A stretch of DNA of 64,000 nucleotides from NCBI GenBank assembly GCA_035573675.1, contig DATMAB010000015.1, positions 124,001 to 188,000 on the forward strand, read 5' to 3'. Position numbers and translations under genes: made by a program. The notes beneath the pieces were generated by a model, which saw only the letters and a list, made by a program, of their open reading frames with translations, had not been told where the DNA came from and did no database searches. The DNA is from Terriglobales bacterium (GTDB lineage: Bacteria > Acidobacteriota > Terriglobia > Terriglobales > Acidobacteriaceae). Positions 1-64,000 of this stretch are shown here, in pieces; the stretch's first letter is position 1; every line of letters begins with the position of its first letter.

Positions 1-467
1 CCTTCGAGACCGTTCTGGCGAGCGACTACCCCGACGAGCAGGAGGACCTTTCCATCGTGGCCTGCGGACCCATGGTGCCGGAGGCCATGCGCGCCGCGTA
101 CATTCTCAAACGGGAGTTCGGCTACGAGACGCGGGTGATCAACCTGCACACGCTGAAGCCGATCGATGAAGCCGCCCTGGTGCGCGCGGCGCGCGAGACC
201 GGGATTGTCCTTACCGCCGAAGAGCACCAGATCGGCGCTCTGGCGTGGCGGGTCAGCGGCATCCTGACGGAACGCGCGGACCTGTATGGCCTGCCGGTGC
301 TCACCGGAGCCATAGGGGTGAAGGACCGCTTCGGCGAATCGGGCGCTCCCTGGGAACTGATCAAAGAGTTCGAGGTCAGCGCCGAGCACATCGCCCACAA
401 GGCGGCCGAGCTCATGCGCATCAAGAGAGCGCACGCCTGCGAGGAACATCTGGCGGCGGTACGATAG
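1..467 (+). CDS. Transketolase, C-terminal part (gene cut by the window edge)
   Basis: The frame is open from base 3 and ends at TAG 465-467; about 154 residues are visible. They match the C-terminal domain of transketolase-type enzymes: the stretch 'VINLHTLKPIDEAALVRAA' followed by 'EEHQIGAL' and the late motif 'DRFGESGAPWELIKEFEVS', typical of the last domain that follows the pyrimidine-binding domain. Transketolase moves two-carbon units between sugar phosphates in the pentose phosphate pathway, using thiamine diphosphate. The cofactor-binding part lies outside the window, so it cannot be decided whether this is a full-length enzyme or the C-terminal subunit of a split transketolase. A related DXP synthase is less likely because the C-terminal motif is of the transketolase kind. 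Confidence 0.85.
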   Translation, partial: FETVLASDYPDEQEDLSIVACGPMVPEAMRAAYILKREFGYETRVINLHTLKPIDEAALVRAARETGIVLTAEEHQIGALAWRVSGILTERADLYGLPVLTGAIGVKDRFGESGAPWELIKEFEVSAEHIAHKAAELMRIKRAHACEEHLAAVR

Positions 468-552
468 AATCCCATCCCTAGCGGCCCGGCGCGTCGGTGA
501 GCCCCGGCCGCCTTCTGCATCCCGGCAGAGAAAACTCCCGTTGCAGAGGACC

Positions 553-1671
553 ATGAGCGACCACCCCCGCTTCCGTGTGTTTGCCACCTGCCACATCGGC
601 GAGGACGCCGAGAACCTGCTGCGCCAGCGCGGCTACCAGCTCGAGGTCTATCCCAGCCCGGAGGCGCCGCCGAAATTGCTGATCCTGGAAAAAGTGCGCT
701 CCGGCATCGACGGCCTCATCACCACGCTGCGCGACCCGATTGATGCGGAAGTGTTCGCGGCGGGTGCGGGCACGCTCAAGGTGGTGGCGCAGGACGCCGT
801 CGGCTTCGACAACATCGACCGCGCCGCCGCCAACCGCCACAAGATCCCCTTTACGCACACGGCGGATGTACTGACCGAGGCCACGGCCGAGTTCGCTTTC
901 TTCATCCTTGCCTCGGTAGCGCGGAAGCTGTGGGTGAGCGAGCACCTGGTGCGCGAAAACAAGTGGCGCTCGTGGCATCCCTTCCTGCCGTTCCTCGGCG
1001 ATGAAGTGACCGGCAAGACGCTGGCCGTCATCGGCACGGGGCGCATCGGGCTGGCGCTGATCAAGAAGGCCTCCGGTTTTGACATGAACATGCTGTGCTA
1101 CGACCCCGTGTACCAGAACCATGCCTTCGTCGAATCCATCCAGGAGTTGATGGATCTGCGGCACGCGCGCGGCCTGCAGAAGGAGAAGACCTGGATCAGG
1201 TATGTGACGCTGGAGGAGGCGCTGCGCGAGGCCGATTACATCAGCCTGCACGTGCCGCTGCTGCGGGAAGGGGAGAGCGAGACGCCCACCTATCACCTGG
1301 TAAACGAGCGAACGTTGCGCCTGATGAAGCCGACGGCCTACCTGGTGAATACCTCGCGTGGGCCGGTGGTAGATGAGAGGGCACTGGCGCGCGCGCTCAA
1401 GGAGCGTTGGATTGCCGGGGCGGCTCTTGACGTGTTCGAGAAGGAGCCTCTGCCGCCGGATTCGCCCCTGCGCGACCCCGAGATCTGGGACCGCTGCCGC
1501 ATCTTCCACCACTTCGCGTCCGGCGCCCGCATCACGCGGCTCTCCACCGACCCCGATAAGGGCATGGCCGGCCGCTGCATTCAAGGGTTGATCGACGTCT
1601 TGGAAGGGAACTATGGCGGCGACGTCACCCGGATGCCGTACGTGGTGAACAAGGAAGCGTTCGCGAAGTAG
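553..1671 (+). CDS. D-isomer-specific 2-hydroxyacid dehydrogenase, NAD-binding
   Basis: Cytoplasmic NAD(P)-dependent oxidoreductase of the D-2-hydroxyacid dehydrogenase family (372 aa). The nucleotide-binding motif GTGRIG is near residue 162. The catalytic Arg (in NTSRGPVVDE), Glu (in DVFEKEPLP) and His (in FHHFASGA) all appear in the usual order. A loop of about 30 residues after the Rossmann start (around residues 185-215) is longer than in plain family members. The start chosen is ATG 553, just after AGAGGA at 545-550; an in-frame TTG at 541 would add four residues. The substrate cannot be told from sequence; glyoxylate, hydroxypyruvate, lactate or phosphoglycerate are all possible. The gene runs head-on into purQ with no gap: its TAG touches the purQ stop. 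Confidence 0.88.
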   Translation: MSDHPRFRVFATCHIGEDAENLLRQRGYQLEVYPSPEAPPKLLILEKVRSGIDGLITTLRDPIDAEVFAAGAGTLKVVAQDAVGFDNIDRAAANRHKIPFTHTADVLTEATAEFAFFILASVARKLWVSEHLVRENKWRSWHPFLPFLGDEVTGKTLAVIGTGRIGLALIKKASGFDMNMLCYDPVYQNHAFVESIQELMDLRHARGLQKEKTWIRYVTLEEALREADYISLHVPLLREGESETPTYHLVNERTLRLMKPTAYLVNTSRGPVVDERALARALKERWIAGAALDVFEKEPLPPDSPLRDPEIWDRCRIFHHFASGARITRLSTDPDKGMAGRCIQGLIDVLEGNYGGDVTRMPYVVNKEAFAK

Positions 1672-2367
1672 CTACTTGGTCGCCATGGCGGCGACCATGG
1701 ACTGAAAGATCTTCAGTCCGTCGGCTGAACCCAACCGGAGTTCGCTGGAGCGGTCGGGGTGGGGCATCATGCCGCAGACGTTGCGCCCCTCGCTGCAGAT
1801 GCCGGCGATATTGTCCAGCGAGCCGTTGGGATTGGCGGCCGGCGTGACCTCGCCCTCCGGCGTCGAGTAACGGAATAGGATGCGGTCGTCACGCCGCAGG
1901 GCGTCCAGCGTCTGCGGATCGCAGAAGTAGTTCCCATCCATGTGCCCGATGGGGATCTGCAAAACCTCGCCCTTGCGGCAAGCATTGGTGAAGGGCGTGT
2001 CCGCGTTCTCCACCCGCAGGTGAACCTGGCGGCAGATGTAGCGCAACCCTACGTTGCGCATCAGTGCGCCCGGTAGCAGGCCGGCTTCGCACAGGATCTG
2101 GAAGCCGTTGCAGATGCCCAGGACGATGCCGCCGCCGCGGGCAAAGCGAGCCACCGACTCCATCACCGGCGAGAACCTTGCGATGGCCCCGGTGCGCAGG
2201 TAGTCACCGAAGGCGAACCCGCCCGGGATGATGATGGCGTCGCAGTTCTCGAGATCGGCCGAGTCGTGCCAAAGGTAGGTGACCGGTTGCCGGGCGACCG
2301 CCCCCACGGCGTACCAGGCATCGTGCTCGCAGTTCGAGCCGGGGAAGACCACCACGCCGAACTTCAT
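1672..2367 (-). CDS. purQ: Phosphoribosylformylglycinamidine synthase, glutaminase subunit PurQ
   Basis: PurQ releases ammonia from glutamine for FGAM synthase (PurL) in step four of purine synthesis. The protein of 231 aa is the usual length for the stand-alone small subunit. It begins [17 protein letters not shown], carries the class I amidotransferase nucleophile in [10 protein letters not shown] (Cys86), and ends with the [10 protein letters not shown] segment holding the catalytic His and Glu. The start is ATG 2367, preceded by AGGAC; a longer frame up to 2421 lacks family resemblance. The partner purL and the small purS are not in the window, so purQ stands alone here, convergent with the dehydrogenase gene. 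Confidence 0.95.
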
Positions 2368-2470
2368 TGCCGCTTGTCCTCGGTGGCCGCTGCCACGTTT
2401 CAGTCTACCATCGGCGGCCAATGCGGCTGAGCGAGGATGAGGGCACGGGTGGGCCGTGCCCTCGTGAGGT

Positions 2471-3055
2471 CTAGAGCGGTTCCTCGAATTCCATCTCGCC
2501 CGGAGGCAGGGACATGACCGCTGGGGCCGGGGCGGCGTGGAAGAAGAACACGCGGTCGCGCTCGCCCTTGATGGATTGCAGCTTCTTCCACTGCTCCACC
2601 GTCAGCACCTTGCGGATGGCGAGCATCATCATGGTATTGGCTTTTTCCAGTTGGCCGCGTGCGGCCACCAGACGATCGACCTGTGCGCCTACCTGCGCCT
2701 CATCAGGCTGATCGGCCTCTATCAGGGGCTGGAGCTTGGTCTCTTCGCGCTCCAGGTTGGCCCGCAGGTCGATCAGCTTCAGCCGGTGCTCCAGGAACGT
2801 CTGCTCGATCTGCTTGATCTGCGCCTCGCTGAGCTGCAGCTCGGCGGCGACCTTCGAGTCCTTCCACCACTTGCCCAGACCGTGGGGATGCGGCTGACCC
2901 GGCGGCTCCGGCGGTGCCGGAGTACGCGCTCGCGGATGCCACTCCGGGGCCGGAGTCGCGGCCGGAGCCGGTTTGGCAGCCGGGGAAGGTCCTTGTTGGG
3001 CGGCCATCAGGGGTGCCGCTAGAGCGAGGCCGATCAGGACTGACGCGAGTTTCAT
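2471..3055 (-). CDS. Exported Spy/CpxP-like (heavy-metal-sensor type) protein
   Basis: A 194-aa protein with an N-terminal signal peptide ([20 protein letters not shown]), then a Pro/Ala-rich linker to about residue 50, then a helical region with two LTxxQ-like pieces (LSEAQIKQI and LTVEQWKKL) separated by charged heptad helices. This is the architecture of periplasmic Spy/CpxP/CnrX-type proteins, which act as chaperones or as stress and metal sensors. The start has a clear AGGAGA ribosome site. It is the last gene of a three-gene unit behind an ECF sigma factor and a single-pass membrane protein, which suggests a sensing or target role in that sigma circuit. The ligand is unknown. Confidence 0.75.
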
Positions 3056-3074
3056 GGTTTGTTCTCCTGTTTGA

Positions 3075-3461
3075 CTACGGTTTTGCATCCTGGGACTGCG
3101 CCGATCGTTCCATTTCCTGGGCCAGCAGCAGTGCCGGGTCCAGGGCCTTGGGCACCGGACGTCGGGTGGCATTCTCCACGCGCAGCAGCAGGTCGTGGTC
3201 GGGGTCATATGCCACTCCGCGCGGCATGGGCGGCTGCGAACCGGTGACCATCAGCGCGGCCAGCGTCACCACGGCCAGGGCTCCGGCCCAGGCCAAACGC
3301 AGGGAAGAGGAGCGCTCGTGCTGTGCGATGCCGTCCGCGATACAGACCCGCTGGCGGAACCAATACGCCTCCGGCCGCTCGCCCTGCTCACGCACCGATG
3401 CGGCAAAGGCCGCCAGCGCGGTGGCCATGCGCTCATCGTGGGATAGTTCGGATTCCCTCAC
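3075..3461 (-). CDS. Single-pass membrane protein, candidate anti-sigma factor
   Basis: 128 aa with about 55 cytoplasmic residues, one membrane segment (roughly residues 57-74, LAWAGALAVVTLAALMV) and a periplasmic tail of about 50 residues. The gene overlaps the end of the sigma-factor gene (ATG 3461 against the stop ending at 3458) and lies 19 bp before the Spy-like gene, so the three are very probably co-transcribed and co-translated. No zinc-finger anti-sigma motif (HxxxCxxC) is present. Topology and position, not sequence similarity, are the reasons for calling it an anti-sigma candidate; a CnrY-like or RseA-like inhibitor is the closest analogy. Confidence 0.6.
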   Translation of the reverse strand: MRESELSHDERMATALAAFAASVREQGERPEAYWFRQRVCIADGIAQHERSSSLRLAWAGALAVVTLAALMVTGSQPPMPRGVAYDPDHDLLLRVENATRRPVPKALDPALLLAQEMERSAQSQDAKP

Positions 3462-4048
3462 GTCTGCCTCCTTTCACCCAGGCGCAGCCGCACCGCGGCC
3501 AGCGCACGCGACAGATGCACCTTGACCGTACCGACCTCGAGGTCCATGGCCTGGGCGATCTCATTCAGCGTCATCTCTTCCGCGTAGCGAAGGACGAAGA
3601 TGGCCCGCTGCCGCGGGGAGAGCGTTGCCACCACTTGCCAGACGGCCGCCGCCTCCTGCCGTGCCGACGCTTGCTGCTCGGGCGATGGCTCGTGGGCTGC
3701 TACCGCTCGTTCCACCCTGTGCAATTCTTCCCGGTCGCGATGGAACAACCGCCGCCAGAACGCCACCCGTGGACTGCGGCGCTGCTCGTGGGCCAGATTC
3801 AGGGCGATGCGCACCAGCCATGTCCCTACTGCCGCCTCGCCGCGGAAGCTGCCTCGCTTGCGGTAGGCACGCAGGAAGCATTCCTGGGTAAGGGTGTCGG
3901 CCTCGTCCGGATCGCGCAGCAGTGCGAGCAGGATGCGATAGATACGCTGCTGATGCTGCCGGACGATGGCGTCGAACTCCTCCGGCGCAATGCCTTGCGC
4001 CACCCGCGCCAGCCCCGCCGTTGTCAGCGCCCTCTCCAAGATGGCCAC
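3458..4048 (-). CDS. RNA polymerase ECF-type sigma factor
   Basis: 196 aa. Region 2 is seen as FDAIVRQHQQRIYRILLALL through EADTLTQECFLRAYRK and the -10-recognising WLVRIALNLAHEQRR. After a variable linker of about 45 residues, region 4 (LSPRQRAIFVLRYAEEMTLNEIAQAMD, then VGTVKVHLSRALAAVR) gives the -35-binding helix-turn-helix. Both regions are complete. It heads an operon with a membrane protein and an exported Spy-like protein, the arrangement expected of an envelope- or metal-stress sigma controlled through a membrane partner. The start ATG at 4048 has no strong ribosome site, so a slightly shorter start is possible. Confidence 0.92.
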   Translation of the reverse strand: MAILERALTTAGLARVAQGIAPEEFDAIVRQHQQRIYRILLALLRDPDEADTLTQECFLRAYRKRGSFRGEAAVGTWLVRIALNLAHEQRRSPRVAFWRRLFHRDREELHRVERAVAAHEPSPEQQASARQEAAAVWQVVATLSPRQRAIFVLRYAEEMTLNEIAQAMDLEVGTVKVHLSRALAAVRLRLGERRQT

Positions 4049-4124
4049 GATGCTTCCGTCACTGCTATTGGACGGATTGACGCTCCGAGGGGTTTACAAC
4101 CGGAGCACAATAAGGAGTACCACG

Positions 4125-4598
4125 GTGAACGAGTTCGAACAGCACGTGCGCACTGCCGCCACTGGCCTGTGGCGTTGGTTCGTAGCCCAGACCCTGGACG
4201 CGGTCTTGGTTGGCCTGCTGTGGCTGGCCGGACTCCTGGCTCTGGGTGTGCCTTGGGCGCCGCTGTGGGCGGTGCTGGCCGCAGTACTCCAGTACATTCC
4301 GCATCTCGGCCCGGTACTCGGACTGATCGGCCCGGCGCTGGCGGCCGGCTGGAGTTCCGGCTGGGAAGGGGCGGCCCACGTCCTGATTCTCTATGCCGGT
4401 ATCGTCGTCGTAGACGGCCTGCTGCTTCAGCCCTACCTGCTCAAGCGTACGGCCAGGGTGCCCATCTGGGCCTCGATTCTCGCGCCCATTGTTCTGGGCA
4501 TCCTGATTCCCTTCTGGGGAGTGCTGCTGGCGCCGCCGCTGCTGGCTGTGGTCTATACGTTTCGGTCAAGAGCCAGGCAAGGACAACCGCTGCGGTGA
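4125..4598 (+). CDS. Short AI-2E-family (PerM-type) membrane protein
   Basis: 157 aa and almost wholly hydrophobic: about four membrane segments, with the characteristic YIPHLGPVLGLIGPAL turn and LLQPYLLKRTARVP loop found in the C-terminal half of AI-2E/PerM-family transporters. Family members are normally about 350 aa with seven or eight membrane segments, so only the second half is present. GTG 4125 is chosen because TAAGGAG lies seven bases before it; upstream in-frame codons run into the opposite sigma-factor gene. The good ribosome site suggests a real short gene rather than a random remnant, but decay of a longer gene cannot be excluded. Substrate unknown. Confidence 0.7.
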   Translation: MNEFEQHVRTAATGLWRWFVAQTLDAVLVGLLWLAGLLALGVPWAPLWAVLAAVLQYIPHLGPVLGLIGPALAAGWSSGWEGAAHVLILYAGIVVVDGLLLQPYLLKRTARVPIWASILAPIVLGILIPFWGVLLAPPLLAVVYTFRSRARQGQPLR

Positions 4599-4622
4599 CG
4601 GCCATTTCGCGCGTGTTATAAT
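4595..4622 (+). promoter_or_regulatory. Candidate sigma-70 promoter for yebC
   Basis: GTGACG at 4595-4600 and a perfect TATAAT at 4617-4622 are separated by 16 bases. The expected start of transcription is about 70 bases before the yebC ATG. The -35 part overlaps the stop codon of the preceding membrane-protein gene. Confidence 0.55.
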
Positions 4623-4699
4623 CGCAGTTTGTCTGCACGGATAGCAGCGCGTCTGCCATTCTTCCCGCGCTGGTCCAGTCCTTCAAGATCGAGGTCCTC

Positions 4700-5446
4700 A
4701 TGTCCGGCCATTCCAAATGGGCCACAATTAAGCACAAGAAGAGCGCGGCGGACGCCCGGCGCGGCAAGATCTTTACCCGCCTGATTCGCGAGATCACCAT
4801 GGCGGCCAAGTCGGGCGGCGACCCGGACAAGAACCCGCGCCTGCGCACCGCCATCGCCGCCGCCAAGGCGGAGAACATGCCGGCGGACAACATCAAGCGC
4901 GCCATCCAGCGCGGCACCGGCGAATTGCCCGGCGCCGTCTATGAGGAGTTCCAGCTCGAAGGCTACGGCCCAGGCGGCGTCGCCATCCTGGCGGAAATCT
5001 CTTCCGACAACCGTAACCGCACGGTAAGCGAGATCCGGCATGTCTTCAGCAAGAACGGCGGCAACATGAGCGAAGCCGGTTCCGTGGCCTGGATGTTCCA
5101 CAAGAAGGGCTACATCGTTGTGCCCAAGTCAGCGGCTTCGGAAGATGAGCTGATGAACATCATCCTGGAAGCGGGCGGAGAAGACCTGCGCGACGACGGC
5201 TCCAACTGGGAAGTGATTACCGACCCCGCAAGCTACGAGGCCGTGCTCGAAGCGGTGAAAAAGGCGGGGCTCGAAGTGGCCGTGTCGGAGATCGCCATGC
5301 TGCCGCAGAACTACGTCAAGCTCGAGGGCGCCGCGGCCCAGCAGATGATCCGTCTGGTCGAAGCGCTGGAGGAGCACGACGACGTCCAGCACGTCTACTC
5401 CAACTTCGACGTGGACGAAACCCAGCTCGAACAGGTTGCGAGCTGA
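4700..5446 (+). CDS. yebC: YebC/PmpR family regulatory protein
   Basis: 248 aa, the standard length. It begins with the family signature MSGHSKWATIKHKKSAADA, followed by RGKIFTRLIREI and later AIQRGTGE and GPGGVAILAEI. Members bind DNA and act as local transcription regulators, and some act on the ribosome (the mitochondrial homologue TACO1 is a translational activator). In many bacteria yebC sits upstream of ruvC; here ruvC is absent and the next gene is an outer-membrane protein. GAGGTC lies a few bases before the ATG. Confidence 0.95.
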   Translation: MSGHSKWATIKHKKSAADARRGKIFTRLIREITMAAKSGGDPDKNPRLRTAIAAAKAENMPADNIKRAIQRGTGELPGAVYEEFQLEGYGPGGVAILAEISSDNRNRTVSEIRHVFSKNGGNMSEAGSVAWMFHKKGYIVVPKSAASEDELMNIILEAGGEDLRDDGSNWEVITDPASYEAVLEAVKKAGLEVAVSEIAMLPQNYVKLEGAAAQQMIRLVEALEEHDDVQHVYSNFDVDETQLEQVAS

Positions 5447-5542
5447 CTTTCCTGCCGCTGCTTCCCGCGCCGCACCACAACAATCACTCGCCTGTTGCGC
5501 CGTGTGCTGCTAGAGTACTGCGACTATATCCCGGAACGTCCC

Positions 5543-6121
5543 ATGAAACCACTCATCTGCCTCTGCCTGCTGCTCGCCGGTACCCTCGCTCTCGCTCAAG
5601 ACGCTTCCTTGGCTCTGGCTACCAAAGGCACCTGGGAGCTCGGACCCTGGGTCGGGGGCGGCACCAGCGTCCCCGGCGGCGTGGAGGATACGGGCTTTTT
5701 CAACGCCGGCTTCCGCGTGGGCCGCGTTATGACCGGCCAACGCGGCCCCGGCTTCCTGCGCGGCAATCTGGAAATTGTGGGTGAATTTATTCCCGCTTAC
5801 GTGGTGTTCCAGCGCACCACTGTCTACGGCTTTGGCCTTACGCCGGGCCTCTTCAAGTGGAACTTCACCAGCAAGCGCCGCGTCGTCCCCTATTTCGAAG
5901 CCGGTGGAGGCCTTCTGTTCACGCGCACCTCGGTCCCAGAGTTCACCAGCACCGTGAACTTCACCCCCCAGGCCGCCTTCGGCCTTCAGTTCTTCACCCG
6001 CGAAAAGCGCGCCTGGAGCGTGGCCGCTCGTTACGTCCACATCTCCAACGCCGGCCTGGAGTCGCCCAACCCGGGTATCAACAGCGTCCAGTTCACCCTG
6101 GGCTACTCTTGGTTCAAGTAG
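5543..6121 (+). CDS. Acyloxyacyl hydrolase (PagL-type lipid A deacylase) family barrel
   Basis: 192 aa: a signal peptide (MKPLICLCLLLAGTLALAQ) then a beta-rich barrel ending in aromatic Trp-Phe-Lys. Near the C-terminus, RYVHISNAGLESPNPG matches the active-site strand of PagL, the outer-membrane enzyme that removes the 3-O acyl chain from lipid A; the His and Ser of the triad are present. The position I would expect to hold the third residue (Glu) reads Asn (PGINS), so activity is not assured. ATG 5543 is chosen because the signal peptide begins there; the frame extends to 5495 without sense. Confidence 0.75.
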   Translation: MKPLICLCLLLAGTLALAQDASLALATKGTWELGPWVGGGTSVPGGVEDTGFFNAGFRVGRVMTGQRGPGFLRGNLEIVGEFIPAYVVFQRTTVYGFGLTPGLFKWNFTSKRRVVPYFEAGGGLLFTRTSVPEFTSTVNFTPQAAFGLQFFTREKRAWSVAARYVHISNAGLESPNPGINSVQFTLGYSWFK

Positions 6122-6205
6122 CCGCGCGCCTGTACCTCGAAGCCGCGCGCTAGCCCTCCAGGGCCGGGGTTGCGGCGCCCTGCCTGCACCGCTATGCTTG
6201 GGTCC

Positions 6206-7684
6206 ATGTCGACGCTGGTCGAGTGCGTGCCCAACTTCTCCGAAGGCCGCGACCGGGCCAAGGTGGATGCCATTGTCGAAGCCATGAAAACACCCGGCGT
6301 CTACCTGCTCGATCGCGAGATGGACGCCGACCATAACCGCTGTGTCATCACCCTGGTGGGCGAGCGCGATGCCATCGCGGAGGCCGCCATCCGCGGCGTG
6401 GGCAAGGCGGCCGAACTCATCGACCTGAACCAGCATCGCGGCGAGCATCCCCGCCTGGGCGCAGCGGACGTGGTGCCGTTCATCCCCATCGAGGGTGTGT
6501 CCCTGGAGGACTGCGTTGCCCTCGCGCGCCACGTGGGCCAGGAAATCTGGAAGCGTTATCAAATCCCTGTGTATCTCTACGAAGCCGCCGCGACTACTCC
6601 TGAACGCGTCAATCTGGAGAACATCCGTCGTGGGCAATTCGAAGGGGTGCGCGAGGAGATTGCAACCAACCCCGCCCGCCGCCCCGACTTCGGCGAGCCG
6701 CGCCTGCATCCCACCGCCGGCGCCACCGTGGTAGGAGCCCGCAAGTTCCTCATTGCCTACAACATCTACCTCAATACTTCGGACGTCGAGGTGGCGAAGA
6801 AAGTTGCCAAGGCAGTGCGCTTCTCCAGCGGCGGCCTGCGCTATGTGAAGGCGGCGGGATTCCTGGTACGCAACCTGGCCCAGGTGTCCATGAACCTTAC
6901 CGACTTCGAGCAGACGCCCATTGCGCGCGTATTCGAATTCGTGCGCCGCGAAGCCGCTCGTTACGGCGTCCTGCCGGTCTCCAGCGAAATCGTCGGCCTC
7001 ATCCCCAAGCGGGCGCTGGAGAATGCCGCCGAATGGTTCCTGCAGATCGGCAACTTCGATTCCTTTCTCATCCTGGAAAACCGTTTGAACGCAGTGATGG
7101 GAGGCAAGCTGGCGGTCGGAGGCCTGCGCGCCGGAGTCGAGCCCTTCGTCGAGCAACTCGCCGCGCCCACGGCTACGCCCGGCGGGGGAAGCGCCGCCGC
7201 CGCGGCCGGAGCCATGGCCGCGGCCCTCGCCCACATGGTCGCCGCCATGTCCCGCGGCAAGAAGGCCAACGCGCAGCATGAGGCCCGCCTCAGCGACGCC
7301 ATCGCCCGTCTCGGCCGCCTGCGCGAGGAACTCAAAGCCGCCATCGACGCCGACGCCGACTCCTACAACCAGGTGAGGAAGGCTTACCAGGCGGCCAAGT
7401 CCGCTTCCAACGGCGATGCGCTGATCGTTCCGGCACTCAAGGGCGCTACCAACGTTCCACTCGAAGTCGCTCGCCGGGCAAGGGAAGTGGCCGGTCTCGT
7501 CTCCGAACTAGGCCCAATCACCAATCCCAACATGGCGTCGGACCTGACCACCGCCGCTGCGCTGGCTCGCGCCGCCCTTGAAGGCGCGCTGGCCAACGTG
7601 GAGATCAATTTGCAGTCTCTGGCGGAGAAGGACGCTGCCTTCACTGCCGAGACCCGGCAAGCGATGGCGTCTCTGCGCTCCTGA
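6206..7684 (+). CDS. ftcD: Fused glutamate formiminotransferase / formimidoyl-THF cyclodeaminase
   Basis: A 492-aa bifunctional folate enzyme. Residues 1 to about 300 form the formiminotransferase part (start MSTLVECVPNFSEG, motif HRGEHPRLGAADVVPFIPI), which passes the formimino group of formiminoglutamate from histidine breakdown to tetrahydrofolate. Residues from about 315 form the cyclodeaminase part (ATPTATPGGGSAAAAAGAM), which releases ammonia and makes methenyl-THF. The fusion is as in animals; many bacteria keep separate genes. No other hut genes are nearby. ATG 6206 is the first codon of the conserved start; ATG 6194 is a possible alternative. Confidence 0.93.
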   Translation: MSTLVECVPNFSEGRDRAKVDAIVEAMKTPGVYLLDREMDADHNRCVITLVGERDAIAEAAIRGVGKAAELIDLNQHRGEHPRLGAADVVPFIPIEGVSLEDCVALARHVGQEIWKRYQIPVYLYEAAATTPERVNLENIRRGQFEGVREEIATNPARRPDFGEPRLHPTAGATVVGARKFLIAYNIYLNTSDVEVAKKVAKAVRFSSGGLRYVKAAGFLVRNLAQVSMNLTDFEQTPIARVFEFVRREAARYGVLPVSSEIVGLIPKRALENAAEWFLQIGNFDSFLILENRLNAVMGGKLAVGGLRAGVEPFVEQLAAPTATPGGGSAAAAAGAMAAALAHMVAAMSRGKKANAQHEARLSDAIARLGRLREELKAAIDADADSYNQVRKAYQAAKSASNGDALIVPALKGATNVPLEVARRAREVAGLVSELGPITNPNMASDLTTAAALARAALEGALANVEINLQSLAEKDAAFTAETRQAMASLRS

Positions 7685-7794
7685 CGCTTCGCGGATGGCT
7701 TCCCAGCACCCCGAAGGACACTGGGCAAGCATGAACCGATGATTACCACTGCGGGCAACCGTATGTGCCCCGAAACGCCTCTATAATGGGCATC

Positions 7795-8730
7795 ATGCGA
7801 AAGTTGGCTGCTGGTCTCGTTCTGATCGTTCTCGCGGCGCCCGCCTGGGCGGCATCCCTGGGCACAGCGTCCCGCAGCGTTATCCCCGCGCAAGTGCAGC
7901 AGATCATCTCGGTGGACTACCGCAAGGTAGGCGCTTCGGCCTCAGCCCTGGCCCTCAAGGAGCGCGCCCTGCCGCAGGAACTCAAGCAGTTCGAGACCAC
8001 CCTGCGCAAGGTCGGCATCGACCCTGACCGCGATCTGGACCAGTTGACCTTCGCCAGCTTCCGCGTCCCGGAGAAGGGGACACGCCTGCTGGGCATCGCT
8101 CAGGGACAGTTCGCTTTGAAGCAGGTGCAGCAGCGCATGCGCCGGCAGAAGATCACACCCCAGAAGTACCGTGCCACCGACATCTATCCCATGGGCGAAG
8201 CGGTGCGCATGGCGCTGCTCGATGACTCCACTATGGTCTTTGGCGAGTTATCCGCAGTGCACACCGCGCTCGATACCTTTTTCGGCGAAGGCGAGAGCCT
8301 GAACAGCAATCCCCAGGTCGCGGACATGATGACGGCGGTGGAGAGCGGTGCGCTGTGGAGCGTGTTGGATCCGGCCGGCACCCAGTTCATGCTGCGGTCG
8401 TCGCTCGGCGAGGCGGCCCGGCTGGCCGATTTTGAGACCGTCAAAAAGCGCCTCCAAGGCTCCCGCTACCGCATGGACTTCGACAGCGGCATCGACTTCG
8501 ATCTGGACATCATCACCTCCGACAATTTCACCGCCGCCACCCTCTCCTCGCTCATCCAGGCGGGCGTCCTCTACCGCAAGATGAACTCCAGTGGCGCTGA
8601 CAAGGAGATCCTCGACGAACTCAAGGTGAGCTCCGACGGAGGCAACGTCCGCATGCGCTTCCACACCGACGACAAGCGCTTTCAGGCCCTGATTCAATCG
8701 GATCTGTTCGCCGCCGCCGTTCGCCGCTAG
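7795..8730 (+). CDS. Exported protein of unknown function
   Basis: 311 aa with a signal peptide (MRKLAAGLVLIVLAAPAWAA). The mature protein is mixed alpha/beta, with a repeated scheme of substrate-score-like segments (residues 30-110 and 150-260) and no cysteines or known catalytic motif. I do not recognise a named family; the style is that of acidobacterial lineage-specific exported proteins. A perfect TATAAT at 7782-7787 ends seven bases before the ATG, so the message may start at or next to the start codon. A strong terminator follows at 8751. Confidence 0.7.
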   Translation: MRKLAAGLVLIVLAAPAWAASLGTASRSVIPAQVQQIISVDYRKVGASASALALKERALPQELKQFETTLRKVGIDPDRDLDQLTFASFRVPEKGTRLLGIAQGQFALKQVQQRMRRQKITPQKYRATDIYPMGEAVRMALLDDSTMVFGELSAVHTALDTFFGEGESLNSNPQVADMMTAVESGALWSVLDPAGTQFMLRSSLGEAARLADFETVKKRLQGSRYRMDFDSGIDFDLDIITSDNFTAATLSSLIQAGVLYRKMNSSGADKEILDELKVSSDGGNVRMRFHTDDKRFQALIQSDLFAAAVRR

Positions 8731-8750
8731 CGCCTGCTGTTAACGTAAGA

Positions 8751-8777
8751 GGCCCGGTGCTCCGGGCCTTTGCTTTT
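8751..8777 (+). terminator. Rho-independent terminator
   Basis: GGCCCGG (8751-8757), loop TGCT, CCGGGCC (8762-8768), then TTTGCTTTT. It closes the exported-protein gene ending at 8730. Confidence 0.85.
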
Positions 8778-8812
8778 CAGCCACGAACCGCCGACCACTA
8801 GCCACTGCTCCT

Positions 8813-9241
8813 TCAGACGCAGCACGCCTTCTGGAACTCCTTGCCGACGTCCTTCGCATCGCTGGCCTCCTCCGCATCGCCCTTGAAGACGTAGACCTCC
8901 CAGCGGTAGCCGGAGGGATCCGTCGCCCAGATCTTGTCCTGCACCGCGTAGCAGCACGTCGTGTTCATCTCGTCCGTGGTCTTGATCCCGGCCTCGGAGA
9001 GGCGGCGCTTGTATTCCAGTACTTCCGCCGTCGAATCCACGCGGATGCCCAGGTGGCTCAGGCCCTGCAGGCAACAGTGCTCTTTCTCCTGCATGGTCAG
9101 GTTGACGGCCGGTGCGGCCAGATCGAACTTGGCGTACCCCGGCTTCAGCTTGGTGGGCTGAGCGCCGAACAGCGCCGTGTAGAACCTCACCGACTTGTCC
9201 AGGTTTACAACGTCCAGCGAAACGTGCAGCTTGTTTTCCAT
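8813..9241 (-). CDS. arsI: ArsI/CadI-type C-As lyase (glyoxalase fold)
   Basis: A 142-aa vicinal-oxygen-chelate dioxygenase. His6, His63 and Glu115 (in WEVYVF) fit the metal ligands. The paired cysteines in NTTCCYAVQDKIW (Cys96-Cys97) are the arsenic-binding pair that marks ArsI, which cleaves the carbon-arsenic bond of trivalent methyl- and aryl-arsenicals; CadI-type cadmium-induced proteins are close relatives. A second CysCys occurs at 56-57. ATG 9241 is chosen because AGGAG lies six bases before it; ATG 9247 is only just behind the ribosome site. Last gene of arsR-arsM-arsI. Confidence 0.88.
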   Translation of the reverse strand: MENKLHVSLDVVNLDKSVRFYTALFGAQPTKLKPGYAKFDLAAPAVNLTMQEKEHCCLQGLSHLGIRVDSTAEVLEYKRRLSEAGIKTTDEMNTTCCYAVQDKIWATDPSGYRWEVYVFKGDAEEASDAKDVGKEFQKACCV

Positions 9242-9316
9242 GCTCATCTCCTTTGTGTATCGACTACCATCAATGTACGCGTGCAAACAAAACTCCCAGT
9301 CCTCGAGAGGTCCAAG

Positions 9317-10159
9317 TCAGCTTGTCTTGAGTTTGCGGCCGTGCATTCTCGCCGAGACCACGGCGGAGGCAGCCTCCCGCAGAGCCGCGCGTCCGAAACG
9401 CTGCTCGACTGCGATCGCTTCTGCTCCGTGTGCTAGGGCGCCGAGCAGCTCCTGCCCGCTGGTGATTTGCGGCAGGGAAAGCTCGCGGAAGCCGGCTTGG
9501 AAGGCCAAGCTCAGATAATCTCCCAGCAGGCTTGCCCCGGCGATGCAGCCCACGTAGGCGTTGATGTCGGCGGCGATGGATTCGGGCAGCGGCCTCAGCA
9601 GCACGATGTCGCTAATAGCGAACTGCCCTCCGGGCTTCAGGACCCGGTACAACTCGCGGAATACAGCCGGCTTGTCCGTGCTCAGATTGATGACGCAATT
9701 GCTGATGGCGAGATCGACGCTGCCGTCCTCCACCGGCAAGCGCTCGATGTAGCCTTTGCGAAACTCCACGTTGTCGGCGCCCAGGCGGCGGGCGTTTTCC
9801 CGCGCCAGGTTCAACATGTCGTCGGTCATGTCCACGCCGATGACCCGCCCGCCCGGCCCCACTTGCTTCGCCGAGAGAAACGCATCGAACCCGGCGCCGC
9901 TGCCCAGATCGAGCACCGTCATCCCCGGCTGGATCGCGGCCAGCGCCAAGGGGTTGCCGCATCCCAGCCCCAGGTTGGCGCTGCCCGCCGCTGCCAGATC
10001 CTCAGCCGAGTATCCGATGGCCGTCGGCTCGGCCGTGGGCGAACATCCACAACCGCTCTTTTCGCGCGCGATGTTCCCATAGCGTGCGCGTACTGCTTCT
10101 ACCAGGAGGTCTCTCTCCTGGGCGGTTGCCGCGCCGCTGACGTCTTTCACCGTACCCAT
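9317..10159 (-). CDS. arsM: Arsenite S-adenosylmethionine methyltransferase ArsM
   Basis: 280 aa. Class I SAM methyltransferase core ([16 protein letters not shown] at about residues 82-98, then [16 protein letters not shown]). The cysteines needed to bind As(III) and form the disulfide are present: Cys37/Cys39 in SGCGCS, Cys155 in SNCVINL and Cys205 in YVGCIAGAS. The enzyme methylates arsenite stepwise to volatile or exportable products in the cytoplasm. AGGAG precedes ATG 10159. It follows arsR and precedes arsI, so one transcript would encode sensing, methylation and demethylation. Confidence 0.95.
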
Positions 10160-10174
10160 GGTTGTTCTCCTTTT

Positions 10175-10216
10175 ACTGACCACTGGCCACTGGCCACGGA
10201 CCGCTGGCCACTGGCC
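10175..10216. repeat. Heptamer tandem array (ACTGGCC type)
   Basis: Six units of exactly seven bases: ACTGACC, ACTGGCC, ACTGGCC, ACGGACC, GCTGGCC, ACTGGCC. They fill the gap between arsR and arsM just upstream of the arsM ribosome site. Related 7-nt arrays occur elsewhere in the window. Confidence 0.85.
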
Positions 10217-10218
10217 TT

Positions 10219-10518
10219 TCACAGTTCTTCTGCCAGCGCCTCGGCAAATTCTTTGAGCGCTTTTTCGTTGCGCCGGTACCACATCCACTGCCCGAACTTT
10301 TCAGCTTCCACCAGACCCGCCTTGCGCAATACCGACATGTGGTGAGACACGGTCGGCTGCGAAAGACCTACTTTCTGCTCGATGTCGCAGGCGCACATCC
10401 CAAAGGGCTTGCCGATCGAACAGCAACCCTTTTCCTTGAGTGCCTTGAGGATTTTCCGCCGAGTGGGGTCGGCCAGCACGTCCAGCACTTCTCCCACCTT
10501 GGTCGTCTTGGTCGTCAT
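10219..10518 (-). CDS. arsR: ArsR-family arsenic-responsive repressor
   Basis: 99-aa winged-helix repressor. The DNA-recognition helix is in LSQPTVSHHMSVLRKAGLV. The thiol sites are Cys32-Cys33 (KGCCS) and Cys42/Cys44 (GMCACDIEQ), the latter placed as the ELCVCDL motif of classic ArsR, so As(III)/Sb(III) binding is expected to release DNA. ATG 10518 is preferred: the in-frame ATG at 10530 lies inside the -10 box TATAGA (10530-10535), so it would not be transcribed. It probably represses its own operon and may also control the divergent sulfite-oxidase-like gene. Confidence 0.93.
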   Translation of the reverse strand: MTTKTTKVGEVLDVLADPTRRKILKALKEKGCCSIGKPFGMCACDIEQKVGLSQPTVSHHMSVLRKAGLVEAEKFGQWMWYRRNEKALKEFAEALAEEL

Positions 10519-10519
10519 A

Positions 10520-10546
10520 TCGACATCCATCTATACAGCATACATT
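10520..10546 (+). promoter_or_regulatory. Possible promoter for the sulfite-oxidase-like gene
   Basis: TCGACA (10520-10525), 15 bases, TACATT (10541-10546). It is weaker than the opposing arsR promoter and overlaps it face to face. The predicted start near 10553 lies inside the palindromic operator. Confidence 0.35.
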
Positions 10547-10558
10547 GATGCATGTCAA
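10530..10558 (-). promoter_or_regulatory. arsRMI promoter
   Basis: On the minus strand a perfect TTGACA (10553-10558) is separated by 17 bases from TATAGA (10530-10535). This is the best sigma-70 match in the window and lies directly before arsR. The -35 box and half the spacer are inside the inverted repeat at 10542-10561. Confidence 0.85.
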
Positions 10559-10561
10559 TGT
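10542..10561. promoter_or_regulatory. Probable ArsR operator (perfect inverted repeat)
   Basis: ACATTGA (10542-10548), six-base spacer TGCATG, TCAATGT (10555-10561): a perfect 7+7 inverted repeat. It covers the -35 of the arsR promoter and the expected start site of the divergent gene. Position, symmetry and the adjacent arsR gene are the evidence; the ATTGA..TCAAT form resembles known SmtB/ArsR-family sites. Confidence 0.75.
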
Positions 10562-10653
10562 CGAAGGTTGCGAAAAAGTTTGTCTACCCGTTTCTCGGTC
10601 GCAACCCTTCCCCGTCTGCCGCATCTCATCGCTACTGGAAGGCGAGGGAAGCC

Positions 10654-11268
10654 ATGCTTTTGGAAGGCGATGAGCGCAAGCAACGGGAGCGGAAAATGCG
10701 CGACGAAGGCCGCCTGCCGCCCGGCCAGGCCTTGACCCTGAAGTGGCCCGTGCTGCACTACGGCTCCATCCCTCGCTTCGATGCGGCGCGCTGGGACTTC
10801 TGCATGCGCGGGCTGGTTGAGAGCGAAGTCCGGCTGACATGGGAGGAGTTCAACCGCCTGCCGCGCACGCGCTCCACCAGCGACTTCCACTGTGTGACCC
10901 GCTGGAGCCGCTTTGACAATGTGTGGGAGGGCGTCGCCTTTCGAGAAGTCCTCAACCTGGTGCGCCTCAAGCCTCGCGCCGCCTACGTCCTGGTCCACGC
11001 CGAGCAGGGCTATACCGCCAATGTTCCGCTCGCCGACCTCGACCGCGAGGGCGTCCTGTTTGCCACCCACCATGACGGTCGGCCGCTCACGCCCGAGCAC
11101 GGCTATCCCCTGCGCCTCATCGTGCCCCATCTCTACGCCTGGAAATCGGTGAAGTGGGTGCGCGGCCTGGAGTTCCTCGACCACGACCAGCCCGGCTTCT
11201 GGGAGCAGAACGGCTACCACATGTACGGCGACCCGTTCCGCGAACAGCGCTTCGACAGCGACCTGTAA
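10654..11268 (+). CDS. Sulfite-oxidase-like molybdopterin oxidoreductase (YuiH type)
   Basis: 204 aa, close to the length of the cytoplasmic YuiH-like members of the sulfite oxidase superfamily. The motif RLPPGQALTLKWPVLHYG near the start and the molybdenum-ligating Cys in DFHCVTRWSR are present, followed by ADLDREGVLFATHHDGRPLTPEHG and the C-terminal GLEFLD. No signal peptide or haem domain is seen. ATG 10654, with GAGGGAAG just before it, is preferred. The frame is open back to ATG 10552, but that codon lies in the ArsR-type operator at the predicted transcript start. Substrate unknown; reduction or oxidation of an S- or As-oxo compound is only a guess from the neighbourhood. Confidence 0.85.
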   Translation: MLLEGDERKQRERKMRDEGRLPPGQALTLKWPVLHYGSIPRFDAARWDFCMRGLVESEVRLTWEEFNRLPRTRSTSDFHCVTRWSRFDNVWEGVAFREVLNLVRLKPRAAYVLVHAEQGYTANVPLADLDREGVLFATHHDGRPLTPEHGYPLRLIVPHLYAWKSVKWVRGLEFLDHDQPGFWEQNGYHMYGDPFREQRFDSDL

Positions 11269-11275
11269 TGGTAGC

Positions 11276-11317
11276 GCCGGCGTCCTCGCCGGCTGGCGCG
11301 CGGGCATCTTGCCCGCG
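11276..11317. repeat. Two adjacent hairpins in a convergent gap
   Basis: GCCGGCG/CGCCGGC (11276-11293, loop TCCT) and CGCGGGC/GCCCGCG (11299-11317, loop ATCTT). Each is a perfect 7-bp stem. They lie between two convergent genes and may act as REP-like elements or weak transcription barriers. Confidence 0.6.
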
Positions 11318-11329
11318 TTCGAACCCAGA

Positions 11330-11359
11330 AACAAAAACCCCTCCGCACTGGGAGGGGTT
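11330..11359 (-). terminator. Rho-independent terminator of the SPOR gene
   Basis: On the minus strand a 9-bp perfect stem (11336-11344 with 11351-11359, six-base loop) is followed by TTTTTGTTT. It lies 17 bases after the SPOR-protein stop codon. Confidence 0.9.
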
Positions 11360-11376
11360 GTCCGACTCGACTCAGC

Positions 11377-12003
11377 CTACTTCTTTACGATTGCTTTGTA
11401 CCCGTCGTGCCGCAGGCGGTCCTGCATCATGGTGGCCTCGTTGCGCGTGGGATACGGACCCACCTGCACGCGATAGTAGCGGTCGCCGGGCGCGTTCATC
11501 ACGAACACCGGGTAGTTCTTGCGGTGCAGCGCCTTCACCATGGCATCGGCGTCATCGCGCTTGGTCAATGCGGCAACCTGGACCACGAAACCGGCGGGCA
11601 TCTTGGGTGTCGTGACCGTCGGAGACTTGGGCGTCTCCACTGCGGGCTTCGTTTCTTCAGGCTTGGCGAGCGCCGGTTGCGCGTCCTTCTGCTCCACGGC
11701 CTTATAGAAGGTCAGGTCCTGCGGAGCCGCGCCGCAATCGCTTCCTGTGCACTCGTTGGCTGCGGAAGGCTTGGTGGCGCTGTTGGCGTCGGGCGTTGTC
11801 GGTATCGTCACTGCCGAGGCATCAATCGTCGCCGCCTGGGCTGTGCCCGTGCTCCGTCCCAGCGTGTAGCCGAAGCCGAAGAACAACGCGCACACCAGCA
11901 CCAAGGCGAAAAAGATCCCCAGCAAACGTCCGGTTCCGAGCGTGGTTTCCGGGACTTCTTCGGTTTCCGTCAGCAAGTTCTCGGTCAGTTCCATGCGCCC
12001 CAT
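11377..12003 (-). CDS. SPOR-domain membrane protein
   Basis: 208 aa: a short cytoplasmic N-terminus, one membrane segment at about residues 28-48 (LLGIFFALVLVCALFFGFGYTL), a Pro/Ala/Thr-rich periplasmic linker, and a C-terminal SPOR domain of about 70 residues (FVVQVAALTKRDDADAMVKAL, then YYRVQVGPYPTRNEA). SPOR domains bind denuded peptidoglycan glycan strands, usually at the division septum. The topology matches FtsN/DedD-like proteins. The start could be the first ATG (12003) or the one three codons later; neither has a clear ribosome site. Confidence 0.85.
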   Translation of the reverse strand: MGRMELTENLLTETEEVPETTLGTGRLLGIFFALVLVCALFFGFGYTLGRSTGTAQAATIDASAVTIPTTPDANSATKPSAANECTGSDCGAAPQDLTFYKAVEQKDAQPALAKPEETKPAVETPKSPTVTTPKMPAGFVVQVAALTKRDDADAMVKALHRKNYPVFVMNAPGDRYYRVQVGPYPTRNEATMMQDRLRHDGYKAIVKK

Positions 12004-12094
12004 CTTAGGACAAACGCGCGCCGTCTGGAGCGGGCGGAACCTCGTTAGTTATTAGAAAGTAATCCCCTTGGCCCGGACAGCCTGCCGGCTTCGC

Positions 12095-12856
12095 CTAGCT
12101 TTTCTGCGCCTTTTCGATGAGCTTGGTCAGCCCGCTGACGATGTCCACCGGCAGCGGGAAGACGATGGTGGTGTTCTTCTCCACGCCGATCTCGGTCAGC
12201 GTTTGCAGGTAGCGGAGCTGCAGCGTGATGGGCTCGGTGGCCAGCACTTTGGCGGCGTCCGCCAGCCGCTGCGAGGCCGAATACTCGCCTTCGGCATGGA
12301 TGATCTTCGACCGTTTCTCGCGCTCCGCCTCCGCCTGCTTGGCCATGGCGCGCAGCATCGTTTCCGGCAGGTCCACCTGCTTCACCTCGACGTTGACCAC
12401 CTTCACGCCCCAGGGCGCGGTGTGCTGGTCCAGGATCGACTGGATGCGCAGGTTGAGCTTTTCCCGGTGGGCCAGCAGCTCGTCCAGTTCCACTTCGCCG
12501 AGCACGGAGCGCAGCGTCGTCTGTGCGAACTGCGACGTCTGGTAGAGGTAGTTCGAGACCTGGAGCACGGCGTTGTTGGCGTCCACGACCTTCAGGAACA
12601 CCACCGCGTTCACCTTCAGGGTGACGTTGTCGCGCGTGATGATGTCCTGCGGCGGAACGTCGAACGCCTCCTGGCGAAGCGACACCCGCACCATCTGGTC
12701 GATGGGCCAGAAAACGAAGAACAGACCCGGCCCTTTCGGCTGTTTGAGCACTTTGCCCAGGCGGAAGATCACGCCCCGTTCATAGTCCCGCAGGATCTTG
12801 ATGCAGGTGATGAAGTACACGACCAGAATCAGGATCGGGATGCCGAGAGAACCCAT
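12095..12856 (-). CDS. Slipin (stomatin/SPFH-type) membrane protein
   Basis: 253 aa. An N-terminal membrane hairpin ([18 protein letters not shown]) is followed by the band-7/SPFH domain ([53 protein letters not shown]) and a helical, coiled-coil tail ([23 protein letters not shown], quoted in part). Slipins form membrane scaffolds and pair with NfeD proteases; here nfeD is the next gene upstream on the same strand, 70 bp away, as in many bacteria and archaea. Confidence 0.92.
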
Positions 12857-12926
12857 GACAGACCTCCAAGAGGATTGCGTTCGGATGATATAGGAACCGG
12901 CCGTGACCGCGCGAACCTGCCGGTGT

Positions 12927-14249
12927 TCAGGCGGAGGATGCGTGGCTGCCTTGCGATGCGCTCGCCCCCGGTGCCGGCTCCACTTCCAGCACCAGTCCTT
13001 CGACCTTGCGGACCCGCACCGCTTCTCCCACCGCTACCGCCGTCGAAGAAACCGCGTTCCACAGCTCGCCTTGGACAAACACTTTGCCGCTCGGCGCCAG
13101 AGGCGTCCGCACGATGCCTACGGCTCCCACCAGGGTTTCCGGTCCCACGGCCGTCTTGGCCATCTGGGCGCGGAAGGCGAGCGTCATCAGAAACACGGAG
13201 ATTACGCCCATAGGGACCGCCACCGCGAGCGCGGTCCATAACCGTACCCGCATCTCCGGGATGGGTGCATCGATCAGCATCAGCCCGCCCAGCACCATGC
13301 ACAGCACGCCGCCCGCACCCAGCACGCCGTGGCTGGTGAACTTGGCTTCCAGCGCGAACAGCACGAATGCGGCCACGATCAGCAGCAGGGCGGCGTAACG
13401 TGTGGGCAGGATGTTGAAGGCGAACAGCGCCAGCAGCACGCAGATCACACCCACCACGCCCGGCAGGATGGCTCCCGGATTGTTGAACTCCGCGTACAGC
13501 GCCAGCATCCCCAGCGAGAACAGCAGGTAGGCCACGTTGGGATCCATGATGTAGGCCAGGATCCTCTGCCGCAGCGTCATCTCGAACGGCCGCACCGGAT
13601 CGCCTTTCAGCTCCAGCGTGATGGTGCTGCCATCGAAGCGCCGGATCGGCTTCCCGCTCAGTTGCTCGAGCAGGCTCTGCTCGTTGTCCGCCACATAGTC
13701 GATCAAGCCTTCCTTCAGCGCTTCCTGTTCGGTGAACGACTTGGACTCCCGCACCGCGCTCTCCGCCACTTCCACATTCCGTCCTCGCTTGCTCACGTAG
13801 GAGCGCATGAAGGCGGCGGCGTCGTTTTCCATCTTCTTTTTCAGGTTCTCGTCGATGTCCTTGCCGCCCATCAGCACCGGATGGGCCGCGCCGGTATTCG
13901 TTCCCGGCGCCATGGCAGCCACGTCCGCCGCCTGCAGGATGAAGAACCCGGCCGACGCCGCCCGGCTCCCGCTCGGGGTCACGTAAACCACCACCGGTAC
14001 CGGCGAGGCCAGCATCCGTTCCACGATCTTGCGCGTCGAGGTGTCCAGGCCGCCGGGCGTCCGCAGCTCGATCAGCAGCGCGTCTGCCTTGCTGGCCTTG
14101 GCCTCCTCCAGCGCCCGCTCGATGTATTCCTCGGTGATGGGATGGATGATGTCATCCACCACGATCTTCAGCACGTCGGCCGACGCCATGGCCGGAATCA
14201 CCAGGGCGGCTACGAGACCAACCAAGAATGCGAACCTGCGAGACGTCAT
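12927..14249 (-). CDS. nfeD: NfeD-family membrane serine protease
   Basis: A 440-aa long-form NfeD. After a signal segment (1-24) comes a ClpP-like protease domain with [15 protein letters not shown], the nucleophile Ser99 (in SRAASAGFF) and Lys139 (in NLKKKMEND), which fits the Ser-Lys dyad known from archaeal 1510-N proteases. Four to five membrane segments follow (about 240-345), then a C-terminal OB-fold domain (365-430, [20 protein letters not shown]). The substrate in characterised cases is the C-terminus of the partner stomatin, the next gene. Its start overlaps the stop of the upstream TPR gene by four bases, so translation is coupled. Confidence 0.93.
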
Positions 14250-15829
14250 GGCTTCTGCCCCGGCGGCGCTTTCTCCGCCAGTCGTGCGGCCACCGTTCGC
14301 TGGAGGGCGGCCGCTTCGGCGTTCTGCGGTTCGATCTGGAGCGCCTTGGCGATGCTCTCTGCGGCGGCTTCCACTCTATTCTCTCTCAGGTCCAGGCGCG
14401 CCAGCACCAGGAATGCGTCGGCGCGCTCGGCCAGCCGCAGCGCCGCCCGCGCCTCGGCGCGTGCCCCGCTGATGTTATTCAGCCGTTCCAAAACGGCCGC
14501 CAGGCCGGCATGCGCCCCGGCGTTGGTCGGATCGAGCACCACGGCTTCCCGCAGCTCGCCTTCGGCATCCAGCACGAAGCCCTGGTCGTAGAGCGACTGC
14601 CCCCGCTCCACGTGGAAGCGCGCGTGCGACATCGCGTCCATCGAAGCCAGCCGCTGCTCGTTGACGTTCTGGATCTGCAGCGCCATCTGCCGGTAGGAGG
14701 CCTCGTCGTAATTCAGCTTGATGCGCTCCAGCGGCTGTCGCGCTCCCGCCTGCGGTTTGGCCAGGCCTTCCAGCACGCTCTGGACTTCGCTGTCTTCCGG
14801 CGCCAGTTCCAGGGCCCGGCGCAGGGAGCGCTGGGCATCTTCCGGTTCGCCCGCGCGCGCCAGCGCCACTCCCAGGTTGAAGTGGTAATCCGGATCCCGG
14901 GGATCGGCTTCCGCCGCCTTGCGGAAGTGCTCCACGGCCGCCTTGGCGTCGCCGCGCCGCGCCGCCATCACCCCCAGGTTGTTGTGCACCTCGGTCAGCG
15001 GCAGCCGCGAGGCCAGAAACTCCAGCGCATACTGGGCGCGGTCAAAGTGCCCGAGGTAAAAATAGTCGAGCCCAAGATAGAAGTGCGCTTCCCGGGCGAG
15101 CGCGTCGTTCCGCGGGATTCGCGCCAGCCACCCCGCCGAAGCTTGATGGTCGCCGGTCTCGTAGAGCACCTTGCCCAGCGCCAGCATGGCTTCGTAGTAG
15201 GCCGGGTTGCGCCGCACCGCCTCCCGGAAGTAGCGGATCTTCTCCTTGGTCTCCGCCGCGATGACTCCGCGGATGTAATTCTCCAGCGCATCCAGCCGCA
15301 CCGGTGGCGCCAGGGCCACGAAGTCGTTGCGCGACATCAACAGGTTGGGCGTGATCTGCCGCAGCAGGTCCCAGGCCAGCGCGCTCTGCACGTCCAGCAG
15401 CTTCACCAGTGGCCCGGACTCCTTCGCTTCTGCGCCCAGCCGCAGGGACTTCACGTCCAGCAGTTGCGCCGTGGCGGTGAACGTCCGCCCGTCGAACGCG
15501 TAGCGGCCGAGCACGGCGTAGTCCACATCCATGGCCTGCACGATCTTGTAGACCGTCGCCCGCGAGGGCCGCGCCGCCGCCGGGATCCCCATGCGGTCGA
15601 AGGCATACAGACGGTCATCGCGCCCCACCACATAGAGCGTCGCCGAGCCCATCCGCTGCCCCAGCACCTCCGGGAACGCCTCCCCGATCCACTCCAGTCC
15701 CGGCGCGCCCGACGCGTTCTCGAACGGCAGGATGACCAGCGTCTTGCCCTGTTGCTGCGCCTGTGCACACACCGCCCCGGGCAGCAGGAAAATGAGAAGG
15801 GAAGTAAGGAATCTGCAGAATCGGATCAA
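14246..15829 (-). CDS. Exported TPR protein with TolB/FlgO-like N-terminal domain
   Basis: 527 aa. Signal peptide (MIRFCRFLTSLLIFLLPGAV), then a domain at about 28-135 (LVILPFENASGAPGLEWIGE) of the kind found before TPRs in FlgO/TolB-N-like proteins, then at least eight tetratricopeptide repeats between about 180 and 515, for example HNNLGVMAARRGDAKAAVEH and YHFNLGVALARAGEPEDAQ. It probably serves as a protein-protein scaffold in the periplasm. It heads the TPR-nfeD-slipin operon, and its last codons overlap the nfeD start, which links it to the NfeD/slipin membrane quality-control unit. Confidence 0.88.
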   Translation of the reverse strand: MIRFCRFLTSLLIFLLPGAVCAQAQQQGKTLVILPFENASGAPGLEWIGEAFPEVLGQRMGSATLYVVGRDDRLYAFDRMGIPAAARPSRATVYKIVQAMDVDYAVLGRYAFDGRTFTATAQLLDVKSLRLGAEAKESGPLVKLLDVQSALAWDLLRQITPNLLMSRNDFVALAPPVRLDALENYIRGVIAAETKEKIRYFREAVRRNPAYYEAMLALGKVLYETGDHQASAGWLARIPRNDALAREAHFYLGLDYFYLGHFDRAQYALEFLASRLPLTEVHNNLGVMAARRGDAKAAVEHFRKAAEADPRDPDYHFNLGVALARAGEPEDAQRSLRRALELAPEDSEVQSVLEGLAKPQAGARQPLERIKLNYDEASYRQMALQIQNVNEQRLASMDAMSHARFHVERGQSLYDQGFVLDAEGELREAVVLDPTNAGAHAGLAAVLERLNNISGARAEARAALRLAERADAFLVLARLDLRENRVEAAAESIAKALQIEPQNAEAAALQRTVAARLAEKAPPGQKP

Positions 15830-15921
15830 GATAGAAGAATTATACCGAGCCGGACTTCACAGAGTGCCAATTGCAAATTCAGGCGCGGATTGCCTTGCAG
15901 CATCGAGCAGTGACATTGCGG

Positions 15922-16689
15922 TCATGGTTCGCCGTATGGTTCATCTGTTGCACGGGCCGGCCGATCGTCCAAGGTCCAACGCACGACACCAGTTTCGTCG
16001 CTATAGAAGTTCGCCCGCCCGCTGCTCCCGAATGTTCGCGGCCGGGCGAGCACCGCATACCGCGCCCGGCCCTCGGCCTGCGGACCGGGTACATAAGTGA
16101 ATAGGTATCCCGAAAAATTGCCTGTGGCCCAGAAAGCGGGCAATCCTTCTCCTTCCAATTCCGCTAGGGTGCGCGGCAGGCGGTGCTGCGGATCCTTGAG
16201 CTGGAATTGGTCTAACCAATAAGGCAGTGTTCTGAGGGCAGCAACCGCCCGCTCTTCGTTGCTCGAGCGCAGGGGCGGCCAATCCATGCCCAGGACCTTC
16301 CCAATCACCATGATCGAGCCCGCAGCGGCGATGTAGGCCAGCACCACGGCTGCAGCAGACAAGAAACCTGGGTAGCCTCGACGGGCCCTGTGTCCCAGGA
16401 CCGCGCCCGTCACCGCACCCACGATTCCCGCTAGCGTAGGAATTGCGCTGTAGTAAGCCGCGGTGGCCAGCCAGTAGCCCGCTCGGATCTCAAAGCGGCG
16501 GATGCCGTAATCGCCCAGCCAGATCCCGGCAACCATGCACACCACCGCCCCTGCGCTTACCAACAGAGGCAGGATCGGTGTCCTGGTGGTTGGGGCCTGC
16601 GAACCGGTGCTCCACATGTTGCGGCGAAATATAGACCAGTTGATCTGCGATTGCCAGCGGCTAGAAAGGTACGAGATCGTACCCACCAT
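15922..16689 (-). CDS. Membrane protein with pilin-like C-terminal region, unknown
   Basis: About 255 aa if begun at ATG 16689 (AAGGGG just before it); ATG 16617 is another option. Three hydrophobic segments lie between about residues 35 and 135. The C-terminal part (LFTYVPGPQAEGRARYAVLA through NFYSDETGVVRWTLDDRPA) resembles the soluble domains of minor pilin or GspG-like proteins, where an Asp-Glu-Thr-Gly turn near the end is common, but no prepilin cleavage site is seen. Unknown function. The high proportion of less common codons near the 5' end makes the start uncertain. Confidence 0.6.
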   Translation of the reverse strand: MVGTISYLSSRWQSQINWSIFRRNMWSTGSQAPTTRTPILPLLVSAGAVVCMVAGIWLGDYGIRRFEIRAGYWLATAAYYSAIPTLAGIVGAVTGAVLGHRARRGYPGFLSAAAVVLAYIAAAGSIMVIGKVLGMDWPPLRSSNEERAVAALRTLPYWLDQFQLKDPQHRLPRTLAELEGEGLPAFWATGNFSGYLFTYVPGPQAEGRARYAVLARPRTFGSSGRANFYSDETGVVRWTLDDRPARATDEPYGEP

Positions 16690-16798
16690 CACCCCTTCTT
16701 GTGACGGCAATCACCGCCAGTTCTGCTTGGTCGCGGTTTAATAACAATGAGAGCCCGCCCCGGGCGTCCCGCTTCCGGCCGGGCTCGGAGGTGAGGTT

Positions 16799-17206
16799 AT
16801 GACAACCGTCCTCAAAACATGTCTCGCAGGCATCGCCATCCTGCTGCTGGCTGCCTCGGTGGCTGCGCAGAAACCAGCGTCCGGACCGGTTCCCGAATAC
16901 AACCTCAAGGAAGAGGTCAGGCTGCAGGGCACGGTCGAAACCATCAAGGAGTACGAGTGCCCGATCAGCGGCACTGTGGGCACGCACCTGGTGTTCAACG
17001 TCGATGGCAAGAAGTACGAGGTTCACGTTGCCCCTCTCAAGTGGCTGGAGGAGTACGGCATCCACCTGAAGCAGGGGGACAGCATCATCCTCATTGGCGT
17101 GAAGACCACGTACCGCGATTTGCCCGCCATCCTGGCCCGCGGCATCGAGCGCGAGAACGACGTCTTCTTCTTCCGCGATAAGAAGGGCCGCCCGCTCTGG
17201 CGCTGA
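16799..17206 (+). CDS. Small exported protein, unknown (OB-fold-like)
   Basis: 135 aa with a signal peptide (MTTVLKTCLAGIAILLLAAS) and a compact beta-rich body (VRLQGTVETIKEYECPISGT, KKYEVHVAPLKWLEEYGI, GDSIILIGVKTTYRDLPAIL) that reads like a small OB-fold nucleic-acid- or cation-binding domain. Function not recognised. GGAGGTGAGG immediately precedes the ATG. It is followed by a strong terminator, so it is a single-gene unit. Confidence 0.75.
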   Translation: MTTVLKTCLAGIAILLLAASVAAQKPASGPVPEYNLKEEVRLQGTVETIKEYECPISGTVGTHLVFNVDGKKYEVHVAPLKWLEEYGIHLKQGDSIILIGVKTTYRDLPAILARGIERENDVFFFRDKKGRPLWR

Positions 17207-17230
17207 GCGCGGGACGCTTCCTTGCCGCCT

Positions 17231-17268
17231 CGGAGGCGCGGCCCCCCCCCGCGCCTCCGTCTTCATTT
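17231..17268 (+). terminator. Rho-independent terminator
   Basis: An 11-bp stem CGGAGGCGCGG (17231-17241) with CCGCGCCTCCG (17249-17259) around a C-rich loop, followed by TCTTCATTT. It ends the exported-protein gene at 17206 and is the last host feature before the split tRNA. Confidence 0.8.
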
Positions 17269-17353
17269 CCGGTTGTCATGCCGTGAGGACCCGCAAAAGC
17301 GGGAAAATGAGGACCGTGCTGCCGCGCTGCAGCGGCACTCTCGTCTGTTCACC

Positions 17354-17407
17354 TGGAGCGGGAGACGGGGATCGAACCCGCGACATCCAGCTTGGGAAGC
17401 TGGCGTT
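17354..17407 (-). pseudogene. tRNA-Gly(CCC), 3' part of a split gene
   Basis: On the minus strand this holds a complete anticodon arm (CCAGC TTCCCAA GCTGG, anticodon CCC), variable loop, T arm, the 3' acceptor strand CTCCCGC (17358-17364), discriminator T and encoded CCA (17354-17356). The sequence 5' of AACGCCAGC does not form a D arm or acceptor strand, so this piece alone cannot be a tRNA. The missing 5' part is at 18970-18999. Confidence 0.9.
17399..17407. repeat. Left attachment core of the tRNA-Gly insertion
   Basis: GCTGGCGTT, repeated in the same direction at 18970-18978. On the tRNA strand it is AACGCCAGC, which spans the end of the D stem, base 26 and most of the 5' side of the anticodon stem. 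Joining the flanks through one copy restores a perfect tRNA-Gly. Confidence 0.8.
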
Positions 17408-17545
17408 GCTTCCGCTCCCTTGCCGCAATGCTATCACTTCAAAGAGATTAGCGCGTTTGTGTAGTAATAATGCGGCTTTCGCCAGCTTCTACGGCTTACA
17501 CACAAAACACAGCGCACACACGTTTAGACGCGTTTGCGCCTTTTT

Positions 17546-17572
17546 TGGACAGTGTGGACAGTGCGTTATACT
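17546..17572 (+). promoter_or_regulatory. Promoter of the element-borne tRNA-Gly
   Basis: TGGACA (17546-17551), 15 bases, TATACT (17567-17572). The tRNA begins 12 bases later, the usual distance for a tRNA leader. Confidence 0.6.
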
Positions 17573-17583
17573 TGCTCTGACGA

Positions 17584-17658
17584 GCGGGTGTGGCGCAATG
17601 GTAGCGCATCGGCTTCCCAAGCCGAGGGTTGCGGGTTCAAATCCCGTCGCCCGCTCCA
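17584..17658 (+). tRNA. tRNA-Gly(CCC), complete, carried by the insertion
   Basis: 75 nt with encoded CCA. Acceptor GCGGGTG pairs with CGCCCGC (one G-T wobble), D stem GCGC/GCGC, anticodon stem TCGGC/GCCGA around TTCCCAA (anticodon CCC), T arm GCGGG TTCAAAT CCCGT. The body differs from the host tRNA-Gly that the insertion breaks, but the anticodon is the same. The antisense strand of its T arm and acceptor carries the last codons and stop of the neighbouring protein gene. Confidence 0.97.
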
Positions 17659-18470
17659 GTACCCTTCCCTTCGCGCGCTAGTTGTTTCTTCCAAGCGTTA
17701 GTGAATTTCCCCTCGACATCTTCTACAAGCGCGTCGAACTTCTTTCCGCATAGCGCGTTGTAACCCTTTAGTGCTTGCACAAAACTCCCCATTGCCAACA
17801 TGAGGGCTTCTCCGGCCCAGTGGTCTGATGGCGCAACATCGAAGTCAACGATTGTCTCGTCAGCAGAGACTTCAAGTTGGCTCGAAAGGGCTTGAACATT
17901 GGCGTGGTGCATGGAAGACGCTTGCTCGTAATAGGAATGCAGGTCAGCCATGCCAATGTCTTCCGCCATGTTGCGTAGCGGCGTTTTTGACCAAGAATCA
18001 CGAATCTTGCCTTTTTCCGTTTGATAATTCGGCTTCACTCGCGCGAAGTTGTCCTCAATCTCCTTCACCTTCTTCGGGTCCAGCTTCTTTAGTTCTTCAG
18101 GGGCGTGTTCAGTCATCCAGTCAACGGATCGCTTCGCCAACACCCAGTGGAACTCGTAATAGGTGTCGAACACCTCTGGATGTTTTTGGATATATCCGAC
18201 GATAACCGCGCCTTCGTACATGCTACGAGCGACACGCAATGCGTCGCCACCGTAACCATTGGCGACAAGAACTACGACGGCGCCAAAGGAATTAGCGACC
18301 ATCTTTGTTAGCAACCGGAGAACCCATTGCTTCTTGTCAGCCGCTGCCTCCGCGAGGATTGCATTGAGGGCCTTTTCGCACTCTGCTGCTGCCGCGAAAC
18401 AATCGGGAAATTTCTCTGCCGTGGGCTTCCAGTATTCTGGAAAACCAGGAATGAATTCTAATCTCGCCAG
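17637..18470 (-). CDS. Unknown protein on the insertion (DUF5677-like)
   Basis: The coding frame is open from after a TGA at 18471-18473 to the stop at 17637-17639, about 277 codons, and reads as protein throughout (e.g. KFPDCFAAAAECEKAL, ANGYGGDALRVARSMYEGAV, SMHHANVQALSSQLEVSAD). It loosely resembles DUF5677 proteins. There is no ATG, GTG or TTG before TTG 18314, yet 50 coding-like residues precede that codon. An ATG at 18474 sits one base out of frame, so CTG 18470 or a frameshift is likely. The last eight codons are antisense to the tRNA-Gly. It directly follows the XRE gene, probably on one transcript. Confidence 0.6.
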   Translation of the reverse strand: MARLEFIPGFPEYWKPTAEKFPDCFAAAAECEKALNAILAEAAADKKQWVLRLLTKMVANSFGAVVVLVANGYGGDALRVARSMYEGAVIVGYIQKHPEVFDTYYEFHWVLAKRSVDWMTEHAPEELKKLDPKKVKEIEDNFARVKPNYQTEKGKIRDSWSKTPLRNMAEDIGMADLHSYYEQASSMHHANVQALSSQLEVSADETIVDFDVAPSDHWAGEALMLAMGSFVQALKGYNALCGKKFDALVEDVEGKFTNAWKKQLAREGKGTGAGDGI

Positions 18471-18476
18471 TCATGG

Positions 18477-18698
18477 TCACTCAATAAAGAACGTCACCGG
18501 TCTGCCGTACAGGTTCGCAAACGCCGATAGTTCGATAGCGTCCACCCGCCGCTCGCCTGACTCGCATTTTGAAACATAGGATTGCGGCTTTCGCAAGGCG
18601 CGTGCCACTGCCGCCTGTGTCAAGCCAGCTTGCTGACGGGCGGTCTTCAGTCGCCGAAGCAGCAAGCTGTAGCGGCGAGTTTCGCTCTGGTTCTTCAA
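18477..18698 (-). CDS. XRE-family transcriptional regulator on the insertion
   Basis: 73 aa, almost entirely one Cro/C1-type helix-turn-helix: LRRLKTARQQAGLTQAAVAR, then KPQSYVSKCESGERRVDAIE. Such small regulators usually control the genes of the mobile element that carries them. It starts with TTG 18698 and is followed on the same strand by the unknown protein. It diverges from the excisionase-like gene across 46 bp that hold an inverted repeat. Confidence 0.85.
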   Translation of the reverse strand: MKNQSETRRYSLLLRRLKTARQQAGLTQAAVARALRKPQSYVSKCESGERRVDAIELSAFANLYGRPVTFFIE

Positions 18699-18728
18699 GC
18701 TAACTCACCGTACCAACCTGTGCTACAG

Positions 18729-18745
18729 TATCCCAAACTAGGATA
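18729..18745. promoter_or_regulatory. Inverted repeat between the XRE and excisionase-like genes
   Basis: TATCC (18729-18733), seven bases, GGATA (18741-18745). It lies in the 46-bp divergent gap and touches the ATG of the excisionase-like gene. It is a plausible operator for the XRE protein, by position only. Confidence 0.4.
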
Positions 18746-18966
18746 TGCCAGTGGGACTAATAGAGCAGTTGGAAGCCCGCGAGCGGGCGATGACAGTGGG
18801 CGAAGTAGCCGCCCTGCTCCGTCTCAGCGGCAGCGCGGTTTACCCTCTTGCCGCGACAAACCGCATCCCCTCTTTCAAGATTGGCGCGGCGGTCAGATTT
18901 GATCCTGGGGACGTCGCAAACTGGCTTAAGTCAAAAATGGGCAAGAAACCCAGCTTTTCACCTTAG
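18745..18966 (+). CDS. Excisionase-type helix-turn-helix protein
   Basis: 73 aa of the MerR-like HTH_17 fold: MTVGEVAALLRLSGSAVYPL, then NRIPSFKIGAAVRFDPGDV and NWLKSK. This is the typical 'excisionase family' pattern, in which the second helix and the wing bind the att site. Its stop lies three bases before the right attachment core. GTG 18751 has AGGA seven bases before it and may be the true start. A plain DNA-binding regulator is the other reading. Confidence 0.8.
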   Translation: MPVGLIEQLEARERAMTVGEVAALLRLSGSAVYPLAATNRIPSFKIGAAVRFDPGDVANWLKSKMGKKPSFSP

Positions 18967-18969
18967 CTT

Positions 18970-18999
18970 GCTGGCGTTCTACCGCTGAACTACTCCCGC
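18970..18999 (-). pseudogene. tRNA-Gly, 5' part of the split gene
   Basis: On the minus strand: acceptor GCGGGAG (18993-18999), TA, D arm GTTC AGCGGTA GAAC, then GCCAGC of the anticodon stem, after which the sequence departs from any tRNA. GCGGGAG is fully complementary to the CTCCCGC of the 3' part at 17358-17364. Its inner end is the right copy of the core GCTGGCGTT (18970-18978). Confidence 0.9.
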
Positions 19000-19083
19000 T
19001 CGCCCAGCCAGCATAGCATCGGCGCAAGAGAAGGCACAACGCAGTGCTCTGCGCGCCGTTATAATCGTCCGTCCACTTTTCCC

Positions 19084-20670
19084 GTGAGAGGGTCGGGGTT
19101 GGCCTATAACGATCTGCGTGAATGGATGGCAGCGTTGGAGCGCGCGGGAGATCTGAAGCGCGTGCGCGCCGAAGTCGATCCCATCCTGGAGATCACCGAG
19201 ATCACCGACCGCGTGTCGAAGTCCGGCTACGGCGGCCGGGCGGGGAAGGCGGGCGGGCCGGCGCTGCTGTTCGAGAACGTCAAGGGACATCCGGGCGCGC
19301 GGGTGCTCATCAATCAGTTCGGGTCGGCGCGGCGCATGAACCTGGCGCTGGGCGTGGAGTCGCTCGACGAGATCGCGGCGCGCCTGCACGCGTTCCTCGA
19401 CGTCAAGTCGCCGCAAGGCCTGCTCGACAAAGTGAAGATGCTGCCCATGCTGGCGGAAATGGGCAAGTTCTTCCCCAAAACAATCTCCAGCGGACCATGC
19501 AAGGAAGTGGTGAAGAAAAGCGGCTTCTCGCTGCTGGAGTTTCCCGTGCTCAAATGCTGGCCCAAGGACGCCGGACGCTTCATCACGCTGCCCTGCGTCG
19601 TGACGCGCGATCCGAAAACAGGGAAGCGCAACGTGGGCTGCTACCGCATGCAGGTCTACGACGAGCGCACCGCCGGCATGCACTGGCAGCGGCAAAAGAT
19701 CGGGGCCGAGCACTACCGGGAAATGCTGCGCGCGGCGGCCGCGGCCGGCGAAGCGGGCAAGGCCGCAGCTGCGGTGGACATCATGGCGCGCTCAGGCGGC
19801 GGCTCCGTCCCGCTGGCCGGCGCCCCGGCGGGGAAGATGGAAGTGGCGGTGGCCATCGGCACCGATCCGGCGCTCACGTTTTCTGCTATTGTCCCGGCGC
19901 CGCCGGACGTCGAGGAATATCTCATCGCCGGGTTCCTGCGGCAGGCGCCGGTGGAGCTGGTGAAGTGCGAGACCGTGGACCTGGAGGTTCCGGCCACGGC
20001 GGAGATCGTGCTCGAAGGCTACGTCCAGCTCGACGAACTGCGCACCGAAGGCCCCTTCGGCGACCACACGGGTTTTTACTCGCTGGAAGATGAATATCCT
20101 GTGTTTCACATTACCTGCATCACGCACCGCAAGGACCCGATTTACGCCACCACCATCGTGGGCAAACCGCCGATGGAAGACGCCTGGATGGGAAAGGCGG
20201 TGGAGCGCATCTTCCTGCCGCTGATGAAGCTGACCATCCCCGAGCTGGTGGACATCAACCTGCCGGTGGAAGGCATCTTCCACAACCTGATGCTCGTGTC
20301 CATCCGCAAGTCGTACCCGGGGCAGGCGCGCAAGGTGATGAACGCCATCTGGTCGCTGGGCCAGGCGATGTTCACCAAGGTCATCGTGGTGGTGGACGAA
20401 GACGTGAACGTGCAGGACCCGGGCGAGGTGGTGCTGAAGGCGCTGAACCATATCGACCCGGAGCGCGACATCCAGTTCACCCTCGGACCGGTAGATTCGC
20501 TGGACCACGCTTCGCGCCTGCCCAACTACGGCTCCAAGATGGGCATCGACGCCACGCGCAAGTGGCCCACCGAAGGCTTCACGCGGCCCTGGCCGGACGA
20601 GATCGTGATGGATGAGAAGACCAAGCGGCGGGTGGATGAGATGTGGAAAAGCCTGGGGTTAGATTTGTGA
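19084..20670 (+). CDS. UbiD-family decarboxylase
   Basis: 528 aa. Prenyl-FMN-dependent decarboxylase of the UbiD family. Visible marks are LLFENVKGHPGARVLINQFG, the central CVVTRDPKTGKRNVGCYRMQ with its Asn and Arg for cofactor and metal, and the catalytic Glu region RTEGPFGDHTGFYS. In ubiquinone makers UbiD removes the carboxylate of 4-hydroxy-3-polyprenylbenzoate; in menaquinone (futalosine) makers a relative does the last decarboxylation. The window does not say which applies; no ubiX is nearby. GTG 19084 or TTG 19099 may be the start; TATAAT lies at 19060-19065. Confidence 0.92.
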   Translation: MRGSGLAYNDLREWMAALERAGDLKRVRAEVDPILEITEITDRVSKSGYGGRAGKAGGPALLFENVKGHPGARVLINQFGSARRMNLALGVESLDEIAARLHAFLDVKSPQGLLDKVKMLPMLAEMGKFFPKTISSGPCKEVVKKSGFSLLEFPVLKCWPKDAGRFITLPCVVTRDPKTGKRNVGCYRMQVYDERTAGMHWQRQKIGAEHYREMLRAAAAAGEAGKAAAAVDIMARSGGGSVPLAGAPAGKMEVAVAIGTDPALTFSAIVPAPPDVEEYLIAGFLRQAPVELVKCETVDLEVPATAEIVLEGYVQLDELRTEGPFGDHTGFYSLEDEYPVFHITCITHRKDPIYATTIVGKPPMEDAWMGKAVERIFLPLMKLTIPELVDINLPVEGIFHNLMLVSIRKSYPGQARKVMNAIWSLGQAMFTKVIVVVDEDVNVQDPGEVVLKALNHIDPERDIQFTLGPVDSLDHASRLPNYGSKMGIDATRKWPTEGFTRPWPDEIVMDEKTKRRVDEMWKSLGLDL

Positions 20671-20766
20671 ACTACGAACTATGAACTGGGAACTGAAAAG
20701 CTTTGAGCTGAGAACTGAGAACTGGGGTCTGCGAACTGAGAACTGACAACTGAGAACTGAGAACTG
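20669..20766. repeat. Heptamer tandem array (GAACTGA type), 14 units
   Basis: Fourteen units of exactly seven bases, mostly AGAACTG or GAACTAx, beginning inside the stop codon of the UbiD-type gene and ending five bases before the ribosome site of the next small gene. Unit sequence varies but the 7-nt period never slips. Confidence 0.9.
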
Positions 20767-20781
20767 AAAGACGGAGGCATT

Positions 20782-20931
20782 ATGGGCAAACATCTGGGAA
20801 TCGGGTTGGTGATGGGGTTGATCGTGGGCGTGGCGGCGGGCCAGTCCATGGGCAACATGAAGTTCGGGCTGGTGGTCGGCGTCGTGGCCGGCCTCATCAT
20901 GGGCGTGGTCATGGGGATGAGAAAGAAGTAA
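20782..20931 (+). CDS. Small glycine-zipper membrane protein
   Basis: 49 aa: MGKHLGIGLVMGLIVGVAAG, a short hinge (QSMGNMKFG), a second hydrophobic segment (LVVGVVAGLIMGVVMGM) and a basic end RKK. Two membrane helices with Gly at regular spacing suggest tight helix packing. CGGAGG lies five bases before ATG 20782 and codon use is like the neighbours, so it is probably real. Function unknown. It is not in an obvious operon, though it could be read together with the UbiD-type gene. Confidence 0.65.
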   Translation: MGKHLGIGLVMGLIVGVAAGQSMGNMKFGLVVGVVAGLIMGVVMGMRKK

Positions 20932-21226
20932 GAAGTTCGAAGCGTCGAAATGTGAGGCGTGGAAGCAGAGAGGCAGGCGGGTTGGCTCATCCTTTCGGTC
21001 GTGATTCTCTCTGCGGTTGCCCCACCCTTGTCCCTCCCGGGTTTGGAGGGACAGGGCGCGCGATTCCTTCGCGCAGCGAAGGTGGCATGAGACAAAGCCT
21101 CGTTCCACCTTCGGAACGGATTGAGGCCGAGTCGCAGCTCTTGCGTAGGATTATGCTCCTGCTGCCCTGAGCCCAAGACGGAAGCGCTATTAGGGCGAGG
21201 ACATCTCCACTTCCTCAATCTGTTCG

Positions 21227-21276
21227 TAGAGACGCAGCTTGCTGCGTCTCTGAGACGTTGCAAGCAACGTCTCTAC
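21227..21276. repeat. Paired-hairpin element A, copy 1
   Basis: TA, then GAGACGCAGC/GCTGCGTCTC (10-bp stem, 2-base loop), one base, then GAGACGTTGC/GCAACGTCTC (10-bp stem, 2-base loop), then TA. A second copy with the same geometry is at 33903-33953. Confidence 0.85.
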
Positions 21277-21421
21277 GCAGTTGTGTTTGGCTCTTCTCGA
21301 CGGGTCGATCCGCGCTTCCCGCGCAGCTACGCCCTGCGAGGGCGCGCGATTCCTTTGCGCCAACGAATGGTGGGATGAAACAAGATCCTCGTTCCACGTT
21401 GGTAGCAGCTCGCTTTTTTTC

Positions 21422-21449
21422 TTGACAACCCTCACAGGTGTGATATAGC
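21422..21449 (+). promoter_or_regulatory. Near-consensus promoter with no annotated gene behind it
   Basis: TTGACA (21422-21427), 16 bases, TATAGC (21444-21449). The expected start is near 21456. A perfect palindrome follows at 21460-21480. The next gene, nuoI, begins about 195 bases later and has its own -10 box. Confidence 0.6.
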
Positions 21450-21459
21450 ATGTACGTTA

Positions 21460-21480
21460 GACTTATCACAATGATAAGTC
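21460..21480. promoter_or_regulatory. Perfect palindrome at the start of the predicted transcript
   Basis: GACTTATCA (21460-21468), CAA, TGATAAGTC (21472-21480): a 9-bp stem with a 3-base loop. It may be an operator for the promoter just upstream or a 5' hairpin of a small RNA. Confidence 0.5.
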
Positions 21481-21651
21481 ATCTGTTTTGAATATTTTGG
21501 CTCTAAGCTCTTTGACATCAATATTTTGCCTGACCCCAATCGGCTAAGTCCTTCTCATGGAGGATTTTGCAGAAAATAGGGGGTGGGGGGTACCCCGTGG
21601 CGGGCGGCGCCTCGACAGGGGATTGCGAGGCCGGCGGTTATACTGACAGGC

Positions 21652-22131
21652 ATGGCGGTGATCAAGGACATCGCGGGGATCGCCAAGGGCATGTCGGTCA
21701 CCCTCAAGGAGATGTTCCAGCCCACGGTGGTGGAGAACTACCCCGACGGCCCCGGGCCGCTGAAGGGAGCGGTGTTCCAGGAACGCTACCGTGGCGTCCA
21801 CGTGCTGCAGCGGGATGAGAACGGCCTGGAGAAGTGCGTGGCCTGTTTCCTGTGCGCGGCGGCGTGTCCTTCGAACTGCATCTACATCGAGGCGGCGGAG
21901 AACACCGCCGAGCGCCGCATTTCCGGCGCCGAGCGCTACGCCGCGGTGTACAACATTGACTACAACCGCTGCATCTTTTGCGGCTACTGCGTGGAGGCGT
22001 GCCCGACGGACGCCATCACCCACGGCCATGGGTTCGAGATCGCGAGCTTCGACGCTTCCACTCTGGTCTATCGCAAGGAGCAGCTGCTGGCGCCCATGCC
22101 GGCGCTGGCGGAGAAGGCCGAGTCTTCGTAA
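21652..22131 (+). CDS. nuoI: NADH-quinone oxidoreductase subunit I-like ferredoxin protein
   Basis: 159 aa. N-terminal amphipathic part typical of NuoI (KGMSVTLKEMFQPTVVENYP), FQERYRGVHVLQRDENGLEK, then two [4Fe-4S] sites CVACFLCAAACP and CIFCGYCVEACP. In complex I it carries electrons by clusters N6a and N6b along the peripheral arm. No other nuo gene is in the window, so this is an isolated copy. A TATACT box at 21639-21644 ends seven bases before the ATG. Confidence 0.9.
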   Translation: MAVIKDIAGIAKGMSVTLKEMFQPTVVENYPDGPGPLKGAVFQERYRGVHVLQRDENGLEKCVACFLCAAACPSNCIYIEAAENTAERRISGAERYAAVYNIDYNRCIFCGYCVEACPTDAITHGHGFEIASFDASTLVYRKEQLLAPMPALAEKAESS

Positions 22132-22211
22132 CCGCAGTTCACGCCTTATTCTGCGCCGTTCGCCGCCCGTCGGCTTGCCCGCGCTTGGGGCCGGGTGTTA
22201 ACTTCTTGGAC

Positions 22212-22300
22212 AGCATCAGGGAGCGACCCGCGCAGGCGGGTCCGGCAACCTGGCCGCGAGACTGCCAAGGTGCCCTGAGCGCAGCAGGCGCTCGATGTGC
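22212..22300 (+). ncRNA. SAM riboswitch aptamer (SAM-I/IV clan)
   Basis: P1 TCAGGG (22216-22221) with CCCTGA (22273-22278); P2 GACCCGC/GCGGGTC (22225-22242, GCAG loop); the clan signature CCGGCAACC (22242-22250); P3 ACCTGGC with GCCAAGGT; the second signature GGTGCC (22269-22274); then a GAGCGC/GCGCTC hairpin (22277-22292). The two signatures and the three-way fold are as in SAM-I/SAM-IV riboswitches, which bind S-adenosylmethionine. The methionine synthase gene downstream fits. The exact Rfam class cannot be settled by eye. Confidence 0.8.
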
Positions 22301-22333
22301 GGAGAGAACTCCGAAAGAAAAGTCTCGAGAGTG

Positions 22334-22363
22334 GCCGCCCTGATGTGTGGGCGGCATTTTATT
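22334..22363 (+). terminator. Terminator of the riboswitch leader
   Basis: GCCGCCC (22334-22340), 8-base loop, GGGCGGC (22349-22355), then ATTTTATTT. It lies 35 bases after the aptamer, as expected of a SAM-controlled transcription switch. Confidence 0.85.
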
Positions 22364-22366
22364 TGC

Positions 22367-22415
22367 GAACTATGAACTACGAACTGTGAACTATGAACTG
22401 TGAACTATGAACGAA
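22367..22415. repeat. Heptamer array (GAACTAT type) left of the four-helix-bundle gene
   Basis: Seven 7-base units GAACTAT/GAACTAC/GAACTGT. The start ATG of the next gene (22407) lies inside the sixth unit. An array of the same units in inverse orientation is at 22788-22815, on the other side of that gene. Confidence 0.9.
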
Positions 22416-22758
22416 AAATGAAGCGTTGAGGCAGCGCACCAAAGCCTTTGCGTTGCGAATCATCAGGCTGGTGCGCAGCCTGCCGAAGACGGATGAAGCG
22501 CGCGTGATCGGGCGACAGTTGCTGCGTTCCGGCACTTCGATCGGGGCGAACCATCGGTCGGCGGGACGCGGGCGCTCCCGGGCAGAGTTCGTGGCCAAGC
22601 TGGGCGTCGTGCTCGAAGAGGCGGATGAGACGGTGTACTGGCTGGAGCTGCTGGCGGAGAGCGGTATCGTGCCAGCCAAGCGAATGGAGGACATTACGCA
22701 GGAGGCCAACGAGTTGGTGCGAATCTTCTCCGCTTCCCGGCGAACGCTGCGGCAGTAA
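22407..22758 (+). CDS. Four-helix-bundle (S23/IVS-type) protein, apparent frameshift at start
   Basis: About 116 aa of the four-helix-bundle family first seen in intervening sequences of 23S rRNA genes: RTKAFALRIIRLVRSLPKTD, GRQLLRSGTSIGANHRSAGR, AEFVAKLGVVLEEADETVYW. The body is read from TTG 22426. From ATG 22407 the frame stops after four codons, but removing one A from the run 22414-22418 gives MNENEALRQRTKAFALR, the usual family start. So either a sequencing slip, a slippery start, or recent inactivation. Role unknown. The gene lies between a SAM riboswitch and metH and is bracketed by inverted heptamer arrays. Confidence 0.75.
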
Positions 22759-22787
22759 GGTGCCTGTGGGCGCGCATTGTTTGTAAG

Positions 22788-22815
22788 TTCACAGTTCATA
22801 GTTCGCAGTTCATAG
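22788..22815. repeat. Heptamer array right of the four-helix-bundle gene
   Basis: Four 7-base units TTCACAG, TTCATAG, TTCGCAG, TTCATAG, the reverse complement of the left array's units. The phase continues as ATGACTG, ATGGCTG, so the metH start codon (22823) begins a heptamer. Confidence 0.85.
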
Positions 22816-22822
22816 ATGACTG

Positions 22823-25800
22823 ATGGCTGATTTTCTCCAAACCGTACGCGAGCGCGTGGTGATCTATGACGGCGCCATGGGCACGCAGATCCAGGAGCGC
22901 GCGCTCACGGCCGACGACTTCCAGGGCAAGGAGGGCTGTAACGAGCTGCTGGTGCTGAGCCGCCCGGACGTCATCCAGGACATCCATGCGGCGTACTTCA
23001 CGGCCGGAGCCGATGTTGTGGAAACCGACACGTTCGGGGCGACGCGCATTGTGCTGGCGGAGTATCAGCTTGAGGACCAGGTGCGGGAGATCAACCGGGC
23101 AGCGGCGCGGATCGCAAAAGAAGTCGCACGGGACTTCTCCACCAACGGGAAGCCGCGGTTCGTGGCAGGGTCGATAGGGCCGACCACCAAGCTGCCGTCG
23201 CTGGGGCACATCGGGTTCGACGAGATGGCCGCGGCCTACACCGAGCAGGCCCTGGGGCTGATTGAGGGCGGCGTGGACGTGCTGCTGATCGAGACCTCGC
23301 AGGACCTGTTGCAGGCCAAAGCGGCTCTGGCGGGCGTGTTCGACGCCATGCGGGCGGCAGGAAAGCGCCTGCCGGTGACGGTGCAGGTGACGCTCGAAGC
23401 GACCGGCACCATGCTGCTGGGGACGGAGATCGGCGCAGCGCTGACCGCGCTCGAACCCTTTGACGTGGACGTGATCGGGATGAACTGCGCCACCGGGCCG
23501 CGCGAGATGAACGACGCGGTGCGCTACCTCTGCCACAACTCCACGCGGCAGGTTTCCGTGCTGCCCAATGCGGGGCTGCCGCAGAACGTGGGCGGGAAAG
23601 CCGTCTATTCGCTGACGCCGGAAGAGCTGGCGGAGTTCCACACCCTGTTCGTGAAGGAATACGGCGTGCGCATCGTGGGAGGCTGTTGCGGGACAACGCC
23701 GCGGCACATCCGGGCGGTGGCGGAAGCGGTGGCGAACCTGGAGCCGGCAAGGCGGGAGGTGCGGCCCGCGGCGGCGGCGTCGAGCGCGTACACGTCGGTG
23801 CCGCTGGACCTCGAACCCAAACCGCTGATCGTGGCCGAGGAAATGAACACGACTACGCGGGTGGAGAGATTCCGCAACCTGGTCCGCGGCGGTCACTATG
23901 ACGACATCCTGGCGCTGGCCAAGAAGCTCGTGGCCGAGGGCTCGCACATGCTGGACCTTTGCTGCGCCATCGTGGGCGAGGACGAAAAAGGCTACATGAC
24001 GCGGGTGCTGGAGAAGATCGCTACCCGCGTGCCCGCGCCCGTGCTGGTCGACTCGACCGAAGCCGATGTCATCGAGCAGGCGCTGAAGCGCATTCCCGGG
24101 AAGGCGATCATCAATTCCATCAACCTCGAGGACGGAGAGAAGAGGACTTCGCGGGTGCTGCCCATGGCCAAGCGCTACGGCGCGGCGGTGATCGCGCTCA
24201 CCATCGACGAAGAGGGCATGGCGCTGACGGCGGAGAAGAAGACCGCCATCGCGCGACGCATCTTCGAGCTGGCGACCGGGAAGTACGGCATCCGGCCGGT
24301 GGACCTGATTTTCGACGCGTTGACGCTGCCGATTTCCACGGGGCAGGAGGAGTACCGCACGGCGGGGCGGGAGACGCTGGAAGCGGTGCGGCGCATCAAG
24401 CACGAGTTGCCCGAGGTGACGACCATCCTGGGCGTCAGCAACATCTCGTTCGGGCTGGACGTGTACGCGCGGCGGGTGTTGAACAGCGTGTTCATGCACG
24501 AGGCGGTGAACCACGGACTGGATATCGCGATCGTTAACTATTCCAAGATCTACCCGTTGTACAAGATCCCTGAAGCAGAAGTGGAGATTGCGCGAAAGCT
24601 GATTTACTACGACACATCGGCGGGGGATCCGCTGGCCAACTACCTGGCTTACTTCGCCGGGCATCAGAAGACGCAGGAAGTGGCGCCGGTGGACGTGGTG
24701 CACCTCGAGGTGGAAGACCGGCTGAAGCACTGCATCATCCATGGCGAGAAGGCGATCGGCGAGGGCGCGGCGCGCCAGACGCTGGAACAGGTGCTGGACG
24801 AAGCGCTGAGCAGATACACGCCGCTGGACCTGATTAACAACGTGCTGCTGGACGCCATGCGCACGGTGGGCGACCTGTTCGGGGCGCGCAAGATGCAACT
24901 GCCTTCGGTGCTGGATTCGGCCTCGGTGATGAAGCAGGCCGTGGCCTACCTGGAGCCGAAGATGGAGCGCGCCGCCGGGTCGCAGAAGGGAACCATCGTG
25001 CTGGCGACGGTGAAGGGCGACGTCCATGACATCGGCAAGAATCTGGTGGACATCATCCTGACGAACAACGGCTACCGGGTGGTGAACCTGGGCATCAAGC
25101 AGCCGGCGGACTCGATCATCGCGGCGGCACTGGAGCACCAGGCGGACGCCATCGGGCTCTCCGGGCTGCTGGTGAAGTCCACGGTGGAGATGAAGTACGT
25201 GCTGGAGGACCTGGAGCGGCAGAAGCTGGAATTTCCGGTGATCTGCGGGGGCGCGGCCCTGACGCGCAAGTACGTGGAAGACGATCTGCGCCGGGAGTAT
25301 TCGAACGGCGTGTTCTACGGCGAGGACGCCTTCGGCGGACTGCGCCTGATGGACGACCTGACGGCCAGCGACGGCTCGCGGCAGGCACGCCTGGCCGAGG
25401 GACGCACGCGCAAGGAGGCGGCGCGCGCTGCAGTGGCGGTGGCTGAGGCGCCGGCGGAACGCTCGAAGGCCGTGCGCGCGGACGTGGAGATCCCCGCGCC
25501 GGCGTTCTTCGGCCGGAAAGTGAGGAAGGACTTTGACCTGAGTGAAGTCTTCCGCTACATCAACGAAACCGCTTTGTTCAAGAACCAGTGGCAGCTGAAG
25601 ACGGCGTCGGCTGCGGACTATCAGAAGCTGGTGGAAACGAAATACCGGCCCACGCTGGAGAGGCTGCAGCAGGAAGTGATGGCTGCCGGCTGGTTCGAGC
25701 CCAAAGCCGTGTATGGCTGGTTTCCGTGCCAGAGCAACGGAAACGACGTGATTCTATATGAGCCGCAGGATGAGCGGAGGGAGCTGTTGCGCTTCACCTT

Positions 25801-26281
25801 CCCCAGGCAGAAAGAAGGCCGCCGGTTGTCGATTGCGGATTTCTTTGCAGCCCAGGATTCCGGGCGGAAAGATGTCATCGGTGTCTCGGTGGTGACGATC
25901 GGCGCGCGTGCGTCGGAGGAATGCCACCGGCTGTTCGAGCACGGCGAGTACACCCGCTATCTCTACCTGCACGGTCTGAGCGTGGAGACGGCGGAAGCGC
26001 TGGCCGAGCTGCTGCACAAGCAGATGCGGGCGGAGCTGGGCATCGGGAAGGACGACGCGGAGCGCATCACCGACCTGTTCCACCAGAAGTATCGCGGCTC
26101 GCGCTACTCGTTCGGCTACCCGGCGTGTCCGAACCTGGAAGACCAGACCAAGATCTTCGAGCTGCTCGACCCGGAGCACACCATCGGGGTGCGGATGACC
26201 TCCGGCTTCCAACTCGAGCCGGAGCAAAGCACGTCAGCCATCGTGGTGCACCATCCGGAGGCCAAGTACTTCGTGGTGTAA
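22823..26281 (+). CDS. metH: Cobalamin-dependent methionine synthase
   Basis: 1152 aa, four modules. Homocysteine-binding barrel, residues 1 to about 310, with zinc cysteines in GMNCATGP and GGCCGTTPRHI. Methyl-THF barrel, about 335-610 (MNTTTRVERFRNLV, SVILGVSN-like region). Helical cap and B12 domain, about 640-870, with the His ligand in DVHDIGKNLVDIIL. SAM-binding reactivation domain, about 900-1152 (RYSFGYPACPNLEDQTKIFE). All modules look intact. No ribosome site precedes ATG 22823, which lies in the heptamer phase. The SAM riboswitch 0.5 kb upstream probably regulated it before, or still does through read-through. Confidence 0.97.
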   Translation: MADFLQTVRERVVIYDGAMGTQIQERALTADDFQGKEGCNELLVLSRPDVIQDIHAAYFTAGADVVETDTFGATRIVLAEYQLEDQVREINRAAARIAKEVARDFSTNGKPRFVAGSIGPTTKLPSLGHIGFDEMAAAYTEQALGLIEGGVDVLLIETSQDLLQAKAALAGVFDAMRAAGKRLPVTVQVTLEATGTMLLGTEIGAALTALEPFDVDVIGMNCATGPREMNDAVRYLCHNSTRQVSVLPNAGLPQNVGGKAVYSLTPEELAEFHTLFVKEYGVRIVGGCCGTTPRHIRAVAEAVANLEPARREVRPAAAASSAYTSVPLDLEPKPLIVAEEMNTTTRVERFRNLVRGGHYDDILALAKKLVAEGSHMLDLCCAIVGEDEKGYMTRVLEKIATRVPAPVLVDSTEADVIEQALKRIPGKAIINSINLEDGEKRTSRVLPMAKRYGAAVIALTIDEEGMALTAEKKTAIARRIFELATGKYGIRPVDLIFDALTLPISTGQEEYRTAGRETLEAVRRIKHELPEVTTILGVSNISFGLDVYARRVLNSVFMHEAVNHGLDIAIVNYSKIYPLYKIPEAEVEIARKLIYYDTSAGDPLANYLAYFAGHQKTQEVAPVDVVHLEVEDRLKHCIIHGEKAIGEGAARQTLEQVLDEALSRYTPLDLINNVLLDAMRTVGDLFGARKMQLPSVLDSASVMKQAVAYLEPKMERAAGSQKGTIVLATVKGDVHDIGKNLVDIILTNNGYRVVNLGIKQPADSIIAAALEHQADAIGLSGLLVKSTVEMKYVLEDLERQKLEFPVICGGAALTRKYVEDDLRREYSNGVFYGEDAFGGLRLMDDLTASDGSRQARLAEGRTRKEAARAAVAVAEAPAERSKAVRADVEIPAPAFFGRKVRKDFDLSEVFRYINETALFKNQWQLKTASAADYQKLVETKYRPTLERLQQEVMAAGWFEPKAVYGWFPCQSNGNDVILYEPQDERRELLRFTFPRQKEGRRLSIADFFAAQDSGRKDVIGVSVVTIGARASEECHRLFEHGEYTRYLYLHGLSVETAEALAELLHKQMRAELGIGKDDAERITDLFHQKYRGSRYSFGYPACPNLEDQTKIFELLDPEHTIGVRMTSGFQLEPEQSTSAIVVHHPEAKYFVV

Positions 26282-26427
26282 GCGCGGAGCTTCTGCGCAC
26301 CGTGCGGCGTCAGGTCGGGGCGGGGTTTTTTCGTTCGTGGAAATCCGAAACTCCAGCACCCTTGCCAGCCTTCTGGAAGTTGCGCTTGCGGACTTCGTTT
26401 ACCGCGGAGAAGAGGGAGGAAACTAGC

Positions 26428-26517
26428 TGGCGGAGAGGGAGAGATTCGAACTCTCGATACCCTTTCGGGTATGTCCGCTTTCGAGGCGGATCGTTTCAAC
26501 CACTCACGCACCTCTCC
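26428..26517 (-). tRNA. tRNA-Ser(CGA)
   Basis: 90 nt with encoded CCA (26428-26430). Acceptor GGAGAGG/CCTCTCC, anticodon loop CTCGAAA (CGA), long variable arm TACCC GAAA GGGTA, T arm GAGAG TTCGAAT CTCTC: a class II serine tRNA. Confidence 0.97.
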
Positions 26518-26528
26518 GCGTGAAAAGC

Positions 26529-26563
26529 AGTGGTCCGTGGCCGGGGTCCGTGGCCAGTGACCG
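26529..26563. repeat. Degenerate GTGGCC-type repeat
   Basis: GGTCCGTGGCC occurs twice, 13 bases apart, followed by CAGTGACC. It is a weaker relative of the strict heptamer arrays, just beyond tRNA-Ser. Confidence 0.5.
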
Positions 26564-26614
26564 TCGAATTTTTGTTGTCCTGCCCTCAGGGTGGTCATCC
26601 CCGAAGGAGGAGCT

Positions 26615-27103
26615 TCATTTTGTGCCCGTTTTCTGCTCCTGGCGGCGGCCGGCGAAAAAAGCCTTCAGGAGGGCGGCGCAGCGTCCCTCGAGCACCCCGG
26701 AAGCGACCGCCATCTTGTGGTTGAGCTTGGGGTGATTCAGGACGGTGGTGACCGAGCGCACGGCGCCAGCCTTGGGATCGTCGGCCCCGTAGACCAGGCG
26801 CTGCAGCCGGGCCAGCACCAGCGCGCCCGCGCACATCGGGCACGGCTCGATTGTAACAAACATCGCGCAATCCTCGAGGCGGTAGTTGCCGAGGTGGCGG
26901 GCGGCGTCGCGCAGGGCGACGATCTCGGCATGGGCGCTGGGATCGGCATCGGTGAGATTGCGGTTGCAGCCCCGGCCGATCACCTTGCCGTCGCAGACCA
27001 CCACCGCGCCCACTGGGACCTCGCCCAGGGCCTGGGCACGCAGGGCTTCGCGCAGCGCCTCCTCCATGAAGAGTTCGTCGGCAACCGTGCGGCGCGCGGG
27101 CAT
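26615..27103 (-). CDS. tadA: tRNA adenosine(34) deaminase TadA
   Basis: 162 aa. Zinc deaminase with HAEIVALRDAAR (zinc His and catalytic Glu) and PCPMCAGALVLARL (two zinc Cys), plus NHPKLNHKMAVASGVLEG near the end, as in TadA. It converts A34 to inosine in tRNA-Arg(ACG), and that tRNA is present at 53.3 kb in this window. ATG 27103 gives the normal N-terminus; no strong ribosome site is seen. Confidence 0.95.
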   Translation of the reverse strand: MPARRTVADELFMEEALREALRAQALGEVPVGAVVVCDGKVIGRGCNRNLTDADPSAHAEIVALRDAARHLGNYRLEDCAMFVTIEPCPMCAGALVLARLQRLVYGADDPKAGAVRSVTTVLNHPKLNHKMAVASGVLEGRCAALLKAFFAGRRQEQKTGTK

Positions 27104-27137
27104 GACGGTAGAGGATATAGCAGGGAACAGACTTCCG

Positions 27138-27232
27138 TGCATCTGGTCATGTAGTCATCTGGTCATCGCGTCATCTGAACACCCTGGATGTCGAGATGAC
27201 AGAATCACCCGATGACCACATGACCACATGAG
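27138..27232. repeat. Period-8 inverted array, copy 1
   Basis: GTCAT begins at 27146, 27154, 27162 and 27170 (period 8), then ATGAC occurs at 27196, 27212 and 27220 (period 8 for the last two). The segment 27170-27224 is repeated at 27421-27475 with 3 differences in 55 bases. GTCATCT and AGATGAC inside it form a 7-bp inverted repeat. Confidence 0.8.
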
Positions 27233-27363
27233 GCTCTGTTCACATCCGCAACCGGGGTTTGGGCAGGAAATGGCGGAAAACCAAGGTCCCTCGGGCCCGC
27301 TCGGTCCGCGTCGCTCCCTCGCGGGCCCTCGGGATGACAATTCATTTGGGGAGGGGCGCTTAC

Positions 27364-27383
27364 GGCGCGGCTGAAGCCGCGCC
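27364..27383. repeat. Perfect hairpin between the two period-8 arrays
   Basis: GGCGCGGCT, GA, AGCCGCGCC: a 9-bp stem without a T run, in the 376-bp gap between tadA and the agmatine deiminase gene. The rest of that gap holds only the two arrays and an imperfect GGGCCCGC/GCGGGCCC repeat; no gene is seen. Confidence 0.6.
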
Positions 27384-27412
27384 CTTTCAAGACAGGATGT
27401 CAACAGAACCGG

Positions 27413-27476
27413 GTCATCTCGTCATCTGAACAACTTGGATGTTGAGATGACAGAATCACCCGATGACCACATGACT
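27413..27476. repeat. Period-8 inverted array, copy 2
   Basis: GTCAT at 27413 and 27421, then the 55-base segment shared with copy 1, ending in ATGACCAC ATGAC. It ends four bases before the agmatine deiminase stop codon region. Confidence 0.8.
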
Positions 27477-27479
27477 GCA

Positions 27480-28553
27480 TCAGGTCAAGGGTTGTTGCTG
27501 GGTCATGCAGTGAATAGCACCAAGTCCCCAGATGAAATCGCCGCAGTAGATGGGGACGATGCGGCGGCCGGGAAAGAGCGAGGCCAGAAGGTCGAGCGCC
27601 ACGCGGTCATTGGGATCGTTAAAGACAGGGACGAGCACGGCGCGATTGGCGATATAGAAGTTGGCGTAGCTGGCGGGCAAGCGCTGGCCGCGGAAGACGA
27701 CGGGCGCAGGCAGGGGCAACTTGACGACCTGCAGCGGACGGCCCTGCTGGTCGGTCATGCGGCGGAGGCGGCGAAGGTTCTCCGCCAGCGGGAGATGGTT
27801 GACATCGGCGGGATCGGGTTCCCAGGCAGCGAGGACGGTGCGGGGCGCAACGAAGCGGGCGATGTCGTCCACGTGGCCGTGGGTATCGTCGCCGGCGATG
27901 CCGCGGCCAAGCCAGAGGACCTTATGCACACCCAGCCAGTCCCGCAGGAACTGTTCTACTTGTTCGCGCGACAAGCCGGGGTTGCGAGCCTGTACCGGGC
28001 TGAGCAGGCATTCTTCCGTGGTGAGCAGAGCGCCGCGGCCGTTGACGTCGATGGAGCCGCCCTCGAGCACGATGGGTTGCGTACGGCCGCCGATTTGCGT
28101 CACCGGCCGGAAGGCAGGCACGCGCAAGCGGCGGGCGATGCGCGAAGGAACGCGGTCGTCCTGCTGCCAGTTCGAATACTTCGCCCAGGCGCTGAAGCGC
28201 CAGTCGGTGAGCGCAAGCCGGGGCGGGCTGCGACGGGTGAGAAAGATAGGGCCGCAATCACGGGTCCAGCCGCGATTTGTCGGGCAGCGATGGAAGCGCA
28301 GGTTGCGGAGGGGAACATGCGCATCGCGCAGGATTCGGCGGGCGCTGGTTTCCGAGGCAGCATTGTTCACCAGAATCTCGACGCGCTCGGAGGAAGCCAG
28401 GGCGCGAACGATTTCGGCGTAGACCCAGGGGATGGCGGCGAACTTGCCCGGCCAGTCGGGAGTGTGGTGCGGCCACGCGATCCAGGTGGCGGCATGGGGC
28501 TCCCACTCGGCGGGCATGCGGTAGCCGAGAGCGGCGGGCAATCTGGCGGCCAT
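27480..28553 (-). CDS. aguA: Agmatine deiminase
   Basis: 357 aa of the guanidino-group-modifying family. Start RMPAEWEPHAATWIAWPH; NRGWTRDCGPIFLTRR; the His/Asp pair in GDDTHGHVDDIARF; the nucleophilic Cys in GLGAIHCMTQQQP near the C-terminus. It turns agmatine into N-carbamoylputrescine and ammonia. The ATG at 28553 comes two bases after the stop of the amidase gene, so the two are translated together and do consecutive steps. Confidence 0.95.
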   Translation of the reverse strand: MAARLPAALGYRMPAEWEPHAATWIAWPHHTPDWPGKFAAIPWVYAEIVRALASSERVEILVNNAASETSARRILRDAHVPLRNLRFHRCPTNRGWTRDCGPIFLTRRSPPRLALTDWRFSAWAKYSNWQQDDRVPSRIARRLRVPAFRPVTQIGGRTQPIVLEGGSIDVNGRGALLTTEECLLSPVQARNPGLSREQVEQFLRDWLGVHKVLWLGRGIAGDDTHGHVDDIARFVAPRTVLAAWEPDPADVNHLPLAENLRRLRRMTDQQGRPLQVVKLPLPAPVVFRGQRLPASYANFYIANRAVLVPVFNDPNDRVALDLLASLFPGRRIVPIYCGDFIWGLGAIHCMTQQQPLT

Positions 28554-28555
28554 TG

Positions 28556-29455
28556 CTAGTCGATGAGCCTTTGCGAGATGCCAGCGTAGGTGTCGATGCG
28601 ACGGTCGCGCAGGAAGGGCCAGTTGCGACGCACGTCCTCGAGCTGCTTCAAGTCCACTTCGCCGAGGAGGATGGCTTCGCGGTCGGCGGGAGCTTCGGCG
28701 ACGATTTGGCCGAAGGGGTCGGCAAGAAAGGATCCGCCCCAAAACTCGAGGCCCTGCCCGGGAGCTGCGTTGCCGTTGACGTTTCCGGTCTCGTGCCCTA
28801 CGCGGTTTACCGCCGCCACGTAGACGCCGTTGGCGATGGCGTGAGCGCGCTGGATGGTACGCCAGGCGTCGTGTTGCGCTTTGCCGGATTCCGCTTTTTC
28901 GACTGGATGCCAGCCGATGGCGGTGGGATAGAAGAGCACATGCGCTCCCTGCAGCGCCGTGAGCCGCGCGCCCTCCGGATACCACTGGTCCCAGCAGACC
29001 AGGGTGCCGATCTTGCCGTAGCGCGTAGGGAAAGCGCGAAAGCCGAGGTCGCCGGGCGTGAAGTAAAACTTTTCGTAGTAGAGCGGGTCGTCGGGGATAT
29101 GCATCTTGCGGTAGAGGCCCACCAGCGCGCCGTCGGCGTCGAAGACAACGGCAGTGTTGTGATAGACGCCGGGCGCGCGTCGTTCGAATACCGAACCTAT
29201 GATCACCGTCCCTGTTTGCTTGGCGGCGGCGGCAAGCTTTTCTGTGGTGGGGCCGGGCACGGGCTCAGCGAGGTCGAACAAGGCGGCGTCCTCGCGCTGG
29301 CAGAAATACTGCGTGCGGAAAAGCTCGGGCAGGCAAATGACCTGGGCTCCCTGGCCGGCGGCTTCCCGGAGGCGGTCCAGGGCATGAGCGAGGTTCTTTT
29401 CCGGATCGGGGCCGGCGGAGAGCTGGAGAAGTCCGACAGTGAAGCGTTCTGTCAT
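28556..29455 (-). CDS. aguB: N-carbamoylputrescine amidase
   Basis: 299-aa nitrilase-fold amidase with the full Glu-Lys-Cys triad: Glu in CLPELFRTQYF, Lys in YRKMHIPDD, Cys in LVCWDQWYPEGARL. The segment DDPLYYEKFYFTPGD is typical of N-carbamoylputrescine amidases. It makes putrescine, CO2 and ammonia. ATG 29455 is the first codon with family resemblance (MTERFTVGLLQLS). The longer open frame upstream overlaps the divergent peptidase gene and is not believed. Confidence 0.95.
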   Translation of the reverse strand: MTERFTVGLLQLSAGPDPEKNLAHALDRLREAAGQGAQVICLPELFRTQYFCQREDAALFDLAEPVPGPTTEKLAAAAKQTGTVIIGSVFERRAPGVYHNTAVVFDADGALVGLYRKMHIPDDPLYYEKFYFTPGDLGFRAFPTRYGKIGTLVCWDQWYPEGARLTALQGAHVLFYPTAIGWHPVEKAESGKAQHDAWRTIQRAHAIANGVYVAAVNRVGHETGNVNGNAAPGQGLEFWGGSFLADPFGQIVAEAPADREAILLGEVDLKQLEDVRRNWPFLRDRRIDTYAGISQRLID

Positions 29456-29600
29456 CGAAGCGACGATAGCATAGCATCGGCAATCGGATGAGTTGATCTG
29501 CGAACTGCGAACGGCTACGTGCGAGGAGCGGCGCTTGGGGCGTTGACGGGTGCGGCCGGACGCTGTAGCTTTCAGAGTTCGTTGTGCGAGGCGGAACTCC

Positions 29601-30488
29601 ATGAAGACGCGCTGGGCGTTGCCCGGAGTGGCGCTGCTGTTGTGCGCCGTGGCGGCGGGACAGAAAGACCGCGGCCCCAAGGTCTACATCTCGGTGGACA
29701 TGGAGGGGGTTGCGGGCGTAGTGGATGAAACCCAGACTTCACCTGCCGGGCGCGACTACGCTGTGGGCAGGAGGCTGATGATTGCGGAAGCCAACGCGGC
29801 CATCGCGGCAGCGTTCGAAGCAGGAGCCACTGAGGTGGTGGTGAACGACTCGCATTGGGACCAGACCAATCTCCTGCCCGACCAGGTCGACAGTCGCGCT
29901 ACTTTGATCACCGGGGCGCCCAAGCCCTTCGGCATGATGCAGGGCCTGGACAACTCATTTGCGGCCGCGATCTTCATCGGTTATCACGCGCGCGGTTCGA
30001 CGGCGGACGCGGTGATCGACCACACCTATAGCGACCAGCTCAAGCATGTGCGCCTGAACGGACGCGAGGTCGGCGAATACGGACTGAACGCTGCTCTGGC
30101 CGGACACTACGGCGTGCCGGTGGTTTTTGTCTCCGGCGACCAGGCACTCAGCGAGCAGGCACGGGAGTTCATCCCGGGCGTTGAGGTGCTGGCCGTGAAG
30201 GAGGGTATCGGGAGGACAGCGGCGCGCACCATGCATCCCGAGGAAGCACGAAAAGCCATCGCGGCGGGCATCAGGACAGCCATGGCTCGCCGTGCGCAGA
30301 TTGCGCCCGTACGGCTCAGCCAGCCGGTCACGCTGGAAGTCGAGCTGGCAAGCTCCCGCCAGGCGGATTCCTGCATGATGGTCCCCGGCATGAAGCGGGT
30401 GAGCGGACGAGTGGTGAGTTACACCGCGCCGGACATGGCCGTGGCGTATCAGGTGTCGCGACTGATTTCGCGTCTTGCCGGAAGTTAG
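29601..30488 (+). CDS. M55-family D-aminopeptidase-like protein, exported
   Basis: 295 aa. Signal peptide (MKTRWALPGVALLLCAVAAG), then the M55/DppA fold: VYISVDMEGVAGVV (metal Asp and Glu), VVVNDSHWDQTNLL, IFIGYHARGSTADAVIDHTY (metal His). DppA-type enzymes release D-amino acids from short peptides; the signal peptide puts this one outside the cytoplasm, so cell-wall peptides are a plausible substrate. Its stop is 29 bases before the preferred start of the deoxyhypusine-synthase-like gene. Confidence 0.88.
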   Translation: MKTRWALPGVALLLCAVAAGQKDRGPKVYISVDMEGVAGVVDETQTSPAGRDYAVGRRLMIAEANAAIAAAFEAGATEVVVNDSHWDQTNLLPDQVDSRATLITGAPKPFGMMQGLDNSFAAAIFIGYHARGSTADAVIDHTYSDQLKHVRLNGREVGEYGLNAALAGHYGVPVVFVSGDQALSEQAREFIPGVEVLAVKEGIGRTAARTMHPEEARKAIAAGIRTAMARRAQIAPVRLSQPVTLEVELASSRQADSCMMVPGMKRVSGRVVSYTAPDMAVAYQVSRLISRLAGS

Positions 30489-30517
30489 TGCACTACAGAG
30501 ATCAAGAGAGGAACGAA

Positions 30518-31591
30518 TTGAAGAAGAAACCCAACCAGGGGCACGGGGTGGAACGCAAGCTGCATGATCCGGTGGAAGACCGGCTGATTCCGGTGTATCC
30601 GTTGGATCTTTCCAGGGCGCGCACTGTGGACGACCTCTTGCGCGGCATGGCGGACACCGCCTTCACCGGCCGGCAGTTGGGCGAGGCGGCAGACGTGCTC
30701 GAGGCCATGGCGCGCGACAAGGACTGCTTCGTGGTGATGACGCTGGCCGGTGCCCTGACCGTCGCCAAGCAGGGGCTGGTGATCTGCGACCTCATCGACC
30801 ACGGCATCGTGCATGCCATTGTTTCCACCGGTGCCTTGATGGCGCATGGGCTGGTCGAGGCCACGGGGCGTTCCCACTTTCGCTGGAACACGGAGGTGAG
30901 TGACGAGGAGCTGTACCAAGCCGGCTACAACCGCGTCTACGACACGCTGGAGCCGGAGAAGAATCTGGACGATGTCGAGGCCCTGGTGTTCGAAGTCCTG
31001 GAGAAGTGGAACCCGAAGGAGATCCTGTGCTCGTGGAGGCTGAACCAGGCGATCGGCGCGCATCTGGACAAACATGCCAAGGGACGCGGCATCCTGAAGT
31101 CGGCGTTTCGGAAGAAGGTGCCGGTGTTCGTTCCGGCGTTCACGGATTCGGAGCTGGGGCTGGATGTGGCGCTGGCCAACCGCATCCGGCGGCGCGACGG
31201 CAAGCCGGCGCTGCGCTTCGATTCCTTCCTCGACCTGGAGCATTTCACCGAAACCCTGCTGGGGCAGAAGAAGCTGGGCATCTTTACCATCGGCGGCGGA
31301 GTGCCGCGCAACTGGGCGCAACAGTTCGGACCCTACGTCGAACTGATGCACCGCCGCGCCGGCGAGAACGTCCCCATCAAGCGCTATCACTACGGCGTGC
31401 GCATCTGCCCGGAACCGGTCTATTGGGGCGGGCTTTCCGGCAGCCCGTACAGCGAGGCGGTGTCGTGGGGCAAGTTCGTACCGCCGGCCGAAGGCGGACG
31501 ATTCGGCGAGGTCTTTGTGGACGCCACCGTCGGGTTGCCCATCATCGTGGCGGCTGTGCTGGAGCGGCTGGGGAAAAAGAAAAAGGCGTAG
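30518..31591 (+). CDS. Deoxyhypusine-synthase-like enzyme, probable homospermidine synthase
   Basis: 357 aa of the deoxyhypusine synthase fold. NAD-binding pieces VVMTLAGALTVAKQGLVICD and GIFTIGGGVPRNWAQQ, and the lysine that carries the aminobutyl group in SEAVSWGKFV (Lys319) are kept. Bacteria lack eIF5A hypusination, and several bacterial homologues transfer the aminobutyl group to putrescine, making homospermidine. The putrescine-making genes aguAB 1-2 kb away support that reading. TTG 30518, with AGAGAGG before it, is preferred over GTG 30488. Confidence 0.85.
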   Translation: MKKKPNQGHGVERKLHDPVEDRLIPVYPLDLSRARTVDDLLRGMADTAFTGRQLGEAADVLEAMARDKDCFVVMTLAGALTVAKQGLVICDLIDHGIVHAIVSTGALMAHGLVEATGRSHFRWNTEVSDEELYQAGYNRVYDTLEPEKNLDDVEALVFEVLEKWNPKEILCSWRLNQAIGAHLDKHAKGRGILKSAFRKKVPVFVPAFTDSELGLDVALANRIRRRDGKPALRFDSFLDLEHFTETLLGQKKLGIFTIGGGVPRNWAQQFGPYVELMHRRAGENVPIKRYHYGVRICPEPVYWGGLSGSPYSEAVSWGKFVPPAEGGRFGEVFVDATVGLPIIVAAVLERLGKKKKA

Positions 31592-31654
31592 TTTCCAGTT
31601 TCGAGTTTCAAGATTCCGAACTGGCGGAGTATCAAGGCAGACTGGCCGAGTCGT

Positions 31655-32119
31655 CTACGGCAGAATCTCCGGCACCAGCATCCAGCGGACGGCCCACTTT
31701 CCGTCCGCGTCACGTTCCAGACAAACGCATCCTCCCATCTGGAAGCGGACTGCCGGTTGGTCAAGGGGCAGGCCGAGCAGGGAAGAAGCAAGCCGGCTGA
31801 GGTGCGGCAGGTGGCCGACCAGCATCAGGTTGCAGGCTTCGTTCTGCAAGCGCGCCGCGGTGAGGGCCGCGTTATCGTTGGGCGCAAGTCCGGAGACCTG
31901 GCGCGCGTCCTGCGCTGGACGGAGTTGCGCATTGAGAATCTCCGCCGTCTGCCGGGCGCGCAACTTGTCGCTGTGCTCGATGGCATCCAGCGGAATGCGC
32001 TGACGTGCGAGGCAGGCCGCCAAACGCGCCACCGTCTGCCTGCCCTCCTCGTTGAGCGGGCGTTGCGGATCTTCCGCTTCCAGCTTGGAGGCACCGTGCT
32101 GGACTAGATAGAGGAGCAC
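31655..32119 (-). CDS. sixA: SixA-type phosphohistidine phosphatase
   Basis: 154 aa. Histidine phosphatase superfamily: the phospho-accepting His in LYLVQHGAS (QHG in place of the more common RHG, as in many SixA relatives), RPLNEEGRQTVARLA, SDKLRARQTAEIL, and the second His in MLVGHLPHLSRLAS. SixA removes phosphate from His residues, for example in phosphotransfer proteins. Single gene; no phosphorelay gene is next to it. Confidence 0.85.
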   Translation of the reverse strand: MLLYLVQHGASKLEAEDPQRPLNEEGRQTVARLAACLARQRIPLDAIEHSDKLRARQTAEILNAQLRPAQDARQVSGLAPNDNAALTAARLQNEACNLMLVGHLPHLSRLASSLLGLPLDQPAVRFQMGGCVCLERDADGKWAVRWMLVPEILP

Positions 32120-32165
32120 AGTGGAATTGTAGTCCTGATTACGGCCGATGGAAGGCCACGCGACC

Positions 32166-32711
32166 TCACTCGAAGATCATGATGGCCGAGGCGATGACCG
32201 TGGTCCACAGGCCGCGCTTGTCGCCCACGGCGGACTGCGTGATGTTCATGGTGCGCACGATCTTGTTGGAGATGCGGTAGATCTCTTTTTTCTCGTCCCA
32301 GGAGCGGTCGGGATCGAACTCCACGTTGAGCGTGGTGGCGAGCATCTCGGCCGCCAGCTCTTCGGCGTACTCGCCGGCGGTGAAGTCATCCTCGCCGAAG
32401 GAGTGGTGCTCGCTCAGGTAGCCGTAGGTGGAGCGGTCGGCAGGGATGGCCAGGCCGATGCTGGCGGCCATCAGGCGGTGCGGTTCCTTGGTGGAATTTT
32501 CCGCGACGACTGCGAACACCACTTCGCCGTGGTTCAGGTACTTCAGCCCCTGTGTGCGGGAGATGAGCTTGCAATGCGGGGGAAAAATCGAGGAGACGCG
32601 GACCAGGTTCTGCGAAGCGATGCCGGCATCGCGCAGCGCCAGCTCAAACGACGTCAGCCGTTCCCGGTGTTTTCCCACTCCCTTGGTAAGAAAGATCCGC
32701 TTGGGGACCAT
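32166..32711 (-). CDS. Pyruvoyl-dependent arginine decarboxylase
   Basis: 181 aa. The self-cleavage site is [11 protein letters not shown]: the bond between Ser40 and Ser41 is cut, and Ser41 becomes the pyruvoyl group of the alpha chain. [20 protein letters not shown] and [10 protein letters not shown] are further family marks. It converts arginine to agmatine, the substrate of the agmatine deiminase at 27.5 kb. The ATG at 32711 follows AAGGAC. Together with aguA, aguB and the deoxyhypusine-synthase-like gene it completes a route from arginine to polyamines within 5.3 kb. Confidence 0.93.
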
Positions 32712-32822
32712 GTCCTTGCCCACTGCGCGCTGCCTCCGGAAACGGGCTGGATTACAAAGTGAGAGAATGTAGCACAAACACGCCCGAAAAGAATCCGGAG
32801 AAAATCAGGAGCCCACGCTCGG

Positions 32823-33722
32823 TCAGCCCGCCTGGGTCTGTGCCGGCTTCAGCTTCACTGCAATATCGATAAAGGCCAGGGCGGCGCGGCTCAGGGCCTT
32901 GTCTTTGCGGAAGACCAGAGCCAGGTCGCGGCGAATGTGAGCGTCGGCCAGGGGCAAGGCGACCAGGGCTCCGGCACGCACGTCTTCCAGCACGTTGGAA
33001 CGGGCGATGAATCCCACGCCCACGCCGGCGGCTGCGAAGCGCTTCAGCAGCTCGCTGGAATCCAGCTCCATGGAGATGTTGGGTTTGAGGCGGAGCTGGT
33101 CGAACAGAGCCTCCAGCGCGTCCCGCGTGCGCCCAACTTTGGGGAGGAGCAGGGGGTAGCGCACGACGTCGCTTGCGCTGACCGCCTCCAATTTGGCCAG
33201 GGGATGCTGCGGAGCTGCGATGGCCACCAGTTCATCGCGGTGAATCGGCACCACCGTAAGACGCGTGTCGTTCACCGGCATGGAAACCACGCCGAAGTCC
33301 ACCGAGTTATCGATGATGGATTCCAGGACGCGGGCCCGCTCCGAGCGCTGGATGCTCACCGAGACGCTGGGGTACTGCTTCTTGAACTCGGCGAAGACCT
33401 CCGGCAGGATGTGGAGGCAGGTGCCCTCGTTGGCGCCCACCACGATCTCGCCGCGCGGGACGCGCTCCATCTCGGCCAGCGAAGTCAGGATTTGGCGGCG
33501 GGCGGCCAGCGCTTCCTCAGCAAACTTCTGGAAAGCCTTGCCCGGGGCGGTGAGTGACACTTTGCCGCCGGAGCGGTCGAGCAGCTTGGCGCCCACTTCC
33601 TCCTCGAGCACGCGGATCTGGGCGGAGATAGCCGGCTGGGTGCGGAAGCGTTTCTCCGCCGCGCGCGAGAAGCTGCTCAGCCGCGCGACTTCGAGGAAGG
33701 TTTCCAGTTGGTCGTAGTCCAT
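32823..33722 (-). CDS. LysR-family transcriptional regulator
   Basis: 299 aa. N-terminal winged helix (MDYDQLETFLEVARLSSFSR AAEKRF, with RTQPAISAQIRVLEEEVGAK) and a two-lobed effector domain (EIVVGANEGTCLHILPEVFA). It probably controls a neighbouring gene; glnA lies divergently 360 bp away, so control of glutamine synthetase is possible, but no clear T-N11-A site was identified. Confidence 0.9.
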   Translation of the reverse strand: MDYDQLETFLEVARLSSFSRAAEKRFRTQPAISAQIRVLEEEVGAKLLDRSGGKVSLTAPGKAFQKFAEEALAARRQILTSLAEMERVPRGEIVVGANEGTCLHILPEVFAEFKKQYPSVSVSIQRSERARVLESIIDNSVDFGVVSMPVNDTRLTVVPIHRDELVAIAAPQHPLAKLEAVSASDVVRYPLLLPKVGRTRDALEALFDQLRLKPNISMELDSSELLKRFAAAGVGVGFIARSNVLEDVRAGALVALPLADAHIRRDLALVFRKDKALSRAALAFIDIAVKLKPAQTQAG

Positions 33723-33729
33723 AAGAGCA

Positions 33730-33757
33730 GCCGTCAGTCGTCAGCCATCAGCCCTCA
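33730..33757. repeat. Heptamer array (GCCATCA type)
   Basis: Four 7-base units GCCGTCA, GTCGTCA, GCCATCA, GCCCTCA directly upstream of the LysR gene. Confidence 0.8.
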
Positions 33758-33815
33758 GCAGAATCAGAACTTCCACAGTCCATGTTTATGAATGCAGAAG
33801 ACTTACGCGCTCATA

Positions 33816-33833
33816 AGCCCGAGTTATCGGGCT
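33816..33833. repeat. Hairpin in the LysR-glnA gap
   Basis: AGCCCGA (33816-33822), GTTA, TCGGGCT (33827-33833), in an AT-rich stretch. The 360-bp gap between lysR and glnA holds this hairpin, the heptamer array and one paired-hairpin element; the glnA promoter was not clear to me. Confidence 0.5.
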
Positions 33834-33902
33834 CATAAAAACAATCGATTTCACAAAGCCTGTACCAAACGCTAGCTTCAGAATATCGGGCGGCGCTTCT
33901 GG

Positions 33903-33953
33903 TAGAGACATTGCCCGCAATGTCTCCGGGAGACGCGGCCAGCCGCATCTCTA
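33903..33953. repeat. Paired-hairpin element A, copy 2
   Basis: TA, then GAGACATTGC/GCAATGTCTC (10-bp stem, 2-base loop), three bases, then GAGACGCGGC/GCCGCATCTC (one mismatch, 2-base loop), then TA. Same geometry as 21227-21276; the stem bases have changed in step on both sides. Confidence 0.85.
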
Positions 33954-34082
33954 CAGAAGTGTAACAGCCCGAGCCCGGAACCGGTTCCCATGCCCAAGTC
34001 CCACGAGCGTCGAGCAGGCCGAAGCCGAGTGTTGGCCGCCGACGCCCCAACCGCCCGCGTCAGCGGACGTTAAGGAGAAAAC

Positions 34083-35495
34083 ATGGCGACGCCCAAAGAA
34101 GTCCTGGAATTTGCCAAGCAGAACGGGGCCAAGCTGCTGGACCTGCGATTTACCGACATCCCCGGCCTGTGGCACCACGTTTCCTTTCCCATCGACCAGT
34201 TGACGGAGTCCTCGTTCGAAGAGGGGTTCGGCATGGACGGCTCCAGCATCCGCGGCTGGGCGGCCATTCATGAAAGTGACATGCTGCTCATTCCCGATCC
34301 CGCCTGGTTCATGATGGATCCCTTCACCGACGTGCCCACCCTGGTGATGGTGTGCGACGTCATCGACCCGGTGACCAAGCAGCGCTACGACCGCGATCCG
34401 CGCTACATCGCCAAGAAGGCGGAACTGTACCTCAGCTCCACCGGCCTGGCCGACACGGCTTACTTCGGCGCGGAAGCCGAGTTCTTCATCTTCGACAACG
34501 TGCGCTTCGACCAGCGTGAACAGCACGGCTTCTACTTCATCGACGCCGAGGAAGGGCGCTGGAACTCCGGCCGCGAGGCCAACAACCTGGGCTACCGGCC
34601 GCGTTTCAAGGAAGGCTACTTCCCAGTGCCGCCCACCGACCACTATCAGGACCTGCGTAGCGAGATGGCGCTCACCATGCAGAAGTGCGGGCTGGAAGTG
34701 GAGTGCCACCACCATGAGGTGGCAACCGGGGGACAGACCGAGATCGACCTGAAGTTCAACTCGCTGGTGCGCTCGGCCGACAACATGATGGTCTACAAGT
34801 ACGTGGTCAAGAACGTCGCCAACCAGTACGGCAAGACGGTCACCTTCATGCCCAAGCCGCTGTTCAACGACAACGGCAGCGGCATGCACACCCACCAGTC
34901 GCTGTGGAAGGGCGGGAAGCCGCTGTTCGCCGGTGACGGCTATGCCGGGCTTTCGCAGACGGCGCTGTGGTACATCGGCGGGCTGATCAAGCACGGCCCG
35001 GCGCTGGCGGCCATCATCGCTCCCACCACCAACAGCTACAAACGCCTGGTGCCGGGCTTTGAGGCGCCGGTGAACCTGGCGTACTCGCGGCGCAACCGCT
35101 CCGCGGCCTGCCGCATCCCCATGTACTCGGCCTCGCCCAAGGCCAAGCGCGTGGAGTTCCGGCCGCCCGACCCGAGCTGCAATCCTTACATGGCCTTCGC
35201 GGCCATGATGATGGCCGGCCTGGACGGCGTCGAGAACAAGATCGATCCCGGCCAGCCCCTCGACAAGGACATCTACGACCTGGGTCCGGAGGAGCTGGCC
35301 AAAGTGCCCTCCATGCCCGGCTCGCTCGATGGCGCGCTCGAGGCCCTGGAAAAGGACCATCAGTTCCTGCTCAAGGGCGACGTCTTCACCGAGGAGCTGA
35401 TCCAGACCTACGTCGAGTACAAACGCGCCAAGGAAGTGGACGCCATCCGGCTGCGCCCGCATCCGTACGAGTTCGCGCTGTACTACGACATCTAG
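34083..35495 (+). CDS. glnA: Glutamine synthetase, type I
   Basis: 470 aa, dodecameric GSI length. Beta-grasp start with [14 protein letters not shown], the metal site [23 protein letters not shown], the ATP region [15 protein letters not shown], and [20 protein letters not shown]. Tyr398 in [11 protein letters not shown] is the adenylylation site, so activity can be switched off by GlnE, encoded 0.64 kb downstream. TAAGGAG lies seven bases before the ATG. It assimilates ammonia into glutamine. Confidence 0.97.
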
Positions 35496-35497
35496 AA

Positions 35498-35532
35498 CCA
35501 GTGGCCAGTGGCCAGTCGCCAGTGGTTAGTGG
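35498..35532. repeat. Heptamer array (CCAGTGG type)
   Basis: Five 7-base units CCAGTGG, CCAGTGG, CCAGTCG, CCAGTGG, TTAGTGG, starting two bases after the glnA stop and ending before its terminator. Confidence 0.85.
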
Positions 35533-35545
35533 TTAGAAAACCTTA

Positions 35546-35576
35546 GGGCCCGGTGATGAGCCGGGCCCTTCTCCTT
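35546..35576 (+). terminator. Rho-independent terminator of glnA
   Basis: GGGCCCGG (35546-35553), 7-base loop, CCGGGCCC (35561-35568), then TTCTCCTT. The T tract is imperfect but the stem is strong. Confidence 0.75.
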
Positions 35577-35627
35577 GCCACCGGGCGTTCGGCGTATGAT
35601 CGAGGCCGCGTTTTCTAGGGAACAAGG

Positions 35628-36059
35628 ATGAAACGCCGCATTGTGCATGCGCTGCAGAAGTACGTGCTGAATCCGCCGATCAAGCTGCTGTTCGCTATCG
35701 GTTTGGTGCCGCCTGGTTATGCGCTACTGGAAACCACCGGCCACCGTAGCGGCAAGCCGCGGCGCACGCCGGTGGGAGACAGCCGCATCGGCGACCAGTT
35801 CTGGATCGTCGCCGAGCATGGCATGGAGGCAGGCTACGTGCGGAACATTGCCGCAAGCCCGCGCGTACGGGTCCGGGTGCGCCACGGGCTGCGGCTGAGG
35901 TGGCGGAGCGGTACGGCGCACCTCCTTCCGGAGGATGACCCTCGTGCCCGCCAGCGCTGGCTCGCGCGTCAGCGTCCCAGCACCTTGCTGAACAGCCTGG
36001 CCGTCCGCGGATTCGGCACCAGCCTGCTGACAGTGCGCATCGATCTGGAGCCGCTGTGA
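35628..36059 (+). CDS. Nitroreductase/deazaflavin-type (DDN-like) protein
   Basis: 143 aa. LLETTGHRSGKPRRTPVGDS and FWIVAEHGMEAGYVRNIAAS match the split-barrel family to which F420-dependent nitroreductases such as Ddn belong. Several members bind F420 or FMN; the cofactor here is not certain, and no F420 synthesis gene is in the window. The N-terminal hydrophobic helix (residues 15-35) may touch the membrane. Lies between glnA and glnE. Confidence 0.8.
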   Translation: MKRRIVHALQKYVLNPPIKLLFAIGLVPPGYALLETTGHRSGKPRRTPVGDSRIGDQFWIVAEHGMEAGYVRNIAASPRVRVRVRHGLRLRWRSGTAHLLPEDDPRARQRWLARQRPSTLLNSLAVRGFGTSLLTVRIDLEPL

Positions 36060-36139
36060 TGCTACTGCGGGCCGGTCGAGCTTAACGGCTACCGTGCTAT
36101 GCTGGCCGCAGTCATCACTCCTGTGGAGAGCGGTGAAGG

Positions 36140-39073
36140 GTGAACCCAGCAGCCGCGCTGTCCCACATCGCCTTTCAGGACCCGGAGCGCGCTGCGCAGA
36201 ACCTGGCGCGTGTTCGCGCACACGCACCGGCAGGCGTAGCCGAGTCGCTGCCCACACTGCTTTCTGATTCGCCTGATCCTGACTCCGCCCTCAACCTGTT
36301 CGAGCGCCTGTGCTCCGCAGGCAACGCGGAAGTCCTTCGGCTCATGGACCGGCACCGTTACCTGGTCCACTACGCTGTCGCCGTATTCAGCCACAGCCTG
36401 TACCTGGGCGAGACGCTCCTCCAGAACCCCGACCTGTTCCACGCGCTCGCGCGCGAGCGGCATCTGGACCGCACCCACTCCCGCGAGGACCACGAGGAGA
36501 GCCTGGCGCGCTTCCGCTCGCGTTCGTTTGAGAGCGATGCCGCGCTGCTGCTGGCCCGATTCAAGCGGCGCGAGTACATCCGCATCATGCTGCGCGATGT
36601 GCTGGGCATCGCGACCCTGGCCGAGACCACGGCGGAGATTTCCGCTTTGGCGGACGTGCTGATCGAAGAAGCTGTGCGGGAGTGCGATGCCGCGCTGCGA
36701 GCGCGCTTCGGCCCGCCGCTCTCCGCCGACCGCGAAGGCCGCATTGCAGAACCGCCCTTCGCCGTGCTCTCGCTCGGCAAGCTCGGCGGCATGGAATTGA
36801 ACTACAGTTCCGACGTCGACCTGCTGTTTCTCTATGGCGACGGCGAACCCGCTGACCCCGGGCCCATCTCCAACCGCGAGTACTTCATCCGCCTGGCCCA
36901 GGACGCGACCGCACTGCTTTCACGCGTGACGCGCGAAGGCGCCGTGTTCCGCATCGATTTGCGCCTGCGGCCACAGGGACGCGAGGGCGAACCCGCCGTC
37001 CCTCTCTCCCACGCGCTGCGTTACTACCGCGAGCGCGCCCATGACTGGGAACTGCAGGCCATGATCAAGGCGCGTCACTCGGCGGGGAACCAGGCGCTGG
37101 CCCGCGAGTTCATCCGCGGAATCCAGCCGCACATTTACCGCAAGGAACTGAATTTCGCCGCCATCGAAACCGCGCTCGACACACGGGAAAAAATCAGCGC
37201 CCACCGGCGCCGGGTCACTGCGGCCAGTGGCCACGGCCGGCTGCATTTGGACGTCAAGCTGGAGCGTGGGGGCATCCGCGATATCGAGTTCCTGGTGCAA
37301 TGCCTGCAGCGCGTCTACGGGGGCTCCGAACCCTGGCTGCGTTCCGGCGGCACGCTGTTCTCGCTGCACAAGCTGCATGACAAGGGACACCTCGCCGGCA
37401 AGGACTTTCACGATTTGAACAGCGGCTACGAATTCCTGCGCCGGGTGGAGCACCGGCTGCAACTGCGCCGCGGGCAGCAGACGCACCGCCTGCCCGAGTC
37501 GGAAGCCGAGCTGCGAGTCATCGCGCGTGCCGTTATGGGCGCCGAGCACGGCGAAGTCTCGCCGGAAGACTTTGTTGCCACCGTCCGCCAGCGCATGGCA
37601 GCCGTGGCGGAGATCTACCAGCGCATCATCCATAGCCAGCAGCAAGTGAAGCTGCGCGAAGGCCCGGAAGCCGGCTTCCGATTGCACATGCCGCTGGCCG
37701 AGCTGGGTCGCGAGCTCACCTACGACCAGATCCTGCACCGGCTGGCCGTGGACGCTCCGGCGCTCTACGAGATTGCGGCGCGCCGTGAGCTGGCCACCCA
37801 CGCCCGCCGCAACCTGCATCGCTTCCTGAGCGCGTCGTTCACCAGCTCGGAGCGCTACGCCGCGGTTACTCGCGATCCTCAGGCCGTGGAGCGCGCCTTG
37901 CGCATCTTCGCCGTGAGCGATTATCTGACGGACATCCTCATTCGCCATCCGGAGGAAATCGCCACCATCCGTGAGATTGGCGAGGGCCCTGAAGCCAGGG
38001 CGGAGAGCGAACTATTCTCGCCGGAGGCGCAGCGGCCGGAAACGGACGCTGACCCGGTGTTCGCGCACATCGCCGAATCGGAGGCATCGTACAGCGAGAA
38101 GCTGTCCCTCTTGCGCCAGCACTACCGGCACCGCGCTTTTGCCGCCGGAGCGCGCGACCTGGTGGAAGACCGGCCGGTGTACGACTCGCTGGCTGAGACC
38201 ACCGCCATCGCCGACGACGCCATCCGTGCTGCCGCTTGGATCGCCGGCGCGACCCAGGGGTTCAGCGTGCTTGCGCTGGGTCGCCTGGGGAGCTGCGAGT
38301 TCGATATCGCCTCCGATGCCGACCTGCTGTTCGTCCGCGACGAATCCCTGCCGCAAGCCCAGGGCGTCCGGGCCGCCGAGCAGATGGTCGAGGTGCTCTC
38401 GGCCTACACGCGAGACGGCACGGTGTTCGCCGTTGACCCGCGCTTGCGTCCCCGGGGCGCCGAGGGCGAGCTCGTCCACACGCCCAGGCTCCTCGGGGAG
38501 TATTTCGCGTTCGACGCCCAGGCCTGGGAGGCGCTCACCTATACCAAGTTGCGGCATGTAGCCGGATCGCCGGATTTGGCGGAGAGCGCGTGGCAGGCGG
38601 TGGAACGCGGACTGGATCGCTTCGCCGCTCATCCCGATTTTCCCGCCGCGGTGCGCGACATGCGTGGCCGCCTGGAAAAAACCGAGGCGGGCGAGCGCAA
38701 CTTCAAGACCGCTCCCGGCGGTTTTTACGATATCGACTTCATTGTTTCCTACCTGGTGGTACGACGGCGGGCGTACGACGTGCGCGGAAACATCCGCCTG
38801 AAGCTGCACCAGTTGGCCACACGCGGCCTGCTGAGCGATAACGACTGCGCCACCCTGGATTTCGCCGGCGAGTTGCTGCGCACCCTGGAGCACGTCATCC
38901 GCCTGGTGCAGGGGCGCGCCCGCAAATCGCTCCCCGCCTCCGAGCAGGCACGGGAGACCACCGAGCGACTCACCGCCAGGCTGCTGGGGCGGGAGCTGGT
39001 CGGCGGCCTGGAAGCCGAACTGGAGCGCACCTTCCAGGGCGTGCGGCGGGTGTACGAGCGCATCATCGTGTGA
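36140..39073 (+). CDS. glnE: Bifunctional glutamine synthetase adenylyltransferase/deadenylylase
   Basis: 977 aa, full length, with both nucleotidyltransferase halves. N-terminal (deadenylylating) half: [20 protein letters not shown] and [16 protein letters not shown]-terminal (adenylylating) half: [20 protein letters not shown] and [16 protein letters not shown]. Both have the Asp-x-Asp metal pair. In between is the regulatory region that binds PII. The enzyme adds AMP to, or removes it from, Tyr398 of GlnA according to nitrogen state. GTG 36140 is the start used, with GGAGAG before it; GTG 36133 is in another frame. Confidence 0.95.
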
Positions 39074-39138
39074 CGTGGCGCACAGCAGCCATGCTGTGGC
39101 CTGCCTTTATAATTGCCTGTCTTTTTGGCGGAGGTCGT

Positions 39139-40569
39139 ATGGCGAAGGCTTATAACGGCGTCCCCGTTCCGGCGGACGGGCAGAAGATCACCTACCGCGA
39201 CGGGCGGTTCCACGTTCCGGACAACCCCATCCTTCCCTTCATCGAGGGTGACGGCACGGGCCGCGACATCTGGAAGGCCTCTCGGCGTGTCTTCGACGCT
39301 GCCGTGGAAAAGGCGTACGGCGGCAAGCGCCGCGTGGCCTGGTACGAGGTCTTCGCCGGCGAAAAAGCCTTCACCCAATTCCAGACGTGGCTGCCGGACG
39401 ACACCGTGGAAGCTGTGCGCGAATTCCGCGTGGCCATCAAGGGCCCGCTCACCACGCCCATCGGCGGCGGCATCCGCTCGCTCAACGTGGCCCTGCGCCA
39501 GATCCTCGACCTCTACGCCTGTGTGCGTCCCGTGAAGTACTACCAGGGTGTGCCGTCGCCCGTGAAACATCCGGAGCGCATGAACGTCATCATCTTCCGC
39601 GAGAACACCGAGGACGTGTACGCCGGCATCGAGTGGAAGCAGGGAACACCGGAGGTGAAAAGGCTCATCGACTTCCTCAACAACGAGATGCTGAAGGGAA
39701 CCGGGAAGAAGGTCCGCGAAGATTCCGGCATCGGTATCAAGCCCATCTCGGTCACCGGCACCAAACGCCTGGTGCGCATGGCCATCCGGCACGCCATGGC
39801 CAACGGCCGCAAGGTGGTCACGCTGGTCCATAAGGGTAACATCCAAAAATTCACCGAGGGCGCGTTCCGGGAGTGGGGATACCAGCTGGCCCAGGAGGAA
39901 TTCCGTGACGCCATCGTCACCGAACGCGAAAGCTGGATCCTCGACAACAAGGACAGGAACCCGGACCTCTCCATCGAGGACAATGCCCGCATGGTCGAGC
40001 CCGGTCTGGAGTTTGCGACCGAGCCGTTCCGCCAGCAGGTGTATGCTGAAGTCCGCGGCGTGCTCGACGCCATCTATGCCACGCACGGCAAGGGTGCGTG
40101 GAAGAAGAAGATCATGGTGAACGACCGCATCGCCGACTCCATCTTCCAGCAGGTCGTCACCCGGCCGGACGAGTACCAGGTGCTGGCCACGCCCAACCTG
40201 AACGGCGACTACATCTCCGACGCCTGCGCAGCGCAGATCGGCGGCCTGGGCATCGCTCCCGGGGCCAACATCGGCGACGAGTACGCCTTCTTCGAGGCGA
40301 CTCATGGCACCGCACCCAAGTACGCCGACAAGGACGTCATCAACCCCAGCTCGGTCATCCTTTCCGGCGTCATGATGTTCGACTTTCTGGGATGGAAGGA
40401 GGCCGCCCGGCTCATCGAAGATGCGCTGGAGCGCACCATCCAGCAGAAGCTGGTGACTTATGACTTTGAGCGTCTGATGGAAGGCGCCACCAAGGTCAAG
40501 ACGAGCGAGTTCGCCGGCCACATCATCGCCAACATGGACCGGGTGAAGGCTTCGACGGCCGCTGACTAG
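39139..40569 (+). CDS. icd: NADP-dependent isocitrate dehydrogenase
   Basis: 476 aa, homodimeric type as in E. coli. [20 protein letters not shown], the substrate and phosphorylation loop [40 protein letters not shown] and [14 protein letters not shown]. The Ser in GGIRS is the residue that AceK phosphorylates in enterics. TCA-cycle enzyme, cytoplasmic. GGAGG lies six bases before ATG 39139; a TATAAT at 39108-39113 may be its -10 box. mdh follows after 44 bp, so the two are likely one TCA-cycle transcript. Confidence 0.96.
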
Positions 40570-40613
40570 GCCGTTCGCGGACAGGATGAAGTAACACATC
40601 AGAGAGAGGGTCT

Positions 40614-41540
40614 ATGCGCAAGAAAGTAACCATCGTAGGTTCCGGCAATGTAGGCGCAACCGTAGCCCATTGGATGGCGGCCAAGGAACTGGCTGACCTG
40701 GTGCTCATCGACATCATTGAGGGCGTGCCCCAGGGCAAGGGCCTCGACCTGCTCGAGGCCATGCCCATCGAAAAGCGCGACGTGCGCGTCCTGGGCACCA
40801 ACGACTACGCCGATACGGCCAACTCGGACATCGTCGTCATCACCGCCGGCATCCCGCGGAAGCCCGGCATGAGCCGCGACGACTTGCTCAACACCAACTA
40901 CAAGATCATGCAGGACGTAGTGGGCAAAGTGGTGGCCAATTCGCCCGACTGCATCCTCATCGTGGTCTCGAACCCGCTGGACGCCATGGCGCAGGCGGCT
41001 TACAAGCTCTCCAGGTTTTCCCGCAACCGCGTGATCGGCATGGCCGGCGTGCTCGATTCCGCCCGCTTCCGCACCTTCATTGCCGAAGAACTCAAGGTCA
41101 GCGTGGAGAACGTGACGGCATTTGTGCTCGGGGGCCACGGCGACACCATGGTGCCGCTGCCACGCTACTCCACTGTGGCCGGGATCCCCATCCCTGAGCT
41201 GATGGACAAGGCGACAATCGACCGACTGGTGCAGCGCACTCGCGACGGCGGCGCCGAGATTGTCAAATACCTCAAGACGGGCAGCGCCTACTATGCGCCC
41301 GCTGCGGCCGTAACCGAGATGGCTGAAGCTATCATCAAGGACAAGAAGAAGATCCTGCCTTGCGCCGCCTATTTGGAAGGCGAGTACGGCATCAGCGGCC
41401 TGTTCGTCGGAGTGCCTTGCAAACTGGGCGCGCGCGGCATCGAGGACGTCATCGAGATCAAGCTGGCGTCCGAGGAAGCCGCCGCACTCAAGAAGAGCGC
41501 GGATGCGGTGAAGGAACTGGTGACGGTGATCGGCGTCTAG
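40614..41540 (+). CDS. mdh: Malate dehydrogenase (LDH-like type)
   Basis: 308 aa. NAD motif [14 protein letters not shown], substrate Arg in [26 protein letters not shown], and the catalytic His in [13 protein letters not shown]. The Arg in the IPRKPGMSR loop points to malate rather than lactate. It oxidises malate to oxaloacetate in the TCA cycle. Follows icd closely on the same strand. Confidence 0.95.
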
Positions 41541-41549
41541 CGGGGGTTC

Positions 41550-42131
41550 TCAAACGAGGTCGGCCGGAGGGCAGGCCTTTTCCTTTTCTGCCCGAAACAG
41601 CGGATCGTTGGGCTCCGCGTAACGCTCCAGCACGGCCCGCAGAATCGTCGCCAGGTCGAAGCGCTGCACGATGATGGCGCCGTCGCCGTACACGAACTCG
41701 CTGCGATCTTCCTGCATCACCCGTTCCAGACCCTTGGGTGTGGCGATGTGGAAACTCGTCGTCCAGCGATGTTCGTGCTCAGGGTTCTCCATCTCGACGA
41801 AAAACTCGTCGTAGAAGTCTTCCGGATCGGACGGCCCCGCGACCATGTCCGTCTCGCGGCAGTAGTAGTTGAGGATGTTGGGGCGGGCAAAACCGGGGCC
41901 GTACTTGGCCTCCAGCTCGCGCACGTCCAGCGGAAACGGAAGTTCGTAGCCCACCAGCGGGACAGCCGGTTTCGTCGCCTCCGGGAAAGCGACCGGCTCG
42001 GGACCGAGGGAGTTGGGAAGCTCTGTCGCATTGGGCGCTCGCGAAAGATGCCGCGCCAAAAGGTAAAGCACGCCCGCCACGCCGCCCAACAGCGCGATCT
42101 TGCTTAGATCACTGTCGAGTGCCGGGAACAT
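41550..42131 (-). CDS. Unknown protein with N-terminal membrane anchor
   Basis: 193 aa: one hydrophobic segment at about residues 10-26 (IALLGGVAGVLYLLARHL), a Pro-rich linker, and a soluble domain with FPLDVRELEAKYGPGFARPN, EDFYDEFFVEMENPEHEHRW and GDGAIIVQRFDLATIL. I do not recognise the family. It converges on mdh with a gap of nine bases. Codon use is like the neighbours. Confidence 0.7.
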   Translation of the reverse strand: MFPALDSDLSKIALLGGVAGVLYLLARHLSRAPNATELPNSLGPEPVAFPEATKPAVPLVGYELPFPLDVRELEAKYGPGFARPNILNYYCRETDMVAGPSDPEDFYDEFFVEMENPEHEHRWTTSFHIATPKGLERVMQEDRSEFVYGDGAIIVQRFDLATILRAVLERYAEPNDPLFRAEKEKACPPADLV

Positions 42132-42269
42132 AAGCTCTCGTGACGCTCAGGGCGATTGTAGCGCCCGGGCCAGCCCGTGAGCCTCAATTCATCTGGCATC
42201 CCGCGCGAAGCGGGGGATCCTACACCCGGAAGACATGCGTGGCGCGACTATCCCTGCCCACCACCTGGG

Positions 42270-42797
42270 TCACACTCTTTCGATCGTCACCGTGTTCAAC
42301 ACCACGTCCGTCTTCGGCTTGTCGTTAGCGCCACGCGGCACGTTCACGATGCGCTCCACGACCTCTTGGCCCTCCACCACCTCTCCGAAAATCGTGTGGT
42401 TTCCGGTCAGCCAGTCCGTAGGCGCCACCGTGATAAAGAACTGCGAACCGTTGGTGTTCGGTCCGGCGTTGGCCATGGCCAGCTTGCCCGGCTTGTCGAA
42501 CTTGTAGGGCGAGCCTTTAGTCTCGTCTTCGAACTGATAGCCGGGGCCGCCGTAGCCGGTACCCATCGGGTCGCCGCCCTGGATCATGAACTTGGGGATC
42601 ACCCGATGGAAGATGGTTCCATCGTACAGCCGGTCGCGCGTCTTCTGCCGCGTGCGGGGATGTGTCCACTCGCGCTTGCCCTCGGCAAGCTCAGTGAAGT
42701 TGGCGACAGTCTTGGGCGCTTCTTTCTCGAACAGGCGGCAGACAATGCGTCCCTCGGTGGTGTCGAACACGGCGTAGGTTCCGGGTGTGCGGGCCAT
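42270..42797 (-). CDS. Cyclophilin-type peptidyl-prolyl isomerase, cytoplasmic
   Basis: 175 aa. Complete cyclophilin fold with the active-site Arg in [18 protein letters not shown], then [26 protein letters not shown] and HTIFGEVVEGQEVV. It speeds cis-trans changes at proline bonds. No signal peptide, unlike its paralogue at 42929. The two lie in tandem on the same strand and share most motifs, which suggests an old duplication. Confidence 0.93.
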   Translation of the reverse strand: MARTPGTYAVFDTTEGRIVCRLFEKEAPKTVANFTELAEGKREWTHPRTRQKTRDRLYDGTIFHRVIPKFMIQGGDPMGTGYGGPGYQFEDETKGSPYKFDKPGKLAMANAGPNTNGSQFFITVAPTDWLTGNHTIFGEVVEGQEVVERIVNVPRGANDKPKTDVVLNTVTIERV

Positions 42798-42928
42798 GAA
42801 TCTCCTTTGTCAGCTACCGAGGCACATCAACAGAGAGGTATTCATCATAAGAAAGTCGAGACCTGGCAGCCTCTCACCGAATCTCCCACACTCTCTGCAT
42901 TCTCTCAGTGTTCTCAGTGTCTCTGTGG

Positions 42929-43609
42929 CTATTTCGTTTCCGCGCGCATGATGGTGATCTTCTCAATCTTCACCGGCTTGAAGGGCTTGTCGTTGCGCTC
43001 GTCGCGGGGCACGCGGGCGATCTTGCGCACCAGCGCGACGCTGGCCGCGTCACACTGCCCGAAAATGGTGTGCTTGCCGTTCAGGTGCGGCGTCGGCACC
43101 TCGGTGATGAAGAATTGCGAGCCGTTGGTGTCCGGTCCGGAGTTGGCCATGGCCAGCCGTCCGGGGCGGTCGAACTTCAGCGTGGGTACGATCTCATCCT
43201 CGAAGCTGTAGCCCGGGTCGCCCGAGCCGTTGCCCAGCGGGTCGCCGCCCTGGATCATGAAGTCCGGGATCACGCGATGGAAGATGGTGCCGTCGTACAG
43301 AGGCACGCCGACTTTCGGCGACTTGGTGAGCGGATGCTTCCAGTCGCGCGTGCCCTCGGCCAGTCCGACGAAATTGGCCACCGTCTTGGGCGTTTCCTTG
43401 GCGAACAGCTTGCACGTCAGCTTGCCCATCGTGGTTTCGATCACGGCCGTCGCCCCGACCAGGGTAGCGGGGTCGGGACCCATATTCGGTTTGGCCTCGG
43501 CAGCGGCCGGGGCCGGTGTCGACGGGGCGGCGGTCGCCGGCTTTTGTGGTGCGGACTCGCAGGCGATCACGGAAACGAACAGAAGTGCAGCAACAATCAG
43601 TCGGGACAT
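42929..43609 (-). CDS. Cyclophilin-type peptidyl-prolyl isomerase, lipoprotein
   Basis: 226 aa. Lipoprotein signal ([19 protein letters not shown], lipobox VIAC), a Pro/Ala linker of about 30 residues and a cyclophilin domain with [38 protein letters not shown] and [15 protein letters not shown]. Expected to act in the periplasm, anchored to a membrane, on exported proteins. Tandem with the cytoplasmic cyclophilin gene. Confidence 0.93.
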
Positions 43610-43655
43610 TCAACCTCCAGAGAGCATCTGATTCTACTTTGTGCGGCGGCGCGCC

Positions 43656-44936
43656 TCAACGCTTCGTCGCGGCCGCCGCTGCGTCGGCTTTCTCCTCTGC
43701 CTGCATGTCGTGGCTGACGCGCTCCACGTCACGGAACACGCGCATCAGGTTGCCGCCCAGGATCTTGTGAAGCTGCTCGGCCGTGTAGCCGCGGGCCGCC
43801 AGCGCCTCGGTAATCTTCGGCAGGTCAGCGACCGAGTCGATGCCCTGGGGCAGGGAAGTGATGCCGTCGAAGTCCGACCCCAGGCCCACATGGTCGATGC
43901 CCGCTATCTTGGCCACGTGGTCGATGTGGTCGATCAGTGACTTCAGGGGCGGCCTCGGCACGCGGGCCGCGAACTCGCGGTGCAGTTTGTTGAACGCCCG
44001 GTAATAAGTCACCGCGTCGGCATCCTTGAGCTGGGCGCGCAGCTTTTCTTCTGCGGCGTTGGCCTCGGCGTTGAGCTGGGCGGCCTCGCGCCGGTAGTCC
44101 TCGTCCACGAAGCCGGAATAGAAGTTCACCATGACGACGCCGTTGTTGCGGGCCACGGCGCGCAGCATGTCGTCGGTCATGTTGCGCCGGTGGTTGGTCA
44201 GCGCCCGCGCCGAAGAATGCGACGCGATCACTGGCGCCCGGCTGATCACCAGCGTCCGGTAGAAGGTGCGGTCGGAGACGTGCGAGATGTCCACCATCAT
44301 ACCCAGCCGGTTCATCTCACGGATCACTTCCTCGCCGAATTCGGTCAGGCCCTTCTTGGTGTGCGGTACGCCGGCCTTGTCGATGTCGCCCGAGGAATCG
44401 GCCCAGTCGGTGCTGTTCGACCAGGTGATGGTCATGTAGCGCACTCCCAGCCGGTAGTAATCCCTGAGCAGCGCCAAGTTGTTCTCGATGGAGTGTCCGC
44501 CCTCGATGCCCATCAGCACGGCCAGCTTTCGTCCGGCATGGGCCCGCTGGATGTCGGCCGGGCTGAACGCCATCATCATGCGATCGGGATGCCGCGCCAC
44601 CTGGCGGTACACGGAATCGATCTGCTCAAACGTGCGGAGCGCAAAACGTCCCTGCGAGCGCGGCGCTTCCGGGTCCACCCAGATGGAGAAGAACTGCGCG
44701 CCCAGGTTGCCTCTGCGCGCAAGTTCCAGATCAAGGTGTCGGCCCTCGGCCAGAGCGCCCTTGGTGATGTCGAAGTCGTCGTTGAAATATTGCGTGGTGT
44801 CGGCGTGCGTATCGATGATCAGCGCCGAGTTGTGAACGGCGCGCGGGTCGGGTTTGGCGGCAGGTTTCGCGGCCGTTTGCGCAAGCACCGGCGACGTCAC
44901 CAGCAACCACACGAACAGACGGACATGCGCTCTCAT
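43656..44936 (-). CDS. Membrane dipeptidase (M19 family), exported
   Basis: 426 aa with a signal peptide (MRAHVRLFVWLLVTSPVLAQ). Binuclear zinc site: IIDTHADTT, the bridging Glu in GIEGGHSIENN, MVDISHVSDRTFY and IASHSSARAL, then VGLGSDFDGI. Renal-dipeptidase-type enzymes cleave dipeptides, including those with a D-residue. Probably periplasmic nutrient or wall peptide use. Single gene, 85 bp from the end of sdhB. Confidence 0.93.
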   Translation of the reverse strand: MRAHVRLFVWLLVTSPVLAQTAAKPAAKPDPRAVHNSALIIDTHADTTQYFNDDFDITKGALAEGRHLDLELARRGNLGAQFFSIWVDPEAPRSQGRFALRTFEQIDSVYRQVARHPDRMMMAFSPADIQRAHAGRKLAVLMGIEGGHSIENNLALLRDYYRLGVRYMTITWSNSTDWADSSGDIDKAGVPHTKKGLTEFGEEVIREMNRLGMMVDISHVSDRTFYRTLVISRAPVIASHSSARALTNHRRNMTDDMLRAVARNNGVVMVNFYSGFVDEDYRREAAQLNAEANAAEEKLRAQLKDADAVTYYRAFNKLHREFAARVPRPPLKSLIDHIDHVAKIAGIDHVGLGSDFDGITSLPQGIDSVADLPKITEALAARGYTAEQLHKILGGNLMRVFRDVERVSHDMQAEEKADAAAAATKR

Positions 44937-45020
44937 CTCAAGGGACTCCTGGCGATAGGGACTGGCGTGATTCGACGGTTCGAATGCTCGGGAGGATTCT
45001 TCGGACCGCGCATCAAGCAG

Positions 45021-45770
45021 CTAGCTCCGGAACAGGTCGCGGATGGCCTGCCGCATCACCTGACCGGCCACGCTGGAGATGGCGCGCGTCAGCGGGATGT
45101 CCTTGGGACAGGCCTCGACGCAGTTCTGGGCGTAGGCGCAGTCAGCGACGCCGCCGTCGCCCATGAGCGCCGCCAGCCGCTCTGGCGCCAGCACCTTGCC
45201 CGTAGGATGTTCGTTGAACAGCGCCACCTGGCCGATGGTCGCCGCGCCCACGAACCCGGTTCGCTCGTTGAACTGCGGGCACACCTCCATGCAGCAGCAG
45301 CAGGAGATGCAGCGCGAGTACGGATACGCCTCCTCCTGCTGACGCGGATACACGCGCGGCCCGGAACCCAGGTCGTATGTGCCATCCACCGGCACCCACG
45401 CCTTCACGCGCTTCAGGTTCTCGAACAGGACGTTGCGGTCCACCGCCAGATCGCGCACCACGGGAAACTTCGACAATGGCTCCAGCCGTATGGGCTGTTC
45501 CAGCTTGTCCACCAGCGCCGAGCACGCCATCTGCGCCCGGCCGTTGATGCGCATGGCGCACGAGCCGCACACTTCTTCCAGGCAGTTCGAGTCGTACGTG
45601 ATGGGCGCGGTGGCCTTGCCCTGGCGGTTCACCGGGTTGGCGGCGATTTCCATCATGGCGGAGATCACGTTCATACCCGGCTTCCAGGCCAGCTCAAACT
45701 CCTCCCAGTAGGGCTTGGCCCCGGGATCGGCCTGTCGCTTGATCTTGAGAACGACCGTCTTCTCGGCCAT
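45021..45770 (-). CDS. sdhB: Succinate dehydrogenase iron-sulfur subunit
   Basis: 249 aa. N-terminal [2Fe-2S] domain with SNCLEEVCGSCAMRINGRAQ and C-terminal ferredoxin domain with SRCISCCCCMEVCPQ and NCVEACPKDIP. It hands electrons from the flavoprotein to the membrane subunit. The run of four adjacent Cys in CISCCCCMEVCP is one more than usual between cluster ligands. Last gene of sdhCAB; 23 bp after sdhA. Confidence 0.95.
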   Translation of the reverse strand: MAEKTVVLKIKRQADPGAKPYWEEFELAWKPGMNVISAMMEIAANPVNRQGKATAPITYDSNCLEEVCGSCAMRINGRAQMACSALVDKLEQPIRLEPLSKFPVVRDLAVDRNVLFENLKRVKAWVPVDGTYDLGSGPRVYPRQQEEAYPYSRCISCCCCMEVCPQFNERTGFVGAATIGQVALFNEHPTGKVLAPERLAALMGDGGVADCAYAQNCVEACPKDIPLTRAISSVAGQVMRQAIRDLFRS

Positions 45771-45793
45771 CGGCTTGTCGTCAGGTCCTCAGG

Positions 45794-47584
45794 CTACGCC
45801 GCCACATCGTACCGGCGCGGCCGCGGCGGAAGCAGCGACGTATCCACCGGCTCCATCTCCAGCCGGGGTTCGTCGGCATCGGCCGCAAAGTACGCCTTGG
45901 TTGTCTTCAGGAAATTGGCGTCGTCGCGCTCGGGAAAGTCCGGCTTGTAATGCGCCCCGCGCGATTCGTTCCTCATCCGCGCTCCCTGGGCGATCACCCG
46001 CGAGAGCTGCAGCATGTTGTAGAGCTGGCGGGCGAACGCCACCGTCGTGTTGGCCCACTGGTTGCGATCGCTCAGGTTGATGCGCCGGTAGCGCTCCAGC
46101 AGTTCCACCAGCTTGGCATCGGTTTCCTCCAGCGCCTTGTTGTAGCGGATGACCGTGCAGTTCCGCGTCATCATCTCGCCCAGCTCACGCCACAAGCGGA
46201 AGGGATTCTCCGACCCGCTCGACCGCATCAGCCCGGCGTTGATTTCCTCCTGCCGTTTGCGTTCGCTCTCGAACACGCCCGAATCCACTGCCTCCGCTGA
46301 CTTGGCGACCGACTTGGCGTAGGCCAGCGCTGCCGGTCCGGCCACGAATCCGCCGAAGATGCAGGAGACCAGCGAATTCGCTCCCAGCCGGTTGGCGCCG
46401 TGATACTGGTACTCGCATTCCCCGGCGGCGTAGATCCCCGGAATGTTCGTGGCTTGCTTGAAGTCCACCCAGAGTCCGCCCATGGTGTAGTGCATGCCGG
46501 GAAATATCTTCATCGGCACCTTGCGCGGATCGTCCCCCACGAACTTCTCGTAAATCTCCAGGATGCCTTCCAGCTTGCGGTCCAAAATGGCGGCGTCGAT
46601 ATGCGTGAGGTCGAGATAGACCATGGGCTTGCCGTCGATGCCCAGCCCATGCTCGTACACCACCTTGTGGATGGCCCGCGTCGCCACGTCGCGCGGCACC
46701 AGGTTCCCGTACTTCGGATACCACTCCTCCAGAAAGTACCAGCGCTCGGATTGCGGGATGGAGAGCGGCTCGCGCTTGTCTCCGGGGTTCTTCGGCACCC
46801 ACACCCGTCCGCCCTCGCCGCGCGCCGATTCCGACATCAGCCGCAGCTTGTCCTCGCCGGGGATGGCCGTGGGATGTACCTGGATGAACTCGCCGTTGGC
46901 GTAGTAGCAGCCCTGCTGGTAGAGCGCGCCCTGCGCCGAGCCCGTGCAGACCACCGAATTGGTGGACTTCCCGAAGATCGCCCCGATCCCGCCCGTGCAC
47001 ACGATGATGGCGTCGGCCGGAAACGTCCGCACTTCCATGCTGCGCAGGTCCATCGCGCAGATTCCCCGGCACACGCGGTTGCCGTCCAGCACCGCGGAGA
47101 GGAACTCCCAGTGCTCGAACTTCTGGACTTTGCCTTCGGCCTCAAACCGCCGCACCTGTTCGTCGAGCGCGTAGAGCAGTTGCTGGCCGGTGGTGGCGCC
47201 GGCGAACGCCGTGCGGTGATACAGCGTTCCCCCGAAGCGCCGGAAATCCAGCAGCCCTTCAGGCGTGCGGTTGAACGGCACCCCCATGCGATCCAGCAGG
47301 TCGATGATGCCCGGCGCCGCCTCGCACATTTCCTTCACGGGGGGCTGGTTGGCCAAAAAATCGCCGCCGTAGATGGTGTCGTCGAAGTGCTTCCAGGTGG
47401 AATCGCCTTCGCCCTTCAGGTTCTTGGCCGCATTGATGCCGCCCTGCGCGCACACCGAGTGCGAACGCTTCACAGGCACGATGGAGAACAGGTCGACGTT
47501 GCCGCCCTGCTCGGCGATCTTGATCACTGCCGCCAGGCCCGCCAGCCCGCCGCCGATCACGATGATCCTGGGAGCGCGGGCCAT
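45794..47584 (-). CDS. sdhA: Succinate dehydrogenase flavoprotein subunit
   Basis: 596 aa. Dinucleotide motif IVIGGGLAGLAAVIKIAEQG, the His that binds FAD covalently in RSHSVCAQGGINAA, FVQVHPTAIPG-type substrate region (seen as FIQVHPTAIPGEDKL), and GANRLGANSLVSCIFGG near the C-terminus. Oxidises succinate to fumarate, or the reverse. The start ATG at 47584 directly abuts the sdhC stop, so translation is coupled. Confidence 0.97.
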   Translation of the reverse strand: MARAPRIIVIGGGLAGLAAVIKIAEQGGNVDLFSIVPVKRSHSVCAQGGINAAKNLKGEGDSTWKHFDDTIYGGDFLANQPPVKEMCEAAPGIIDLLDRMGVPFNRTPEGLLDFRRFGGTLYHRTAFAGATTGQQLLYALDEQVRRFEAEGKVQKFEHWEFLSAVLDGNRVCRGICAMDLRSMEVRTFPADAIIVCTGGIGAIFGKSTNSVVCTGSAQGALYQQGCYYANGEFIQVHPTAIPGEDKLRLMSESARGEGGRVWVPKNPGDKREPLSIPQSERWYFLEEWYPKYGNLVPRDVATRAIHKVVYEHGLGIDGKPMVYLDLTHIDAAILDRKLEGILEIYEKFVGDDPRKVPMKIFPGMHYTMGGLWVDFKQATNIPGIYAAGECEYQYHGANRLGANSLVSCIFGGFVAGPAALAYAKSVAKSAEAVDSGVFESERKRQEEINAGLMRSSGSENPFRLWRELGEMMTRNCTVIRYNKALEETDAKLVELLERYRRINLSDRNQWANTTVAFARQLYNMLQLSRVIAQGARMRNESRGAHYKPDFPERDDANFLKTTKAYFAADADEPRLEMEPVDTSLLPPRPRRYDVAA

Positions 47585-48334
47585 TCAGCGCTTCTCCGCC
47601 GCCAGCGATTGGGCAACCCGGTAGCTCGCTGTTTTTTCTGCCGGCCACGGTCGCAGGAACGCGCGCACCGTCAGCAGCCACACAGCCAGGAACGTCACAC
47701 CCATCATCAGGCACACGTAGCCGAAACGTCGTCGCGCGCGGTCACCGACCGTGATCCCCCACTTGGCGGCAAACAACCATATGCCGTAACTGAAGTGCCA
47801 CACCGCCGCCACGATCCCCACCACGTAGAACGCCACCACCCAGGGGTTCTCGAAGGCCGCCTGCACTTTCCCGAAGGCCGCGTACGGATTCTCCGGCAGA
47901 TGCACTCCCGTGAACCGCATTTCCCAGGTGTGGAACACGATGTAGGCGAAGGCAATGCCCCCTGTCCAGCGCTGCAGCGTGTACATCCAGTTGCCGACCC
48001 ACGGGTAATCGCTCAGGTTGGGTTCGCCGCGCAACCAGATGTAGAAACCGTAGAGCGCGTGAAACAGGATGGGGATGAAAATGAACGTCGCCTCCACCAC
48101 CACCAAGAAGGGCACGCTCACCAGGAAGGCCACTTGCTTGCCATACGCGGCCGGCCCGTTGGTGGCGAAGGCGTTCGACACCATGTGCTCCACCAGGTAG
48201 AAGCCCACCGGGAAGATGCCGCTCAGCGAGTGCAGGCGCCGCAGCCAGAAGCTGTAGCCCTGCCCGGCGCGCAAGGGAGCCACGCCGGCGGGGATGCGAG
48301 GGGTATCAGCCGGGGGAGCGGCGGTGGACGCCAT
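47585..48334 (-). CDS. sdhC: Succinate dehydrogenase cytochrome b558-type membrane subunit
   Basis: 249 aa with five membrane segments. His residues in LRRLHSLSG, FYLVEHMVSN, LFHALYGFYIW, VFHTWEMRF and AVWHFSYGIW are placed to bind two haems, as in the one-subunit b558 family of Bacillus, Bacteroidetes and Acidobacteria. It anchors SdhAB and passes electrons to the quinone. First gene of the operon; divergent from the GAF gene. Confidence 0.92.
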   Translation of the reverse strand: MASTAAPPADTPRIPAGVAPLRAGQGYSFWLRRLHSLSGIFPVGFYLVEHMVSNAFATNGPAAYGKQVAFLVSVPFLVVVEATFIFIPILFHALYGFYIWLRGEPNLSDYPWVGNWMYTLQRWTGGIAFAYIVFHTWEMRFTGVHLPENPYAAFGKVQAAFENPWVVAFYVVGIVAAVWHFSYGIWLFAAKWGITVGDRARRRFGYVCLMMGVTFLAVWLLTVRAFLRPWPAEKTASYRVAQSLAAEKR

Positions 48335-48478
48335 TCAGTCGCGGGTCTCCTTGCAGTTGCGCGGTGCCACGCCCAACTCTCGATTATCTTTGCCGCTGCG
48401 CAGCCAAGTCAAGGAAGCGTTTGCGCCCGGCAAGAGAGCCGCTCAGGAACGCCGGCGTCTTGCCGCCGCTCTCGCCCC

Positions 48479-48506
48479 TTGTCCCTCCCCGCGCGACGGC
48501 TATAAT
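48479..48506 (+). promoter_or_regulatory. Candidate promoter of the GAF-domain gene
   Basis: TTGTCC (48479-48484), 16 bases, TATAAT (48501-48506). The ATG is 36 bases further on, behind GGAGGG. Confidence 0.6.
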
Positions 48507-48542
48507 GGCCTGCCTCGATTCCAGCCGACCACGGAGGGTTCC

Positions 48543-49079
48543 ATGGCCACACCCGTCATCGCCTTCGCGCAACTGGCCACCGAGTGTGAAAAGGACGGTC
48601 TGACCCCCAAGAACGGGGAAAAGATTGCCGCCGAGCTGGCCAAGACCTTCGGCGTCAAGGACGACGAAGTCGGCATCCTGCGGGTGGATAAATCCAGCCT
48701 GGTCTTCGTCTATCCCGCCAAGCTGCATAACATCGGGACCATCCCGCTGAACACCACCGGCTCCGTCGCCGCGCGCACCTTCAACACCAAGCGCGCTGAG
48801 ATCATCAACAACTTCGCCCAGGCCAAGCACACCTCCATCTTCGAAGCCGTGGATACCGGCAGCCGCCCCAAGCCTGCGCCGGGCGAAAAAGTGGACAAGC
48901 ATGCCTATGTTATCCAGAAGCTGATGTCCGTCCCGGTGATGTCCCAGGCCGGTCCCGTAGGCGTCATCCAGGTGTGCCGCAAGGGCATGACCGCCCCCGC
49001 CTCCGGCCCCGACTTCTCCCCCGCCGACCTGCAGAAGCTGGTCACCATCTGCCAGGCCCTCTCCAAGTGCTTCAAGTGA
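48543..49079 (+). CDS. GAF-domain protein
   Basis: 178 aa, essentially one GAF-type small-molecule-binding domain: VGILRVDKSSLVFVYPAKL, TGSVAARTFNTKRAEIINNF, KLMSVPVMSQAGPVGVIQVC, SPADLQKLVTICQALSKCF. No output domain is attached, so it may act through a partner. Ligand unknown. ATG 48543 follows CGGAGGG; the frame continues upstream but the promoter lies there. Confidence 0.85.
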   Translation: MATPVIAFAQLATECEKDGLTPKNGEKIAAELAKTFGVKDDEVGILRVDKSSLVFVYPAKLHNIGTIPLNTTGSVAARTFNTKRAEIINNFAQAKHTSIFEAVDTGSRPKPAPGEKVDKHAYVIQKLMSVPVMSQAGPVGVIQVCRKGMTAPASGPDFSPADLQKLVTICQALSKCFK

Positions 49080-49112
49080 CGGCGCAGTCGCGAAGCGACG
49101 GAAACTCGAAAG

Positions 49113-49175
49113 CCCAGCACGTCAGTGCTGGGTAGGGTGAAATTAAGCACGATCGGAGTCCTGCAGGGACGAAAC
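49113..49175 (+). repeat. Paired-hairpin element B, copy 1
   Basis: CCCAGCAC/GTGCTGGG (49113-49132, loop GTCA), about 25 bases, then CGGAGTCC TGCA GGGACG (49155-49171). The inverse-strand relative is at 57701-57761. No gene lies in this 110-bp gap. Confidence 0.75.
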
Positions 49176-49189
49176 ATGTCTGGCCCCGT

Positions 49190-49789
49190 TTACCGTCTCC
49201 CTCCCCCATACCACTGCAGGAACTCACGGAACGCCCTTCCCCGGTGGCTCACCTTCGCCTTTTCCTCTGGAGTAAGCTCAGCGAACGTCTTGCCCAACGA
49301 TGGGAAAAGGAACAACGGATCGTACCCGAATCCCTGACTACCGCGCGGCGCGCGCAGGATCCGACCTGCAGCCTCGCCACGGAACGTAGCCAGCGTCTGC
49401 CCGGCGCGCGCCGCCGCAATCACGCACACGAATCGGGCCGTGCGACGTTCATCCGGTACGGCCTCTAGCTGGCGAAGCAGCCGCGCATTGTTCTCGTCGT
49501 CGGTCGCCGTCTCGCCGGCATAGCGCGCCGAGCGCACGCCCGGCGCGCCGTCGAGCGCGTCTACTTCGAGCCCCGAATCATCGGCCAGCACCAGTTCTCC
49601 CGGAAGGTACCGGCTGTAGTGCTCGGCTTTTTTTCGCGCGTTGGCTTCGAACGTCGCGCCATCTTCCGCGACGGCGGAAAGGGAACTGAAGTGGGGAATC
49701 CCGACGACCTCAACACCCGCTGTCGCGGCCGCGCCCGCGAAATCGCGCAGCTTGCCCGGATTCGAGGTGGCGATCAGAACGCGCCGCAT
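49190..49789 (-). CDS. rdgB: XTP/dITP diphosphatase (RdgB/HAM1)
   Basis: 199 aa. Start MRRVLIATSNPGKLRDFAGA, then FEANARKKAEHYSR, LADDSGLEVDALDGAPGVRS and SQGFGYDPLFLFPSLGKTFA with SHRGRA. It hydrolyses inosine and xanthosine triphosphates so that they are not built into DNA. ATG 49789 gives the exact family start; the longer open frame upstream is not coding. Confidence 0.95.
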   Translation of the reverse strand: MRRVLIATSNPGKLRDFAGAAATAGVEVVGIPHFSSLSAVAEDGATFEANARKKAEHYSRYLPGELVLADDSGLEVDALDGAPGVRSARYAGETATDDENNARLLRQLEAVPDERRTARFVCVIAAARAGQTLATFRGEAAGRILRAPRGSQGFGYDPLFLFPSLGKTFAELTPEEKAKVSHRGRAFREFLQWYGGGRR

Positions 49790-49855
49790 GTCGCCGGCAG
49801 GATACACGCAGCGGGTTGACGCCCGGAATCCGCCGGCGCAGAATGTCGGCCCGGT

Positions 49856-50278
49856 ATGAATGGCCAGCCTGACCGCCTGGAAATCAATCTCCGTCAGATT
49901 CGCATCATCCACCTCGTCATGCTGCTTACGATTCCTTTGTATTTCGTCACGGCCGAGATGCTTGCGCCTCCGACGGCACGCGATGTGCGCGCCATACGCC
50001 AGGGGATCATCGTCATGGCCTTGCTGTTTTCTGGCGTCGCCGTCGTTGTTCGAAAGCGGATGCTCGATTCCGCTGTCGACATCCTCCGCCTGAAGCCGGA
50101 CGATACACCTGCGCTGGTGCGCTGGCGCGCCGCGCATATTGTTACCTTCGCCTTGTGCGAATCGGTCGCCCTGTTCGGCCTCGTCCTGCGCTTCCTCGGG
50201 GCCACCACGCTCGAGGGCGCGCCCTTCTTCGCCGTCGCCTTCGTCCTGATGCTCGTCTTCCGGCCCGTGGCGCCCTAG
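49856..50278 (+). CDS. Four-segment membrane protein, unknown
   Basis: 140 aa with about four membrane segments (IIHLVMLLTIPLYFVTAEML, GIIVMALLFSGVAVVVR, HIVTFALCESVALFGLVLRF, GAPFFAVAFVLMLVFRP) and a short cytoplasmic start. Family not recognised. It lies 9 bp before the homoserine dehydrogenase gene and could be translated with it, though no functional link is evident. Confidence 0.7.
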   Translation: MNGQPDRLEINLRQIRIIHLVMLLTIPLYFVTAEMLAPPTARDVRAIRQGIIVMALLFSGVAVVVRKRMLDSAVDILRLKPDDTPALVRWRAAHIVTFALCESVALFGLVLRFLGATTLEGAPFFAVAFVLMLVFRPVAP

Positions 50279-50287
50279 GACGACGGC

Positions 50288-51307
50288 GTGTCACGCACCT
50301 TCAATCTCTGCTTGTTGGGTTTCGGCAACGTCGGCCGTGCCCTGGTCGAATTGCTCTTGGAGAAGCGCGCCGCCCTGGCCGCGGAATACGGCATCGAGTG
50401 GCGCATTACCGGCGTGGCTACGCGCCGCCTGGGCTGGATCGCCTCGCCGGCCGGCCTTGACCCTAAAGTGTTACTTGAAGGTGTGGTTCCGCCTCCTTCG
50501 CTGTGCGCCCGCCCCGCCGGCCTTCGCGAATGGTTGCGCGCCGCGCAGGCCGATGTTCTGTTCGAGAACACCTCGCTCGATTTCGAGACCGGCGAGCCGG
50601 GCATTTCCCATCTGCGCGCTGCTCTGGAGCACGGCGCCCATGCCATCACCGCCAACAAGGGACCCGTGGTCCACGCTTACGAAGAACTCTCGCGACTGGC
50701 CGACAGCCAGGGCCGCCGCTTCCTGTTTGAATCCACGGTCATGGACGGTGTGCCCATCTTTTCGATGTTTCGCGAGTCCCTCCCCCTTGTCGACGTCATC
50801 GGCTTTCGCGGAGTGCTCAACTCCACCACCAACGTCATCCTCGGCGGCATGGAGGCAGGGAAGAGCTTTGCCGACGCGTTACGTGACGCCCAGGCCGCTG
50901 GCGTGGCCGAAACCGACCCCGCCGCTGACATCGACGGCTGGGACGCCGCCGTCAAAGTCGCTGCGCTGGTCACCGTGCTGATGAAGCATCCCCTCAAGCC
51001 GCAGCAGGTGGAGCGCCAGGGCATCCGCGCTTTGACCGGCGACGCCGTCCGCTCCGCGCTCGCCACGGGACGGAGATACAAACTGATATGCGCGGCAGAA
51101 CGCTCCGGGAGCCACCTTCGCGCCTATGTCCGGCCGGAGGAACTGCCGCCGACCGACGCCCTCGCGCGCGTCGAAGGCACGTCCTCCGCCATCACTTTCT
51201 ACACCGACGTCTTTCCCGCACTGACTCTGTTCGAAGAGAACCCCGGCCCCAAGGCTACCGCCTACGGTCTTCTGGCCGATTTCATCATTGCCGTACGGCA
51301 GCCATGA
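50288..51307 (+). CDS. hom: Homoserine dehydrogenase
   Basis: 339 aa. NAD(P) motif LLGFGNVGRALVELLLEKRA, HAITANKGPVVHAYEELSRL with the catalytic Lys, FESTVMDGVPIFSMF, RGVLNSTTNVILGGME, and ETDPAADIDGWDAAVKVA. No C-terminal ACT domain, so it is the short form without threonine feedback there. Reduces aspartate semialdehyde to homoserine on the way to threonine and methionine. Starts with GTG 50288. Confidence 0.93.
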   Translation: MSRTFNLCLLGFGNVGRALVELLLEKRAALAAEYGIEWRITGVATRRLGWIASPAGLDPKVLLEGVVPPPSLCARPAGLREWLRAAQADVLFENTSLDFETGEPGISHLRAALEHGAHAITANKGPVVHAYEELSRLADSQGRRFLFESTVMDGVPIFSMFRESLPLVDVIGFRGVLNSTTNVILGGMEAGKSFADALRDAQAAGVAETDPAADIDGWDAAVKVAALVTVLMKHPLKPQQVERQGIRALTGDAVRSALATGRRYKLICAAERSGSHLRAYVRPEELPPTDALARVEGTSSAITFYTDVFPALTLFEENPGPKATAYGLLADFIIAVRQP

Positions 51308-51346
51308 TCCGAACACACCGAGCACACGCGTAGGGGTGGGACGGTG

Positions 51347-51385
51347 CCCCATGTCTGCGCGATGTTGTTTCGCGCAGACGTGGGG
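51347..51385. repeat. 40-bp palindromic element C, copy 1
   Basis: CCCCATGTCTGCGCG, 9-base loop, CGCGCAGACGTGGGG: a near-perfect 15-bp stem (one internal mismatch). An inverse copy with a changed stem is at 57083-57122. Confidence 0.85.
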
Positions 51386-51465
51386 TAACTCGACGAATTC
51401 GCCTTTCGGTGGCCATTCCCGAATTGGCCGCATCCCGCGCGCCCCTGCTACCATCCCATGCTTCG

Positions 51466-51822
51466 ATGATCGAGGCCCTGATCCGCCGTGTGCTGGCGCT
51501 TTCCCCGCAGGTCCGCTATGTAGCCGTCTACTGGGATGGCGTTCTGCAGTCGCGCGAGCGGGAGGGCCTTTCCGATGCCACTTCCAGTGAATCTGACCGC
51601 TATGAGGAATTACTCGTCAACCCCACGCTGCTGAAGCTCGCCACGCAGCGCGGCAATATCGATTGCGGCGGCCTGCGCTTCCTGATCGTGGGCTACGGCA
51701 ATTTCTATCAGATCGTGGGCGCGCTCCCGCGCGGCCATCTCTCGGTTGCGGTCGAACTTTCCGCGGACCCCATACGGGTTGCGAGCCAGTTGCAAAAGGT
51801 CGTGGAAGAGACGATGCCATGA
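51466..51822 (+). CDS. Small protein of unknown function
   Basis: 118 aa. The pattern (LSPQVRYVAVYWDGVLQSRE, LKLATQRGNIDCGGLRFLIV, YQIVGALPRGHLSVAVEL) looks like a roadblock/LC7-type alpha-beta fold, but the match is only impressionistic. ATG 51466 is used. Its TGA overlaps the ATG of the RraA-like gene (ATGA), so the two are translated together. Confidence 0.7.
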   Translation: MIEALIRRVLALSPQVRYVAVYWDGVLQSREREGLSDATSSESDRYEELLVNPTLLKLATQRGNIDCGGLRFLIVGYGNFYQIVGALPRGHLSVAVELSADPIRVASQLQKVVEETMP

Positions 51823-52514
51823 ATCCCGCAGAAGAATTCCGCTCCTTGACCACGCCGCTGGTTGCCGATGCCTGCGTTCGCCTGCTGGGCGATGTTCGCG
51901 TTGCGCCTGCGGGACTGCGTGCGCTCCTGCCCGGCTCCACCCTCGCCGGCCCGTCGCTGTATGTGAAGCACTACGGCAGCGTAGACGTGTTTCTGGAGGC
52001 TTGCGACCGATGCCGGCCCGGCGATGTGCTGGTGGTCGACAACGACGGCCGCCTCGACGAAGGCTGCCTCGGCGATCTCTCCGCTCTCGAGGCCAGGGCG
52101 GCGGGATTCTCCGGCATCTTCATTTGGGGGGCGCATCGCGACACTGCGGACCTGGTGCGCATCGCTCTGCCGCTGTTCAGTTACGGCTCCTGTCCCGCCG
52201 GGCCTGTGCGCTCGGAAGCCGAACTCGTGGCCGGCCCCGGTCCGCGCTCCACCTCACTCCGCGTCGAAGACGGCGACTGGGTCTTTGCCGATGCCGACGG
52301 CGCGGTGTTCGTCGCCGGCGCGCGCATCGAAGACGTGATGCGACTCGCCCGCCAGATTTACGAGACGGAGCGCGAACAGGCTCGCCTTGCTTCCACCGGA
52401 GTCACCCTGCGCCGTCAGTTCCAATGGGACGCCTACTTGGCGAAGCGGGCCGCCGATCCTGCCTACACCCTGCGCAAGCACCTGCGCACCGTGGGCAGGG
52501 CCATCGAAGAATAG
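51819..52514 (+). CDS. RraA-family protein
   Basis: 231 aa. RraA-like fold: LVADACVRLLGDVRVAPAGL, CRPGDVLVVDNDGRLDEGCL, GDLSALEARAAGFSGIFIWG and GDWVFADADGAVFVAGARI. Named after a regulator of RNase E, but most relatives are aldolases of 4-hydroxy-4-methyl-2-oxoglutarate type. The usual GGxxRD core reads WGAHRDTAD here. Enzymatic role not settled. Start overlaps the previous gene. Confidence 0.8.
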   Translation: MNPAEEFRSLTTPLVADACVRLLGDVRVAPAGLRALLPGSTLAGPSLYVKHYGSVDVFLEACDRCRPGDVLVVDNDGRLDEGCLGDLSALEARAAGFSGIFIWGAHRDTADLVRIALPLFSYGSCPAGPVRSEAELVAGPGPRSTSLRVEDGDWVFADADGAVFVAGARIEDVMRLARQIYETEREQARLASTGVTLRRQFQWDAYLAKRAADPAYTLRKHLRTVGRAIEE

Positions 52515-52571
52515 GACTGTTCCCAACCCGTCGCGATCCGAGTCCCGAAGGATGGTACTGATTCAATTCCC

Positions 52572-52877
52572 TCACGGGCACCACGACGCCTCGTAGTGCA
52601 CCGAGCGCGCGTCGTAGCGCGCCAGCAGCTTGGCGGCCGGTTCGGGGATCACGGCGACGTCGTGCTCCGCTCCCGCGAACGCCCGGATCGCTGCCATCGA
52701 ATCCCACAGGGTTACGGTGACGAACTCCACCTCCACGCCGGCCTCCCGACGCAGCAGGTAGGCGCCGCGGTACCCAGCTACGCGATGGATGCCGGGCAGG
52801 ATCGTCGTCTTCAGAAGATTCTCGTAGGCGTCGGCGTTTGCGGGTGATGTGTAGCCGTGCCAGATGCGGGCGATCAT
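52572..52877 (-). CDS. Antibiotic-biosynthesis-monooxygenase (ABM) domain protein
   Basis: 101 aa, one dimeric alpha/beta-barrel domain: IARIWHGYTSPANADAYENL, GIHRVAGYRGAYLLRREAG, VEFVTVTLWDSMAAIRAFAG. Members include haem-degrading and quinol monooxygenases, but many have no known role. AGGAG lies eight bases before ATG 52877; an upstream ATG at 52928 is less likely. Confidence 0.8.
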   Translation of the reverse strand: MIARIWHGYTSPANADAYENLLKTTILPGIHRVAGYRGAYLLRREAGVEVEFVTVTLWDSMAAIRAFAGAEHDVAVIPEPAAKLLARYDARSVHYEASWCP

Positions 52878-53005
52878 CGAGCGCTCCTGTTGTGTTGGCG
52901 TGTTGCTTCTCTCGTCGCTTTCGATCATGACACAAGCGCGGGGCCTGTGACCTTGCGGTTTCTTGCTTTTCCAGCGCCTGCCCGGACTACAATCGCGGCG
53001 AAGCC

Positions 53006-53152
53006 GTGGCCCGCAACGCGCAAAGTACTCTGAGTACGATTCTTGCGGTCGGCATTCTGACCGTCAGCGCCTATCTGCTCTGGCGCGATCCCGAAGGCGC
53101 CTTCAATCGCCTGCGCGACGTCTGGGAGGCCATCAAGGCACGGCTCCCGTGA
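53006..53152 (+). CDS. Small single-pass membrane protein
   Basis: 48 aa from GTG 53006: one membrane segment (TILAVGILTVSAYLLW) followed by RDPEGAFNRLRDVWEAIKAR. Codon use fits the host. No strong ribosome site and no known family, so it is a tentative call. Confidence 0.45.
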   Translation: MARNAQSTLSTILAVGILTVSAYLLWRDPEGAFNRLRDVWEAIKARLP

Positions 53153-53160
53153 CAAGTTGA

Positions 53161-53279
53161 ATGGCGGTGTCCAGAAATGGCTGCGTCGAACTGGTCGCGT
53201 AGCAATAGGTTGCCTGAAAATGGGTGGGTAAGAAACTAGCTGCGTAAGAATGCGTCGATACAAATGCGTGGATAAGAAT
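53161..53279. repeat. Degenerate 15-bp tandem array before tRNA-Arg
   Basis: About eight units of 14-16 bases on the model NGGNTGCGTAAGAAT, for example TAGCTGCGTAAGAAT, GCGTCGATACAAAT and GCGTGGATAAGAAT. It ends at the CCA end of tRNA-Arg. Confidence 0.6.
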
Positions 53280-53355
53280 GGCGCGCCCTGAGAGATTCGA
53301 ACTCCCGACCTTCTGGTTCGTAGCCAGACGCTCTATCCAACTGAGCTAAGGGCGC
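53279..53355 (-). tRNA. tRNA-Arg(ACG)
   Basis: 77 nt with encoded CCA (53279-53281). Acceptor GCGCCCT/AGGGCGC, D arm GCTC/GAGC, anticodon loop CTACGAA (ACG), T arm GGGAG TTCGAAT CTCTC. The A34 is the substrate of TadA, encoded at 26.6 kb. Confidence 0.97.
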
Positions 53356-53376
53356 GCAACGTCGATTATAACAGGC

Positions 53377-54066
53377 TCACTCGAGCGCCTTGCGCAGGGC
53401 GGCACGGGCCAGCAGGCGGGTGGAGTCGAGTGTGGGCAGCGGAGAATCGGCGTCGCAGAGGATGAGGGGGATCTCGGTGCAGCCCAGGACCACAGCGTCG
53501 CAGCCCTGCTGCTTAAGGCTGCCGATGACGTCCGCGAAGTAGCGGCGCGATTCGGGCAGGAAGCGTCCGTTCACCAGTTCGTCGAAAATAATGGCATTGA
53601 TGCGGGAGCGTTGCTCGGGCGTGGGGATGGTGTGCGCCAGGCCGCGAGGCGCGAGCTTTTCGGGATAGACGGGTCCTTCCATCAGGTAACGGGTGCCGAG
53701 CACGCCCAGATGGCGGAAGCCGCGGCGCACGGCCTCGTCAGCGACGACTTCGGCGATATGCAGCCAGGGGATGGGTGAGTTCGCGGTGGCGCGCGCGAAG
53801 ACTTGATGGATGGTGTTATCCGGGCAGATACAGAAATCCGCGCCGATGGAAGCGAGCTTGCCCGCGGATTCGGCCATGAGGTTGGCTACCGAGTCCCAAT
53901 CGTCACGGTAGAGGCATTCCATGTACCGGCCCAGCGGGAAGGTGTGCATGCTGACTTCGGGATGCTGGTGGGTGCCCATGAGCGCCGGAGCCTCGGTGCA
54001 GAGGGTGCGGTAGCAGAGCGCTGCGCCCTCCGCGCTACAGGCGACAATGCCGATGTGCTTGGGCAC
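53377..54066 (-). CDS. Aspartate/glutamate racemase family protein
   Basis: 229 aa. The two active-site cysteines are in FCICPDNTIHQVFA and VVLGCTEIPLILCDA; also GVLGTRYLMEGPVYPEKL. These are the marks of PLP-independent Asp/Glu racemases. Could supply D-aspartate or D-glutamate, or act on another 2-substituted acid. Stand-alone on the minus strand, followed by the promoter-proximal HMA-like gene five bases upstream. Confidence 0.88.
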   Translation of the reverse strand: MPKHIGIVACSAEGAALCYRTLCTEAPALMGTHQHPEVSMHTFPLGRYMECLYRDDWDSVANLMAESAGKLASIGADFCICPDNTIHQVFARATANSPIPWLHIAEVVADEAVRRGFRHLGVLGTRYLMEGPVYPEKLAPRGLAHTIPTPEQRSRINAIIFDELVNGRFLPESRRYFADVIGSLKQQGCDAVVLGCTEIPLILCDADSPLPTLDSTRLLARAALRKALE

Positions 54067-54071
54067 GAGCT

Positions 54072-54299
54072 TCAGACGAGCGCGACCTGCTCCTGAAGAT
54101 CGAAGCCGGCGCGGCGGAGCAGGGAAGCGATATCGGCGGCGCTGAGGCGGGAGGCGTCATACTCGACGCAGATGGTGCGGGCATGTTCGTCGAGTGCGAT
54201 GCTCCGCACGCCGTAGACCTCGCGCACCGCGGCGAGCGCGCGCAGGTCGCTTTCAGTCGGGGGCAATCCGTAGCGGAAAACAACGTCGACAGCGGTCAT
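54072..54299 (-). CDS. Small HMA-like (ferredoxin-fold) protein without CxxC
   Basis: 75 aa. The pattern of strand-helix-strand-strand-helix (VDVVFRYGLPPTESDLRALA, VYGVRSIALDEHARTICVEY, SAADIASLLRRAGFDLQE) is that of a heavy-metal-associated domain, but the CxxC metal site is absent (GLPPTES in its place). It lies divergently from a copper-type ATPase, so it may be a regulatory or degenerate metallochaperone. It precedes the racemase gene by five bases and may share its transcript. Confidence 0.65.
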   Translation of the reverse strand: MTAVDVVFRYGLPPTESDLRALAAVREVYGVRSIALDEHARTICVEYDASRLSAADIASLLRRAGFDLQEQVALV

Positions 54300-54399
54300 G
54301 AGTTGACTGGCGCGGCGAGTGTGCGTCTGGTTTGCGCGTCCGCCATCTAATATAGGGCAAGCTTGGCGGAACAGGCTACAGCAACATGGCGCAGATTTT

Positions 54400-54440
54400 C
54401 CCGCCCTGATGCTCCAACAGCGGGAGCATCAAGGGTGGGG
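54400..54440 (+). promoter_or_regulatory. Long hairpin in the leader of the copper ATPase gene
   Basis: TGATGCTCC (54407-54415) with GGAGCATCA (54423-54431), extended by CCC.CCC with GGG.GGG. It lies in a 243-bp leader between the divergent genes. No T run follows, so it is more likely an RNA structure or protein site than a terminator. Confidence 0.45.
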
Positions 54441-54542
54441 AAGCCCTGTTGAGCGGCCGACCCGGCGAGTCGAGAGAACTCGTGCCTGGCAGCCGGGGCT
54501 GAGGCCGTGCCCTGATACAAACCAAACCCTAAGCGAGGGCTT

Positions 54543-57071
54543 ATGGCGGAGCACGAACACAATGGACCTGCGGGACATGGAGGGTCGCCGTTCTCGATCG
54601 TGACACCCAAGGCGGCGGCAGGTGGCGAGATCGATCCCGTGTGCGGGATGACGGTGGACCCAGCCAAACCCGCCGGGACCGCTGAGCACGACGGCAAGAC
54701 TTACTATTTCTGCAGCACACATTGCGTCAACAAGTTCAAGGCTGATCCGGCGAGGTATCTCTCGCAAACCGCCAAGTCAGCGATGCCTGTCGCGGCGATG
54801 GTGTCGATAGCTCCGGCCAAGGCAGCACCAACCGCTGGCAAGGAAGAGTTGTACACCTGCCCCATGCATCCCGAAGTGCGGGAGAAGGCGGGAACGCCCT
54901 GCCCTCTGTGCGGGATGGCACTGGAGCCGCTGGCGCCGCCGGGGCCGCGGGTGGAGTACACCTGCCCGATGCACCCGGAGATCGTGCGCGCGGAGCCGGG
55001 AGCGTGTCCCATCTGCGGCATGGCATTGGAGCCGCGGACCATCACCGCGGTGGAAGAGAAGAATCCCGAACTGGAAGACATGGCGCGCCGCTTCTGGACG
55101 GGCGTGGCGCTGGGGGCGCCGCTGCTGTTGCTGGCGATGGCCGACATGCTGCTGCCGGGGCAGCCGGTCTCGCACGCCATCTCAGGACGCGTGCTGCTGT
55201 GGATGCAGTTCGTCCTGGCGACGCCGGTGGTGCTGTGGTGCGGGTGGCCGCTGTTGGAGCGCGGCTGGCAGTCGCTGGTCCACCGTCACCTCAACATGTT
55301 CACGCTCATCGCCCTGGGCGTGGTGGCGGCGTATGGCTACAGCGCCCTGGCCACGCTGGCGCCGGGACTGATTCCGGAGTCGTTCTCGCATCACGGACAG
55401 CCCGCGGTGTACTTCGAAGCCGCCGCCGCCATTACGGTGCTGGTGCTGCTGGGGCAGGTGCTGGAACTGAAGGCACGCAGCCAGACCTCGAGCGCCATCC
55501 GCGCCCTGCTGGATCTTTCTCCGAAAACGGCGCGGCGATTGCGTGCGGACGGCGGCGAAGAGGATGTCTCGCTCGACCGCGTGCATCCCGGAGACCGGTT
55601 GCGGGTCCGGCCGGGGGAAAAGATTCCCGTGGATGGCGTGGTGCTGGAGGGAGCAAGCAGTGTGGACGAGTCGATGATCACGGGCGAGTCTTTGCCGGTG
55701 GAGAAGAAACCCGGAGACCGGGTGACCGGAGCCACGGTGAACGGCACGGGCAGCCTGGTGATACAGGCGGAGCGGGTGGGCGCGGAGACATTGCTGGCGC
55801 AGATCGTGCGCATGGTGGCAGAGGCGCAGCGCAGCCGCGCGCCCATCCAGCGCCTGGCGGACGTAGTTTCCGGATACTTCGTGCCGGCGGTGGTGGCGAT
55901 GGCGATTGCGACCTTCGTGGTGTGGTCGCTCTACGGACCGGAGCCGCGGCTGGCCCATGCGCTGGTGAACGCAGTGGCGGTGCTGATCATCGCCTGTCCG
56001 TGCGCCTTGGGACTGGCCACGCCCATGGCCATCATGGTGGGAACCGGACGGGGCGCGCGCGCCGGCGTGCTCATCAAGAACGCGGAAGCGCTGGAAGTCC
56101 TGGAGAAAGTTAATACGCTTGTGGTGGATAAGACCGGCACGCTGACCGAAGGCAAGCCGAAGCTGATGGCGCTGGAGGCGCTGCCGGGATTCAGTGAAAG
56201 TGAGGTCCTGGCACTCGCGGCAAGCCTGGAGCGGGCCAGCGAACATCCCCTGGCGGCGGCGCTGGTGGCCGGTGCACAGGAGCGCAGAGTTCGGCTCGCC
56301 GAAGCGCGCGAGTTCAAGTCGGTGACCGGCAAGGGCGTTGCCGGGAAGGTGGACGGCAGGGAAGTGGCGGTGGGGAACGCGAAGCTGTTCGCGGAGCTGG
56401 GCGTGGAAGTCGGTGGGTTCGAGGAGCGCGCCGAAGCCCTGCGCCGAGACGGTCAGACCGTGATGTTAGTCGCCGTGGACCGGCGACCGGCGGGCCTGGT
56501 GAGCGTGGCCGATCCGGTGAAAGAATCCGCGAAAGCGGCCGTCGAGGCGCTGCAGCGCGACGGGGTGCATGTCGTCATGCTGACCGGAGACAGCCACACT
56601 ACCGCAGAGGCTGTCGCCCGGCGGCTCGGCATCACGGAGTTCGAGGCTGAAGTGCTGCCGCAGATGAAATCCGAGGTGGTGAAGAAGCTGCAGCAGCAGG
56701 GGCGGGTGGTGGCCATGGCGGGCGACGGCATCAATGATGCGCCGGCCCTGGCGCAGGCGCAGGTGGGGATCGCCATGGGAACGGGCACGGACGTGGCCAT
56801 GGAGAGTGCAGGCATCACGCTGCTGCGGGGCGATCTGCGGGGCATCGTGCGGGCGCGCCGGCTGAGTCGTGGGACCATGCGCAATATCCGGCAGAACCTG
56901 TTCTTCGCCTTCATCTACAACGCGCTGGGCGTGCCCATTGCCGCGGGCGTGTTGTATCCGCTGCTGGGGACGGCGGGGTTGCTGAGCCCCATCTTCGCGG
57001 CGGCGGCAATGAGCTTCAGCTCGGTATCGGTGATAGGGAATTCACTGAGGTTGCGGGGGCTTTCACTCTGA
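54543..57071 (+). CDS. copA: Copper-type heavy-metal P1B ATPase with YHS and two metal-binding N-domains
   Basis: 842 aa. N-terminus: a YHS domain (about 29-76, [17 protein letters not shown] and [17 protein letters not shown]), then two short zinc-ribbon-like units ([20 protein letters not shown] and [20 protein letters not shown]) instead of HMA domains. Core: eight membrane segments, TGES actuator motif, the metal-path CPC in [23 protein letters not shown] with the phosphorylated Asp, [26 protein letters not shown] with these N-domains points to Cu(I) or Cu/Ag export. Inner membrane. Preceded by a long structured leader. Confidence 0.93.
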
Positions 57072-57082
57072 GATCAGATCCT

Positions 57083-57122
57083 CCCCACGTCTGCGCCGAA
57101 ACAACACGGCGCAGGCATGGGG
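57083..57122. repeat. 40-bp palindromic element C, copy 2
   Basis: CCCCACGTCTGCGCCG, 8-base loop, CGGCGCAGGCATGGGG. Its sequence matches the reverse complement of copy 1 (51347-51385) in most positions including the loop. It lies between the convergent ATPase and TlpA genes, 12 bp after the ATPase stop. Confidence 0.85.
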
Positions 57123-57146
57123 AACCAAGGCGGCGTGGCGCCCGCT

Positions 57147-57695
57147 TCAGTTCGGAAGGCTGGCGGTGCGGGTCTCGGCGCCGGAGAGCTTTTCCAGGTA
57201 GCTGACAATCTCCGGGCTGGTCCAGACGACGGGGCCGACGAACTTGCGGCGGACTACACCCTGCTCGTCGATGATGAAGGTCTCAGGGAAGCCGGTGGTG
57301 CGGTACTGCCGCACGCTGTGCTGTTCGGGGTCGCGGACGGTCAATAAATCGATGTTGTAATCGCGGAGAAACTTGTTGTAGGCGTTTTCGTCCACATCCA
57401 CGCTGACGGCGAGGACGACCACGCGATCCTTCAGGCGGCGCTGCAGGGCGACCAGCGACGGCATCTCATCCACGCAAGGCGGGCACCAGGTAGCCCAGAA
57501 GTTCAGCACCACCACCTTGCCGCGGTAGGCGCTGAGGGAGACCGAGCGCACGCCGTCGTTCACGGTGAAATCCGGGGCTTTTTCTCCTATGAAGGCCGGG
57601 CGCGGGCCCTTCATGCAGCCGAGGGAGAGCAAGAGCAACGCAAGAGCCAGGGCGGTGAGAAGGAGGGTGGCCGGTGTCGTGCGGATGGGCGCCAT
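57147..57695 (-). CDS. TlpA-type thioredoxin-fold lipoprotein
   Basis: 182 aa. Lipoprotein signal ending in LLLSLGC, then a thioredoxin fold with WATWCPPCVDEMPSLVALQR (active site WCPPC) and the cis-Pro loop TGFPETFIID. Periplasmic thiol reductase of the TlpA/ResA kind, which supports cytochrome maturation or copper-site assembly. Convergent with the copper ATPase, which may be a chance neighbour. Confidence 0.93.
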   Translation of the reverse strand: MAPIRTTPATLLLTALALALLLLSLGCMKGPRPAFIGEKAPDFTVNDGVRSVSLSAYRGKVVVLNFWATWCPPCVDEMPSLVALQRRLKDRVVVLAVSVDVDENAYNKFLRDYNIDLLTVRDPEQHSVRQYRTTGFPETFIIDEQGVVRRKFVGPVVWTSPEIVSYLEKLSGAETRTASLPN

Positions 57696-57700
57696 TGTCT

Positions 57701-57761
57701 AGTGCCGTCCCTTTCGGGACTCGATGTCCTTTCCCTGCCTGCCCGGCACTGACGTGCGGGG
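57701..57761 (-). repeat. Paired-hairpin element B, copy 2
   Basis: On the minus strand: CCCCGCAC/GTGCCGGG around GTCA (57742-57761), about 22 bases, then GAGTCCC GAAA GGGAC (57706-57722). It matches 49113-49175 in order and spacing. Confidence 0.7.
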
Positions 57762-57868
57762 CTATCGATTTCCCGTCGCTTCCCGACTGGCGGCTGGCCA
57801 GCTTCAGGCACTTCTTGTTCTCTGCAAGAGACTGGAGCGCCTAGTTCGTATAATAAATCCTCGCGCTC

Positions 57869-58960
57869 ATGAAAGCAGCGGAATCCGAGGAACGCCAGCC
57901 AGCGCAGCCGGAGGTCTCGGTCATCGTACCGGCGCGCAACGAAGAAGCGTGTCTGGGCAGGTGCCTGGAGTCGTTGGTCCGCCAGGAGGGAGTGGAGTTT
58001 GAGGTCCTGGTGGTGGACGACGGCTCGACCGATCGCACACGGGAGATTGCGGCCGGATTCGGCGACGTCCGCCTGCTGGAGGCGGACCCGTTGCCGAGCG
58101 GCTGGAGCGGGAAATCGAATGCCCTGGCCACGGGGGTGCGACAGGCCCGGGGGCGCTGGCTGCTGTTTACGGATGCGGACACGGTCCATCGGCCCGGTTC
58201 GCTGAGGCGAGCCCTACACGAAGCGCAGGAGCACGGAGCGGCCCTGCTCTCCTATTCTCCGGAACAGGAGGTGCAGGGATTCTGGGAGCGAGCGCTGATG
58301 CCGGTGGTGTTCGCTGAACTGGCCGCGACTTATCGACCGAAGGAGGTCAGCGACCCGAAATCCGAGGACGCGGCGGCCAACGGCCAGTACCTGCTGATCG
58401 CGCGCGAGGCCTATGACGCGGTGGGCGGGCACACGGCGGTGTCCGGCACTCTGCTGGAAGATGTGGCGCTGGCGCGAGCGGTGAAGAAGGCCGGTTTCCG
58501 CTTGCGCTTCCGCTATGGCGGCGACGCGGTGCGGACGCGAATGTATCGGACATTGGGGCAGATGTGGGAAGGCTGGACCAAGAACCTGGCAGCGTTGTTC
58601 CCGAACCCGCTGTGGCTGGCCGCGACCCGGACTTTGGAGTTTCTGGCGTTGGCGGGAGGCGCGCTGGCAAGCATCCGGCTCGTACCGCGGTTCGCAGAGG
58701 GTTGGCTGGCGCTGGCCGCGACGGCGGCGCTCTGGCTTAACTTTGCGCTGCGCATCCGGCGAGCGCACTTCCCCTGGCTTGCCAACGGGGTCGCGGCGGC
58801 AGGACTGCCGATTTTCGCGCTCCTTCTGGCCAACTCGTTCATCCATTACAAGCTACGCCGCAATGTAACCTGGAAGGGCCGCCATTACTCCGTTCCCGGG
58901 GGAGAAGAAGGTTTGCAGCCCGGAGTCGCACATAAACGACATGGTCTATCTGACGCGTAA
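57869..58960 (+). CDS. Family 2 glycosyltransferase, membrane-bound
   Basis: 363 aa. GT-A fold: VSVIVPARNEEACLGRCLES, VLVVDDGSTDRTREIA, the DxD in LFTDADTVHRPGSL, and EDVALARAVKKAGFRLRFRY. Three C-terminal membrane segments (about 260-335). Sugar donor and acceptor unknown; hopanoid, carotenoid or envelope glycosylation are all possible for this group. Its last 20 bases overlap the start of the next gene. TATAAT at 57849-57854 lies just before the ATG. Confidence 0.85.
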   Translation: MKAAESEERQPAQPEVSVIVPARNEEACLGRCLESLVRQEGVEFEVLVVDDGSTDRTREIAAGFGDVRLLEADPLPSGWSGKSNALATGVRQARGRWLLFTDADTVHRPGSLRRALHEAQEHGAALLSYSPEQEVQGFWERALMPVVFAELAATYRPKEVSDPKSEDAAANGQYLLIAREAYDAVGGHTAVSGTLLEDVALARAVKKAGFRLRFRYGGDAVRTRMYRTLGQMWEGWTKNLAALFPNPLWLAATRTLEFLALAGGALASIRLVPRFAEGWLALAATAALWLNFALRIRRAHFPWLANGVAAAGLPIFALLLANSFIHYKLRRNVTWKGRHYSVPGGEEGLQPGVAHKRHGLSDA

Positions 58961-59351
58961 GGCCGAATTTGCCGCGGCCCACTTCTATCACAATCCGGAA
59001 CTCAGCCCGGAGGAGAACCAGCAATTGTTCGGCAAGTGCAACAACCCGAACGGGCACGGGCATAACTACACGCTGGAAGTCACGGTGAAGGGCGAGGTGA
59101 GCCCACGCACCGGGTTTGTGCTCGATCTGAAGGAATTGAAGGAAGTCATGAACCGCGAGGTGCTGGAGGTATTGGACCACCGGAACCTGAACAAGGAAGT
59201 GGCGGAGTTCCGCCAGCGCATCCCGACCACGGAGAACCTGGCCATCTACATATGGCAGCGCCTGGAGCCGAAACTGCGCGCCGCGCGCCTGCACCGGGTG
59301 CGGGTGTACGAGAGCCCGGACCTGTTCGCCGACTATTACGGTGAACCATGA
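58941..59351 (+). CDS. 6-pyruvoyl-tetrahydropterin synthase-like protein, copy 1
   Basis: 136 aa. Cys33 in [20 protein letters not shown] (catalytic Cys and zinc His), the DxxN region VLDHRNLN with the catalytic Asp-His, PTTENLAIYIWQRLEP and VRVYESPDLFADYY. These read closer to animal PTPS (dihydroneopterin triphosphate to pyruvoyl-tetrahydropterin) than to plain QueD, although QueD activity cannot be excluded. Overlaps the glycosyltransferase gene by 20 bp and the next PTPS gene by 4 bp. Confidence 0.87.
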   Translation: MVYLTRKAEFAAAHFYHNPELSPEENQQLFGKCNNPNGHGHNYTLEVTVKGEVSPRTGFVLDLKELKEVMNREVLEVLDHRNLNKEVAEFRQRIPTTENLAIYIWQRLEPKLRAARLHRVRVYESPDLFADYYGEP

Positions 59352-59770
59352 AGACGCATTTGACGCGGCGCTATCGGTTCGCGGCGGCGCACCGGCTGCA
59401 TTCGGACGCGATGTCGGAGGCCGAGAACCGCGCGGTCTACGGCAAGTGCAACAACCCGTACGGCCACGGGCACAACTACACGCTGGAGGTCACGGTGAGC
59501 GGCGAGGTGGACGCGCAGACCGGGATGGTCTGCAATCTGGCGGACCTGGACGAGGCCGTCCACAGGGAAGTGCTGGAGCCGTTCGACCACCGGAACCTGA
59601 ATCTGCTGGAGCCGTTCCGCCGGCAGGCGCCGACCACGGAGAACCTGAGCATGGAGATCTTCCAGCGGCTGCAGCGGAGCCTCACGATGGCGCACCTGGA
59701 GAAAGTGCGGGTGGAAGAGACTATGCTGAACTCATTCGAGTATGCCGGCGGCGCCGAACCCATGCGGTAG
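59348..59770 (+). CDS. 6-pyruvoyl-tetrahydropterin synthase-like protein, copy 2
   Basis: 140 aa. Paralogue of the preceding gene: [57 protein letters not shown]. All catalytic and zinc residues are kept, yet the C-terminal end and the helix after TTEN differ, which suggests a divided role. ATGA overlap with copy 1 and 22 bp to folE show one operon. Confidence 0.87.
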
Positions 59771-59792
59771 GCGACCGCAGAAGGGAACTGAT

Positions 59793-60395
59793 ATGAAGAG
59801 GACCACCGAACCCGTCACCTTGACGAGCGCGAGCCCAGAGGAGCTGGTGCGCGAGCTGCTGGTGCGCCTGGGCGAAGACCCGGAACGAGAGGGGCTGCAT
59901 CGCACGCCGGAGCGCACGCGGAAGGCTCTGGAGTTCCTGACTCGCGGTTACAGCGAAGACCCGGAGAAGTTGCTGCAGGGTGCGCTGTTCAACGTGACCT
60001 ACGACGAAATGGTGATCGTCAAGGACATCGAGATGTTCAGCCTGTGCGAACATCATCTGCTGCCCTTCTTCGGCAAGGTCCATGTGGCGTATATCCCCAA
60101 CGGGAAGGTGATCGGGCTGAGCAAGATCCCGCGGCTGGTGGATATCTACGCGCGGCGGCTGCAAGTGCAGGAGCGGCTCACGACGCAGATCGCGGAGACC
60201 ATCCAGAGGGCCATCGAGCCGCAGGGAGTGGGAGTGGTGATCGAGGCGCGGCACCTGTGCATGATGATGCGGGGAGTGGAGAAGCAGCACTCCGCGGCGG
60301 TGACCTCTTCGATGCTGGGGGCCTTCCGCGAGGAGCAGGAGACGCGCGAGGAGTTCTTGTCGCTGATACGAGGACGGGGTAATAACGGCGGATAG
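59793..60395 (+). CDS. folE: GTP cyclohydrolase I
   Basis: 200 aa. [20 protein letters not shown], zinc Cys/His in [40 protein letters not shown], and [13 protein letters not shown]. Converts GTP to dihydroneopterin triphosphate, the first step of both folate and tetrahydrobiopterin synthesis and the substrate of PTPS. AAGGGAAC precedes ATG 59793. Position just behind two PTPS genes favours a biopterin role. Confidence 0.95.
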
Positions 60396-60422
60396 GGCCT
60401 TACCCTGGTCAAGATCAATCCC

Positions 60423-61175
60423 ATGAAACGAGCTGCGCAAAAGAGACGGCGGAAGGCAGCGGGCCGCTTCCGCAAGCAGGTGGCGATCGTCACCGGCGCG
60501 AGCCGCGGGATTGGGCTGGCGGTGGCCGAAGCGCTGGCCGCCGAGGGCGCCATCGTGGTGCTGGTAGGGCGCGATCCGCGGGCCCTGCAGGCGGCGGAAC
60601 ATCGAGTCGCCAGTTATGGCGGCCGCGGATTGACGGTGTGTGCGGACGTGCGCAAGCCGGAATCCGCCCGGTTCGTGTTCAGAGTCGTGCGGGAGCGCTA
60701 TGGGCGGGTGGACATCCTGTTCAACAACGCCGGAATCGCTCACCGCATCACGCCGATTGCCAAACTGCCGCTCGAGACCTGGCGCGAGGTGCTCGACACC
60801 AACTTGACGGCGCTGCTGATCTGGACGCAGGCGCTGCTGCCCCTGATGAAGCGCGGAGCTACGGTGGTGAACAACCTGTCGGTTTCGGCGAGAAAGGTGT
60901 ACGCAGGGTCGGCGGCGTACACCGCCTCGAAGTTCGGAGCGCTGGGGTTCACGGACACACTGCGCGAAGAAGTGCGTGGCCGGGGCATCCGGGTGATCTC
61001 GCTGATGCCGGGGCCGGTGGACACGGCGTTGTGGGATACGCTATGGCCCACGGCTCCGCGCAAGCGCATGATCGCCGCGGCGACCGTAGCCCGCGTACTG
61101 GTGGAAGCGCTGGCGCAGCCGGCCGAGACCACGGTGGAGGAGATCGTGGTCGCACCCTCGGCGGGCCCACTGTAG
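60423..61175 (+). CDS. Short-chain dehydrogenase/reductase, possible sepiapterin-reductase-like
   Basis: 250 aa. NADP motif AIVTGASRGIGLAVAEALA, NNAGIAH, the Ser in NNLSVSARKVYAG and the YxxxK in AAYTASKFGAL. Basic N-terminus (MKRAAQKRRRKAAGRFRK) typical of NADP-preferring members. General SDR family; its place 27 bp after folE suggests the last reduction in tetrahydrobiopterin synthesis. Family membership is certain, the substrate is inferred. Confidence 0.85.
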   Translation: MKRAAQKRRRKAAGRFRKQVAIVTGASRGIGLAVAEALAAEGAIVVLVGRDPRALQAAEHRVASYGGRGLTVCADVRKPESARFVFRVVRERYGRVDILFNNAGIAHRITPIAKLPLETWREVLDTNLTALLIWTQALLPLMKRGATVVNNLSVSARKVYAGSAAYTASKFGALGFTDTLREEVRGRGIRVISLMPGPVDTALWDTLWPTAPRKRMIAAATVARVLVEALAQPAETTVEEIVVAPSAGPL

Positions 61176-61206
61176 AAGCTCGCCCTGATAGAATCGGGGA
61201 GCCCCC

Positions 61207-61749
61207 ATGCGACGCAGCGACGAGCCCAGCGACTTCAAACCCAAGAAGCGCACTTCGCAAATCGTCTTCGGAGAGCGCCAGCATCTGAGCTCGGTACTGG
61301 ATTCCATCCTGCGCTTCGGCAGCATCTCGGAACGCGTGGCGCGGGAGAAGCTGGCGCTGGACCAGTTGATCGAAGCGCGCACAGCGGAACTGAACCGCAT
61401 CAATCCGGATTGGGACGCCAAGCTGAAGAAGGCGCGGGATCCGAACACGACGGCCGACGAGCTGGCGGAGATGGCGCAGAACACTCCGGCCGACGATTAC
61501 CTGCTGCTGCGGACCATCGCCGAGCATCCCAACACGCCGTCGTCGGTACTTTCTCTGCTGGCGCAACATTCCTACGACGCAGTGAAGGAGAATGTGGCGC
61601 GCCATCCGAACACCCATCCCAAGACGCTGGAAAAGCTGGCCGCCGATCCTACGCGCCCGCTGTGGTTCCTGGTGGCGTGCAATCCAGCCGCCCCGGAGGA
61701 ACTGCGCGAGCAGCTGAAGCAACGCATGTGGCAGGAGGCCGGCGGCTAG
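61207..61749 (+). CDS. Protein with variant leucine-rich (LRV-type) helical repeats
   Basis: 180 aa. After about 60 N-terminal residues, at least three repeats of the LRV pattern with Asn-Pro/His-Pro corners: DPNTTADELAEMAQNTPADD, AEHPNTPSSVLSLLAQHSYD, ARHPNTHPKTLEKLAADPTR, ACNPAAPEELREQLKQRM. Such repeats form a right-handed helical solenoid for binding partners. Partner unknown. 31 bp behind the SDR gene, possibly co-transcribed. Confidence 0.75.
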   Translation: MRRSDEPSDFKPKKRTSQIVFGERQHLSSVLDSILRFGSISERVAREKLALDQLIEARTAELNRINPDWDAKLKKARDPNTTADELAEMAQNTPADDYLLLRTIAEHPNTPSSVLSLLAQHSYDAVKENVARHPNTHPKTLEKLAADPTRPLWFLVACNPAAPEELREQLKQRMWQEAGG

Positions 61750-62454
61750 CTACCAGCCCTGGTGGCGATAGCGCGGCGGGCGGCGTCCGAAGAGCTTGAT
61801 GAGGGTGACGCCCGCGAGGAATCCGCCTACGTGAGCCCAGAAGGCGATGCCGCCGGCGGTCTGATGGGAGTAGGCGATGGAGGTGGCCGCGCCGCTCAGG
61901 AACTGCACCACGAACCAGTATCCCAGCACCAGCCACGCGGGCAGCCAGGTGAAAAACACGAAGAAGAAGGGAACCAGCGTCAGCACGCGCGACGAAGGAA
62001 ACAGCAGAAAGTAGGCGCCCATAACGCCGGCAATGGCGCCGCTTGCGCCGACGCTGGGTACGTCTGAGGAAAGATTGAAGAACACGTGGATCAGGGATGC
62101 GGCGACCCCGCTGGCGAGGTAGAAGAGCAGGAAAGAGAAGTGGCCCAGGTAGTCCTCGACGTTGTCGCCGAAGATCCACAACGCCAGCATGTTGGAGAGC
62201 AGGTGGAGCCAGGAGGCGTGCAGGAACATGGAGGTGGCCAGGGGCACCAGGGACGTGGTGGCGCTGGCTTGCAGCGCGCCCCGCAGCGGCGCGGTGACCT
62301 GCGCAGGCACAACGCCGAACTGAAACAGGAAGTTCATCCGCGTACCGGGCTCCAGAGAAATTTCGAAGAGGAACACCAGGACGTTCAGAGCCAGCAGCAG
62401 ATAGGTGATGAACGGCGTGCGGAAACAGGGGGCGTCGTCGCGCAGCGGGATCAT
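61750..62454 (-). CDS. Rhomboid-family intramembrane serine protease
   Basis: 234 aa, six membrane segments. The HxxxN-type segment ASWLHLLSNMLALWIFG, the nucleophile Ser138 in VGASGAIAGVMGAYF and His208 in FWAHVGGFLAG form the expected Ser-His dyad. It cuts membrane proteins near the outer face; substrates unknown. It shares its stop boundary with the LRV gene (61749/61750), convergent without a gap. Confidence 0.92.
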   Translation of the reverse strand: MIPLRDDAPCFRTPFITYLLLALNVLVFLFEISLEPGTRMNFLFQFGVVPAQVTAPLRGALQASATTSLVPLATSMFLHASWLHLLSNMLALWIFGDNVEDYLGHFSFLLFYLASGVAASLIHVFFNLSSDVPSVGASGAIAGVMGAYFLLFPSSRVLTLVPFFFVFFTWLPAWLVLGYWFVVQFLSGAATSIAYSHQTAGGIAFWAHVGGFLAGVTLIKLFGRRPPRYRHQGW

Positions 62455-62529
62455 GACGGAATCGGTTCGCGGCGGGAGAGCGGGCTGGGGGCGAGCGGCA
62501 TGCCTCCTTCAACATAGCAGACCGAACAG

Positions 62530-63435
62530 ATGAATGGCGTGCTGGTGGTGGACAAGCCGGGCGGGATGACGTCGCATGACGTGGTGGCCCGGGTGCGGCG
62601 CATCCTGGGAGAGCGTTCTGTGGGGCACCTGGGCACGCTCGATCCGATGGCAACCGGCGTGCTGCCGTTGCTGATTGGACGGATGACCCGGCTGGCGCAG
62701 TTCTACCAGGGGTGCGAGAAGACGTACGAGGGCGAGGTGCGGCTGGGGTTCGCGACCGACACCTATGACGCCGAAGGAACGCCGAGCGGGCCGGCGGCGG
62801 AGTGGTACGGGACCATCGAAGAGGTGAAGGAGGCGGCGCGGCGGTTCGTGGGATTCATCGAGCAGGTGCCGCCGCCGTTTTCGGCGAAGAAGGTGGCGGG
62901 TGTGCCCGCGTATAAGCTAGCCCGGAAGCAGAAGCCGGTGGAGCTGAAGCCGGTCACGGTGGAGGTCCGGGAATTCGAGATTACGGGGCTGGAGGGTGAC
63001 CGGGTCTCATTCTGGGCGCGGGTGACGTCCGGCACCTATCTGCGCTCGGTAGCCCATGACCTGGGCCGCGCGCTGGGCGTGGGAGGACATCTGGCCAGGT
63101 TGCGGCGGACCTCGGTGGGGGAGTTCGGACTTGAGGACGCACAGACTCTGGAGCAGGTCCAGGAGGCGGCTGCGACCGGGGAAGTGGAGACGGTGATGGT
63201 CCACCCACGGCGCATTCTGCCTCAATTTCCCGCGGTGACGGCGAACGGCGAGAGCGCGGCTCGAATCCGGCATGGGAACGCCGTGAACCTGCCGGAGATG
63301 TCCCGGGCCAGGCAGGTCAAGGTCTTCGTGGGGCAGAGCGAGCTGATTGCCATCGCCACCCGGGTTGCGGGCACGCTCTTTCATCCCAAGGTGGTATTGG
63401 TGGGCGGCGAAAGCGGTGAGCGGCACCAAGGATAA
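62530..63435 (+). CDS. truB: tRNA pseudouridine(55) synthase TruB
   Basis: 301 aa. Start MNGVLVVDKPGGMTSHDVVA, catalytic Asp38 in HLGTLDPMATGVLPLLIG, then YEGEVRLGFATDTYDAEGTP, QVPPPFSAKKVAGVPAYKLA and RVTSGTYLRSVAHDLGRALG. A short PUA-like C-terminus is present. It makes pseudouridine 55 in the T loop of most tRNAs. Divergent from the rhomboid gene. Confidence 0.96.
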   Translation: MNGVLVVDKPGGMTSHDVVARVRRILGERSVGHLGTLDPMATGVLPLLIGRMTRLAQFYQGCEKTYEGEVRLGFATDTYDAEGTPSGPAAEWYGTIEEVKEAARRFVGFIEQVPPPFSAKKVAGVPAYKLARKQKPVELKPVTVEVREFEITGLEGDRVSFWARVTSGTYLRSVAHDLGRALGVGGHLARLRRTSVGEFGLEDAQTLEQVQEAAATGEVETVMVHPRRILPQFPAVTANGESAARIRHGNAVNLPEMSRARQVKVFVGQSELIAIATRVAGTLFHPKVVLVGGESGERHQG

Positions 63436-63497
63436 CGTCCGATAACAGATATTATGTAAAGTGGGCCGCGCAGGCGCTCTGTTGCAGGCTAAAAGGG

Positions 63498-63809
63498 CTA
63501 AGCGCCTTCGAGTAGTGCGGTCAGATCGCTATGGAAGCGGCGCAGCGTTTCGAGGCGCTCCGGCGTGGCCTCTAGGGTCTCACCCTTGGCTTGGAAGACC
63601 TGGCGGCCTCCCTTTTCGACCAGGACGCCCAGGACCTCCCCCATGCGCCAGCCGGGGGTTCCGACCATACGCAGTCCTTCGGGCGTGGCTTCAAGCAGTG
63701 CGATGCAGCCATCGCGGACCGCTCCGACGCACTTGGGAAAGCGCTCGAAGGTCTCGAGCTCAAAGCCGGCGAGGTAGATGCGCTGGAGCTGTTCGGCGGG
63801 ATCGCTCAC
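63498..63809 (-). CDS. Small conserved-looking protein of unknown function
   Basis: 103 aa, acidic and soluble: YLAGFELETFERFPKCVGAV, DGCIALLEATPEGLRMVGTP, EVLGVLVEKGGRQVFQAKGE. No family recognised. GTG 63809 overlaps the stop of the upstream nuclease gene (GTGA), so the two are translated together. Confidence 0.75.
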   Translation of the reverse strand: MSDPAEQLQRIYLAGFELETFERFPKCVGAVRDGCIALLEATPEGLRMVGTPGWRMGEVLGVLVEKGGRQVFQAKGETLEATPERLETLRRFHSDLTALLEGA

Positions 63810-64000
63810 ATCTTGTAGCGGCCCAGGTCCTCGTCATTCAGGTTTTCCAGCCAGCGACGGAGTTCTTCGCTGGAGACCTTGTCGGAGACGGCGCTAGCCA
63901 GCTTGGAGGAGCGCAGTACTTCTTCTTCCACGTAAATCGGACAGTCCAGGCGCAGGGCCAGGGCCAGGGCATCCGAGGGCCGCGAGTCAATGCTGATGAT
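63806..64000 (-). CDS. Bifunctional nuclease (DUF151) family protein, C-terminal part
   Basis: The last 64 codons only; the gene continues beyond the window. SIDSRPSDALALALRLDCPI and YVEEEVLRSSKLA are the core of the bifunctional nuclease (BFN/DUF151) domain, followed by a short helical tail (SSEELRRWLENLNDEDLGRY). The family has reported DNase/RNase activity in plants; the bacterial role is unclear. Confidence 0.85.
   Translation of the reverse strand: MISIDSRPSDALALALRLDCPIYVEEEVLRSSKLASAVSDKVSSEELRRWLENLNDEDLGRYKM

Follow-up and report, generated by a model that had tools for sequence, protein, structure and literature searches.

A tRNA-Gly(CCC) gene of a Terriglobales bacterium is split in two by a 1571-bp insert, which itself carries a complete tRNA-Gly(CCC), the only intact one found in the genome assembly. 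The insert is probably the relic of a tRNA-dependent integration, from which the integrase would have been lost, while the carried tRNA stayed as the sole copy. All positions given below refer to the window, the whole stretch of 64,000 nucleotides that was analysed.

Structure of the split gene

The two parts of the host gene lie on the minus strand, at positions 17354-17407 and 18970-18999. The former holds the anticodon loop, the T arm, the 3' acceptor strand and an encoded CCA, the latter the 5' acceptor strand, the D arm and the 5' strand of the anticodon stem; each includes one copy of a 9-bp core, GCTGGCGTT (17399-17407 at the left junction and 18970-18978 at the right one, no strand being assigned). 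The insert, counted with one copy of the repeat, extends from 17408 to 18978. An initial annotation had described a tRNA-Gly(CCC) split by an insertion with 9-bp repeats, and both coordinates and repeats were found as it gave them. The excised version, which it had proposed as a check, was obtained by fusing the flanks through one copy of the repeat: ARAGORN called a 75-nt tRNA-Gly(CCC) in the rejoined sequence, whereas neither half was called across the whole window. The 3' part was aligned by Rfam as a tRNA lacking the D arm, with a score of 32.8 bits.

No tRNA was called by ARAGORN at either junction, so that the target gene was left unrestored; the junction RNAs, too, gave no tRNA fold on either side. 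The repeat may continue imperfectly over 18 positions, but the part past the 9 bp has no significance of its own (p = 0.29), a value on which a significantly longer repeat was rejected. The 9-bp repeat is presumed to be the crossover core, the point of crossover not being fixable from a single copy of the insertion. As the insert yielded no integrase, the mechanism of integration is one that we infer.

A second tRNA-Gly(CCC) within the insert

The insert contains an intact tRNA-Gly(CCC), overlooked in the initial annotation, at positions 17584-17658 on the plus strand. It is called by ARAGORN, scores 71.6 bits with Rfam, folds as a cloverleaf and is identical to the broken host tRNA at 55 of 75 bases. 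In the source genome (28 contigs, rated 99.11% complete) 43 tRNA matches were obtained by using Rfam, and 41 of them could be typed by ARAGORN: one is a Gly(GCC), one a Gly(TCC) and one a Gly(CCC), the last being that of the insert. Of the two untyped matches, neither called by ARAGORN, one corresponds to the split gene and the other to a fragment located on contig 1. The broken host tRNA is otherwise non-redundant, no further Gly(CCC) being present among the 41 typed of the 43 matches. The codon GGG accounts for 60 of the 195 glycine codons in four ORFs of the neighbourhood. As the insert tRNA is complete, the function of the broken gene can, judging from the sequence, be replaced by it. The claim that the gene had been destroyed, and not restored, therefore holds for the gene itself, where the junctions yield no tRNA, and needs qualification as regards the function.

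The left arm of the insert (17408-17583, no strand assigned) presumably comprises an attachment-site arm and the promoter of the tRNA. A TATACT at 17567-17572, upstream of the tRNA, was spotted by eye; the promoter scan, which included this stretch, called no promoter for the insert tRNA.

An exact 38-mer of the insert tRNA had no occurrence in the genome-contig collection, and a 33-mer had none in the viral contigs. The best matches in related genomes reached 87% (G396, G018 and G283, that of G018 being a Gly(GCC)); those in the plasmid collection reached about 83%, on actinobacterial records, and the best ones in phages ranged between 77 and 83%.

Composition and coding content of the insert

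The insert is rich in AT for its region, with a GC content of 53.7% against 63.9%; among 313 stretches of its length taken from the window, none is as low. Among the ORFs of the insert, which include a number of mostly overlapping ones, three were scanned against family libraries. The first is a DUF5677 reading frame (17637-18470, minus strand; Pfam PF18928, 1.1e-22), which shows no standard in-frame start codon at the N-terminus, and whose last codons overlap the end of the insert tRNA in antisense. The second encodes an XRE-type helix-turn-helix protein of 73 aa (18477-18698, minus strand; Pfam HTH_31/HTH_3), and the third a DNA-binding protein of the HTH_17 or excisionase family, also of 73 aa (18745-18966, plus strand; Pfam HTH_17, TIGR01764 above cut-off, PHROG excisionase), with a stop codon 3 bp short of the right core. 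Within PHROG, the XRE protein matched regulator families and the HTH_17 protein excisionase families; no phage structural gene was found among the three insert proteins scanned.

No tyrosine integrase was found in the window, either by a motif scan or by an ad hoc integrase profile, run on six-frame ORFs. Next to the core, the search for arm-type repeats yielded weak 10-mer pairs only. A role in defence was considered and rejected, the sole PADLOC match of the DUF5677 protein being weak (E = 0.0069) and those of the XRE protein generic; the HTH_17 protein was also rejected as MADS1, its match to the MADS1 model falling under the cut-off of the latter.

Elements at the same tRNA gene in related genomes

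An intact Gly(CCC) gene was called by ARAGORN in each of 24 relatives, drawn from a set of 40 chiefly by good match. In six of them (G019, G036, G002, G030, G004 and G012), which span five other genera, G030 and G036 being in one genus, this gene is identical to the rejoined host tRNA over all 75 bases; in the remaining 18 the identical bases range between 62 and 74 of 75. The intact genes of the relatives, matching the rejoined tRNA, indicate that the host gene was whole before the insertion. The comparison had been suggested along with the initial annotation, whose picture of a mobile element inserted into a once intact tRNA is borne out by this perfect match and by the low GC content of the insert. 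An exact pattern, made of the tRNA 5' half with any base except T after it, occurred only in the source genome out of 349 genomes of the class; diverged tRNAs escape this pattern, as do halves with a T after them, such as in G004 and G024.

Elements of another kind are found at the same gene in some relatives. In G012, an integrase is directed at the intact tRNA-Gly(CCC), with its stop codon immediately next to the tRNA 3' end, and a displaced tRNA 3' half, starting near the anticodon loop, is located about 20.6 kb off. In G031, one integrase lies beside the intact tRNA and another beside a displaced 3' half, two such halves being present on one contig; G033 also has two 3' halves on one contig. 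By their arrangement, the elements of G012 and G031 look like ordinary gene-restoring integrations. The remark of the initial annotation, that the core is away from the end usually rebuilt, is thus correct for the split locus, but elements at the same gene in relatives do have the 3' half in its usual form, from the anticodon loop onwards.

The presence of such elements in G012 and G031 lends some support to a different account of the split gene. An ordinary element, recombining at the anticodon loop (TTCCCAA), may have supplied a 3' half of its own and so rebuilt the tRNA, and one later deletion at the right end may have taken away the integrase together with that half. The carried tRNA-Gly(CCC) would then be cargo which made the loss bearable, and the 9-bp repeat a match on the arm side of the integrase, not the crossover core. 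In agreement with this, the excisionase-like gene stops 3 bp before the broken half, where an integrase could be expected, and one deletion covers both absences. The account has, however, to ascribe to coincidence the match between the carried tRNA and the target. Moreover, the identity upstream of the anticodon loop is 9 bp at the left junction of the insert, against 4, 0, 0, 0 and 0 bases in the five 3' halves of the relatives, and nothing at the right end of the insert matches a leftover 3' half significantly (p = 0.17), so that such a remnant was rejected. We therefore regard a rebuilt and subsequently truncated gene as unlikely, though not far-fetched, and favour a tRNA-dependent integration which never rebuilt its target.

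Homologues of the insert proteins

The surroundings of HTH_17 homologues were analyzed at the 20 best-scoring sites outside the source genome, selected from a much longer list. A tyrosine integrase is located within 1.5 kb of the homologue at 15 of these 20 sites, in 9 cases tail to tail, a count with no control set behind it; the integrase profile used was built from seven seed ORFs, two of which are the same gene. For 9 of the 20 sites, regions of 40 kb were inspected: a tRNA gene is present in three and absent from six, and in two of the nine a direct repeat at a tRNA end marks an element, at tRNA-Ser in G289 and at tRNA-Pro in G244. The element in G289 is 25 kb long, is bounded by the tRNA-Ser end repeat and contains homologues of the HTH_17 protein as well as of the DUF5677 protein. 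Taken together, the genes of the insert and the contexts of their homologues make the insert look like the remainder of an integrative element.

An intact relative of the element was not found in the collections searched, namely genome contigs and viral contigs. The 75 pattern stretches retrieved from the genome-contig collection for the DUF5677 protein included no relatives. In the viral contigs, no DUF5677 or HTH_17 protein was found by the patterns used, and the predicted attP 20-mer had no occurrence.

The 1.57 kb might, on the other hand, be no relic, but a complete minimal non-autonomous element, still moved in trans by the integrase of another element and made up of an attachment site, its own excisionase-like factor, a repressor and a tRNA that replaces the broken one. 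Apart from the uncertain start of DUF5677, its reading frames and tRNA do appear intact, the cores are perfect at both ends, and the source genome holds further tyrosine integrases. None of the integrase matches, however, is at the split tRNA, and the DUF5677 and HTH_17 proteins have one match each in the genome, so that there is no second copy of the insert; the same two proteins and the predicted attP are absent from the viral contigs, as far as the patterns used can tell. An element still mobile in trans appears improbable on this evidence. If true, it would make its carrier dependent at once, by breaking the only Gly(CCC) and supplying the substitute, a form of addiction without a toxin. 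The relic of a tRNA-dependent integration remains the reading that we prefer.

Genomic context of the split gene

To the right of the insert lies the host gene ubiD (19084-20670, plus strand; Pfam), which adjoins the intact tRNA in G004 and is about 2 kb from the intact tRNA in G024. To the left, a host ORF (16799-17206, plus strand) is present in G001, of the same genus, with syntenic DNA to its left; this ORF was not seen at the G024 locus. Genes on both sides of the insert are syntenic with G024 around its tRNA-Gly(CCC). The tRNA and ubiD have the same direction in G004 and G024, but opposite directions at the split gene, which indicates that the locus has, in addition, undergone an inversion or a relocation at some point. 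In G001 the contig ends 12 bp past the ORF on the left flank, and the assembly yielded no Gly(CCC); because of this break, the nearest empty or occupied site is unreadable. A match to the Acido-Lenti-1 RNA was also recorded in the window; the name of this RNA family may point to Acidobacteriota.

An assembly chimera, or a chance presence of the tRNA in an unrelated insert, would fit with the break of the same-genus assembly at this locus and with junctions known from the assembly alone. The synteny of both flanks with G024 around its tRNA-Gly(CCC) speaks against it, and misassembly does not leave halves that rejoin perfectly through a 9-bp core. As for chance, a simple proportion, calculated after the fact, puts the probability that the sole Gly(CCC) of the 3.16 Mb falls within these 1.57 kb at about 0.05%. 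Either version is very improbable. That the halves are joined as RNA, in a split or intron-bearing tRNA, is hardly conceivable, even though both are unchanged with respect to intact genes: an intron or a trans-spliced tRNA was rejected, as Rfam gave no group I or II intron match with E up to 1, Pfam no homing endonuclease among the three insert proteins, and an intact substitute tRNA is present. Trans-splicing of tRNA halves is not known outside archaea.

Proposed history of the insertion

According to the preferred reading, an integrative element or prophage would have used a short attachment core to recombine with the host tRNA-Gly(CCC), probably through a tyrosine integrase. The core would be the 9 bp AACGCCAGC, on the 5' anticodon-stem side of the tRNA, now found at both junctions. 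The host tRNA would have been broken with no rebuilding, and the breakage may have been tolerated because the element brought its own complete, foreign tRNA-Gly(CCC). Decay by internal deletion may then have removed the integrase and most other genes, leaving an excisionase-like gene, a repressor-like gene and one cargo gene. The carried tRNA would have been retained, possibly under selection, and would be expressed and used as the only Gly(CCC) of the genome, a condition that would hold it in place.

In favour of a relic are the cognate tRNA inside the insert and its status as the sole Gly(CCC), the match of the host gene over 75 of 75 bases, the 9-bp core, the excisionase-family protein and the difference in GC content. 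Some observations weigh against it. The insert lacks an integrase, and with it a recombinase to which the event could be assigned; searches for an intact relative of the element were negative, and no promoter was called for the carried tRNA. Homologues of the excisionase-like and DUF5677 proteins also occur together in an apparently ordinary element, that of G289. Finally, the locus is rearranged as well, as seen from the orientation of the tRNA with respect to ubiD, and no close empty site is readable in G001.

Comparison with known systems

The arrangement works like the tRNA-dependent lysogeny of actinobacteriophages, such as Fionnbharth, Whirlwind, Mollymur and Gaia, in which, as reported in PMC10865867, the tRNA is not rebuilt and a cognate phage tRNA is carried, which is needed for viable lysogens. 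The cores listed in Table 2 of that paper range from 8 to 17 bp; the row for Omega, marked as tRNA-dependent with a 44-bp core, was left out of this range, as the text states that its tRNA is rebuilt. The insert shares with these phages a short core (9 bp) within the host tRNA, a target that is not rebuilt, an intact cognate tRNA on the element and a host tRNA otherwise non-redundant. It differs from them in having no integrase or phage structural genes, in its length of 1.57 kb and in its target, tRNA-Gly(CCC). The same Table 2 has five users of Gly(CCC), all of which rebuild the tRNA. As the element-encoded tyrosine integrase is missing, the insert is not classed as a member of this group. 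Close phage relatives that use one tRNA, some of them rebuilding it and some not, are also described in PMC10865867.

A similar situation is reported in PMC11476347 for Sinorhizobium meliloti, where two prophages break tRNA-Leu(UAG) 026 centrally and bring along a tRNA-Leu(UAG) of foreign origin, whose identity with the broken gene is 80.6% at most. The central break and the foreign tRNA with the same anticodon (55 of 75 bases here) are common to both cases; the prophages described there were scored as intact, while the insert is a remnant with no integrase. According to PMC10865867, the prophage Lj965 of Lactobacillus johnsonii likewise leaves the tRNA unrebuilt and carries a cognate one, as the insert does, but is a prophage, and in another bacterium. 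With the tRNA-restoring genomic islands of the Islander database (PMC4383910) the insert shares the use of a tRNA as target, and islands of that type sit at the same tRNA in G012 and G031. Unlike them, it shows no regenerated tRNA with a displaced fragment at the split locus, the pattern seen in G012, both halves being broken here. Acidobacteriota are not named in the titles and abstract openings of the 18 papers retrieved for the term tRNA-dependent lysogeny.

Implications

If the proposed history is correct, the locus would give a view of tRNA-dependent integration after the death of the mobile element, when the tRNA of the invader has become the only copy of the host. A supposedly conserved tRNA gene would have given way to one of foreign origin that matches it at 55 of 75 bases; in a tRNA scan, the event stays hidden behind the Gly(CCC) that is reported at this place. 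The phenomenon would also extend past actinobacteria, Lactobacillus and Sinorhizobium, the hosts named in the literature consulted. As relatives host restoring elements at this very gene, the switch between restoring and non-restoring strategies would be open to study at a single site.

Integration at tRNA-Gly(CCC) in related genomes

The tRNA-Gly(CCC) gene is an integration hotspot. In one relative (G012, loci L021/L022), an island of about 20.6 kb is found at this gene, and in two others (G031, L023/L024, and G033, L025) the 3' half of the tRNA is present twice on a single contig.

The 5' half is duplicated at this gene in two genera. The extra copy lies upstream of the intact tRNA-Gly(CCC), in G004 (L033 3353-3390) as well as in G024 (L032 6634-6666), and the DNA separating the two 5'-half copies is hairpin-rich and repeat-like. 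In these two genomes (L033, L032), tRNA-Gly(CCC) and ubiD run in the same direction, whereas in the window (17354-20670) the tRNA is oriented away from ubiD; the gene has therefore been inverted or moved.

Tyrosine integrases and structured RNAs of the source genome

Two other tyrosine integrases of the source genome, G000:C15:107600-108511 and C15:381987-382826, adjoin tRNA-Arg(CCT) and tRNA-Gln(CTG). The one at 107600-108511 shares 38% identity with the integrase found at tRNA-Gly(CCC) in G012. On contig 1 of the same genome (L051), a weak tRNA-like fragment (858-922) adjoins an integrase fragment, close to a fluoride riboswitch (1411-1488). Structured RNAs in the window include a SAM-I/IV riboswitch (22208-22329), upstream of a gene which we take to be metH-like, and an Acido-Lenti-1 RNA (49086-49132).

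The DUF5677 gene and the carried tRNA

Within the insert, the end of the DUF5677 reading frame (17637-17658) overlaps the carried tRNA-Gly(CCC) gene on the opposite strand, as if the original C-terminus of the protein had been replaced at the time the tRNA entered the element. A 25-kb element located in a tRNA-Ser gene of another relative (G289, L105, genome positions 851598-877149) encodes an integrase, together with homologues of the HTH_17 and DUF5677 proteins, and may be related to the complete element, now lost.

A different type of tRNA-Gly(CCC) is found in two relatives, G013 (L030 8513-8587) and G006 (L031 8136-8210). This type matches the usual tRNA-Gly(CCC) at 62 of 75 positions and that of the insert at 63 of 75; the two genomes may represent further cases of host-gene replacement.
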